From: Candidatus Eremiobacteraceae bacterium | GTDB taxonomy: Bacteria; Vulcanimicrobiota; Vulcanimicrobiia; Eremiobacterales; Eremiobacteraceae | DNA length: 37,635 nt | Reading direction: 5' to 3' | Assembly (NCBI GenBank): GCA_035710745.1 | Contig: DASTCX010000034.1 | Span: 1-37,635, forward strand | Shown: one piece after another, positions 1-37,635 of the stretch | Position numbering within the stretch: the first letter of the stretch is position 1 | How the letters are laid out: each line of letters begins with the position of its first letter | Translations under genes and position numbers: made by a program | The notes under the pieces: model-generated | The model's input: only the letters and a program-made list of their open reading frames with translations | The model's database searches: none | What the model was told of the DNA's origin: nothing

Positions 1-75
1 CGACCCACGGCTGCTGGATGCCTAAAATCGTCGCTTGAAAATCTCGATCACGCATGCCTCGGGGTACAACGAAGC

Positions 76-100
76 GGCTCGGGGATACTTCTCCCGAGCC
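76..100. other. Small hairpin downstream of ggt
   Basis: The 8-base arms GGCTCGGG (76-83) and CCCGAGCC (93-100) pair perfectly across a 9-base loop, just beyond the 3' end of the minus-strand gamma-glutamyltransferase gene. No clear T-run follows on either strand, so it is at best a weak terminator candidate. Confidence 0.3.
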
Positions 101-120
101 ACCACAATTCCCGAAGACCC

Positions 121-140
121 GATAAATCTCGACCGCTCCC
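121..140. repeat. Truncated copy of the GGTCGA/TCGACC palindrome family
   Basis: This short stretch reads GATAAATCTCGACCGCTCCC. It matches the right half of the palindromic repeat seen intact at 20551-20574 (read on the minus strand) and at 27439-27463. The left GGTCGA arm is missing, so it looks like a decayed or half element between genes. Confidence 0.45.
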
Positions 141-143
141 TAG

Positions 144-1763
144 CTATCCCGCGAGGGCGAGGCCGTCGCTTCGAGGATCGGTTCCGGCGAGGATCATGCC
201 GCGGCTGCGATCGATGACGATCGCGCCGGCATGGCCCAGCGCTTCATCCCAATCGTCGGTGACGCCGACGCGATGACCGCGCGCGCGAAGACCCTCGATG
301 CAGGCAGCGCCGGCCCGGCGCTCGATCACGAGCGCGGGATCGGTGCCGCTCGACCAGCGCCAGCGCGGACGCTCGATCGCGGCTTGCGGCTCCATGCCGC
401 GTTCGCCGATGCGTATCGAAAGCGACAGACCGGTTTGCGGCTGTGCATCGCCGCCCATCGAACCGTAGACGACGTGTGGCATGCCGTCCTGCAGCAACAT
501 GTTCGCGATGAGCGTGTGGAACGGACGGCGTCCGGGTGCAAGCGAACGCGGCCGGCCCTCGTCGAGCGTGAACCAACAGCCGCGATTGTGCAACGCGATC
601 CCCAGCTCGGGTACGACGACGCACGATCCGAAGTGCTGATAGATCGACTGGATGACCGACACGGCGTCGCCGCGCGCGTCGACGCATGCGAAGTAGGTCG
701 TGCCGCCGAGATCGGCGACGCCGCTCGGCAGATGGTCGGCCGCACGGTCCGGATCTATCCGCGATGCGAGCTCTCGGATGCGGTCGCGCGCGAGGAGACG
801 TTCGATCGGCGCCGGGCGGTAACTCGGATCGCACACGTGCGCGTCGCGGTCGGCATACGCGAAGCGCGTCGCCTCGACCGCCGCGTGGACGAATGAAGCG
901 GAAACGTCATCGACCGAAGACGCTCCGGGGAACGCTTCATAGATCGACTGCGCGATGAGCAGCGCGAGGCCTTGGCTCGGCGGTGCGGTCGTCAGCGAAT
1001 CGTATCCGAAGAAGCCGGTCCGTATAGGCTCGACCCAGGCGCCGCGATGCGCGGCGAGATCCGGTGCGCGCAGCGGACTGCCGATGCGCGCGCAGTAGCC
1101 CTCAATCGCCGCGGCGGCCTCACCTTCATAGAACCAATGCCGGCCGCGCGATCCGATATTCTCGAGCGTCCGCGCGAGCGCAGGCTGCACGAGCAACGCA
1201 GTCGCGGATCTGCCTGAACCGTATACCGCACGCGCGCCTTCATCGCCATCGAGAAGTTCGCGTTCCTCGAACAGCGCTCGCGCCACACTGCGTGCGACCG
1301 GCGCACCGTCGCGCGCGAGCCGGACGCCCGATGCTACGAGACGTGACATCTCCATGGAGCCGAAGCGTTCGCGCAGCGCGAACCACGCGTCGACGGCGCC
1401 AGGAACGGTGAGCGCCGCCGCCGGTCCTCGCTCGGGTATCGCCGCAAAACCCGATCGCTCGTAGAATTCGTGTGTCGCCAGAGCGCCCGCGGCGCCCGAC
1501 CCGTCGTAGGCGTAGACACGGCTCGACGCTGCGTCGAAATACAACGCGAAAAGATCCCCGCCGATCCCTGTCATGTGCGGATAGACGACGCTCAGCGTCG
1601 AGCCGACCGCGACGGCGGCATCGGCGGCCGTGCCGCCGGCGTCAAGCACCGACGCGCCGGCGCTCGTCGCGGCGGCGTGCGGTGACGTCACGGTCCAATT
1701 CGTTCCCGCGGCCGAAGGCCGCGAGCCATCGGGGTAAAGCCGATGAGATGGCTGCTCAGGCAC
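144..1763 (-). CDS. ggt: Gamma-glutamyltransferase family protein
   Basis: An Ntn-hydrolase of the gamma-glutamyltranspeptidase family, 539 aa, which would cleave gamma-glutamyl bonds such as that of glutathione. The N-terminal part carries family landmarks: [11 protein letters not shown], the [10 protein letters not shown] block and [12 protein letters not shown]. The autoprocessing and catalytic threonine is probably Thr355 in [10 protein letters not shown], equivalent to the TTHYSVVD start of the E. coli small subunit. A GGDAQPQT block follows near the C-terminus. No signal peptide is visible, so it is probably cytoplasmic, unlike the periplasmic E. coli enzyme. The GTG start at 1763 lies 8 bases inside the upstream SEC-C gene, so the two are probably cotranscribed and translationally coupled. 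Substrate is unknown; the family also includes cephalosporin acylase-like members. Confidence 0.9.
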
Positions 1764-2499
1764 CTGGAAGCACGATCGTGGAGGTCGCGGGTGGTCGAGC
1801 GGCTTCCTCGTCGATCGCCTTCGGACTCGCTCTCAAAAAATCGACGAGACTGACGATGCGCTGCGTGCGCACGTAGTCGAGATGACGACGGCGCATCGCG
1901 TCGGCGACATCCGATGGCGACCTGCCCGGGAATCCGATCGGTCGCCCCGCGCAGATGAAAAGACCGCCGACCGCAAGCGGTCGCAGCGCGGCAGCTTCGC
2001 GAGGCGCCGGCCTCCATTCGACTTGGACGTCGAAGACGTCGAACGGTGCCGCGCTTTCATCGAGGATGTCGATGCACGTCGTGAATCCGCCGGACCACTC
2101 GTCGGTCCGCACGAGCGAGCGCGGCGCATCGACCCAAGCGGAGAGCATCTCTTGCGCGACCGGATCGAGTCCGGACGCGACCTCGACGGCGAATTGCTCG
2201 ACGGTGCGCCGCCCGAAATGTCGAGGCCGGTAGTCGAACATGAGAAAATCGACGACCCGCGCCCCTTGCGCTTTATCGAGCCGGCCCTTCCAAAACGGGA
2301 ACTCGTCTCGCGCGACCGTCTCGAGGCCGCCTTCCGCAGCCGATTCCGCGAAGCGAGCGAGGCGCGTCAAGAGCGGCAGGGCCGTCGATTCGAGCAAGAC
2401 GGCGAATTTCCGGCGCTCGGTCTCGTGCGGCAGGCAGCAGCGCTTGTACTTGCGTCCACTCCCACAAGGACATAAGTCGTTTCGGCCGGGCCGTTCCAT
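1756..2499 (-). CDS. SEC-C motif protein
   Basis: A 247-aa protein opening with a SEC-C zinc-binding motif ([17 protein letters not shown], pattern CxC-x8-CC, residues about 5-21). The same motif is found at the SecA C-terminus and in YchJ-like proteins. The remaining 220 residues are acidic and probably mostly helical. I recognise no catalytic motif and no membrane segment. The gene overlaps the ggt start by 8 bases and is the first gene of that minus-strand pair. The ATG at 2499 is supported because the motif starts immediately after it. It might be a metal-binding adaptor, but the sequence gives no specific function. Confidence 0.8.
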
Positions 2500-2558
2500 C
2501 GCGGTCGTGTTGCGCGTCGCGCCAGGCGAATTCCCGCAGATGTCGATATTGTCTCTAT

Positions 2559-3314
2559 ATGCTTCTGACGGCCTGCGCTATTGCGCTCGTCCTTGACCTT
2601 CACGCCGGCTCTCGTGTCGTCGAGCGATCGCATTACGACGATCATGTCAACTGGGTACTGCCGCCCGACAAACTCGAGTCGTTCCGGCGCGGCGGCGTCG
2701 TCATCGACGAAGACAAGCGCACGACGCTCGTCGCCGAGACGACCGTGACGCAGGCGCCGCATCATCTCATGAATCTTCGGGGCTCGCTGCAAGAGACGGC
2801 GACCGACGTGCCGCGCCATCGCACGACGAATGAGGTCGATCAGATCTCGACGACGGTGACGCCGCGCAACACGGCGGTGCCTGCGAGCGTCCTCGATATC
2901 GAAGAGGCTGGGATGGTCGACCTTCCGTCCGGTCGCGTATGCGTCGGCCAGACGTGGCGCACGCGGCTGCCCGTCATCACGACGCTCGGCAGCGGCACGG
3001 CGACCATCGATCACACGGTCGTCAAGGTCGACGGCCGTTTCGTCGACGTCGCGATCAAAGGCTCGGGCGTCATCAGCGGCATGGAGTACAACTTGCCGCG
3101 GCTTCTGCCGGGTGCGATCGGGATCTCTGGTACGGCGCGCTACGACCGGACCGCTGGAACGATGACGAGCGAGTGGTACACCGTCCACAATCGACTCATC
3201 CGAACGGTCCGGGATAAGACGATCGGATTTCTCGAGACGGAGACCGTCGCGATCAAGACGACGGTGACGGCGCCGGCGACGGACTCGGCGCCGCGGCCGG
3301 ACCCGCCTCGATAG
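2559..3314 (+). CDS. Exported protein, paralogue of the 5471-6328 product
   Basis: A 251-aa product with a short hydrophobic N-terminus ([17 protein letters not shown]) that looks like a minimal signal peptide, followed by a beta-rich domain. It shares a skeleton with the protein at 5471-6328: a VGQ-W motif after a proline/glycine turn ([12 protein letters not shown]), a KG-G segment ([10 protein letters not shown]) and a GTA-x-YD-x-T-x-G motif ([14 protein letters not shown]). I do not recognise the family. No convincing ribosome binding site precedes the ATG at 2559, so the start could differ or the mRNA be leaderless. The 3' end overlaps the convergent phosphodiester glycosidase gene by 62 bases. 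A role next to that enzyme is inferred only from position. Confidence 0.7.
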
Positions 3315-5439
3315 CCGCGAAGTTCCTGAACCAAAGATCGCCCGCTTCGAGCGCGTCGGCGCGCGTCTCGACCGCATAGAAGCGCGTCCAGACGATGGGC
3401 CAGCGCGCGGTCGCGGGCACGTCGACGCGGATCGTCTTCCATCCGCTCCAGTCGACGCGTCGCGCGAGCGTCAGCGAATCGACGATGCCATCCGCGTTTC
3501 GATAGCCGCCGCGCAACCACTCGCCCTCGGCGTCGCCGTACACGTCGACGGAGAACGCGAGCGGTTGACCCGGTACCGGCAGCACGGCATTCGCATAGGC
3601 CGCTCTCGTCGCGCCGCCTTGCGTGAATACGTACGTGAGATGCAGCCCTGAAGATCGATCCGGGGCAAACGCACGATCGACGCCTCCGCCGACGCTTTGC
3701 GGGCTCGACGAGAACTGCCACGCGATCGGCGACTTCGGATCGATGAGCGCGTCGAGCATGACGGAATGCTCGCCGACGAGCAGGGGCAACGTCGCACCGG
3801 TCGCCCCGACGCGTGCCGTCACGCTCGCGACGCCCGCCGCGGCGCCGCCGGTGAACGTGCCGTCAGCGGCGACTTTGCCGTCGCCCGACGATGTCCACGA
3901 AATCGCATTCGGGTCGACGGCGACAGTCCGGCCATCCTTGAGCGTCGCGACGACAGAAAGGCGTACCGCAGAGCCGGCTTCGACCACGCGGTCGTACCCG
4001 GTTATCGCGACGGCGTCGGGCGCCGCGACCACGTCGATCGGCTGCTGCGACGACGCTATGGTCCCTATACGCGCGCTCACCTCGACACGCCCCGGCGCTA
4101 TCGCGCTGAGCATCCCGTCGGCATCGACCGTCGCGATCGCGGGCGTGTCCGACGTAAAGCTCGCAGACCTCTCCGGCACGGCGACGGGTTGCAGTCCCGC
4201 GTCGACGGCGGCAGCGGACAACCGCAGGTGACTGCCCGAAAGCACCGCGCTCCGGGCGCCGTCCGTGCGGACGAGCGCTTGGGCCACAGGTCCGGGCGTT
4301 GCGGTATTGATGACGAGCAGCGCGTCGGCGATCAATCGCTCGCGCCCGTCGGACGGCACGTTCGCGACCGACGACACCGTGTCGCCGAGGTGGCGTATCG
4401 CCATCTCGGTCGAGCCGCCGCTGTCGAATGCCATGGCGTCGCTTGCGCCGAGCGCTGCGAGCAACGCTCCGAGCATCGGTCGCGTTATACCGATCGATCT
4501 CGCCGGAGCCCGGCCGTCGACTGCGACGAGGCGCAGCGTCGATCCGTCGGCCGACACGCCCGCGCCGGTGACCGGGTAGCGGACGTTCGCTTCTTGCGGG
4601 GCCGGCGCGGACGCGTCGACCACGGCCGAACCGCCGCGCAGCAAGAGCGGGCCGCCCCCGACAGCCGACACGATCGACGAAGGCGTCGTGGCAAACGCAA
4701 GCGAGACGGAATCGCCCGGCGCGAACGGTGACAACCGTCCTACCTGTTCGGCGCCGCGCGCGACAAGACCGAACTGTCCTTGCGACAGCGGCAACAGGTG
4801 CGACGCGCCGAAGACGGCGGCGACGACCTTGTACGACGACGGTCCATTCGGCGCCAACACGATCTCGACATCGGAACCCGCGTCAGCCCCGAATTCCGGC
4901 GTGATGAGCGACAGACCATCGTTGACGCCCCAATCGTTGACGGCGTTCACGGTCAGCGATGAGCCCGCGGCGTCGGTGAGCGTCGCTTGCAGCGTCACCG
5001 CCCCAAGAGTCACTCGCCCATCCTGACCGACGACGAGTGCCGCGGCACCATCCGGCTGGTGCAAGAAGCGGCCGCCGGTCGCGAGGACGTTGAGCGGCGC
5101 CCCCGAGCCGCCGATGTCGAAATAGTCGGCGTTGATCGCGGCTTCGGCGCGTGCGCGATCCGTCATCGACGTCAGCGCCTCGTCGGCGCCGGCGATGACG
5201 TCGTGGTGCGTCGCTACGACGAGCGCCACGTGCGGGTCGCGAAGATCGACCGTTGTGAGGTAGACGACGATCGGACCGGCCGCCGTCGTCAACGCCCACC
5301 GTTCGTACGTCACGCCCGGCCCGAGCGGCTCCGACGTGTCTGAGACGACCGTGACGGCGGGCCAACCCGCAGGTTGTGGAAACGCGGCACCTGCGAGCAT
5401 GACCGAAGCGGCTAACAGGAGAACGAACGGCGTGCGCAT
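3253..5439 (-). CDS. Secreted phosphodiester glycosidase with Ig-like domains
   Basis: A 728-aa protein with a cleavable signal peptide (about residues 1-21). A NAGPA-type phosphodiester glycosidase domain (DUF2233 family) covers about residues 75-385. Diagnostic blocks are INADYFD, AVGGGPLLLRGG, TLRLVAVDGR and AMAFDSGGSTEMA. Members of this family remove sugars linked through a phosphodiester, as in the mammalian uncovering enzyme, and bacterial forms are thought to act on cell-surface polymers. Residues about 395-565 look like one or two bacterial Ig-like (Big_2) domains (TPAIATVDADGMLSAIAPG). Residues about 570-710 form a jelly-roll-like region, followed by a [11 protein letters not shown] tail. 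It is divergent from the 5471 gene with only 31 bases between starts, and its 3' end overlaps the 2559 gene. Its substrate is unknown. Confidence 0.85.
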   Translation of the reverse strand: MRTPFVLLLAASVMLAGAAFPQPAGWPAVTVVSDTSEPLGPGVTYERWALTTAAGPIVVYLTTVDLRDPHVALVVATHHDVIAGADEALTSMTDRARAEAAINADYFDIGGSGAPLNVLATGGRFLHQPDGAAALVVGQDGRVTLGAVTLQATLTDAAGSSLTVNAVNDWGVNDGLSLITPEFGADAGSDVEIVLAPNGPSSYKVVAAVFGASHLLPLSQGQFGLVARGAEQVGRLSPFAPGDSVSLAFATTPSSIVSAVGGGPLLLRGGSAVVDASAPAPQEANVRYPVTGAGVSADGSTLRLVAVDGRAPARSIGITRPMLGALLAALGASDAMAFDSGGSTEMAIRHLGDTVSSVANVPSDGRERLIADALLVINTATPGPVAQALVRTDGARSAVLSGSHLRLSAAAVDAGLQPVAVPERSASFTSDTPAIATVDADGMLSAIAPGRVEVSARIGTIASSQQPIDVVAAPDAVAITGYDRVVEAGSAVRLSVVATLKDGRTVAVDPNAISWTSSGDGKVAADGTFTGGAAAGVASVTARVGATGATLPLLVGEHSVMLDALIDPKSPIAWQFSSSPQSVGGGVDRAFAPDRSSGLHLTYVFTQGGATRAAYANAVLPVPGQPLAFSVDVYGDAEGEWLRGGYRNADGIVDSLTLARRVDWSGWKTIRVDVPATARWPIVWTRFYAVETRADALEAGDLWFRNFAAIEAGPAAAPSPSPAPSPSS

Positions 5440-5470
5440 CGATGCGCCGATTTCTCGTCAGGAACACCCG

Positions 5471-6328
5471 ATGCCTTATATCCGACACGCACCGCCGCTT
5501 TTGTGCGCGCTTATCGCATGCGCTGCCGCCGCACGGGCGGCCGCTCCCTCGCCTTCGCCGGTTCCCTCTTCTTCTTCCGCGCCGGCGCCGGGCCTCGCAG
5601 CGGCGACGACGCTCGCGTGGCGCGTCGACCCGTCGACGCACTACACTGAAGAAGTGCACATGACGCACGTCATCGCGAACGACTTGGCCGGCATCTACAA
5701 GAAGCTCGCCGGCTCGAAGGCCGATCCCGTCACCATACTCGAGGACCGCACGACCGACTTCAACGCCGGTCAGGGCGGCGGCGTCGACGGATCGACGGTC
5801 GACGTCCGGCACTACGGCGGCCTCCAGAGCAAGGACACGTCGATCATGAAGCGCGCGAGCACATATAAAGGAACGATCGCGCCGAACGGTCGACGTACGC
5901 CGGCCGACGAGCCGCTCTACGACGCCGGCGCAGGCGCTCTGTGCGAGTTCCCTTCAACGCCGGTCGCTGTCGGACAGTCGTGGACACTCACGCGAAGCAT
6001 CCTCGTCGATCGCGATCTCGGTCACGGCTCGATGACGTACACCGACACGCTCGAGAAGGTCGATGTCCGCCAGGGTCATCGGATCGCCGTCATCGCTGTC
6101 AAGGGCGCCGGCAGGGTCGACGTGGCGCCCGACCTCGCTGCAAAAGGTTTCAAGACCGCTGACATGGCGTTGACCGGCACGGCGGAATTCGACATGACGA
6201 CCGGTCTCCCGGGCGTCCAGCACTACACCGCGCACGTCCAGTGGAATACGAAAGTGCTGTGGGTCCATCTCGGCCTCGTCTTCGACGACACCTTCGACGC
6301 CGTCGCTTGGACGGCGAAGAAATCGTGA
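5471..6328 (+). CDS. Exported protein, paralogue of the 2559-3314 product
   Basis: A 285-aa product. I chose ATG 5471 because it yields a good signal peptide (MPYIRHAPPLLCALIACAAA, cleavage near ARA-AA) with GGAA seven bases upstream. The longer open frame from 5336 would run through the divergent gene. After the signal comes a Ser/Pro/Ala linker and a beta-rich domain. Like the 2559 product it has VGQSWTLTRS, a VKGAGRVDV segment and LTGTAEFDMTTG. The family is not recognised. Its TGA overlaps the ATG of the serine hydrolase (TGATG), so the two are probably coupled. Confidence 0.8.
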   Translation: MPYIRHAPPLLCALIACAAAARAAAPSPSPVPSSSSAPAPGLAAATTLAWRVDPSTHYTEEVHMTHVIANDLAGIYKKLAGSKADPVTILEDRTTDFNAGQGGGVDGSTVDVRHYGGLQSKDTSIMKRASTYKGTIAPNGRRTPADEPLYDAGAGALCEFPSTPVAVGQSWTLTRSILVDRDLGHGSMTYTDTLEKVDVRQGHRIAVIAVKGAGRVDVAPDLAAKGFKTADMALTGTAEFDMTTGLPGVQHYTAHVQWNTKVLWVHLGLVFDDTFDAVAWTAKKS

Positions 6329-7155
6329 TGTCTGAGAAGCGACCGCAGGTGGTCCACGACGCAGAGCTCGAGCGCGCGATTCTCGACGCGCTCGAAGAGT
6401 CCGCGCTCGCGAAAGTCGGGTACGCGTACGTGGCGGATCTTGATGCCATGCGTTTTGGCGCGTATCGCGCCGACGAGGTCATCTATCCCGCGAGCGTCAT
6501 CAAAGTGCCGATCATGGCAGAGGCGTTCCGCCAAGCCGAGGCCGGCGAGCTTCGCCTTGACGACGTCGTCACCGTCACACAATCGAATCAGACGACGACC
6601 TGGGGGCAGTCGCCGTTTCCTGCGGGCGCGAACGCGACGGTGGGCGGCCTCGTCGAGCGCATGATCACGCACTCCGACAACGTAGCGACGAACCAGCTCT
6701 TCGACGTGCTGCGCCGCGAACGCGTCACGGCGTACATGCACGAGCTCGGCTTGCCGACGTTTTTTCTCGGACGAAAGCTGTCGGGATCGGAACCGCTGAT
6801 CGTCGACAGTGAGATGACCGGCCGCAATCGCCTGCCGCCGCGCGAGATCGGCGCCTTGTTGACGCTCATCGCTACCGATGCCGTACCCGCTTCCGCGCGG
6901 CAGCGCGAGATATTGCGCCGCTGCGTGCACAACGACAAACTCGTGCCGGCCTTGCACGAGGGAGATGTCTTCATGCACAAGACCGGCGAGACGTCGGATC
7001 TTTCGCACGACGCCGGCATCCTCAAGACCGCGCAAGGCAAGACCTACGTCGTCGTCCTCTACACGACGCCGGAACCGAAAGGCGACGACTCGGACGCCGA
7101 TCACGTCAACCCGCAGATGACGGCGTGGATGCGTTCGCTGCGCGCGCGTCTGTAG
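6328..7155 (+). CDS. Class A beta-lactamase-like serine hydrolase
   Basis: A 275-aa SxxK serine hydrolase. The three signature elements are present in order: Ser56-x-x-Lys59 (YPASVIKVPIM), Ser116-Asp117-Asn118 (HSDNVATNQL) and Lys218-Thr-Gly (HKTGETSDLSHD). At the omega-loop the usual EPELN is only partly matched: an SEP sits at about the right spacing, but the asparagine is gone. Penicillin hydrolysis is therefore uncertain, and a carboxypeptidase or esterase role is possible. ATG 6328 overlaps the preceding stop and leaves no signal peptide, which is odd for a family that normally acts outside the cytoplasm. Starting farther upstream would only add arginine-rich out-of-frame sequence. Confidence 0.85.
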   Translation: MSEKRPQVVHDAELERAILDALEESALAKVGYAYVADLDAMRFGAYRADEVIYPASVIKVPIMAEAFRQAEAGELRLDDVVTVTQSNQTTTWGQSPFPAGANATVGGLVERMITHSDNVATNQLFDVLRRERVTAYMHELGLPTFFLGRKLSGSEPLIVDSEMTGRNRLPPREIGALLTLIATDAVPASARQREILRRCVHNDKLVPALHEGDVFMHKTGETSDLSHDAGILKTAQGKTYVVVLYTTPEPKGDDSDADHVNPQMTAWMRSLRARL

Positions 7156-7264
7156 ACGTCGCTCGTGCGTTAAGTAGCCGCGCGTCGTCCCCCAGCCAGG
7201 GCGGTCAGTGCCGAGCGCGGAAGCCATCGAGCCGCACGATTTCGTGCGTCATCGAGGTTCGCGC

Positions 7265-10200
7265 GTGCCCGACAGTACAGTACAGGTCGTCCTTCCCGAG
7301 ATGGGTGAGTCCGTCAGCGAAGGTTCGGTGACGGGCTGGCGCAAGGCCGTGGGCGATCGCATCGCCGAGGGCGAGCCGCTCGTCGACGTCACGACCGATA
7401 AGGTCGACGTCGAGGTTCCCGCACCCGCATCGGGCACGCTCGCGCGGATCGTCGTCGCCGACGGAGCGACGGTGCCGGTCGGGGCGCTTCTCGCCGAAAT
7501 CGATACGTCGAGCGCCGGAAACGCAGCCGACGTGCACAAGCCGCCGTCGGCCGCGCCGGCTGCGGCCCCAACAGCGCCCGCCGCTCAATCCGAGCGTGCC
7601 GCGGAGGCGATCGTCGTTCCGGAAAGCGCCTCACCGCTCGCCAAGCGGCTCGCATACGTCAAGGGTGTCGATGTGAGCGGTGCGACCGGTACGGGTCCAG
7701 GCGGTGCGCTCAGGCGAGACGACGTCGCGACCGCCGCTGATGGTCGCGCGACGGCGCCGATCCCACCCGCACCTGCCGACGCGACGCTGACGCCGCTCAA
7801 AGGCCCCGCCGCATCGCTCGCATCGTACATGGAGCAGAGCCTCTCCATTCCGACGGCGACGAGCTTCCGCTCGTTCGCGGTCGACGTGATGGACGCTCGC
7901 CGGCGCGAGCTCAACTCGGCGCTCGCCGCGCAGCGAAGAGCCGAGAAGATATCGTTCACGCACCTCATCGCGTTCGCGATCGTCAAGGCTGCCGGCGACG
8001 TGCCGTCGATGGCGACGTCGTTCCGTCGCGGCGAAGCCGGTCCCGAGCGCGTGACGCGCGGCGTCCACCTCGGCATCGCCGTCGACATGCAACGCAAAGA
8101 TGGCAGCCGCTTTCTCATCGTACCGGTCATCCACGACGCTGCGGCGCTCGATTTCAAGACCTTCCACGCGACGTACGAAACGCTCGTCGCCAAAGCGCGC
8201 ACGAACACGCTGACGCCGCCCGAGGTCGCCGGCGCGACCATGACGCTCACGAATCCGGGCGGTATCGGAACCGTCGCGTCGGTGCCGCGGTTGATGCCGG
8301 GGCAAGGCACAATCGTCGCCGCGGGAGCGATCGGATATCCGCCGGGTCTCGGCGGCGCTCCCGAAGCGACGCTCAAGAGCATCGGCGTCGCCAAAGTGAT
8401 GACCTTGACGAGCACGTACGATCACCGCGTCATCCAAGGCGCGGAGAGCGGCGAGTTCCTGCGACGCATCGAGCAGCTCCTCGCAGGCGGCGGCGATTTC
8501 TACGACACCGTCTTCCGCGATCTCGGTTTGAGTTCGCCGATGGCGCTCGCCACCGCGACGCCGGCCGCCGACGCACGCAAGAGCGCGACATCCGTCGCCG
8601 ACTTCGATCTCATGCGCGCCGCCGCAGCCGGTGCGTCGCTCGTGTCGCGCTATCGCAACCACGGACACATCATCGCACGACTCGACCCGCTCGATGTCCG
8701 TCATCCGACGGATCCCGCGCTCGACCCCGCGACGCTCGATCTCACGCCGGAACTCATGAAGGCGGTACCGGCGGGTGCGCTGCGCGTCTACACGCCCGGC
8801 AACAACCTCGCCGAGGTCCTCGAACGGCTGCGATCGATCTACTGCTCGACGATCGCCTATGAGATCGAGCACATCACGGAGCACGCGCAGCGCTCGTGGC
8901 TCCGCAAACAGATAGAATCCGGCGCGCATCTTGCGCCGGTGTCGAAGGAGCACCGCCTGCGGCTCGTCGAGCGGCTCAGCCGCGTCGAAGCGTTCGAGCG
9001 TTACCTCCGCAAGGCGTTCCTCGGGCAGAAGACTTTTTCTATCGAAGGCCTCGATGCGATGGTCCCGATGCTCGAGGAGTTGCTCGATCTGCTCGGCGCC
9101 GATGGCGTCGGTGAAGTCGACATCGGCATGGCACATCGCGGCCGGCTATCGGTCATCACGCATGTCGTCGACCGCCCATACGAAGAGGTGCTGCTCGAGT
9201 TCGAGCAGGCCGAAGCGCGAGGCGTCCAAGGCGAAGGCGACGTCACCGGCGACGTCAAGTACCATAAGGGTGCGTCGGGGACGTATCGCTCGGCCGACGG
9301 CAAGCAGATCCTCGTAACGCTCGCGAACAATCCGAGCCATCTCGAAGCGGTCGACGGCGTCGTCGAGGGCAAGACGCGTGCGGCGCAGACCGATCGCTCG
9401 AAGAACATCGCGACGCTCGATACGCATCGGGCGGTCGCCGTGCTCGTCCATGGCGATGCCGCGTTCTCCGCACAAGGAACGGTCGCCGAGACCCTCAACC
9501 TTTCGGCGCTCGCAGGCTATACGACGGGCGGCACGATCCACATCATCGCGAACAACCAGATCGGTTTCACCACGACGCCCGAAGAAGGGCGCTCGACGCG
9601 CTACGCGAGCGATCTAGCGAAGGGCTTCGAGGTGCCGGTCGTCCACGTCAACGCGGACGACATCGAGGCATGCATCGCCGCGATCCGCCTCGCAGTCGGG
9701 TATCGCGAGGAATTCGGTCGGGACGTCGTCATCGATCTCATCGGCTACCGCCGCTTCGGCCACAACGAAGCGGACGAGCCGGCGTACACGCAGCCTCAGA
9801 TGTACGAGACGATCGCTAAACACCCGACGGTCCGCGAGATCTTCGCCCGACAGCTCGTCGCGGAAGGCGCGGTGACCGAGGCCGAGGTGCAGCAGCGCCT
9901 TGATGCCGCGACCGAACGCGTCGCGCAGGCGCATCGCAACGCCAAGGCGCAGGCGAACGACACGAGCCGCTCGCAGCCGGTGACGAAGGCGCCGAACGGC
10001 GCCGCTGCCGCTGCCGCGCCGGATACGCGACTGAGCGCGGATGCGCTGAAGACGCTCGACGCAGGTTTGCTCGCCGTTCCCGACGGCTTCACGATCCATC
10101 CGAAACTCGCGCGTCAGATGGAGCGGCGAAAGAAATCGCTGACGGCCGGCGGTGAGATCGATTGGGCACACGCCGAAGCGCTCGCTTTCGCATCGCTCGT

Positions 10201-11209
10201 CACGGGCGGCACGGCGGTGAGGCTCACCGGTCAAGATACCGAGCGAGGCACGTTCTCGCATCGCCACCTCGTCTTCCACGACGCACGCAACGGCGACGCG
10301 TGGACGCCGCTGCAGCACCTGGGGGGCGCCAAGGCGTCGTTCGAGATCTTCAACAGCCCGCTGTCCGAGTACGCCTGCGTCGCCTTCGAGTACGGCTACA
10401 GCGCCGCGGCGTCGGACGCGCTCGTCGCATGGGAAGCGCAGTTCGGCGATTTCGCGAACGGCGCGCAGATCATCATCGATCAGTTCATCAGCGGCGGCTT
10501 TGCGAAGTGGGGTGCGACGTCGCGTCTGACGCTGCTGCTTCCACACGGCTACGAAGGTGCGGGACCCGAGCATTCGAGCGCGAGGCTCGAGCGCTTCCTC
10601 CAGCTGGCAGCCGAGGGCAACTTCCGCGTCGCGTATACGTCGACTCCGGCGCAATACTTCCATCTCTTGCGCGATCAAGCGCTCGCCTCGCGCGCGCGTC
10701 CGCTCGTCGTCATGACGCCGAAGAGCTTGCTTCGGCTCAAGGCCGCCGCATCGAGCATCGGCGATCTGACCGACCGCGGCTTCGCGACGGTCATCGACGA
10801 CCCGTCGGTCGCCGATCGCAAGAAGATCGAACGCGTCGCCCTATGCACCGGCAAGATCTACTACGACCTCACGACGAGCGCGGCACGCGCAGCCGCGAAG
10901 GATCTCGCGATCGTGCGCGTCGAGCTGCTCGAGCCGTTCCCGCTTGAAGACGTGCTCGCGGCGATCACCGCGTATCCGAACGTCCGTCGCGTCAGTTGGG
11001 TCCAAGAAGAGCCGCGCAACATGGGCGCGCGCGCCTTCGTGTCGCGCCGCGTTCGCGAGCCGCTGACGCGCAAAGGCATCGCTTTCGATTACATCGGGCG
11101 GCCGGATCGCGCGAGCCCGTCCGAAGGCTATCCCGGTGCGCACGCAGCCGAACAGGAACGCATCGTCGCACAGGCTCTGACGTCGAAGGCGCTCGAGGAA
11201 GCGCGGTGA
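7265..11209 (+). CDS. kgd: 2-oxoglutarate dehydrogenase, lipoyl-PSBD-E2-E1 fusion
   Basis: A 1314-aa multifunctional enzyme that would decarboxylate 2-oxoglutarate (E1, thiamine diphosphate) and transfer the succinyl group to CoA (E2). Domains in order: a lipoyl domain (residues about 4-80, Lys46 in TDKVDVEVPAPASG), an Ala/Pro linker, a peripheral subunit-binding domain (about 115-152), and an E2 acyltransferase domain (about 170-420, His387 in TYDHRVIQGAESGEFLRR). The E1 module runs from about 425 to the end (GMAHRGRLSV, KYHKGASG, HGDAAFSAQG, ANNQIGFTT, GHNEADEPAYTQP). Mycobacterial Kgd has the same E2-E1 fusion but lacks the lipoyl and binding domains. GTG 7265 is favoured: GAGG lies 7 bases upstream and the lipoyl domain begins at once. 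GTG 7208 is an in-frame alternative. It is followed by lpd with a 4-base overlap. Confidence 0.93.
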   Translation: MPDSTVQVVLPEMGESVSEGSVTGWRKAVGDRIAEGEPLVDVTTDKVDVEVPAPASGTLARIVVADGATVPVGALLAEIDTSSAGNAADVHKPPSAAPAAAPTAPAAQSERAAEAIVVPESASPLAKRLAYVKGVDVSGATGTGPGGALRRDDVATAADGRATAPIPPAPADATLTPLKGPAASLASYMEQSLSIPTATSFRSFAVDVMDARRRELNSALAAQRRAEKISFTHLIAFAIVKAAGDVPSMATSFRRGEAGPERVTRGVHLGIAVDMQRKDGSRFLIVPVIHDAAALDFKTFHATYETLVAKARTNTLTPPEVAGATMTLTNPGGIGTVASVPRLMPGQGTIVAAGAIGYPPGLGGAPEATLKSIGVAKVMTLTSTYDHRVIQGAESGEFLRRIEQLLAGGGDFYDTVFRDLGLSSPMALATATPAADARKSATSVADFDLMRAAAAGASLVSRYRNHGHIIARLDPLDVRHPTDPALDPATLDLTPELMKAVPAGALRVYTPGNNLAEVLERLRSIYCSTIAYEIEHITEHAQRSWLRKQIESGAHLAPVSKEHRLRLVERLSRVEAFERYLRKAFLGQKTFSIEGLDAMVPMLEELLDLLGADGVGEVDIGMAHRGRLSVITHVVDRPYEEVLLEFEQAEARGVQGEGDVTGDVKYHKGASGTYRSADGKQILVTLANNPSHLEAVDGVVEGKTRAAQTDRSKNIATLDTHRAVAVLVHGDAAFSAQGTVAETLNLSALAGYTTGGTIHIIANNQIGFTTTPEEGRSTRYASDLAKGFEVPVVHVNADDIEACIAAIRLAVGYREEFGRDVVIDLIGYRRFGHNEADEPAYTQPQMYETIAKHPTVREIFARQLVAEGAVTEAEVQQRLDAATERVAQAHRNAKAQANDTSRSQPVTKAPNGAAAAAAPDTRLSADALKTLDAGLLAVPDGFTIHPKLARQMERRKKSLTAGGEIDWAHAEALAFASLVTGGTAVRLTGQDTERGTFSHRHLVFHDARNGDAWTPLQHLGGAKASFEIFNSPLSEYACVAFEYGYSAAASDALVAWEAQFGDFANGAQIIIDQFISGGFAKWGATSRLTLLLPHGYEGAGPEHSSARLERFLQLAAEGNFRVAYTSTPAQYFHLLRDQALASRARPLVVMTPKSLLRLKAAASSIGDLTDRGFATVIDDPSVADRKKIERVALCTGKIYYDLTTSAARAAAKDLAIVRVELLEPFPLEDVLAAITAYPNVRRVSWVQEEPRNMGARAFVSRRVREPLTRKGIAFDYIGRPDRASPSEGYPGAHAAEQERIVAQALTSKALEEAR

Positions 11210-12576
11210 GCGCACGAGTCATCGTGCTCGGCGGCGGCCCTGCCGGCGACGTCGCCGCGCTGCGCGCCGCGCAGCTCGGCGCTCAAGTGACGATGATCGA
11301 GCGCGCGGAACTCGGCGGCACCTGCCTCAATTGGGGCTGCATCCCTACCAAGGCACTGCTCTCGTCCGCCGACGTGCTACGCAAGGTCCGCAAGGCCGCA
11401 GAATTCGGCATCATCGTCGGTGAACCGAAGGTCGATTTCGCGCGCATGATGGCTCGCAAAGACGAGATCGTGCTCAAGCAGCGCCGCGGCGTCGAAGCGG
11501 CTTGCAAACGCAAGAAGGTGACGGTCGTGCGCGGACACGGTATCGTCGAGGGCGATGCGGTCGCTGTGGACGGCGTGCCGCATCCCTACGATTTCCTCAT
11601 CGTCGCGGTCGGCACGCAGCCGGCCGGACTGCCCGGCATCGACATGGACCACGCGACGGTCCTCACCTCGGATGACGTGCTTCTCCTCGAGCGTGTGCCG
11701 AAAAAGCTCATCATCCTCGGCGGCGGCGTCATCGGGTGCGAGTTCGCCAGCTTGTTCGCGGCGCTCGGCACGGAAATCGCGATCATCGAGCTTCTGCCGC
11801 GGATCCTTGCTCCTGTCGATGCGAAATCGACGGCGTACTTCCAGCGTCTGCTCGAAGCCGAAGGCGTGCGAGTCCACGCCGGGCGGCGGCTCGCGGCGGT
11901 CAAGGAATATCGCAAAGATGGAATTACCGTCTCGCTCGACGACGGCACCGAGCTCGACGGCGATGCGCTCCTCGTCTCGATCGGCCGTAAGGCGCAGACG
12001 CGCGGCATCGGGCTCGAAGACGCCGGTGTCGTCATCGACGAGCGCGGGCACATAGTCGTCGACGAATATCTGCGCAGTGCGAACCCGAAGATCTACGGGA
12101 TCGGCGATTGCATCGGCGGCTTGCAGCTCGCTCACAAGGGCTCGGCTGAAGGCCATCGCGCCGCTGAGAACGCGCTCGGGCATCACGTCATGCCGATGGA
12201 CCGGACGGTCGTGCCTTCGTGCATATACACGCATCCTGAGATCGCCATGGTCGGCCTCAACGCCGACACCGCGAAAGAAGCCGGCTTCGAGACGAAGATC
12301 GGGCAAGCGCGATTCGTCGGCGACGCCAAAGCGCTCGCCGAAGGCGAGCCCGACGGCTTCGCGCAGATCATTTCCGACGCGAAGACCGGCCGCATTCTCG
12401 GCGCGACCATCATCGGCGTCCACGCCGTCGAGATCATCCACGAGATCGGCGTCGCGATGTCGGACGCTTTGACGATAGACGAGCTTGGCTCGATCATCCA
12501 CGCGCATCCGACCGTGAGCGAAATGGTCATGGACGCGGCGCAACAGGGCGCCGGCGTCGCCCCATACCTTTCTTAA
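11206..12576 (+). CDS. lpd: Dihydrolipoyl dehydrogenase (E3)
   Basis: A 456-aa FAD-disulfide oxidoreductase that reoxidises dihydrolipoyl groups with NAD+. It shows the FAD dinucleotide fold (VIVLGGGPAGD), the redox-active disulfide Cys40/Cys45 in GGTCLNWGCIPTKALL, the NAD fold (ILGGGVIGCEFASLFAALG), the second FAD motif (YGIGDCIGG) and the C-terminal His-Glu dyad region (HAHPTVSEMVMDA). GTG 11206 overlaps the stop of the E2-E1 gene (GTGA) and has GAGGAA five bases upstream. The operon therefore encodes all three activities of the 2-oxoglutarate dehydrogenase complex, and this E3 most likely recharges the lipoyl domain of the upstream polypeptide. It might also serve other 2-oxoacid dehydrogenases elsewhere. 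Confidence 0.95.
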   Translation: MSARVIVLGGGPAGDVAALRAAQLGAQVTMIERAELGGTCLNWGCIPTKALLSSADVLRKVRKAAEFGIIVGEPKVDFARMMARKDEIVLKQRRGVEAACKRKKVTVVRGHGIVEGDAVAVDGVPHPYDFLIVAVGTQPAGLPGIDMDHATVLTSDDVLLLERVPKKLIILGGGVIGCEFASLFAALGTEIAIIELLPRILAPVDAKSTAYFQRLLEAEGVRVHAGRRLAAVKEYRKDGITVSLDDGTELDGDALLVSIGRKAQTRGIGLEDAGVVIDERGHIVVDEYLRSANPKIYGIGDCIGGLQLAHKGSAEGHRAAENALGHHVMPMDRTVVPSCIYTHPEIAMVGLNADTAKEAGFETKIGQARFVGDAKALAEGEPDGFAQIISDAKTGRILGATIIGVHAVEIIHEIGVAMSDALTIDELGSIIHAHPTVSEMVMDAAQQGAGVAPYLS

Positions 12577-12602
12577 CCGTCTGACAAGCGTCGAATGCGC
12601 AA

Positions 12603-12627
12603 TAGGCCCACGTTTAACACGGGCCTA
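12603..12627 (+). other. Hairpin after lpd
   Basis: TAGGCCC (12603-12609) and GGGCCTA (12621-12627) form a perfect 7-base stem, 27 bases after the lpd stop. No U-tract follows, so intrinsic termination is doubtful. It could be a processing or stability hairpin at the end of the operon mRNA. Confidence 0.35.
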
Positions 12628-12747
12628 CAGCAACGCGTGACTTCGCTCACAGTCGCGGCGGTTCTGAGGTCGCTACGTGTCGCGTGGCCGATATCACCTT
12701 CATATGCGTTTCACCAAACCTTCCACCCACATGAGAGGGCTTCGTAC

Positions 12748-13710
12748 ATGAGAGTCAATTCAAAGTCGCTGCTGTTCGTCGTCGTGCTCGCCACGCTCGC
12801 GACGTCGGGCTGCTCGGCTGTCTCAAACCTGCTGTCGCTGCCGATCGGCCAAGCGGTCAAGCAGACGATCTACGTCGGCAACTGCGGCAACTCTTCGATC
12901 ACCGAATACCCCGCGACGGCGACCGGCAACGTGTCGCCGACGGTCACGATCTCCGGCTCGAACACGACGCTCGGCTGCCCATACGGCGTCGCGGTCGACA
13001 AGAGCGGCAACATCTACGTCGCCGACCTCTCTCAAGGCACGGTGTCGATCTTCAGCGCCACCGCTTCTGGGAACGTCGCGCCCACGCGTCAGATCACCGG
13101 CATCAACGAGCCGCTCGGCGTCGCCATCGACAAGAACGGTTTGATCTACGTGGCGACGATCGCAAGCGCCACGGTCCTCGTCTTCGCGGCGAATGCGAGC
13201 GGCGCCGCATCGCCTGCGAGCACCATCGATCTCTCAGGCCAGGGCTTCACGCGCACGTGCTACCTGACATTCGACAAAACAGGCAACTTGTGGGTTTCCG
13301 ACGAGAGCGCAAATCACGTCGCAGAGTACGCACCTGGTGCGAGCGGCGCGGCGACGCCGATGCGTAACATCAGCGGCGGCAACTCGCAGCTCTCCGGCGC
13401 GTACGGAGTCGCGGTAGACGGACACGGTAATCTGTACGTCGGCAACTACGGCAACCCGTCGGTGAACGTGTATGGGACGTCGGCGACCGGCAACGTCGCG
13501 CCGAACCGCGAGATCATCGGAGCCGCGACGACATTCTCATCGCCGTACATCCCGGTCATCCGAGCCGACGGCGTCCTGCTCGTCGACGACAGCGGCGCCA
13601 ACTCGGTCGACGTCTTTTCGAAGACGGCGAACGGCAACGTCGCACCGGCCGGTGCGATCTCCGGCGCCAGCACCGGGCTCAGCGAGCCTTGGGGAATGGC
13701 GATCCACTAG
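12748..13710 (+). CDS. NHL-like beta-propeller lipoprotein
   Basis: A 320-aa lipoprotein. ATG 12748 is chosen because GAGAGGG lies 8 bases upstream and it yields a lipoprotein signal peptide with lipobox ATSGC (Cys about residue 24). The mature part is a series of about six repeats of roughly 45-50 residues of the type GVAVDKSGNIYVAD...VSIFSATASGNVAP, typical of NHL-like six-bladed propellers. Each blade carries the recurring GN-V-P-x-x-x-I-x-G strand. Such propellers usually bind ligands or proteins; nothing here identifies a partner. The gene is monocistronic and ends at a clear intrinsic terminator. It resembles the propeller lipoprotein at 20581-21618 in general design. Confidence 0.82.
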   Translation: MRVNSKSLLFVVVLATLATSGCSAVSNLLSLPIGQAVKQTIYVGNCGNSSITEYPATATGNVSPTVTISGSNTTLGCPYGVAVDKSGNIYVADLSQGTVSIFSATASGNVAPTRQITGINEPLGVAIDKNGLIYVATIASATVLVFAANASGAASPASTIDLSGQGFTRTCYLTFDKTGNLWVSDESANHVAEYAPGASGAATPMRNISGGNSQLSGAYGVAVDGHGNLYVGNYGNPSVNVYGTSATGNVAPNREIIGAATTFSSPYIPVIRADGVLLVDDSGANSVDVFSKTANGNVAPAGAISGASTGLSEPWGMAIH

Positions 13711-13755
13711 ACCAGGGTTGAAACCTCGGCTGCGAGCAGCCGCGGTGGACGACAA

Positions 13756-13792
13756 GCAAAGCCGCGGTCCCCACACGCGGCTTTGCGTTTTT
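13756..13792 (+). terminator. Rho-independent terminator
   Basis: A perfect 11-base stem, GCAAAGCCGCG (13756-13766) with CGCGGCTTTGC (13776-13786), spans a 9-base loop and is followed by GTTTTTC. It sits 45 bases after the stop of the propeller lipoprotein gene and should end its transcript. Confidence 0.85.
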
Positions 13793-13806
13793 CTGGCTGA
13801 ATAAGT

Positions 13807-13862
13807 GTAGCGGTCGCGCGATTGCAGAGTCGTCTCCGGTCGAGCTGAAGCTCGACCGCTAC
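13807..13862. repeat. GGTCGA/TCGACC palindromic repeat, composite copy
   Basis: The inner palindrome GGTCGAGCT-GA-AGCTCGACC occupies 13838-13857. An outer 10-base inverted pair, GTAGCGGTCG (13807-13816) and CGACCGCTAC (13853-13862), shares its right arm, so two alternative hairpins are possible. It matches the copies inside dnaE2 at 27496-27515 and 27601-27620 apart from one central base. It lies between a terminator and the DUF3311 gene. Confidence 0.75.
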
Positions 13863-13916
13863 AAGCGATTAGCGGATGCAGGTCAGGTCCCGCCACAGCG
13901 CCTAAAACACCCGCTC

Positions 13917-14114
13917 ATGTCACGAAGGACGCGACTGCCGCTTGTAGTCGCGGCGATACCCGCAATCGCGCTGACCTTCGCGGTGCCGTTCGTCAATCGA
14001 GACGACCCGCACGTCTTCGGTTTGCCGTTCATCTTCGCGTGGATCATCGCGTGGATCGTCGTGACGCCGCCGATCATGTGGGTCGTCCACCGCTTCATCG
14101 AGGGCAGACGTTGA
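13917..14114 (+). CDS. DUF3311-type small membrane protein
   Basis: A 65-aa protein with two hydrophobic segments (about residues 8-26 and 37-57), separated by NRDDPHVFGLPFIF, the motif expected of DUF3311 proteins. Genes of this family often sit directly before a sodium:solute symporter, as here: its TGA overlaps the TTG start of the SSS permease. It probably helps the assembly or function of that transporter, by analogy with small subunits of other symporters. This role is inferred. Confidence 0.8.
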   Translation: MSRRTRLPLVVAAIPAIALTFAVPFVNRDDPHVFGLPFIFAWIIAWIVVTPPIMWVVHRFIEGRR

Positions 14115-15601
14115 GCGCGCCGGTCATCGCTCTCGGCGTCGCAGCGACGATCATCGCGTGCGCGATCGTCGTCGGTCTGCTCGGCGGCCGGCACAAGCTG
14201 TCGAACCCAGGCGAATTCCTCGTCGCCGGCCGCTCGCTCGGCGCGCTTTTGCTTTGGATCTTGCTCGCGGGCGAGATCTACACCGCGTTCACGTTCCTCG
14301 GCGCCGCCGGCTGGGCATACGGCAGGGGCGCGCCCGTCTACTACATCCTGTGCTACGGACCCGTCGCGTACGTCATCGGCTACTTCGTCATGCCGCTCGC
14401 ATGGAAGGTAGGAAACCGGTATGGCATGCTGACGATCGGCGATTTCTTCGCCACGCGCTACACGAGCACGGCGCTCGGCGCGATCGTCGCGGTCGTCGGG
14501 TTCGTCTTCCTCATCCCCTACATAGCGCTCCAACTGTCCGGCCTTCAGACGCTTCTGAGCATCGCCGGGTACGGCACGATCAATGCACAGCTCGCGGTCG
14601 TCATCGCGGTGCTCGTCATCGCGCTCTTCGTCTTCTCGACCGGTCTACGGGGCGCGGCATGGACCGCGATCGTCAAGGACGCGGTCGTCCTCGCCGGCGT
14701 CATCTTCGCCGGCGTCGTGCTTCCGATCCATTTCTTTGGTTCACCCGCCGCCCTCATCGCGCGAGTCGAGGCGATCAAACCGCAATGGCTCACACTGTCG
14801 ACGAGCGATCCGACCTACAACCTCACGTGGTTCGTCTCGACCGTCGTCCTCAACGGCGTCGCCTTCTTCCTATTCCCCCAAAGCCTCATGTCCGTGTACT
14901 CGGCGAAGAGCGCCGGGTCGCTGCGCCGCAACTACGTGTGGCTGCCGTTCTATAACGTCATGCTGGCGCTCATGGTGTTCGCAGGCCTCACGGCGCTCAT
15001 CGTCAGGCCCGGCTTGAGCGGACCGGATGTCGACCAATCGTTCGTATCGGTCGTCGCGACGTTCTACCCGCCGTGGGTGCTCGGCGCGATCGCCGGCGCT
15101 GGCTCGCTCGCCGCGCTCGTGCCGGTCTCGGTCCAACTGCTCGGCGCGAGCGGGCTCTTCGTGAAGAACGTCATCGAAGATGCGTTTTCGTGGCGAGGAT
15201 CGGAAGGGCAGCGAACGCTCGTCGTCCGCATCCTCGTCCTCGCGCTCGCGGCGGGCGCACTCGTGCTATGGGTATTCCTCAAGACGACGCTCGTCGAGTT
15301 GCTGCTCCTCGCGTACAACGGCATGGCGCAATTCGTGCCCGGCTTCGCGGCCGCATTCTGGTGGCGGCGCGCAAGCGCGGTGGGTGTAGCGGCCGGAATC
15401 GCTGCCGGCATCGCCATCTGCATCTACGGTGTCGTCGCAAAGGTGTCGGCCATCCTCGGCGTTAACATCGGCCTCGTCGCGCTTGCAGTCAACGCAATCG
15501 TCATGTACGTTTTCAGCGTCGTCACGACCGCGCCGCGGGCCGAGCTGGTGGACGCCTTCCGGTCCATCGCGTTCGCCGACGACGACGCGACCCCGATGTG
15601 A
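14111..15601 (+). CDS. Sodium:solute symporter (SSS family)
   Basis: A 496-aa polytopic membrane protein with roughly 13 hydrophobic segments. The N-terminal SSS features are present: NPGEFLVAGRSLGALLLW, GAAGWAYGRG and RYGMLTIGDFFATRY. Members couple sodium (or proton) entry to uptake of monocarboxylates, amino acids, pantothenate and similar solutes. The pairing with a DUF3311 gene fits the monocarboxylate/pantothenate-like branch, but the substrate cannot be read from sequence. I chose TTG 14111 because GAGGG lies 6 bases upstream and it overlaps the previous stop by three bases; the open frame extends farther upstream only as an out-of-phase shadow of the DUF3311 gene. Confidence 0.9.
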   Translation: MSAPVIALGVAATIIACAIVVGLLGGRHKLSNPGEFLVAGRSLGALLLWILLAGEIYTAFTFLGAAGWAYGRGAPVYYILCYGPVAYVIGYFVMPLAWKVGNRYGMLTIGDFFATRYTSTALGAIVAVVGFVFLIPYIALQLSGLQTLLSIAGYGTINAQLAVVIAVLVIALFVFSTGLRGAAWTAIVKDAVVLAGVIFAGVVLPIHFFGSPAALIARVEAIKPQWLTLSTSDPTYNLTWFVSTVVLNGVAFFLFPQSLMSVYSAKSAGSLRRNYVWLPFYNVMLALMVFAGLTALIVRPGLSGPDVDQSFVSVVATFYPPWVLGAIAGAGSLAALVPVSVQLLGASGLFVKNVIEDAFSWRGSEGQRTLVVRILVLALAAGALVLWVFLKTTLVELLLLAYNGMAQFVPGFAAAFWWRRASAVGVAAGIAAGIAICIYGVVAKVSAILGVNIGLVALAVNAIVMYVFSVVTTAPRAELVDAFRSIAFADDDATPM

Positions 15602-15613
15602 GGAGCAACGACA

Positions 15614-16096
15614 ATGCGAAAGTTCTTCTGCGCGATCTTCCTGATGGCGGCCGTTGCCGGCTGCACGAGCCACAAAGTCGTCGAAGGAAACGGCACGACG
15701 GTCACGACCAATGGTACCGGGGACAACCAGACGGTGACGGTGCAAGCGAGCGGCGGCACGATCACAGCGGGTAAGAACGCGGTCGATCCGGCAAAGCTCG
15801 GTTTCCCGATCTACCCGGGCGCGACCACTGACTCGGGCGGTGCCGTGTCCGGCTCGAACGCGCAGGAAAGCGGTGCGGTCGTCTCGCTCAAGACGTCGGA
15901 CGCGTTCGACAAAGTCTACGCTTGGTATAAGGCGCACATGCCGGCCGACGCACAAACGATGGAGAGCACATCGGGAGGGACATCCGTCGGATCGTTCGTC
16001 GAAGGGAAGTCGACCGATAAAGAACAGAAGAGCGTGACGATCACGAGTTCGTCGGAAGGGACGACCATCACGCTCGTGAGCGCGACGAAGAACTGA
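15614..16096 (+). CDS. Putative lipoprotein
   Basis: A 160-aa product with a lipoprotein signal (MRKFFCAIFLMAAVAGC, lipobox VAGC, Cys17). A low-complexity Thr/Gly/Asn-rich linker follows, then a small folded domain from about residue 60 (LGFPIYPGAT, then SDAFDKVYAWYKAHMP and a beta-rich C-terminus). The YPGA-x-x and YAWYKAHMP pattern recurs in small secreted domains of unknown function. GAGGAG ends about 8 bases before the ATG. It lies 12 bases after the symporter gene and is probably cotranscribed. Confidence 0.75.
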   Translation: MRKFFCAIFLMAAVAGCTSHKVVEGNGTTVTTNGTGDNQTVTVQASGGTITAGKNAVDPAKLGFPIYPGATTDSGGAVSGSNAQESGAVVSLKTSDAFDKVYAWYKAHMPADAQTMESTSGGTSVGSFVEGKSTDKEQKSVTITSSSEGTTITLVSATKN

Positions 16097-16104
16097 CCGG
16101 CATC

Positions 16105-16629
16105 GTGTCGGTCGAAGCGTGGAACGCGGTCGCTTCGGTCGGCACGTTCCTCGTCATCTTCGCGACGGCGATCATCGCGCTCGGTCAGCTGCGCCACATC
16201 CGGCTCGCGAATCAACTCTCGGGTCTACGGAGCACGTTCGACATGCTCCAAGACCCGTCGGTGCGCGAGCTCGTCAACTTCGTCCGCCACAACCTTGCGG
16301 AGCGGATGAAGGATGCGACATTTCGTTCGGGCTTGCTCGAGATCCCGATCGACCGCCGCGCCCACCCCGAGCTCTACTTGTGCGACATGTACAATCACGT
16401 CGGATCGTTCGTCCGCAGCGGGCTCATCGACGAGGATATCTACCTGCAGACGGATTGGTACAACGTCAGCCTCTATTGGGGATTGCTCAAAGAGACGATC
16501 GCCCTGGGCCGCAAGAACCGGCCGTACATCTTCGAGAACTTCGAATGGCTCGCGTCGCGCGCGGCCCGCTGGCAGTCCGCGCACCCGCACGGCGATTACC
16601 CGGCCGACGAGCCGCGAATGATCGACTAG
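16105..16629 (+). CDS. DUF4760-type membrane-anchored protein (copy 1)
   Basis: A 174-aa protein with one N-terminal membrane segment (VASVGTFLVIFATAIIALGQ), then a helical cytoplasmic domain with RHIRLANQLSGL and a C-terminal YIFENFEWLASRA block. This architecture matches DUF4760 proteins, whose function is unknown. A clear paralogue lies at 34756-35295 with the same VGTFLVI...QLRH-R...NQL-GL start and YENFEYVAARA end. GTG 16105 begins 8 bases after the lipoprotein stop, so it is the last gene of this plus-strand cluster. It ends 7 bases from the convergent methyltransferase stop, which leaves no room for a dedicated terminator. Confidence 0.72.
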   Translation: MSVEAWNAVASVGTFLVIFATAIIALGQLRHIRLANQLSGLRSTFDMLQDPSVRELVNFVRHNLAERMKDATFRSGLLEIPIDRRAHPELYLCDMYNHVGSFVRSGLIDEDIYLQTDWYNVSLYWGLLKETIALGRKNRPYIFENFEWLASRAARWQSAHPHGDYPADEPRMID

Positions 16630-16636
16630 AGAGTCG

Positions 16637-17866
16637 CTAGAGCGCGCGCACGATCAGGCACTTGAGGTAGGACGTCTCGGGTGCGTCGAGCAGCACCGGA
16701 TGGTCCGGCGGTTGCGTCCGCTCTTCAAGCAATTGGAGATCCCGCCCGGCATCGTCGCCCGCCGCTTTGACGATGCCGACGAAATCATCGAGGCCGATCG
16801 GGCGAGAGCACGAGCATGTGACGAGAATGCCTCCCGGCTCGAGCGTCCGAATGGCACGGAGATTGATCTCCTTGTAGCCACGCAGTGCGGAATCGATCGT
16901 CGACTTTCCGCGCGCGAATGCCGGCGGATCGAGGATGACCATCCCGAAGCGTTGCCCGGAGTCGTCGGCGTGCCGGAGCCAGTCGAAGCAGTTCGCCTCG
17001 ACGACGTCGGCTTCGGCGAAGCCGTTGAGCGTCATGTTACGCAGCGCGAGCGCGCACGCCGGCGCCGAAATGTCGACGCTCGTCACCGCGGCCCCTCCTG
17101 CAAGAGCGGCGTGGACGCTGAAACCGCCGGAGTACGAGAAACAGTTGACGACGCGCCGGTTCTTGGCGTAGGCAGCCGCCGCGCGACGGTTCACTCGCTG
17201 GTCGAGGAACAACCCGGTCTTCTGCCCGTGCGCGATGTCGACGAGCAATCGCGCGTCGCCCTCGCGTATCTCGACGGTCTCGGGCGGCTCGCCGCCGGCA
17301 AGTGGACCGGCTTTCGGTTCGAGCCCCTCGAGCGAACGCTCCGGTACATCGCTTCGTTCGAATATCCCGGTCGGCGAACAGGCGGAAACGAGCGACTCGA
17401 CGATCGCGGTGCGCATCACATCAGCGCCGAGCGTCGACAACTGGATGGAGAGCCAGCCGGCGTAGCGATCGACGACGACGCCGGGAAGGCCATCGCCTTC
17501 GGCATTGACGAGACGCACGCCATCGCCGGACGCAAGTGCACCGCGACGCGCGACCGACGCAGCGATCGCCCGTTTCCACCACGCGGCGTCGACCGGCTCG
17601 TCGACGCGGTAGAGCAAGCGCAGGACGATCTTCGATCGGCGGTTGCAGTACGCCATCGCGAAGAACTTGCGGCGATGATCGAGGACTCGGACCGGCTGGC
17701 CGTCTTGGATCTCGTCCGGAAGCGACGCGATTTCGCCTTCGAATACCCAAGGATGGCGCGCGCGCTCGGGGCGGCGCGGCTTTAAGATCGCGGCAGGGCC
17801 GGCCGCGGCTACGTTGGTCGCTGCCCTGCTCGGCTCCGCCGCCTTCTTCTTGCTTGCAGTCGTCAA
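16637..17866 (-). CDS. rlmI: RlmI-type class I rRNA (cytosine-C5) methyltransferase
   Basis: A 409-aa SAM-dependent methyltransferase. An N-terminal PUA domain (about residues 27-100, [19 protein letters not shown]) precedes a linker domain and a Rossmann fold. Motifs are [35 protein letters not shown] (SAM-binding motif I), [25 protein letters not shown] (motif IV) and [13 protein letters not shown]. coli RlmI methylates 23S rRNA C1962; the same target is likely but not proven. A basic, alanine-rich 25-residue N-terminal extension is unusual. The ATG overlaps the clpB stop by 4 bases (ATGA), so it should be translated from the clpB message. Confidence 0.9.
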
Positions 17867-20496
17867 CGCGCCGTCCGGGCGCGCTTCACCTCGCCGTCGA
17901 CCTTCTTCGCATCGGCCTTGCGGAAGGCGAGCTCGCCGCGATCGACATCCGCGATTATCCGATCGCCATCGGTGAATTCGCCGCCGAGGATGCGCAATGC
18001 GAGCGGATCCACGATCTCCTTCTGCAACGCTCGCTTGAGCGGTCGCGCTCCGTACACCGGATCGTAGCCTTTGTGCGCGAGCAGCGCCTTCGCCTGATCG
18101 GTCAGCTCGAGTGTTATACCGCGTTCCGACATGCGTTTGGTCAGGCCGCGCAACTGGATATCGACGATGTGCTTGGTGTCCTCGAGCGTGAGGTTGCGGA
18201 AGATGATGATCTCGTCGAGCCGGTTGAGGAACTCGGGCCGGAAGTGCGTCTGCATCGCTTCCATGACGCGCGAGCGGATCGCCTGTTCGTCGCCCGCGAA
18301 CTCGGTGATGACCGACGAGCCGATATTGCTCGTCATGATGAGGACGGTGTTCTTGAAGTCGACGATGCGGCCTTGGCCATCGGTGAGCCGGCCGTCGTCG
18401 AGTATCTGGAGCATGACGTTGAAGACGTCCGGATGCGCTTTTTCGATCTCGTCGAAAAGCACGACCGAGTACGGCCGGCGTCGTACGGCTTCGGTCAGTT
18501 GGCCGCCTTCTTCGTACCCGACGTAGCCGGGCGGCGCTCCGATCATGCGCGCGACGGCGTGCTTCTCCATGTATTCGGACATGTCGATGCGGATCATCGC
18601 GCGCTCGTCGTCGAAGAGGAACGCCGCGAGGGCGCGCGCGAGCTCGGTCTTGCCGACGCCCGTCGGACCGAGGAAGACGAACGAGCCGAGCGGCCGGTTC
18701 GGATCTTGCAGTCCGGCACGTGCGCGACGCACGGCTGCCGCGACCGCCTTCACCGCCTCATTTTGGCCGACGACACGTTCGTGCAGCCTGTCCTCCATCT
18801 TGAGGAGCTTCTCGACGTCGCCTTCCAAGAGTTTCGTCACCGGAATGCCGGTCCAGCGCGCGACGATCTCGGCGATGTCGTGCTCGTCGACTTCCTCTTT
18901 GAACATCTTGCCGGCTTTGTCGTCGGCAGAGAGGCGCGATTCGATCTCCGCCATCTGTTTCTGGAGCCCCGGGATGACGCCATACTCGAGCTCCGAAGCG
19001 CGTGCGTAGTCAACGCTGTCCTTGGCTCGCTGGAGATCGGCCTTGGCGTTCTCGAGCTTCGCCTTGATGGCGCTCACCTCGCCGATGGCGCTCTTCTCCG
19101 CCTGCCACCGGGCGCGCAACTGATCCGCTTGTTCTTTGAGATCGGCGAGCTCTTTCTCGAGATCGGCCAATCGCCGCTTCGACGCGCCGTCCGTCTCCTT
19201 CTGGAGCGCGACTCGCTCGATCTCGAGCTGCATGCGGCGCCGCTCGACCTCGTCGAGCTCGACCGGCATCGAGTCCATCTCCATGCGCAGCTTGCTCGCC
19301 GCTTCGTCGACGAGATCGATCGCCTTATCAGGCAAGAAGCGATCGGCGATGTAGCGGTTCGAAAGGACGGCCGCGGCGACGAGCGCCGAGTCCTTGATCT
19401 TCACCCGATGGTGGACTTCATAACGTTCGCGAAGCCCACGCAATATCGAGATCGTGTCCTCGACGCTCGGCTCGCCCACCATGACGACCTGGAAACGCCG
19501 CTCGAGCGCTGCGTCCTTCTCGATATACTTGCGGTATTCGTCGAGCGTCGTCGCACCGATCGTGTGCAGCTCGCCTCTCGCGAGCATCGGCTTGAGCATG
19601 TTCGACGCGTCCATCGCACCTTCAGCGGCGCCGGCGCCGACGACGGTGTGGAGCTCGTCGATGAAGAGGATGATCTCGCCCTGGCTTTGCGCAATCTCTT
19701 TGAGGACGGCCTTGAGCCGGTCTTCGAACTCGCCGCGGTATTTCGCGCCGGCGATCAGCGAACCGAGATCGAGCGCGATGATGCGCCTGTCGCGCAGCCC
19801 TTCAGGCACGTCGCCGCGAACGATGCGAAGTGCGAGGCCCTCGACGATCGCGGTCTTGCCGACGCCCGGCTCGCCGATGAGTACCGGATTGTTCTTCGTG
19901 CGCCGCGATAGCACTTGGATGACCCGGCGGATCTCGTCATCTCGCCCGATGACCGGATCGACCTTGTTCTGGCGAGCGAGCTGGGTGAGATCGCGACCGT
20001 ACCGCTCGAGCGCCTGGTACTTGCCTTCCGGATTTTGATCGGTGATGCGCTGGCTGCCGCGGACGGTCGCAAGCGCTTTGAGGATTGAGTCCTTCGTCGC
20101 GCCGACATTCTTGAGGAGCGCGGCCGCCTCCGACTTGCCTTTCGTATCGGCGATGGCGAGCAGCAGATGCTCGGTCGAGATATAGTCGTCTTTGAACGTG
20201 ATCGCTTCGTCGCCGGCGCGCGTAAGAACGTCGTTCAGTTCCCGGCCGATGCGCGGCTCGCCGCCGCCGTAGACCTTCGGGCGTGCGTCGATCGCCGCCT
20301 GAAGCTGGTTCGTGAGCGACGCTACGTTGACGCCCATCTGTCGCAGGACGACCGCGGGGACGCCCTCGTCATCCGATATCAGCGCGAGCAGCAGGTGCTC
20401 GGAATCGATCTCGGGTGCGCCGTGGTCCTGTGCGATCTTTTGCGCGCCGATGACCGCCGCTTGCGCCCTTTCGGTGAGCTTGTTGAAATCCGCCAT
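17863..20496 (-). CDS. clpB: ATP-dependent chaperone ClpB
   Basis: A full-length 877-aa Hsp100 disaggregase that rescues aggregated proteins together with DnaK. An N-terminal double Clp repeat (about 1-150) precedes AAA+ module 1 with Walker A GEPGVGKT (208-215) and Walker B LFIDELH. The coiled-coil M domain (about 405-525) follows, then AAA+ module 2 with Walker A GPTGVGKT (610-617) and [12 protein letters not shown]. The C-terminal part contains [16 protein letters not shown]. The M domain distinguishes it from ClpA/ClpX, and no ClpP-recognition loop is obvious. I found no CIRCE element in the 84 bases upstream, which instead hold a palindromic repeat. It is followed by the methyltransferase gene with a 4-base overlap. 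Confidence 0.97.
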
Positions 20497-20550
20497 GAGG
20501 AGTCACGTGTTCGACCTGGGCCGCCTCGTCCTCTCCACCAAGAAAAGGGA

Positions 20551-20574
20551 GCGGTCGAGATTTATCTCGACCGC
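20551..20574. repeat. GGTCGA/TCGACC palindromic repeat upstream of clpB
   Basis: GCGGTCGAGAT (20551-20561) and ATCTCGACCGC (20564-20574) form an 11-base perfect palindrome with a 2-base centre. Read on the minus strand it continues into GCTCCCTTTTC, the flank also seen after the copies at 27439 and 27544. It lies between the clpB start and the lipoprotein stop, in the presumed 5' region of clpB. Confidence 0.75.
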
Positions 20575-20580
20575 CGCGGC

Positions 20581-21618
20581 CTAGTTCGGCAGCGTGTTGG
20601 GAATCGTCGTGAAGCCGTCCGGATGGCCTGTCACGTATGATCCCTCCGCCCGGCCGTCCGGGAAGCTGCTCTGAAGGATGAAGGTGAAGCTGCCGCTCAC
20701 ATCTTGGTCGCCGATGAATACCTCCGTCGAGTCGGCGCTGAGGCGAATCCCGCCAGAGCAGTTCGCGCCGAGGTCGTGCGCCTTGCCTGTCGCCTTTTCG
20801 TACGGCTTCGGGTACACGACCATCCGGCCTTCGATCCCACCGGCGCACTCGTCCGGGTTGTCGAGCGTCACGAGATCGTCCGTCTTCGGATCGATCGCCA
20901 GACCCGAATATCCGCCCGAGATCTTGAGCGCGAGCTCGAAGCACTGATGCGGTTCGGGTCCATTTGCGCCGTTCGGCATCTCGATGATGCGCGCGGCGAA
21001 TCTCGGCGTGAAAACGGCGACGAAGATATCACCCTCGTTGTCCGCCGCGATGCCATACGAGAGATCGATAAGCCCGCAACCGGAAAGATCGCGCGGATGT
21101 TGGCGATCGCCTCTTGGATACTCGACGACGGTGTCGGCTGGCCGCGTACTGTTGGTGACGAAGATGTTCTCGTTCTTGTCGATCGCCACGTCGAGTGCCG
21201 ACCCGAACGGGTCGGGAAGGGTCGTCTGCGCGGCGGTCGCGACGTTATAGAGGAGGACCGACGGGCCGCTCGTCGCGATCGCGACGACGTTGCCGTGCGC
21301 AGCGAGCGAAGTGAAGCCGAGACCGAGCGGACCTGAGATCGGCTGCGGGTTGCTACCGCCGCCCATCGTGATCGGCCACGCTTCAAGTTCACCGGTGTCG
21401 CCGCTGACCGCGATGATCGCGGGGCGCGTGAACGCAGATCGCACGTCCGGATGCGCCGCGAATGGCGCCGAGAGATTCAGGGCCGGCTGCCCGAAAGCCG
21501 GCGCTCGCGGGCCGGTGCCGATCGACGGGGTCGACGATGGCCCGGCCGAGCATGCGGCGACGAAAAGACCGACGACGCCGAACGCGAGCCTCGCGATCGG
21601 ATTGATGTGCTCTTGCAT
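20581..21618 (-). CDS. Propeller-type lipoprotein
   Basis: A 345-aa protein. ATG 21618 is chosen because GGGAGAG lies close upstream and it gives a lipoprotein signal (ARLAFGVVGLFVAAC, lipobox VAAC). A Ser/Pro-rich linker leads into a propeller-like repeat region with NHL/SMP-30-like strands: ALDVAIDKNENIFVTNSTRP, SYGIAADNEGDIFVAVF, YSGLAIDPKTDDLVTLDN and GGIRLSADSTEVFIGDQD. The function is unknown; extracytoplasmic binding is plausible. It resembles the 12748-13710 lipoprotein in design but not closely in sequence. Only 84 bases separate it from clpB downstream, so readthrough into clpB is possible. Confidence 0.78.
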   Translation of the reverse strand: MQEHINPIARLAFGVVGLFVAACSAGPSSTPSIGTGPRAPAFGQPALNLSAPFAAHPDVRSAFTRPAIIAVSGDTGELEAWPITMGGGSNPQPISGPLGLGFTSLAAHGNVVAIATSGPSVLLYNVATAAQTTLPDPFGSALDVAIDKNENIFVTNSTRPADTVVEYPRGDRQHPRDLSGCGLIDLSYGIAADNEGDIFVAVFTPRFAARIIEMPNGANGPEPHQCFELALKISGGYSGLAIDPKTDDLVTLDNPDECAGGIEGRMVVYPKPYEKATGKAHDLGANCSGGIRLSADSTEVFIGDQDVSGSFTFILQSSFPDGRAEGSYVTGHPDGFTTIPNTLPN

Positions 21619-21758
21619 GATGACTCTCCCGACAGGCCCTGTGCCAGTTACGATACAGCAGCGGGACTCCAAAAGCAAAGCCGCGGGGGCCGACTTATGA
21701 CGCAGGACCGGACTGACTGCCTCCGCCTAGCCGGCCGGTCTCCGGGCGTGATAACGGG

Positions 21759-21787
21759 TTGACGCCTCGGTGGCTCGGCGTTACAAT
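21759..21787 (+). promoter_or_regulatory. Sigma-70-type promoter of the pilin-like operon
   Basis: TTGACG (21759-21764) and TACAAT (21782-21787) are separated by exactly 17 bases. Five of six positions match consensus in each box. Transcription should start near 21794, about 33 bases before the TTG start proposed for the first pilin-operon gene. The GTG at 21770, which would give the longest reading frame, lies inside this promoter and so cannot be used from it. Confidence 0.72.
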
Positions 21788-21826
21788 TACGCCCACTTAT
21801 CGCTCTTCGTGTCGGAGCGGTCGATC

Positions 21827-23320
21827 TTGCGCATTCGCTTCATCAATGGCGGCGGCCGGCACACCCGTTCGAGGGCGCTCGCTGGGGCGTTGGCCATCCT
21901 CTCGTTCGTCGTCGTCGGCGGAATGGGGAACGAGGCCCAGGCCGCCTCGTCGCAGTCCTACGTGCCGGCGGTCCTCGCCTCGATGCACGACTTTCGCGGA
22001 CGCATCGACTACGTCGCCAAGCGAGACGACAACTCGGCCGTCGTCGACGGCACGCTCATCGTCGACGACCAAGGTTGGATCCTCGACGAGCGCACTCGAT
22101 CGTTCGAACTCCACGCGAATCCCAAATCCGCGAGCGTTCGATCGTCCGCCGGCGATTCGGTCACCGTCGACGATCTGTTCGGTTCCGACGCTTTATCGAA
22201 CGCATGGGCGCCACTGCTCGGCGAAAGCGCTGCGTCGACGCTCGTGAAGGCGGATAATCCTGGGTTGTGGGATAGCGGCGATCTTCGCGTCTTCCTCGAT
22301 CCAACCGGTTCGCAGGTCATCGGCTTCCGCGAGACTCGCGATAACGTGGCCTACACGCTCGACGAGTGGTGGGCGGTCGGACCGCTCGTGGTGCCGCATC
22401 GCATCCTGCGGTTGCGCGGGGGTGAGCCGTCCGTTTCGTATACGGTCAGCGACTATGTGATCCAACCCACCGTCGTAGGTCAGGGACGCGGTGCGACTCC
22501 CGCCGCCGGCCTTTCGCTAACGGAGCGATCTGTAGGCTTTGTGACCCTCGATGATGTGCCCATTTTCGACGTGACGTGGGCGCAGCGAGCGGCGGCGATC
22601 GCTTTTGCGCTGCTCGTGCTCGCCCTCGGCATCGTCGCATGGTCGAGGCGCGATGCGCTGATCGGCGCGTTGTGCGTGCGGATGGCACGCGACCCGCGCG
22701 GCTGGCGCACTGCAGGCGTCTCTGTGTTCGTCGAACCCGACGGCACGATGACGGTCGACGGCAGCCGCTATCGCGTCGGGCCGCACTTCTTCAATCGCGC
22801 CGCGCTGGTCCAACGATCCGTCTTGTTCGTCCGCGTCAGCTCGCCGGCCGTGCCGCACGTCGTCATCCTGCCGCGAAAGTTCACGCGCATCGAACTCGGG
22901 CTTGCGGTTCGGGGATCGCGGAAGCGCGTCGCCGGATTCACTCTCATCGAGACCATGGTGGCGACCGCGCTGTTCGCGGGCGTCGTGCTGCTTGCCGTCT
23001 ATCCGGCGATCGCCGCCGTCGCTCGCGCCGATGCGATGGCCAGCAAGCGCGCCGAGGCTGTTGTCCTCGCGTCGAACGCGCTCGCCGACGAAGAAGCGGC
23101 GAGTGCGTACGATACGAACGGATCGTTCGGGAAGACGACGACCACCGTCGATGGCCTCACGACGATCGTAACCGTCTCGCCCGGAACGATCCGCGACGAG
23201 AGCGATCTCGACGTCGTCGTCACGGACGGTAACGGCGACGTCCTCGCGCACGTCGTCAGTTGGCTCGGCGTCGCGGTCGGTGCGCCGCCGAGTTCGAGCG
23301 GAGGACCGCCGCAGCAATGA
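21827..23320 (+). CDS. Type IV pilin-like protein fused to a large exported N-terminal domain
   Basis: A 497-aa product if started at TTG 21827, which has GGAG nine bases upstream and follows the promoter correctly. It then begins with a Sec-type signal peptide (ALAGALAILSFVVVGG, cleavage near AQA-AS). Residues about 40-240 form a beta-rich domain reminiscent of LolA-like folds. A transmembrane segment (AAAIAFALLVLALGIVAW, about 258-276) and a cytoplasmic segment with RDPRGW...VEPDGTMTVDG follow. Then comes a class III pilin motif RKRVAGFTLIETMVATALFA, with the cleavage glycine at residue 370 and Glu at mature position 5. An internal GTG at 22850 could start a separate pilin with a 28-residue leader. 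PilV-like in position and order. Confidence 0.72.
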   Translation: MRIRFINGGGRHTRSRALAGALAILSFVVVGGMGNEAQAASSQSYVPAVLASMHDFRGRIDYVAKRDDNSAVVDGTLIVDDQGWILDERTRSFELHANPKSASVRSSAGDSVTVDDLFGSDALSNAWAPLLGESAASTLVKADNPGLWDSGDLRVFLDPTGSQVIGFRETRDNVAYTLDEWWAVGPLVVPHRILRLRGGEPSVSYTVSDYVIQPTVVGQGRGATPAAGLSLTERSVGFVTLDDVPIFDVTWAQRAAAIAFALLVLALGIVAWSRRDALIGALCVRMARDPRGWRTAGVSVFVEPDGTMTVDGSRYRVGPHFFNRAALVQRSVLFVRVSSPAVPHVVILPRKFTRIELGLAVRGSRKRVAGFTLIETMVATALFAGVVLLAVYPAIAAVARADAMASKRAEAVVLASNALADEEAASAYDTNGSFGKTTTTVDGLTTIVTVSPGTIRDESDLDVVVTDGNGDVLAHVVSWLGVAVGAPPSSSGGPPQQ

Positions 23321-24021
23321 TCGCGCATGTGGAGTATCGTTGCACAAAGGACCGCGGCGTCGCGCTCATCAGCGTGTTGTTCTCTATCGTGCTCTTGCTC
23401 GCGCTCGTCGCTGTGCTCGTCGACATCGGCACGTTGCGTCTGCAGCGTACGACTGCCGATCTGTTCTCGCTCCAGGCGCTCGCGGGGGCGGACGGCGGTA
23501 CGGCGTGGGTCCGAGCGGAGCTCGATCAAGAGCATGGAGATCTCGGTGCGACGCAAACAAAGATCGGGGCGACCCAGGGCAAACGACGTTTCGTCATCGA
23601 TGACCATACGTACGTCGTCGCGACCGAGTCAATCGTCCAGAATTCTTCCGGCCAGGAGAACGACCACGTCGACGACGATGTGCAGACGAACCTTCCTGTC
23701 CCCGAACAAGTCGCGCAAGTTGAGTCATCTGCGGCTGTCTACGCCGACGGCGTTGTGGTCGCTCGCCGCGACACGAGCGTCCTGATTCGCGTATTCCCCG
23801 CGTCACCTTATTCCGAAGTCGTCGGGTACGTCGATGACGCGAGCGCGGTCGGCGTCGACAGTCCGGGCGATGCGGCGGGACAGGAGCATGCACTCGATAC
23901 GACCGATCTCGTCGTCCACTCCTACCAGTTCAACGGCTCGCTTATCCTCAAGGGCCAAGACGTATTCAAGACGCAGAAATGGTCCGACGGCAACACCTCC
24001 GGCTCGGGACCGCTGCCGTGA
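23317..24021 (+). CDS. PilX/GspK-like minor pilin
   Basis: A 234-aa product starting at ATG 23317, which overlaps the previous stop (ATGA). After a short basic leader (MIAHVEYRCTKDRG) comes a hydrophobic pilin-like helix VALISVLFSIVLLLALVAVL. Cleavage after Gly14 is expected. Mature position 5 is serine instead of the usual glutamate, which fits GspK/PilX-type tip subunits that lack Glu5. A helical stretch (QRTTADLFSLQALAGADGG) and a beta-rich C-terminal domain follow. The gene is sandwiched between two other pilin-like genes with 4-base overlaps, so the products probably act in one pseudopilus tip complex. Confidence 0.72.
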   Translation: MIAHVEYRCTKDRGVALISVLFSIVLLLALVAVLVDIGTLRLQRTTADLFSLQALAGADGGTAWVRAELDQEHGDLGATQTKIGATQGKRRFVIDDHTYVVATESIVQNSSGQENDHVDDDVQTNLPVPEQVAQVESSAAVYADGVVVARRDTSVLIRVFPASPYSEVVGYVDDASAVGVDSPGDAAGQEHALDTTDLVVHSYQFNGSLILKGQDVFKTQKWSDGNTSGSGPLP

Positions 24022-24548
24022 ATCGTGCGACCCTGATCAACATCCGCGCTTTCACAACGCTCGAGCTGCTTGTCGCCTGTTCCATCCTGACCGTGCTCGC
24101 GCTCGTCGCCCTATTGCCGCGCTACGTGGAGTACGCCCGCGCGCGACAAGTCGGCGACGCGGCGTCGATCCTTTCGCAAGACATGGCCTACCTCGAACGC
24201 TTCGCGCAGAACAGCGAGCCGTTCGAGGGAGCGACGATTGAGATCGACTCCGCAGATCCTTTGGAGTATACGTGCTACAGCGGACGTCCGAGCGGCTTGG
24301 ATCCGTTGTCGCACATCCGCTCGGCGCTCTTCGTGCGTTCGTTCCCCGATGTCGCAGTAGCTTCGGGGCCGCTTCACCGCGGCAGCCCGTTCCTATTCGC
24401 CCACAATGGGAGCGTCCAATATGTGGATCACGGACAGTGGGCCGATCAGCATCTAGTCGTGACGGTCGAGCTGCGCTCGCGCGTCGATGATTCGAGAACG
24501 AGCGATGTCGTCGTCAACCCGTTCACGGGTGGCATCTCGACGCCCTGA
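24018..24548 (+). CDS. Type IV pilin-like (pseudopilin) protein
   Basis: A 176-aa product from GTG 24018, overlapping the previous stop (GTGA). The leader MNRATLINIRA precedes FTTLELLVACSILTVLALVA, a pilin N-terminal helix with Glu at mature position 5. The residue before the cleavage site is alanine, whereas prepilin peptidases normally need glycine; some substrates with alanine there are processed, but often less efficiently. The C-terminal domain resembles GspH/FimT-type minor pilins in size. It is the third gene of the pilin-like operon; no assembly ATPase or platform gene lies in the window. Confidence 0.72.
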   Translation: MNRATLINIRAFTTLELLVACSILTVLALVALLPRYVEYARARQVGDAASILSQDMAYLERFAQNSEPFEGATIEIDSADPLEYTCYSGRPSGLDPLSHIRSALFVRSFPDVAVASGPLHRGSPFLFAHNGSVQYVDHGQWADQHLVVTVELRSRVDDSRTSDVVVNPFTGGISTP

Positions 24549-24623
24549 CCTATCGGCACGTCCGTTATGAGCGAATGGCCGCGATAGGCCCGAGCCCACG
24601 CATCCGCGAAATTCGCCTCTGGT

Positions 24624-25391
24624 ATGAATGTAGTACACGCCATTCTTTGTTCGGCGGTGTTGTTGTTTTCGCTTGTCATGGTGGGGCCGGCCCGCGCTGC
24701 GTCTGATTGCGGATTCAATCTCGATTACGCGGAGTTGATCGCTATCGGCGCTGCCCACCGCGAAGCGTTGTATCTCGTAACTTTCACTTCAGAGAGCTCC
24801 GCGAATCGTCGCGTTTTTCCGATCGTTTTTCATCTCACGGGCGGCACGGACGCAGGCGTGACCACAGCCTTCGATGCCGAACAGGTCACCGCGGCGGCAG
24901 GCAAGAGTTGGGATTCGGCAGCGTTCCTGGTGGTGTTTCCCTCACCGGGCATTCGGTGGTTCACCCTGGACAGTGTCGCAGTCGGAACGACCTCGACAAT
25001 TTGTGCAGAGGATGACAGATACGTCCTTCCTGAGGCATTGTGCTCGACAGACGGCACGTTCGATGACGCGGCGTCGGCACCGGGCCCGCTCCCGATCGCC
25101 ATGGTCTTCGAGCCTCCGGCTTTTATCTATAAGATTGCGCCACACTATCCCGATGATGCCAAGGACCAACACCTTCAAGGCGATGTGACCGTGGCTGTCA
25201 CCATCGACGCAACAGGTAAGACCACCGACGCGATGGTGGTCACTGGCTCGGGCTATCGCTACCTGGATGACGCCGCTCTTGCCGCTGCGCGGGGTTCCGG
25301 ATTCGGACCGTTCATCATGCCGGTCGCGCTCGGAATCAAGCCAGCAGCGATACGGTTCGTGATAATCTATAGTTTTAGGCTCGACGAGTAA
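24624..25391 (+). CDS. Exported protein with TonB C-terminal domain (copy 1)
   Basis: A 255-aa product with a cleavable signal peptide (MNVVHAILCSAVLLFSLVMV, cleavage near ARA-AS). An N-terminal domain of about 125 residues contains two or three cysteines (CGFNLDYAELIAIG, STICAEDD, EALCSTDG). The C-terminal 90 residues match the TonB C-terminal fold: APHYPDDAKDQHLQGDVTVA, then VTIDATGKTTDAMVVTGSG and LDDAALAAAR. Classical TonB is anchored by an uncleaved N-terminal helix and has a proline-rich spacer; both are missing here, so energy transduction is unlikely. A paralogue follows 23 bases later. No ExbB or ExbD is nearby. The role is unknown. Confidence 0.8.
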   Translation: MNVVHAILCSAVLLFSLVMVGPARAASDCGFNLDYAELIAIGAAHREALYLVTFTSESSANRRVFPIVFHLTGGTDAGVTTAFDAEQVTAAAGKSWDSAAFLVVFPSPGIRWFTLDSVAVGTTSTICAEDDRYVLPEALCSTDGTFDDAASAPGPLPIAMVFEPPAFIYKIAPHYPDDAKDQHLQGDVTVAVTIDATGKTTDAMVVTGSGYRYLDDAALAAARGSGFGPFIMPVALGIKPAAIRFVIIYSFRLDE

Positions 25392-25414
25392 TAGTTGTCG
25401 GCAAAGGGGTGCTT

Positions 25415-26206
25415 GTGAATCGACGGCGGTTGAGGATGAACGCCATTTATGCCGGCATGGCCTTAACAGTCGCAGTCTTCACGTGGAACCTACCCGCCAT
25501 CGCCGCCTCGGCTCCGATGCCCCCGCCATGCAAAGCGTCGATCGCGCTCGCTGAGCTCGCGGCGATCGGCACGACACACCGATACGCGGAGTACGTCCTC
25601 TTCTTCGTCCCTGCAAAAGGTGTCAAGGGCGATCTGACGATCCACTTCACAGCGAGCACCGACGCCGGTACGTCGACGCCCCTGGTCGTAACGGGCCTCC
25701 AGGCAGGGTCGAGCGAGCGCGAGCGGGGCGAGGAAGCCGTAATCGTCGTGGCTCCCGCGGCGGGCTTAAGGACGTTCGCCGTCGACAGCATCGACACGGC
25801 GACAGGGGGCCAGACCTGCTCGAACGTCTCCTTCACCCTGTCGACGCTCACGTACTCGACGACCTTCTCCTTCGATGACACCGCTTCGTGGGTCGCGCTC
25901 GGCAAGCCGACAATCCTCTCTCTTTCCGACGCGAACTTCAAGAGCCGGATTTATCCGAATTATCCTGACATGGCCAAGGAGGAGAATATCCAAGGTGACG
26001 TTACGGTCGCCGTCGTCATCGGCGAGGATGGTGGCGTGGAGGAGGCATGGGTCAAAGATTCGTCAGGCAGCGCCGATTTGGACGGCGCAGCCGTGACGGC
26101 TGCGAAGCAGTCGATTTTTGCAGCTGCTCATCTCCCGGCGGCCTACGGTGGCGTCGCGGTCGGCTCGATCTACTACATCGTTTACAGCTTCAGGTTGGAT
26201 CAATAG
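25415..26206 (+). CDS. Exported protein with TonB C-terminal domain (copy 2)
   Basis: A 263-aa paralogue of the preceding product. GTG 25415 is chosen because AAAGGGG ends 5 bases upstream; GTG 25409 and ATG 25436 are alternatives. The signal peptide (AGMALTVAVFTWNLPAIAA) is followed by the same N-terminal pattern (CKASIALAELAAIGTTHRYA, compare CGFNLDYAELIAIGAAHREA in copy 1). The TonB C-terminal domain reads YPNYPDMAKEENIQGDVTVA and GGVEEAWVKDSSGSADLDGA, ending IVYSFRLDQ (copy 1 ends IIYSFRLDE). The pair clearly arose by tandem duplication and has diverged considerably. It is followed by the convergent cupin gene. Confidence 0.8.
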   Translation: MNRRRLRMNAIYAGMALTVAVFTWNLPAIAASAPMPPPCKASIALAELAAIGTTHRYAEYVLFFVPAKGVKGDLTIHFTASTDAGTSTPLVVTGLQAGSSERERGEEAVIVVAPAAGLRTFAVDSIDTATGGQTCSNVSFTLSTLTYSTTFSFDDTASWVALGKPTILSLSDANFKSRIYPNYPDMAKEENIQGDVTVAVVIGEDGGVEEAWVKDSSGSADLDGAAVTAAKQSIFAAAHLPAAYGGVAVGSIYYIVYSFRLDQ

Positions 26207-26234
26207 GTTCGACCTTCGATGAGGCGGTGGGCCG

Positions 26235-26612
26235 CTAGTCGCCGGTAGGGACGATTCCGATCGATTCGACCATCAAGACGACCGACCGCTGCGGGGAGCG
26301 CGGCCGGTGCATCGTATCCCTTGGAACCGTGAAGCCCTCGTGCTGGCGCAGGGTGATCGTCTCTTGTCCCTCGACGTCGAGCGAGAACTCACCCTCGAGC
26401 ACGAGGAAGAACTCGTCCTGATCGACGTGTTTGTGCCACGGGAATTCGCCTTCGAATATCCCGAGCCGCACGACGGCGTCGTTGACGGTCGTCAGGGTCT
26501 GGTTGAACCACGGGGCGTTCGCAGCAGCTTCGGCCGGAATGTCGACGAGGCGCAACATCCCGTACTTGACGTCTTCATTGTTCCGGAAGTTCGGGGGCAG
26601 CGTTGATTGCAT
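26235..26612 (-). CDS. Small cupin-domain protein
   Basis: A 125-aa single-domain cupin. Cupin motif 1 is WHKHVDQDEFFLVLEGEF, with two His and the following Glu as probable metal ligands. Motif 2 is HEGFTVPRDTMHRP, with the distal His. ATG 26612 is preferred because GGAG lies 7 bases upstream; ATG 26651 would add 13 basic residues. The order EVKYG...W-x-KH resembles small cupins thought to act as isomerases or dioxygenase-like enzymes, but no reaction can be assigned. It lies downstream of dnaE2 on the opposite side from the SOS genes and is not obviously part of their operon. Confidence 0.85.
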   Translation of the reverse strand: MQSTLPPNFRNNEDVKYGMLRLVDIPAEAAANAPWFNQTLTTVNDAVVRLGIFEGEFPWHKHVDQDEFFLVLEGEFSLDVEGQETITLRQHEGFTVPRDTMHRPRSPQRSVVLMVESIGIVPTGD

Positions 26613-26705
26613 CGGGCATCTCCATCGTCTCGAGCCGATATGCTTTACCATAGACGCTCGAAATCCAAGTTTCCTTTGAGCAAAAGATTGTCGACGCTCG
26701 GGATT

Positions 26706-29700
26706 CTATCGGAAGTCGCGCGATGTCAGGCCTTCTTCGAGCCGCTCCAGGTCGAGCTTCCAGAACTTGCGCGCGAGCACGTTGATCGTGCCGTCCTGTT
26801 TTTGCAATATGCCTTCCACGATGACCGCAGGTTCCTCGCGCGCGACCGGCCGGTAGCGTTCGTAGATGTCCGGTCTGATGATGACGTTGATGAGGCCGGT
26901 CTCATCCTCCATCGTCGTGAAGACGAAACCTTTCGCGGTTCCAGGACGCTGGCGCGTCGTCACGACGCCGGCCACCTTTAGGACGAGGCGATGCGGCAAG
27001 CTCGGCAGATCGGATGCGCGGTGGACCCGCAGCTTGTCGAGCTCCTCGCGATAGAACTGGATCGCTTGATAGCGCGTCGATAGGCTCAAGCCCCAGAAAT
27101 CGGCGGCGGCTTCTTCTACGGGACGCATCGGCGGCAGCGATACTTGCTGTTCGTCGACGGTCATACCGCGTTCCAGCGCCCCGACGCGCGGCAGGTCGCC
27201 GAGCCGCTGGACTTGCCAGAGCGCCTCGCGGCGCAAAAGGCCGAAGCACGCGAATGCGTCGACCGCGGCGAGCGATTCGAGGACGTCTTTCGCAAGGCTC
27301 GTTCGCAAGATGAAATCGCGGACGTCGCTGTACGGGCCTTTCGTGCGCTCTGCGTTGAGGTGCTCGCGATGTTTCTCTCCGATGCCACGCACTTGGTTGA
27401 GGCCGATACGCATCGCGTACCGCGGATGCGCGGCCGCGGCGGTCGACGATAAACGTCGACCGCTCCCTTTTCCATCATCGTGCGAGGCCGACTCCGGTCG
27501 AGCTAAAGCTCGACCGCTACAATCCGTTGCTTGCGCGGCCGCGGCGGTCGACGATAAACGTCGACCGCTCCCTTTTCCATCATCGTGCGAGGCCGGCTCC
27601 GGTCGAGCTAAAGCTCGACCGCTACAATCCGCTGGTTGCGAGGCCGCGCCGGTCGAGATAGATCTCGACCGCTCCCCATCGATCAGCGGTTCGGAAGTGC
27701 ATTCGTAGGCCGAGGCGTTTACATCCGGCGGCAGCACGACGACGCCGCGACGGCGCGCGTCGGCGACCAGCGAAGCCGGCGAGTAGAAACCCATCGGCTG
27801 CGCGTTGAGGAGCGACGCATAGAACTCCGGCGCGTAGTGCACCTTGAGATAGCCCGAGACGTAGACGATGAGCGCGAACGACGCCGCGTGCGATTCCGGA
27901 AAACCGTAGTCGGCGAACGCGCTCAACATCTGGTACAGACGCGCGCCGAGCTCCGCCGAGATGCCGTTGTGCGTCATGCCCTCGATGAGCCGGCCGCGCA
28001 GCCGCTCCATCTTCTCGCGCGACCGTTTGTGGCCCATCGCGCGGCGCAGTTCGTCCGCCTGGCCGGCCGTGAATCCCGCGACCTCGACCGCCATGCGCAT
28101 GCCCTGCTCTTGGAAGAGCGGCACGCCGAGCGTCCGCTCGAGCACCGGCACGAGCTTCGGATGCGGATAATCGACCTGCTCGCGGCCCTGGCGCCGGCGT
28201 ATATAAGGATGGACCATGTCGCCTTGGATCGGTCCGGGGCGGATGATCGCGACCTGGACGACGACGTCGTAGAAGCGCCGAGGCTTCAGCCGAGGCAGCG
28301 ACGCCATTTGCGCGCGCGATTCGACTTGGAACAGACCGACCGTATCGGCGGCGCACAGCATGTCGTAGACGGCGGGATCGTCGCAGCCGCGCAGGTCCGC
28401 GAGGTCGACCTTGATGCCGCGAACGCGATCGATCTCGGCGATGGAACGCTCGATCGCGTCGAGCATGCCCAAGCCCAAGATGTCGATCTTGATGAGCCCG
28501 AGCGTCGCGCAGTCATCCTTATCCCAACAGAGGATCGTCCGGTTCGGCATCGCGGCGGGCTCGAGCGGCGCGACTTCGACGAGCGGCGACCGCGTGACGA
28601 CCATGCCGCCGACGTGCTGGCTCAAGTGGCGCGGGAACGAGTCGATGCGGCCGCAGAGCGCATACAGCCGGCGCGCGACGTCGCCGCCGAGATCGACTTT
28701 AAGCGCCGCCGGCATCGATTCGACCGCCGCTTCGACGGCGGCCGCAGACATCGACGTCCAATCGCCGTGCTTGGTCACGCCGAGCGCTTCGTGAGGCGCG
28801 AGCGACGCGGCGACCTGCGACGCTTCTTCTTCGACGGCGATGGCGGCGTGGCTGTCGAGCGACTTCGCGAGCGCATCGACCTGGTCGAGCGACAAGCCGA
28901 GCGCCTTACCGATGTCGCGCACGGCCATGCGCGCGCGATAGCAGATGACTTCGGCAACCATCCCCGCATGTTCGCGGCCATACCGTTCGTAGACGTATTG
29001 GATGATCGCTTCGCGCTGATCGCCGGACGGCGTGTCGAGATCGATATCGGGCAGCTCGTCGCGCTCTTCCGACAAAAACCGCTCGAAGAGCAGTCCGAGG
29101 CCGACGGGATCGACGCTCGTGATGTTGAGCGCGTAGCACACCGCCGAGTTCGCGGCAGAGCCGCGCCCCTGGACGAGGATATTGCGCTCGCCTGCGAAGC
29201 GCACGATATCCCAGACGATGAGGAAGTAGCCGGCGAGGTCGAGCTTCTCGATGACGCCGAGCTCGTGCGCGATCTGACGACTCACCGCGACCGTCACAGG
29301 CCGGTATCGGCGACGCACGCCCTCCTGCACGAGCATGTGGAGATACGAGAACGCGGTCTCGCCGGGCGGCAGCGGAAAATCGGGGAATTCGCCCTGGAGA
29401 CGTTCGAGCCGATACGCACAGCGCTGCGCGATGGCGACGCTCGCCGCGACCGCTCGCGGATGCTCGGCGAACAGGTGCTCCATCTGCGCAGGCGAGCGCA
29501 TGTAGTACTCGCCGTTCGGACGCAGTCGCGTGCCGGCTTCGTCGAGCGTCGTCTTCAGGCGGATGCAACAGAGGACGTCGGAGAGATCGCGATGTTCGGG
29601 CAGCGCGTAATGGACGCCGCCGGTCGCGACCGTGCCGAGATCGAGCGCTTGCGCGAGCGCGACGAGCGACCGGATGCGCGGGCCGTCATCGGGCACGAGA

Positions 29701-30188
29701 TGCCGCTGCAGCTCGATCCAGAAATTCGACCAGCCGAAGATGTCGCGCAGGCGAGCCGCCGTCGTCGATGCTTCGCGAAAATCGCCCTTCGCGAGCGCGA
29801 CCGGTACGGCGCCGCGATCGCAGCCCGAGAGCGCGATGAGTCCGCGCGAGTGTCGTGCGAGCAGTTCGTACGAGGTGCTCGGCTCGCCGCGCGGGTGATC
29901 GAGCCGCGCGCGGCTGATCAAGCGCGATAGATTCGCATAGCCTTCTTTCGACTCGACGAGGACGACGAGATGACTCTCGTCTTCGAGTGTCAGCTCCGCG
30001 CCGATGATCGCCGGGATATCGGCTTCGCGTCCGGATTGCGCGAAACGGACGGCGCCGTACAGACCGTCGCGATCGGTGATGGCGACGCCCGCGAGCCCGA
30101 GCGCTTTGGCGCGATCGATCAGCTCCTCGGGGTGCGACCCGCCGTCAAGGAGCGTGAAATTCGAGTGGACGTGCAGTTCGGCGTACAT
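26706..30188 (-). CDS. dnaE2: Error-prone DNA polymerase III alpha subunit DnaE2 (ImuC)
   Basis: A 1160-aa C-family polymerase, the catalytic subunit of the ImuA-ImuB-DnaE2 translesion mutasome. An N-terminal PHP domain (ELHVHSNFTLLDGGSHPEEL) is followed by the palm. Catalytic Asp381 and Asp383 lie in PDIDLDTPSGDQRE, and GRGSAANSAVCYAL is conserved. A C-terminal OB-fold (VAGVVTTRQRPGTAKGFVFT) is present, and I saw no clamp-binding motif after it. Unusual: residues about 838-921, between NASAYECTSEPL and MRIGLNQVRGIG, are composed of palindromic DNA repeats. They read as two near-identical 35-residue units (CSGRALARP, GKGSGRRLSSTAAAA) plus a partial third. Elsewhere the protein looks intact. 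imuB lies 67 bases upstream. Confidence 0.93.
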   Translation of the reverse strand: MYAELHVHSNFTLLDGGSHPEELIDRAKALGLAGVAITDRDGLYGAVRFAQSGREADIPAIIGAELTLEDESHLVVLVESKEGYANLSRLISRARLDHPRGEPSTSYELLARHSRGLIALSGCDRGAVPVALAKGDFREASTTAARLRDIFGWSNFWIELQRHLVPDDGPRIRSLVALAQALDLGTVATGGVHYALPEHRDLSDVLCCIRLKTTLDEAGTRLRPNGEYYMRSPAQMEHLFAEHPRAVAASVAIAQRCAYRLERLQGEFPDFPLPPGETAFSYLHMLVQEGVRRRYRPVTVAVSRQIAHELGVIEKLDLAGYFLIVWDIVRFAGERNILVQGRGSAANSAVCYALNITSVDPVGLGLLFERFLSEERDELPDIDLDTPSGDQREAIIQYVYERYGREHAGMVAEVICYRARMAVRDIGKALGLSLDQVDALAKSLDSHAAIAVEEEASQVAASLAPHEALGVTKHGDWTSMSAAAVEAAVESMPAALKVDLGGDVARRLYALCGRIDSFPRHLSQHVGGMVVTRSPLVEVAPLEPAAMPNRTILCWDKDDCATLGLIKIDILGLGMLDAIERSIAEIDRVRGIKVDLADLRGCDDPAVYDMLCAADTVGLFQVESRAQMASLPRLKPRRFYDVVVQVAIIRPGPIQGDMVHPYIRRRQGREQVDYPHPKLVPVLERTLGVPLFQEQGMRMAVEVAGFTAGQADELRRAMGHKRSREKMERLRGRLIEGMTHNGISAELGARLYQMLSAFADYGFPESHAASFALIVYVSGYLKVHYAPEFYASLLNAQPMGFYSPASLVADARRRGVVVLPPDVNASAYECTSEPLIDGERSRSISTGAASQPADCSGRALARPEPASHDDGKGSGRRLSSTAAAAQATDCSGRALARPESASHDDGKGSGRRLSSTAAAAHPRYAMRIGLNQVRGIGEKHREHLNAERTKGPYSDVRDFILRTSLAKDVLESLAAVDAFACFGLLRREALWQVQRLGDLPRVGALERGMTVDEQQVSLPPMRPVEEAAADFWGLSLSTRYQAIQFYREELDKLRVHRASDLPSLPHRLVLKVAGVVTTRQRPGTAKGFVFTTMEDETGLINVIIRPDIYERYRPVAREEPAVIVEGILQKQDGTINVLARKFWKLDLERLEEGLTSRDFR
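27427..27670. repeat. In-frame 105-bp tandem array of paired palindromes inside dnaE2
   Basis: Two copies of a 105-bp unit (27427-27531 and 27532-27636) are followed by a partial third (27637-27670). Each full unit holds two palindromes: GCGGTCGACG-ATAAA-CGTCGACCGC (27439-27463 and 27544-27568) and GGTCGAGCT-AA-AGCTCGACC (27496-27515 and 27601-27620). The partial unit carries GGTCGAGAT-AG-ATCTCGACC (27651-27670). Spacing is exactly 105 bases, that is 35 codons, and the minus-strand dnaE2 frame stays open throughout. The two units differ at only a few positions, so the duplication is recent compared with the rest of the gene. Confidence 0.88.
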
Positions 30189-30193
30189 TGTCC

Positions 30194-30227
30194 GATGTGT
30201 ATGGTTAGATGTGTATGGTTAGATGTG
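30194..30227. repeat. 14-bp tandem repeat in the imuB-dnaE2 gap
   Basis: GATGTGTATGGTTA occurs at 30194-30207 and 30208-30221, with a further partial GATGTG at 30222-30227. It fills the leader just before the dnaE2 start, where little ribosome-binding sequence is visible. Confidence 0.7.
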
Positions 30228-30231
30228 GTAT

Positions 30232-30248
30232 GCCGAGCGAAGCTCGGC
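30232..30248. other. Hairpin between imuB and dnaE2
   Basis: GCCGAGC (30232-30238) and GCTCGGC (30242-30248) pair around a GAA triloop, 8 bases past the imuB stop. No T-run follows on the minus strand. It may attenuate or protect the message between imuB and dnaE2, or be a diverged palindromic repeat. Confidence 0.45.
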
Positions 30249-30255
30249 TCGTTCT

Positions 30256-31746
30256 CTAGTCGAACACCCCCTGCAGATACCAGCGCCCGTCGCAGAGATC
30301 GCGGAAGACGAGCATGAGCCCGCCCGCGCGATCCATCAATTGGTAGTAGTCGCGATCGACGGGGCGCTCCCACCAGCTCTCGCTCAAGCGGAACGGTCCG
30401 GCGCACGTCGATGCGGCGTTCGGCGCTTCGATGAGCTTCGGCGGGCTGACGAGCCGCAATGCCGGCGCCCACGTGCGGCCGGAGCGTTCGACATCAGGCC
30501 GGACGCCGTTCGAGATCGGCGGATCGGACGGTTCCATCTGCTTCGGCGACGCGACCGGCACCGACCGCTGCATGCGCTCCGGCAGGCGCGAACGCGCCGG
30601 TGACGGTTCGACGATAACGACGCCGTCGGGTTCGAGCGTCGCGCGCAGACGTGCGAGCGTCGCGGCAAGCGCCGCGCGGCGCGATGCGCTCGCACCGCCG
30701 AAGAGCGTCATCTGCGGCGGCGGCAGTCCGCACGGCGTCGCGCGCACGATCGCCGCTTCGACTTCGCCGAGCCGTTCGCGCGACTCGAGCGCGATGCGGA
30801 CGAGATCGAAGACCGTCGCGGCCGAAGCGGTCGGCTCGGCGAGCATGACGGGAATCGTGACGACGCTATGCGTGCGGTCGATCGTCGTCTCGATCGCGAG
30901 CTCGACCTTGTCGCACACCTGTGCCGCGCCTGCAAGCCGCGCGCAGAGATCCGCGATGCAGCCGCGCAGCGTGAAAAGCAGCGGCTCGAGCCGGTCGATG
31001 CAGTCGTCGAAAGCGAAGCGCTCTTCGTAGACGGTTTGACAGTGGCGCGGCCGCAACGGCTCGTCGTCGTCACCGCGCGCGAGCCGCACGTATTCGCGCG
31101 CGCGTTCGCCGAAGCGCGCCGCGAGCGGACCGACGGGCATCGCTGCGATCTGACCGATCGTGCGCAGGCCGAGCAGATCGAAGCGATCCGCATCGCCCGG
31201 CGCGAGCGGCAATCGCGTCATCGGCAGCGGCTCCAGGAACGCGGCGCTGCCGCCGGGCGGCACGACGATCGCGCCAAGCATCGCGGCGGCGCAGCGCGCC
31301 GTGAACTTGTCGTCCGCGATGGAGGCAGCGCCGGCGAAGCCGAGCGACTTCGCGACCGCGATCGCCGCGCCGAGCGCACCCGTCTCGCCGGCCGGCAGAT
31401 TCGTCGCGTCGAAATAACACAGACCCGGAGCGCGGCCTTCGACGTCGGGACCGCAGGTCTCGAGCGCATCGAGCAGTTCCACGATCGCCGCACGTTCGGC
31501 GACTTCGTCGCGCGCGACGACGACGAGGCCCGGACACGCTGCCCGTGCCTGCTTCGGCGTCATGCCGACCTCGACGCCGCTCGCACCGTGACCCGCGCCG
31601 ATGATCTCGCGGCGCGACGCACCTTCCGCGACGGCGATCGGCCGGTTCGCGAGCGATGGGTTCGCGCGCAAGCTGACCTCGACGAGGAAGTGCGGCATGA
31701 AGAGACAGGCGATGCGACGATCACGCATGGGCGGCGACTCGCTCAT
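30256..31746 (-). CDS. imuB: ImuB, catalytically inactive Y-family polymerase
   Basis: A 496-aa Y-family polymerase-like protein that bridges DnaE2 to the sliding clamp in the SOS mutasome. The N-terminus RRIACLFMPHFLVEVSLRAN replaces the DMDAFF active-site motif of true Y-family polymerases, as expected for ImuB. The fold continues with AEGASRREIIGAGHGASGVE and the helix-hairpin region. A beta-clamp-binding motif QMTLF lies at residues about 345-349. The C-terminus RDLCDGRWYLQGVFD is typical of ImuB. ATG 31746 and ATG 31728 are both plausible; a longer frame to 31800 would consist of palindromic repeat sequence. The start overlaps the end of imuA. Confidence 0.88.
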   Translation of the reverse strand: MSESPPMRDRRIACLFMPHFLVEVSLRANPSLANRPIAVAEGASRREIIGAGHGASGVEVGMTPKQARAACPGLVVVARDEVAERAAIVELLDALETCGPDVEGRAPGLCYFDATNLPAGETGALGAAIAVAKSLGFAGAASIADDKFTARCAAAMLGAIVVPPGGSAAFLEPLPMTRLPLAPGDADRFDLLGLRTIGQIAAMPVGPLAARFGERAREYVRLARGDDDEPLRPRHCQTVYEERFAFDDCIDRLEPLLFTLRGCIADLCARLAGAAQVCDKVELAIETTIDRTHSVVTIPVMLAEPTASAATVFDLVRIALESRERLGEVEAAIVRATPCGLPPPQMTLFGGASASRRAALAATLARLRATLEPDGVVIVEPSPARSRLPERMQRSVPVASPKQMEPSDPPISNGVRPDVERSGRTWAPALRLVSPPKLIEAPNAASTCAGPFRLSESWWERPVDRDYYQLMDRAGGLMLVFRDLCDGRWYLQGVFD

Positions 31747-32485
31747 CGGGTCGAGCTTCGCTCGACCGGTCGACCGTAAAGGTCGACCGCTCCATTGCAT
31801 CGTCGAGGGACGTCGGCCACGAACCCGCGACGTCGGGCAGCGCCGCGCGGATCGTCGCGCGCTTGCCGGGCGCGTGCATCCGCGATTTCACCACTTCGAC
31901 CGACGCGGTGCAGCCCGCGAGCCGGCCGCGCGCCGCGCTGCCCTCCTGCCACACCGGCGTCAGACCGGCGGCGCGCAAGCGCAGCGAGGCGAACGATGCG
32001 AGAGCGGGCACGTCGCCGTTCGACAGCGCGACGATCGCCGTGCCGGTCCTCTCCGCTTGTGATGCGAGCCGCGTGCAGTGATGCGCGCGCAAGACGTCGC
32101 CGAGGCCGGTACAGTCGAAGACGACGAGCGCGCACGCGCCGCAACGCGCGACCGCGTCGACCGCGCGGCGTGCAAGATCGGCATTGCGCGGGCGCACGAC
32201 GAGCAGCCGCGACAGCTGGATGCCTGCGCCTGCGGCCGCAGGCGCGAAGAGCGCGTCGGCGGGATCGATGTATGCGGCGAGCAGGCCGCCGGCCGTGCAC
32301 GCGGCGAGCAGCGCGAACGCGATGCTCGTCTTACCGGACGACGGCGCGCCGAACACTTCGATCAAACGACCGCGCGGCACGCCGGACGGCGCGAGCAGCG
32401 CATCGAGTGCGGTGTTCGTGAAGAGCGCACTGCGCTCGGGCTGCACCAAGGCGCGCCCTCGCAGATCGGCTATAGACAAAGACAT
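31721..32485 (-). CDS. imuA: ImuA, RecA-like SOS mutagenesis protein
   Basis: A 254-aa RecA-fold ATPase-like protein, the first gene of the imuA-imuB-dnaE2 cassette. The Walker A motif is EVFGAPSSGKTS (residues about 43-54), followed by AAYIDPADALFAPAAAGAGI and VVFDCTGLGD (Walker B region). ImuA of other bacteria interacts with ImuB and modulates RecA; the exact role is still open. ATG 32485 is chosen, with GTG 32491 as an alternative. The last 24 or so residues (from MERSTFTVDRSSEARPDERV) are encoded by palindromic repeat DNA and look like an acquired tail. It is preceded by a LexA-box promoter. Confidence 0.85.
   Translation of the reverse strand: MSLSIADLRGRALVQPERSALFTNTALDALLAPSGVPRGRLIEVFGAPSSGKTSIAFALLAACTAGGLLAAYIDPADALFAPAAAGAGIQLSRLLVVRPRNADLARRAVDAVARCGACALVVFDCTGLGDVLRAHHCTRLASQAERTGTAIVALSNGDVPALASFASLRLRAAGLTPVWQEGSAARGRLAGCTASVEVVKSRMHAPGKRATIRAALPDVAGSWPTSLDDAMERSTFTVDRSSEARPDERVAAHA
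31749..31788. repeat. Two adjacent palindromes at the imuA/imuB junction
   Basis: GGTCGAGC-TTC-GCTCGACC (31749-31767) is directly followed by GGTCGACC-GTAAA-GGTCGACC (31768? counted as 31768-31788 by base position). Both belong to the family seen in dnaE2. They encode the C-terminal tail of ImuA in frame and end immediately before the proposed imuB start at 31746. Confidence 0.75.
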
Positions 32486-32526
32486 AGTCACCCGAAATCG
32501 CGCCCGTGCCGTGTCGTTGGGTGCTT

Positions 32527-32555
32527 AGTATAATCGAACATGTGTTCGATGGCAA
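32527..32555 (-). promoter_or_regulatory. SOS promoter of imuA-imuB-dnaE2
   Basis: On the minus strand TTGCCA (32555-32550) and TATACT (32532-32527) are separated by exactly 17 bases. Each box matches the sigma-70 consensus at five of six positions. The LexA box fills the spacer almost completely, so a bound repressor would exclude RNA polymerase. Transcription should start near 32520, about 35 bases before the imuA ATG. Confidence 0.82.
32534..32549. promoter_or_regulatory. LexA box, Gram-positive/mycobacterial type
   Basis: TCGAACATGTGTTCGA fits the TCGAAC-N4-GTTCGA form of LexA operators known from mycobacteria and, more loosely, the CGAAC-N4-GTTCG form of Bacillus. The symmetry extends one base on each side (32533-32550). 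It overlaps the imuA promoter spacer. A perfect TATAAT on the plus strand (32529-32534) overlaps its edge, so the divergent DUF885 gene may share the control. Confidence 0.88.
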
Positions 32556-32643
32556 TAGCCAAATCGCATATTCTTGTCCCGGCTCATTCGCCCGGAAACG
32601 CGACGAGGCGGGTCGCGTCCCACCCAAGAAACGGCCTCGCGCA

Positions 32644-34257
32644 ATGGACGACTTCCAAACCGCCGCGCGACGCATCATCGACGACTATCTCCTCCACGAG
32701 CCGATCAAAGCCACCCTCGCCGGACTCCACGACCACGATGACCGCCTGCCCGATCTGACGGCTGACGGCTTTCACGCGGCAAGCCTGCGGGCGAAAGCGT
32801 ATCTCGCGACGCTCGAGCGTTTCGAAGCGGATCGCTTGACGGCGTCCGAGCGCATCGACCATGCGCTGCTCGTCGCGCGCTTCGCGACCGACGTCCGAGA
32901 GCTCGCCGAGCTCGCGCCGCATCGTCACGATCCTTCGCTCTACGCGAACGTCGCGATCGTCGGCATATATTCGCTCCTCATGCATGACTTCGCGCCGATC
33001 GAAAAGCGGCTGCCTTCCATCCTCGCGCGGCTCGAGGGCGTGCCGCAGATCTTCGCGGCTGCTCGGGCGAACCTCGAGCGCTCGCCGGCGATCTGGACGG
33101 AGATCGCACTCGAAGAAGCCGAGGGCGGCAGCGTCTTCTTCCGCGCTGAAGTCGAACCATTATGCGGCGGCGACAAACGCTTGCGCGCCGCGCTCGATCG
33201 CGCGCTCGCCGCATTCGACGAGTATCGGACGTTCCTCGGCGGCGCGTACGCCGGGCGCGACGGTCAGTCGTTCGCCATCGGCCGCGAGCTGTTCGACTTC
33301 AAACTGCGCAACGAGCATCTCTTGCCGTACGATTCCGAGTCGCTCCTCGCGTTCGGCGAGAAGGCGGTGCGCGAGACGATCGAGGGTTTAGAGCGGACCG
33401 CCGCGCTCATCGATCGCTCGAAATCCTGGACGCAGCTCGTCGAGTCGCTGCGCAACGATCATCCCGACGAGAAGCGCTTGCTTGAAGCGTACCGAGCGGG
33501 GGTTGACGAGGCGCGGTCTTTCGTCGTCGATCGTGGCCTTGCGACGATGCCGTCGAGCGAAGTGCTCGACGTCGTCGAGACGCCGATCTTCATGCGGCCG
33601 ACGGTGCCGTACGCGGCCTACATGCCGCCCGGACCGTTCGATTCCAGACAAAGCGGTCTCTATTACGTGACGCCCGCGAACGAACGTCTATCGCCCGAAG
33701 AACGGGCCGAGCAGATGCTCGGGCACAACCGCCACGCCATGTTGCTGACGAACGTCCACGAAGCGTATCCAGGCCACCATCTCCAACTCGTACGCGCGAA
33801 CGAGGCGCGATCGCTCGTGCGCAAGCTGCTCGAGAATACCGTGCTCATCGAAGGCTGGGCGCTTTACTGCGAGCAGCTCGTCCTGGACGAGGGCATGACC
33901 GACGATCCGCGCACCCGGCTCTTCCAGTTGAAGGATCAGCTGTGGCGGGCGTGCCGCGTCGTCATCGACGTCAAGCTCCATACCCGGCGGATGACCTTCG
34001 ACGAGGCGGTCGATATGCTCGTCGGCGTCGCACATCTCGAACGGCCGAACGCCATCGGCGAGGTGCGCCGCTACACGCAGTCGCCGACGCAGCCGATGTC
34101 GTATCTCACAGGCAAGCAGCAGATCATGGATCTGCGCGAGCGCGAACGACGACGGCTCGGCTTGCGCTTCGACCTGTGCGCGTTCCACGACCGCCTGCTG
34201 TCGTACGGCTCGGTGCCCGTCTCGCTCATCGAGCCGACATTCGCGACCGCCGTCTGA
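32644..34257 (+). CDS. DUF885 family protein (putative metallopeptidase-like)
   Basis: A 537-aa member of the DUF885 family. The hallmark VHEAYPGHHLQL (His372-Glu373 ... His378-His379) is a zinc-site-like motif, which has led to the suggestion that these proteins are metallopeptidases. A second conserved region is ALYCEQLVLDEGM. There is no signal peptide from ATG 32644. An in-frame start at 32506 would lie upstream of the plus-strand TATAAT and would read through the LexA box, so I reject it. The ribosome binding site is weak. The gene is divergent from imuA across the LexA operator, with a 158-base gap to the imuA start. Substrate unknown. Confidence 0.88.
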   Translation: MDDFQTAARRIIDDYLLHEPIKATLAGLHDHDDRLPDLTADGFHAASLRAKAYLATLERFEADRLTASERIDHALLVARFATDVRELAELAPHRHDPSLYANVAIVGIYSLLMHDFAPIEKRLPSILARLEGVPQIFAAARANLERSPAIWTEIALEEAEGGSVFFRAEVEPLCGGDKRLRAALDRALAAFDEYRTFLGGAYAGRDGQSFAIGRELFDFKLRNEHLLPYDSESLLAFGEKAVRETIEGLERTAALIDRSKSWTQLVESLRNDHPDEKRLLEAYRAGVDEARSFVVDRGLATMPSSEVLDVVETPIFMRPTVPYAAYMPPGPFDSRQSGLYYVTPANERLSPEERAEQMLGHNRHAMLLTNVHEAYPGHHLQLVRANEARSLVRKLLENTVLIEGWALYCEQLVLDEGMTDDPRTRLFQLKDQLWRACRVVIDVKLHTRRMTFDEAVDMLVGVAHLERPNAIGEVRRYTQSPTQPMSYLTGKQQIMDLRERERRRLGLRFDLCAFHDRLLSYGSVPVSLIEPTFATAV

Positions 34258-34290
34258 TCGTTAGATCTTCGATTCGAGCAAGGAGGCGCA

Positions 34291-34752
34291 ATGTATCTCG
34301 CATTCAAGCTCATCCACGTCATCGCCGTCATCATCTTCCTCGGCAACATCACGGTCGGCGTGTTCTGGAAAGCGTGGGCCGATCGGACGAACAACGCCGC
34401 GATCCTCGCGCACACGATGGAAGGCATCATCAAGGCCGACCGGATCTTCACGATTCCGGGCGTCATCCTCATCGTCATCGGCGGGGTCGGCGCGACGTTC
34501 GCGGCCGATATTTCTATACTACGGACGGGCTGGGTTCTCTGGGGCCTCGCGCTCTTCGTGCTTTCGGGCATCGCGTTCGGTCCGTTGTCGCGTTCGCAAC
34601 GCAATCTGCTCGCACTTGCGAAGGCAGGCGATCTCAACGCGTATCACGCGGCGTCGAATCAGTGGAACGTGTGGGGTACGATCGCGCTCGTTCTTCCGTT
34701 CATCGCGGCGGCGATCATGATCCTCAAGCCGCTGCTGCCTGCGTTCCCGTAG
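34291..34752 (+). CDS. DUF2269-like integral membrane protein
   Basis: A 153-aa protein with four hydrophobic segments (about residues 4-24, 54-74, 82-102 and 128-148). It begins MYLAFKLIHVIAVIIFLGNI and continues VGVFWKAWADRT, the pattern of DUF2269 predicted membrane proteins. The conserved His9 in the first helix and the RT/IP turns fit that family, whose function is unknown. AAGGAGG lies 6 bases before the ATG, the best ribosome binding site in this part of the window. It is followed 3 bases later by the second DUF4760 gene. Confidence 0.8.
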   Translation: MYLAFKLIHVIAVIIFLGNITVGVFWKAWADRTNNAAILAHTMEGIIKADRIFTIPGVILIVIGGVGATFAADISILRTGWVLWGLALFVLSGIAFGPLSRSQRNLLALAKAGDLNAYHAASNQWNVWGTIALVLPFIAAAIMILKPLLPAFP

Positions 34753-34755
34753 CCG

Positions 34756-35295
34756 ATGACGCTCGAGCTTATCAACGCCCTCGCCGCAGTCGGCACGTTC
34801 CTCGTCATCGCGGTGAGCGCGATCGCCGCGTTCGTCCAGCTGCGGCACTTGCGCACAAGCAATCAACTCGCCGGCCTGCTGCACACGGTGAACGTGTTCG
34901 AAGACAAGGATTTCCAGAGCAAGCTCACGTGGCTCCGCGACGAATTCCCCGCCAAGATGAAGGACGCGAAGTTCCTCGCCGAACTGCGCTATCCGGGTTC
35001 GCTCAGCAGAACCGATCACCCTGAGCTCGCGATCGCCGATCTGTGGGAACAGACCGGAGTTTACATCAAGTATGGCCTCGTGAGTGAAGATGCGTTCATG
35101 GATCTCGTCGGCGGCAGCGTCCTCCAGTTGTGGAACGCGGTCGCCGATGCGATCAAGATCCGTCGCGAGGTCACTAGCGATGCCGCCTACGAGAACTTCG
35201 AATACGTCGCCGCTCGCGCGCTCGAATGGAGAAAACGCCATCTGACGAACTACCCGCCGAATGCGCCGAAACTGCTGCCGAGATCCGGCTCGTGA
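34756..35295 (+). CDS. DUF4760-type membrane-anchored protein (copy 2)
   Basis: A 179-aa paralogue of the 16105-16629 product. An N-terminal membrane segment (ALAAVGTFLVIAVSAIAAFV) precedes QLRHLRTSNQLAGL, MKDAKFLAELRY, the DHPELAIADLWEQTG block and the C-terminal YENFEYVAARALEW. The last two blocks align with HPELYLCDMYNHVG and IFENFEWLASRAARW in the other copy. No function is known. Its stop overlaps the GTG of the NUDIX gene (GTGA), which suggests coupled translation. Confidence 0.75.
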   Translation: MTLELINALAAVGTFLVIAVSAIAAFVQLRHLRTSNQLAGLLHTVNVFEDKDFQSKLTWLRDEFPAKMKDAKFLAELRYPGSLSRTDHPELAIADLWEQTGVYIKYGLVSEDAFMDLVGGSVLQLWNAVADAIKIRREVTSDAAYENFEYVAARALEWRKRHLTNYPPNAPKLLPRSGS

Positions 35296-35768
35296 AGACG
35301 ATCCGCTTGTGCACCGGTCTACTGCGGCGCGGGAACGACGTGCTGCTCGTCCGTTGCCGCTATGACGGCGAGCCGCAGCCGCTGTGGGTGCTGCCGGGCG
35401 GCCGCCAAGAAGACGGCGAGACGATCGCACAGGCCGTCATCCGCGAGTTCGGCGAAGAGACGTCGCTCGCGGTGCAGATCGACGGACTCGCGTACGTGAG
35501 CGAGTCGATCGACGTTCGCCGCGGGTTGCACGTCGTCAACTGCACGTTCTGGGTGAGCGAACGCGACGCGAGCGCCCCTAAGCCGCTGCCGCGCGACAAG
35601 AAAGTCGTCGAGGTGCGCTTCGTGCGCGCCGCCGAGGCGCCGGCGCTCCTAGCCGCCGATGTCTTGCGCGTTCCCGTCGCGGCGGCGCTGAGCGGCGACC
35701 CGCACCCGCGCTACTTCGCTTTCGCGGCTTCCGACGTCGCTGTGCCGTTCTTCGGTCGGACCGGCTGA
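35292..35768 (+). CDS. NUDIX hydrolase
   Basis: A 158-aa NUDIX-fold protein that would hydrolyse a nucleoside diphosphate linked to another group. The NUDIX box GGRQEDGETIAQAVIREFGEE (G-x5-E-x7-RE-x2-EE) holds the metal-binding glutamates; the glycine normally found after EE is replaced by serine. GTG 35292 is chosen because it overlaps the preceding stop and the domain starts at once (MKTIRLCTGLLRRGNDVLLV). A longer frame from 35226 is inside the DUF4760 gene. The substrate cannot be predicted. Confidence 0.87.
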   Translation: MKTIRLCTGLLRRGNDVLLVRCRYDGEPQPLWVLPGGRQEDGETIAQAVIREFGEETSLAVQIDGLAYVSESIDVRRGLHVVNCTFWVSERDASAPKPLPRDKKVVEVRFVRAAEAPALLAADVLRVPVAAALSGDPHPRYFAFAASDVAVPFFGRTG

Positions 35769-35774
35769 CCGAGG

Positions 35775-36092
35775 GTGGGCCACATCATCGATCCGCCGGA
35801 GCGCGTCGAGGGGAAATTCGTCGCCGTGTTCTTGCAGACCGACATCGCCGATGAGCTCGCGATCTCATTCCTCCGTGACAACGGCATCGATGCGCGCCCG
35901 TTTCCGGTGATGGGCGACATCGCGTTCGAAGGTTTCGGCGGCCTCGCTGGGGGCGCATCGATGTTCGGCGGTCAGGCGCTCGTGTGCGTGCCCGAAAGCG
36001 ACGCCGACGAGGCGCTCGACCTGCTCGAATTCGATTCGGGCCTCGTCGACTACGACGATGACGACGACGCCGGCAAGCGCGACGATGGCTGA
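35775..36092 (+). CDS. DUF2007-like small protein
   Basis: A 105-aa protein from GTG 35775. The core FVAVFLQTDIADELAISFLRDNGIDA and QALVCVPESDADEALDLLE resemble DUF2007, a ferredoxin-like putative signal-transducing domain. A glycine-rich segment (GFGGLAGGASMFGG) connects the halves. It ends in an Asp-rich tail (DYDDDDDAGKRDD). The ribosome binding site is poor (GAGG directly abuts the start). Its 3' end overlaps the nuclease gene by 8 bases, so both are probably cotranslated. No activity is expected. Confidence 0.65.
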   Translation: MGHIIDPPERVEGKFVAVFLQTDIADELAISFLRDNGIDARPFPVMGDIAFEGFGGLAGGASMFGGQALVCVPESDADEALDLLEFDSGLVDYDDDDDAGKRDDG

Positions 36093-37062
36093 TATCAGCA
36101 ACGACTTCGCATGGTCGTGGTCGCGCCACAAGATCTTCTACGATTGCGCGCGCAAACTCTATTGGCAATACTATGGAAGCTGGGGCGGTTGGGACGAGGA
36201 GGCGCCCGAAAGCGCCGCGCTCGCGTATCGGTTGAAGCAGCTGAAAAGCGTGTCGATGCTCGTCGGTCAGACGCTCCACGAAGTGGTCCGGGATAGATTG
36301 CGCATGCGCCCGGCCGCGGGCGGAGCGGTGCCGGCCCAGCAGATCCGCGATGAGGTCGAAAGGCGTGTGCTCAAACGCATGCGCGAGTCGCGCAACCGGG
36401 ACTGGGAGCGTTATCACGACCCGAAGCGGTACGCGATCCTCTTCGAGGACTACTACGGTCCGGGCATCGACGAGCGTCAACGCGATGAAGCCTTGGAACT
36501 CGTCCGCGATTGCACCGCCGGCCTAGCTTCGAACATCTATGCTCGGCGCGCGTTCGGCGTCGCGAAGGAGCGCCTGCGCATCGTCGATCCGGACGATTTC
36601 GACGCGATGCGCATCGTCGTCGACGGCATCGTCGTGTATGCATGTCCTGATCTTGTCGTCGCGGACGACGCAGGCGATCTCCACGTCGTCGACTGGAAGA
36701 CCGGGCGACCTGAAAAGGCGAATGTCGCGCAGCTCGCGATGTACGGCCTCTACGTGACGGAGCGGACCGGCGTGCCGCTCGAGCGGATCGTCGCGCACGT
36801 CGTCTACGTGCGCTACGGCGAGGTCGAAAAGCATGGGAACTTGCGTGAGAGCGTCGAGGAGGCGCGCCGCCGCATATCGACGTTCACCACCGACGTCCGC
36901 GATCGTCTGACGGACGTCGAGAACAACGTCGCAGGCGACATCGACAAGTTCCCGATGACGGAGAACCTCATGCTCTGCCGCCGGTGTCAGTTCCAGGAGT
37001 TATGCGGCCGGCGCCAAGCCGAACCGATCGCGCCGACCGAGGATGAAGCGGAGTCGGCCTAG
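36085..37062 (+). CDS. PD-(D/E)XK nuclease with Fe-S cluster motif (Cas4/RecB-like)
   Basis: A 325-aa nuclease-family protein. Core catalytic residues are Asp189 in YACPDLVVADD and the Asp203-x-Lys205 pair in HVVDWKTGRPEKANV, with an upstream His in GQTLHEVVRD. Four cysteines can bind a 4Fe-4S cluster in the way of AddB, RecB-like and Cas4 nucleases: Cys21 (FYDCARKLYW) plus the C-terminal Cys298-x2-Cys301-x5-Cys307 (CRRCQFQELC). No helicase domain and no CRISPR array accompany it, so it is probably a stand-alone DNA repair or processing nuclease. ATG 36085 overlaps the previous gene by 8 bases. Confidence 0.88.
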   Translation: MADISNDFAWSWSRHKIFYDCARKLYWQYYGSWGGWDEEAPESAALAYRLKQLKSVSMLVGQTLHEVVRDRLRMRPAAGGAVPAQQIRDEVERRVLKRMRESRNRDWERYHDPKRYAILFEDYYGPGIDERQRDEALELVRDCTAGLASNIYARRAFGVAKERLRIVDPDDFDAMRIVVDGIVVYACPDLVVADDAGDLHVVDWKTGRPEKANVAQLAMYGLYVTERTGVPLERIVAHVVYVRYGEVEKHGNLRESVEEARRRISTFTTDVRDRLTDVENNVAGDIDKFPMTENLMLCRRCQFQELCGRRQAEPIAPTEDEAESA

Positions 37063-37097
37063 ACGGGCGACGTACAACGCGCGATAGCCTCTGCGAC

Positions 37098-37496
37098 ATG
37101 CTTTCTATCAGCCCGCACGCACTTTTCGACCGCTACTCCGATGTTGACGTCAAAGCTGCAGCCGCCGATGATCTCGTCCGGGATGTCGTCGTGGCCGGAA
37201 CGGTCGCCAAGGAGCCGCATTATTTCGTCGGCAGCCACACGCACGCGCTTCACGAGACGTTCCCTATCGTCACCGAACACGGTCTGCATCTTGACATCAT
37301 CGACAACGTCGACCTCGCTCCCCGAGTGCCGCTGCACGCGGGGGACGTCATCGCAGTCGCCGGGCAGTTCATCCCTGACGGCAAGGGTTCGGGCATCATC
37401 CACGACACGCATCATTCGCCCGGCCCAGGTTGGCATCGGGGCGGCTGGATCGAGTGGCACGGCCACCGCTTCGAAACGATGTTGTCGTGTGACTAG
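37098..37496 (+). CDS. DUF3465 family protein
   Basis: A 132-aa protein in which the C-terminal IIHDTHHSPGPGWHRGGWIEWHGHRF block is split here as IIHDTHH, HRGGWIEW and HGHRFETM. It is His-rich and matches the DUF3465 family of small proteins. Family members have an OB-like beta-barrel (VVVAGTVAKEPHYFVGSHTH, AGDVIAVAGQFI) and often a signal peptide, which is absent here. The function is unknown. ATG 37098 has no obvious ribosome binding site. The gene appears complete to its stop at 37496, and an IS110-type element lies immediately beyond it. Confidence 0.78.
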   Translation: MLSISPHALFDRYSDVDVKAAAADDLVRDVVVAGTVAKEPHYFVGSHTHALHETFPIVTEHGLHLDIIDNVDLAPRVPLHAGDVIAVAGQFIPDGKGSGIIHDTHHSPGPGWHRGGWIEWHGHRFETMLSCD

Positions 37497-37499
37497 GGA

Positions 37500-37533
37500 G
37501 ATACCGTCTTGGCTGTCAAGCCCGGACGGTATC
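37500..37533. other. Near-perfect hairpin between DUF3465 gene and transposase
   Basis: GATACCGTC (37500-37508) and GACGGTATC (37525-37533) pair perfectly. Inside, GGCT (37511-37514) and AGCC (37519-37522) pair around GTCA. The stop codon of the IS110 transposase lies in the loop. No T-run follows on either strand. It may be a bidirectional terminator or part of the insertion-sequence end. Confidence 0.65.
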
Positions 37534-37635
37534 ATAGTTGGGGTCAAAGGGCTTTTGGCTGCGCAGCACGCCGTACGCGATGTGAATGAGTTTGCGCATG
37601 ACGGCGCCGATGATGAGCATTTCGCTCTTGCCGGC
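37516..37635 (-). mobile_element. IS110-family transposase, C-terminal fragment at window edge
   Basis: The minus strand of the last 120 bases encodes 39 residues before a TGA, read in frame from the window edge. The peptide includes SEMLIIGAVMRKLIHIAYGV followed by LRSQKPFDPNYDTVRA. This matches the conserved C-terminus of IS110/IS116/IS902 transposases (VMRKLLHIAYGVL...PFDPN). These elements use a DEDD plus serine catalytic centre and a bridge RNA from their non-coding ends. The catalytic parts lie outside the window, so intactness is unknown. The gene is too short here to appear as a full reading frame. Confidence 0.85.

Follow-up and report, generated by a model that had tools for sequence, protein, structure and literature searches.

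Prepilin leaders are usually regarded as short throw-away tags, and those described are 6 to 26 residues long (accessible part of PMC4471445). In the window, which is the whole 37,635-nucleotide stretch of DNA analysed here (contig C34 of a 2.97-Mb genome of Candidatus Eremiobacterota, 97.9% complete), a prepilin-peptidase site is found far inside a single open reading frame, behind a signal peptide, a beta-rich domain, a membrane helix, and a cytoplasmic region. This arrangement raises the question of what the gene produces. A first-pass annotation made from the sequence alone had offered two answers, either that a prepilin peptidase releases two proteins from one precursor, or that a second, internal start makes the pilin alone.

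Gene structure and predicted domains

The open frame runs from 21770 to the TGA at 23318-23320, with the TTG at 21827 inside it. Because the promoter-like site overlaps the GTG at 21770, the start at 21827 is the likelier one, and a GGAG is located a few bases 5' of this TTG. The promoter consensus scan, which covered both strands from 21600 to 24700, returned 2 sites compared to 0.5 expected. Signal peptides were judged by eye from a comparison of the N-terminal stretches of all 14 proteins. The AlphaFold model of the whole chain had a pTM of 0.40, and single domains alone were used for fold matches. Residues 217 to 249 were modelled as flexible, as was the linker after residue 349 up to residue 370, and the predicted pilin helix (residues 373 to 427) is followed by a four-strand head that extends to about residue 480.

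Table 1. Features of the fusion gene, its operon, and the stand-alone copies. Positions are those of the window unless a locus is named.
Feature	Position	Strand	Content or basis
Fusion gene, 497 aa	21827..23320	+	Signal peptide, LolA-like domain, membrane helix, cytoplasmic domain, minor pilin
Sigma-70-like promoter, TTGACG-17-TACAAT	21759..21787	+	Consensus scan, 10/12 positions; match to consensus alone
Predicted signal peptide, residues 1-39, AQA^A	21827..21943	+	Read by eye: basic start, hydrophobic core, AxA-like end
Predicted periplasmic LolA/LolB/RseB-fold domain, residues 43-215	21953..22471	+	AlphaFold model, structural matches
Predicted membrane helix, residues 251-273, N-out/C-in	22577..22645	+	AlphaFold model, Lys/Arg counts
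Cytoplasmic small beta domain, residues 294-349	22706..22873	+	Predicted model, conservation
Variable basic linker ending in prepilin-peptidase site, putative cut after G370	22883..22936	+	
GspI/XcpV-like minor pilin, 127 aa mature, plus stop codon	22937..23320	+	XcpV fold match
GspK/PilX-like pilin, second operon gene, RG^VALIS, no Glu5	23317..24021	+	ATGA overlap with fusion gene
GspH-like small prepilin, third operon gene	23979..24548	+	Likelier start GTG 24018, GTGA overlap
Stand-alone copy, 233 aa	L044 7328-8029	minus	
Stand-alone copy	L043 7526-7915	minus	Contig end interrupts

Conservation of the joint

The single frame that the first-pass annotation had read through both halves recurs in the relatives. 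In the GTDB family, translated loci from every one of the 14 genomes, which span 9 genera, carry both halves in one continuous frame, and neither a stop nor a frameshift was found between the halves in any of the 14; on the annotation's question of one gene or two, separated genes with a stop were found in 0/14. The joint was sampled by protein search (61 genomes), profile search (14 family genomes), and translation (14 loci). The single in-frame TGA that was reported, in G002, sits 5' of the protein's ATG. A scan of named genomes returned 8 loci, every one the fusion, with a pattern that was derived from the pilin head and is therefore no test for the front half elsewhere.

An open frame alone is no proof of a fusion, because long frames arise by chance in this GC-rich genome, in which one ordinary prepilin has 152 open codons upstream. 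The fusion goes beyond chance because the front half is conserved at the protein level and is in one frame with the pilin in 14/14 genomes. The fusion is genuine and is not an assembly error.

When a profile of the front half was searched against 149 genomes of the phylum, it matched the 14 family genomes and none of the 135 others; at the class level the result was 0/103 others among 117 genomes. The possibility that the front half occurs as a separate gene in sister families was rejected on this basis. The architecture is fixed in the GTDB family and was seen nowhere outside it among the 149 genomes.

The pilin part and its operon

At its C-terminal end the fusion has a GspI-like minor pilin, which is set apart by a class III signal that is internal rather than N-terminal. 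Residues 371 to 481 matched XcpV (chain 9a1f_R) with a Z score of 9.1 and an rmsd of 2.4 over 103 residues, and the matches to XcpV, EpsI, and GspI ranged from Z 9.1 to 8.5 (also 5bw0, 2ret, and 3ci0_I). The short beta head of the pilin fold is present in the predicted model. The gspI model TIGR01707 gave 17.4 bits for the window protein against a cut-off of 44.35, and matched 10/14 members at E values up to 1 (best, 3.6e-5); because the score is under the cut-off, the protein is named GspI-like and not GspI.

The GspK-like gene adjoins the fusion in 14/14 genomes. The GspH-like gene is present in the window and in 12/13 relatives, with a contig end in the remaining one. A divergent clpB is located upstream in 11/13 relatives and dnaE2 downstream in 8/13, contig ends permitting. 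For comparison, the region upstream of the GspK-like gene was inspected in 16 other genomes of the class that had a GspK-like match. A separate Glu5 prepilin with a leader of 6 to 10 residues was found at 8/16 of these outgroup loci (L117, L118, L120, L124, L125, L127, L128, and L129), and at the other 8, including L131, there was no upstream Glu5 prepilin under the filter or the contig ended. The order of pilin, GspK-like, and GspH-like genes with a separate pilin was also recognized by eye at L083, in an f3 genome. In the likeliest history, a minor-pilin operon that already existed acquired a front gene by a single joining event at the base of the family.

Several other features of the region and genome were recorded. 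A second minor-pilin set (G000:C14:16734-18126; L047) consists of two N_methyl prepilins with short leaders and a GspK-like match. Directly behind the pilin operon are two tandem genes for TonB_C-domain proteins (window 24624-25391 and 25409-26206, plus strand), and in the closest relative (L030) both TonB_C queries match one same region. A row of dnaE2-like polymerase, ImuB-like, and ImuA/RecA-like genes (window 26706-32491, minus strand) has, by eye, the look of an error-prone repair cassette. Short repeats are scattered over the genome on both strands, with copies in the window at 27427-27676, 20542-20582, 13831-13864, and 31767-31817 and further copies on contigs C3, C13, C14, C31, and C35. 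A tandem pair of the repeats, approximately 105 bp apart, is in frame within dnaE2 (26706-30188, minus strand), in which the repeats add residues where the tblastn matches of several relatives break. The scattered repeats resemble the in-gene palindromic elements of Rickettsia.

The predicted internal cut site

The prepilin site is located where the first-pass annotation had placed it, 370 residues into the protein, at RKRVAG^FTLIETMV, with the predicted cut between bases 22936 and 22937. The Pfam N_methyl model scored 21.8 bits at residues 365 to 384 of the window protein (cut-off, 21.2), and matched 10/14 family proteins at E values up to 1. The leader of type IV pilins ends in Gly or Ala, and prepilin peptidase acts on the cytoplasmic side (accessible part of PMC10191384). 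In the alignment of the 14 proteins, 13 have Gly at position -1 and Glu at position +5, and L015 alone has Ala and Asp instead. A Gly or Ala at -1, a hydrophobic helix of approximately 20 residues, and the Glu at +5 (Asp in one) are features of prepilins that are present in the fusion; an N-terminal signal is the feature that is absent, as 370 residues precede the cut compared to a leader of 6 to 26.

The linker in front of the site varied from 15 to 26 residues over the 14 rows, with 3 to 7 Lys or Arg among the 20 residues that immediately precede the pilin helix. Cutting by prepilin peptidase is favoured because the residue at -1, which is outside the mature pilin, has been held in a linker that is otherwise variable. 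The RNA at the joint (22840-22960) was predicted to fold less stably than the mean of shuffled sequences (z, +1.41), and there was no sign of a regulatory hairpin there.

The same genome has one copy of a PilD gene (L046 959-1750), with A24_N_bact (methylase) and Peptidase_A24 domains. T2SSE-type ATPases are encoded at 6 loci, and secretins at 2. The site assigned to each of the other 12 N_methyl matches in this genome, shifted in one of them (C3:52915), is preceded by a start codon at a distance of 4 to 12 codons.

Both halves of the fusion are under purifying selection in the closest pair (L009 and L010), for which dN/dS was 0.06 in the pilin helix, the most constrained part, 0.16 in the membrane helix plus cytoplasmic domain, 0.21 in the LolA-like domain, and 0.39 in the linker (dS, 0.82); these ratios are from one genome pair and short segments, with the signal peptide giving 1.14.

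The LolA-like domain and predicted membrane topology

The signal peptide, the beta-rich LolA-like domain, and the helix described in the first-pass annotation were all recovered, and residues 43 to 215 are predicted to form a half-barrel of the LolA/LolB/RseB superfamily. The AlphaFold model of this domain had pLDDT values of mostly 80 to 93. The matches included the DUF1329 structure 4z48 (Z, 12.0; rmsd, 3.6 over 166 residues), LolA 2w7q (Z, 11.4; rmsd, 3.1 over 143), and LolB 8cm1 (Z, 10.9; rmsd, 3.4 over 148), and overall the matches to LolA, LolB, DUF1329, and RseB ran from Z 12.0 down to 8, with rmsd values of 3.1 to 5.5. Identity in the aligned structural rows was 4 to 13%. The LolA, LolB, and RseB models of Pfam had no match in any of the 14 proteins at E values up to 10, and a sequence search of the PDB gave no match below an E value of 1. 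The alignment of the 14 front halves contains invariant residues.

In all 14 proteins the first internal helix has 0 to 2 Lys or Arg among the 20 residues on its N-terminal side compared to 4 to 6 among the 20 on its C-terminal side. This distribution, together with the basic linker, indicates that the chain turns back into the cytoplasm, in agreement with the topology originally proposed, in which it does so after one helix.

The cytoplasmic domain

The region behind the helix, called a cytoplasmic segment in the first-pass annotation, is not just a spacer, because the model and its conservation indicate a folded domain. The helix plus cytoplasmic domain was modelled with a mean pLDDT of 86.6, and the domain has 11 invariant columns in 16 rows. 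The best structural rows were IstA 8q4d (Z, 5.5; rmsd, 2.2 over 52 residues) and TnsB 7svw (Z, 5.4; rmsd, 2.5 over 57), in which the domain is like the C-terminal small barrel of IS21/Tn7-type DDE transposases, although Z scores under 8 may mean a common arrangement only. Matches to the corresponding Pfam model, PF22483 (Mu-transpos_C_2), were weak and below every cut-off (E, 0.01 to 0.1; 3/16 members and 2/7 trimmed domains), and the best E value with Foldseek was 0.36. A comparison with hhalign against a PF22483-type profile, built from 11 transposase-barrel domains of the phylum, gave 67.6% over 40 gapless columns compared to 0.04 to 0.6% for three control pairings. These comparisons are no more than suggestive of kinship between the predicted domain and the transposase C-terminal barrel. 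No transposase gene was seen beside the cytoplasmic-domain locus. Likeness to YcxB, an initial guess for this domain, was unsupported by a Pfam scan of the 16 rows.

Stand-alone copies of the helix plus cytoplasmic domain, with neither the pilin nor the LolA-like domain, were found in two genomes of one genus. Their C-terminal tails extend 20 residues from a conserved Arg-Arg, compared to 18 to 19 residues from there to the cut in fusion leaders of the same genus, and the copies thus end 1 to 2 residues beyond the position equivalent to the cut. Both group with the fusions of their own genus in the tree (support, 100/99). Because the tree places them within the fusions, the stand-alone copies probably derive from the fusion by duplication; the duplicate probably lost both the pilin and the LolA-like domain, and kept its end where prepilin peptidase would cut. 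That two species have retained a gene ending at this position is evidence in favour of a front product that functions. One stand-alone copy is beside a gene for an ATPase with N-terminal PilZ, MshEN, and T2SSE domains (L043 4836-7016, plus strand), and a 714-aa T2SSE frame (G000:C13:31234-32388) may be alike to this PilZ-MshEN-T2SSE ATPase.

A probable precursor for two proteins

Of the two answers offered by the first-pass annotation, release of two proteins by prepilin peptidase is the best fit to these results, and the internal start was unsupported. The gene probably encodes a two-protein precursor that prepilin peptidase would divide into a minor pilin and a LolA-like protein anchored in the membrane. 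The signal peptide would direct the LolA-like domain across the inner membrane, with a presumed cut by signal peptidase, and one helix would return the chain to the cytoplasm, where the small beta domain would fold. The short basic linker would then present the class III signal, with the pilin helix inserted N-in and the head outside, and the single PilD would cut after G370, leaving a mature pilin with the expected N terminus N-methyl-FTLIETMVATAL. Of the two products, one would be LolA/RseB-like, anchored in the membrane and equipped with the cytoplasmic domain; the other, the GspI-like minor pilin, could join its GspK- and GspH-like partners and start a type IV filament. One frame would yield both in equal amounts and in one place. 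The putative task of the LolA-like domain is that of a lipid or lipoprotein carrier, or of a periplasmic sensor near the base of the pilus. Both cleavages, membership in a tip complex, and lipid or lipoprotein binding are predictions of this scheme.

Four observations count against the precursor. PilD would be faced with a leader that includes a membrane helix and a folded domain, compared to 6 to 26 residues in the leaders described; in L015, position -1 is Ala and position +5 is Asp; the stand-alone copies are without the LolA-like domain and do not mimic the whole front product; and the ancestral gene order was not recovered at 8/16 sister loci, with no upstream Glu5 prepilin detected. A more specific version of the precursor model, in which PilD is a precursor-splitting protease, the freed LolA/RseB-like protein has a barrel possibly derived from a transposase, and the 'leader' of the pilin is a 370-residue protein made one-to-one with a minor pilin of the tip, has an about even chance of being right.

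It is unlikely that the fusion is never cut and that the pilin, tethered by its N terminus to the front half, serves the pilus machine as an immobile seed or scaffold in the membrane instead of becoming a subunit of the filament. A single frame in 14/14 genomes is equally expected in that case, and the folded domain in the leader may hinder PilD. However, a conserved Gly or Ala at -1 within a variable linker would have no purpose without cutting, and constraint on the protein is strongest in the pilin helix (dN/dS, 0.06), as it would be in a polymerising subunit.

Internal initiation at GTG 22850, TTG 22823, or their equivalents, which would add a conventional prepilin with a long leader to the fusion product, is rather improbable. 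These two codons are indeed the nearest in-frame starts upstream of the cut, as the first-pass annotation had it, and in-frame starts upstream of the cut are present in 14/14 genomes, the nearest giving a leader of 7 to 36 residues (from L009 to L022: 29, 36, 31, 13, 13, 16, 19, 7, 12, 19, 23, 17, 19, and 21). However, no start position is common to all 14, and in 3/14 the nearest start gives a leader of 29 to 36 residues (29 in the window). A start is found within 26 codons of the cut in 11/14 genomes, and chance predicts 79%, i.e., 11/14, with start codons making up 5.8% of the front-half codons (268/4619). Neither GTG 22850 nor TTG 22823 has a Shine-Dalgarno match, and a Shine-Dalgarno-like tetramer was present in 2/14 genomes among up to four internal starts per row within 45 codons, compared to 9/13 rows for the assumed N-terminal start where the 5' end is intact (L018, in which the contig interrupts the 5' end, was excluded). 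The linker is without synonymous constraint (dS, 0.82), and the only promoter-like site on the plus strand in 21600-24700 is the one at 21759. With unconserved starts at chance level, few Shine-Dalgarno matches, and a promoter-like site before the whole gene, there is no positive evidence for a separate start of the pilin.

Ordinary prepilin leaders are discarded, and such a fate would be the usual one if the front half were an oversized leader that is degraded after the PilD cut, with the pilin as the sole functional product. Selection on the LolA-like domain (dN/dS, 0.21) and on the helix plus cytoplasmic domain (0.16), the residues that are invariant across the 14 front halves, and the stand-alone helix plus cytoplasmic domain retained in two species make this very improbable. 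The chance that an assembly or sequencing error removed a stop or frameshift and so joined two genes is negligible, given that the same joint recurs in 14 separate genomes from 9 genera even as the linker ranges from 15 to 26 residues in length, and evidence in support of such an error was looked for and none was found.

Comparison with known systems

The proposed two-protein precursor departs in one respect or another from each system to which its parts can be compared. The minor pseudopilins GspI, XcpV, and EpsI (type II secretion; type IV pilus tip complex) are alike in the predicted fold of residues 371 to 481, and their operons are alike in that the neighbour genes here resemble GspK and GspH; their class III signal is N-terminal, whereas that of the fusion is approximately 365 residues into 497, and the gspI score is under its cut-off. 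The modular type IV pilins, such as PilB and PilC of Streptococcus sanguinis, likewise combine a pilin with a module of a kind also known outside pili; modular pilins of this type, in which the module follows the pilin, are common (accessible part of PMC8179133). In the fusion, the module is on the N-terminal side of the leader, and cutting would remove it rather than display it; the mature part of 127 residues is pilin only. The survey that described modular pilins could not find the layout of the fusion, because only N-terminal class III signals were taken (PMC8179133).

The predicted half-barrel is like those of LolA, LolB, and RseB (Z, 8 to 11 versus solved members), and the fusion differs in that there is no Pfam match, a C-terminal helix fixes the domain to the inner membrane, and a cytoplasmic domain follows. 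FbcH, the cytochrome b/c1 precursor of Bradyrhizobium japonicum, has an internal signal and is split into two working products of a membrane precursor. FbcH is cut outside by signal peptidase I, whereas the predicted cut in the fusion is made on the cytoplasmic side by prepilin peptidase. GspN of type II secretion was considered as a LolA-like precedent and set aside, since in the accessible part of the paper it is AsmA-like and a LolA-like chaperone is a mere possibility (PMC12802150). Among the titles and abstract openings returned by searches of an open-access library, there was no case of a prepilin whose leader is internal or very long, or of one linked to LolA.

Implications

If the precursor model is true, prepilin peptidase can act at an internal site behind a membrane segment that returns the chain to the cytoplasm, and there would be more possible substrates for this enzyme that predictors of N-terminal signals miss. 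Catalogues of pilins would be worth checking for class III signals that are distant from the N terminus. In this family, the precursor would then represent a natural, fixed one-to-one coupling between the initiation of a pilus and a LolA-like periplasmic protein.

Follow-up and report, generated by a model that had tools for sequence, protein, structure and literature searches.

The palindromes that lie within dnaE2 in this Candidatus Eremiobacteraceae bacterium are REP elements associated with RAYT transposases. We consider it very probable that such elements entered a hypervariable loop of the encoded DnaE2 polymerase in an open reading frame, that a pair of them was then duplicated in tandem, and that the resulting insert is tolerated. 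The window analysed is a stretch of 37,635 nt, in which imuB-like and imuA-like genes adjoin dnaE2 (Table 1).

Tandem Repeats Finder placed a repeat of period 105 in dnaE2, with 2.4 copies as assembled, 93% matches and a score of 437. As an earlier note on this DNA had observed, the repeats introduce neither a stop nor a frameshift: the array is read in frame, as residues about 838-920, and all 1160 codons stay open. Within each 105-bp unit two elements, differing in subtype, are arranged head-to-tail, and the five GGTCGA..TCGACC palindromes follow one another on the coding strand at start-to-start steps of 50, 54, 51 and 54 bases. The two complete units (27427-27531 and 27532-27636) are 97% identical, with 3 of 105 bases differing, which agrees with the earlier suggestion that copies were gained recently. 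The array is confirmed as real: the window holds 10 sites matching GGTCGAGN6CTCGACC with at most two mismatches, against 0.95 expected and no more than five in 100 shuffles. All of the dnaE2 copies share one orientation, and because they lie head-to-tail they are not REPINs, which consist of two inverted REPs.

Table 1. REP elements and genes of the mutasome cassette in the window
Feature	Position	Strand	Details
REP, intergenic	13838..13857	-	GTAG tag
REP, intergenic	20553..20572	+	GGAG tag; between ORFs 17863-20496 and 20581-21678
dnaE2, error-prone DNA polymerase, 1160 aa	26706..30188	-	NF004225 1265.5 bits (cut-off 939); Pfam domains
REP array in dnaE2	27427..27676	-	in-frame, head-to-tail; 5 REPs; 105-bp unit x 2.4
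REP 5 (coding order)	27441..27466	-	GGAG-tagged variant, duplicate of REP 3; palindrome 27441-27461
REP 4	27496..27520	-	subtype A, duplicate of REP 2; palindrome 27496-27515
REP 3	27546..27571	-	tag GGAGC + GGTCGACGTTTATCGTCGACC; GGAG-tagged stem variant; read as GSGRRLSST; palindrome 27546-27566
REP 2	27601..27625	-	tag GTAGC + GGTCGAGCTTTAGCTCGACC; subtype A; read as CSGRALARP; palindrome 27601-27620
REP 1	27651..27675	-	tag GGAGC + GGTCGAGATCTATCTCGACC; subtype B; read as ERSRSISTG; palindrome 27651-27670
imuB-like Y-family polymerase relative	30256..31800	-	PF00817; the REP probably precedes the true start
imuA-like RecA-fold protein	31721..32491	-	C-terminal tail REP-encoded; PF00154; NF033429 ImuA 55.8 bits, below the 150-bit cut-off
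Single REP, imuA 3' end / imuB 5' end	31767..31794	-	GGTCGACCTTTACGGTCGACC

The assignment to a mobile palindrome family, also foreseen in the earlier note, is carried by the genome-wide distribution. The strict palindrome GGTCGAN8TCGACC, within the 20-40 bp expected of REPs, occurs 478 times in the 2.97 Mb of this genome and 302 times in its sole congener (81% complete), as against 0-7 times per genome in 12 genomes from the family's other genera; when reversed, the pattern gave 0 or 1 match in these genomes. A tag stands on one side of the palindrome, GTAGC in 187 copies and GGAGC in 259, and it predicts the stem. In a sample of 828 kb, taken in stretches and amounting to 28% of the genome, GTAG-tagged stems were GAGC..GCTC in 37 cases and GAGA..TCTC in 2, whereas GGAG-tagged stems were GAGC..GCTC in 3 and GAGA..TCTC in 59 (Fisher p = 1e-21). 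Reversed sequence gave no match to the REP profile at E <= 0.01. Five of the six frames of the subtype B consensus are open, as are three of those of subtype A.

A search for the matching Y1 transposase, as the earlier note had advised, found two RAYT genes in this genome and two in the congener. Both of the former exceed the cut-off of 80 for the REP-associated tyrosine transposase model NF047646 (89.2 and 94.6 bits), and a His-hydrophobic-His motif (DHVH or DHIH) with a downstream Tyr (WQRGYxER) can be read in the RAYT sequences. Each of the four genes has inverted palindromes of the matching subtype on either side. Two genes have the GTAG/CTTTAG form and the other two the GGAG/ATTCAT form, GTAG going with GAGCTTTAGCTC and GGAG with GAGATTYATCTC; each of the two RAYTs of this genome thus has its own subtype. 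Between the two species, orthologues share 85% and 82% identity; between the two types the figure is 61%. RAYT-like genes from other genera of the family, as far as checked, do not have this palindrome in their flanks. To judge from these sequences, the RAYTs of the genus would be what mobilises the REPs.

The REPs are mainly extragenic. Nine of the 90 clusters in the 828-kb sample, which is about 81% coding, fell inside genes called by our own codon-usage caller, a crude tool with at least one wrong call among the genes of the window, and inspection of the nine left three that are truly internal, in dnaE2, phoH and gltX. The congener's phoH has a REP-encoded stretch at the same linker, and the gltX stretch, GAVDPGRAKARPLQ, is the same in the congener, the aligned sequences of other genera being without it. 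In-frame REPs can therefore persist. In aroC, imuB and several other called genes the REP sits at the 5' margin and the true start probably lies downstream of it; these were dropped as intragenic cases, as was a degenerate REP in a GH1-type ORF (G000 C3:7318), which precedes a Glyco_hydro_1 match starting at residue 187. As a separate observation, a GH1-type glycosidase ORF (L146, 5041-7827, minus strand) contains a SBP_bac_3-like solute-binding stretch at residues 447-594, whose halves look, by eye, swapped in order; a natural insertion of a domain in circularly permuted form could explain this, as could an oddity of assembly or frame.

The insert in DnaE2 is rich in Ala, Ser, Gly and Arg and directly precedes the helix-hairpin-helix domain; the acidic motif PDIDLD is kept at residues 380-385. 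Alignment to relatives mapped the insertion, as the earlier note had hoped, and it also showed that the site is hypervariable in those relatives, with unrelated loop sequences. The relatives retrieved with DnaE2 set this genome within Candidatus Eremiobacterota. The loop from DVN to MRIGL spans 104 residues here, as against 22-71 in 12 sequences of the same family and 15-97 (median 36) in 51 other aligned sequences, the 97 belonging to one distant DnaE2. Of the roughly 84 added residues claimed earlier, the REP-encoded stretch itself stands, but the net gain over family relatives is only ~33-82 residues, because these already carry a variable loop there. In the congener's 81%-complete assembly, the search gave a DnaE1-like match and none at DnaE2 level. 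AlphaFold2, run with a 52-sequence alignment, gave a mean pLDDT of 85.1, and values below 50 are confined to residues 844-920 and two stretches of three residues, in line with the flexible loop envisaged before; the low-confidence segment sits between strands at 831-834 and 924-927. The relatives' variable loops and the low pLDDT therefore suggest that the loop was probably variable before the REPs arrived and that the insert is a disordered loop, in an otherwise intact polymerase. The DnaE2 of another genus of the family (L025) carries a different tandem repeat at the same loop, (E/K)GADAN about four times, an independent growth of repeats at one tolerant site.

We propose the following course of events. 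Each of the two RAYTs of the genus would have dispersed the palindrome bearing its own tag across the genome, and a single REP, or a few REPs of both subtypes arranged head-to-tail, would have entered the hypervariable loop of DnaE2 in a frame free of stops. Tandem duplication of the 54+51-bp pair, probably through slippage or unequal recombination, would have followed, at a length that keeps the frame, and would have given a disordered loop between two strands that selection tolerates. We infer that the arrival was driven by a RAYT, that the tandem duplication came later, and that the effect on the polymerase is near-neutral.

An alternative that we regard as unlikely is that the loop has been co-opted, altering the interactions of DnaE2 (with the beta clamp or ImuB) or, through hairpins, the translation of dnaE2, and so tuning mutagenesis. 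Support for such a role of the loop would consist of the prominence of DNA synthesis and repair genes among the published REP-bearing genes (PMC3733652) and of a second REP in the same cassette, at the imuA/imuB junction. The array RNA does fold far better than shuffles (z = -6.2), but this is a trivial result of the palindromes. The hypervariability of the loop, with up to 97 residues in a distant DnaE2, and the predicted disorder of the insert also speak against co-option, and phoH and gltX, the other two internal targets in the 28% sample, are not mutasome genes. The REP at the junction encodes the C-terminal end of the imuA-like frame and at the same time makes up the sequence upstream of imuB. 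A broader version, in which RAYTs and REPs multiply in this lineage chiefly as head-to-tail arrays and the dnaE2 array is a working disordered segment that alters mutasome assembly or the supply of mutations, seems to us distinctly improbable.

Another possibility is that the tandem copies in dnaE2 are an artefact of assembly, since REP arrays are frequent close to contig ends in this genome. However, the two units differ at three positions, the array is bordered by unique sequence on either side, all within a single open frame, and both genomes of the genus have head-to-tail arrays in many places; we hold an artefact to be very unlikely. REP arrays lie within ~250 bases of a contig end in contigs C1, C2, C3, C17, C24 and C40 of this genome; such arrays probably break the assembly, and the REP copy numbers are therefore likely underestimates. 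Near-identical tandem repeats in a coding region could also serve as an on/off frameshift switch of DnaE2 through variation in array length, a reading that we reject as highly improbable because the steps in the duplicated part (54, 51 and 54) are all multiples of three, and only the first (50) is not. Finally, a palindrome inserted in frame in a gene kept open recalls the Rickettsia palindromic elements, but a family of that kind, independent of RAYTs, has almost no likelihood here given the RAYT genes flanked by the same palindrome, the tags and the largely intergenic distribution.

RAYT-associated REPs that were inserted and then duplicated, the reading we prefer, fit a known class. GTAG-type REPs are short palindromes with a tetranucleotide tag at one end, are present in hundreds of mostly intergenic copies and flank RAYT genes; occasional in-frame copies, including ones in DnaE2 and tRNA synthetase genes, were reported in 2013 (Di Nocera 2013, PMC3733652). 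The elements described here resemble them in these points, apart from the make-up of the tag. In published tags it is the second and third positions that vary, and GGAG is absent from the variants given in the text, whereas more than half of the tagged copies in this genome are GGAG; Eremiobacterota/WPS-2 is not named in the main text of that paper (PMC3733652). The earlier note had seen an independent protein-tolerated family in another phylum: family and phylum are indeed new, but the elements are RAYT-associated and overwhelmingly intergenic, and in-frame REPs, DnaE2 included, were already known (PMC3733652). New are the family and the phylum it occurs in, the subfamily with GGAG tags, the surplus of head-to-tail arrays and the three sites of insertion. 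The predicted RAYTs of this genome resemble RAYT/TnpA-REP (NF047646; Nunvar 2010, PMC2817692) in their scores above the cut-off, their inverted cognate REPs and the match of gene to subtype, and no difference from that group was established. The 31 head-to-head pairs of this genome are like REPINs (PMC3116915), unlike the head-to-tail copies in dnaE2. Tolerance of in-frame insertion by the protein is shared with the Rickettsia palindromic elements, from which the mainly intergenic REPs of this genome differ; we know of no RAYT linked to those elements. Our search of the literature on palindromes or RAYTs of Eremiobacterota found nothing relevant.

These results extend RAYT-linked REPs to the Eremiobacterota, in a soil bacterium, and offer a clean natural experiment, in which both species retain both transposases, each with its matched tag/stem subtype. 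They add three in-frame insertions, two of them common to both species, to the cases of mobile palindromes turned into protein, and if the loop matters to DnaE2 they would link a mobile element directly to the supply of mutations.

Three features are unusual: the insert is long, there is a subfamily with GGAG tags, and head-to-tail pairs outnumber head-to-head ones, at 89 against 31 in this genome and 37 against 19 in the congener (whole-genome patterns, in which palindromes tagged on both sides can enter both counts). The 828-kb sample gave 39 head-to-tail, 19 head-to-head and 0 tail-to-tail pairs, the head-to-tail steps being 40-57 bases with no bias toward multiples of three; the 31 head-to-head pairs mostly have a step near 51 bp and mostly join subtype A to subtype B. 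Near-identical spacers in many arrays suggest that these, too, grew by tandem duplication. The 3' flank of the REPs is conserved past the palindrome (consensus GCCGCGGCCT in the 828-kb sample) and ends in CT, the dinucleotide cut by known TnpA-REP enzymes, which may make this end a candidate cleavage site.
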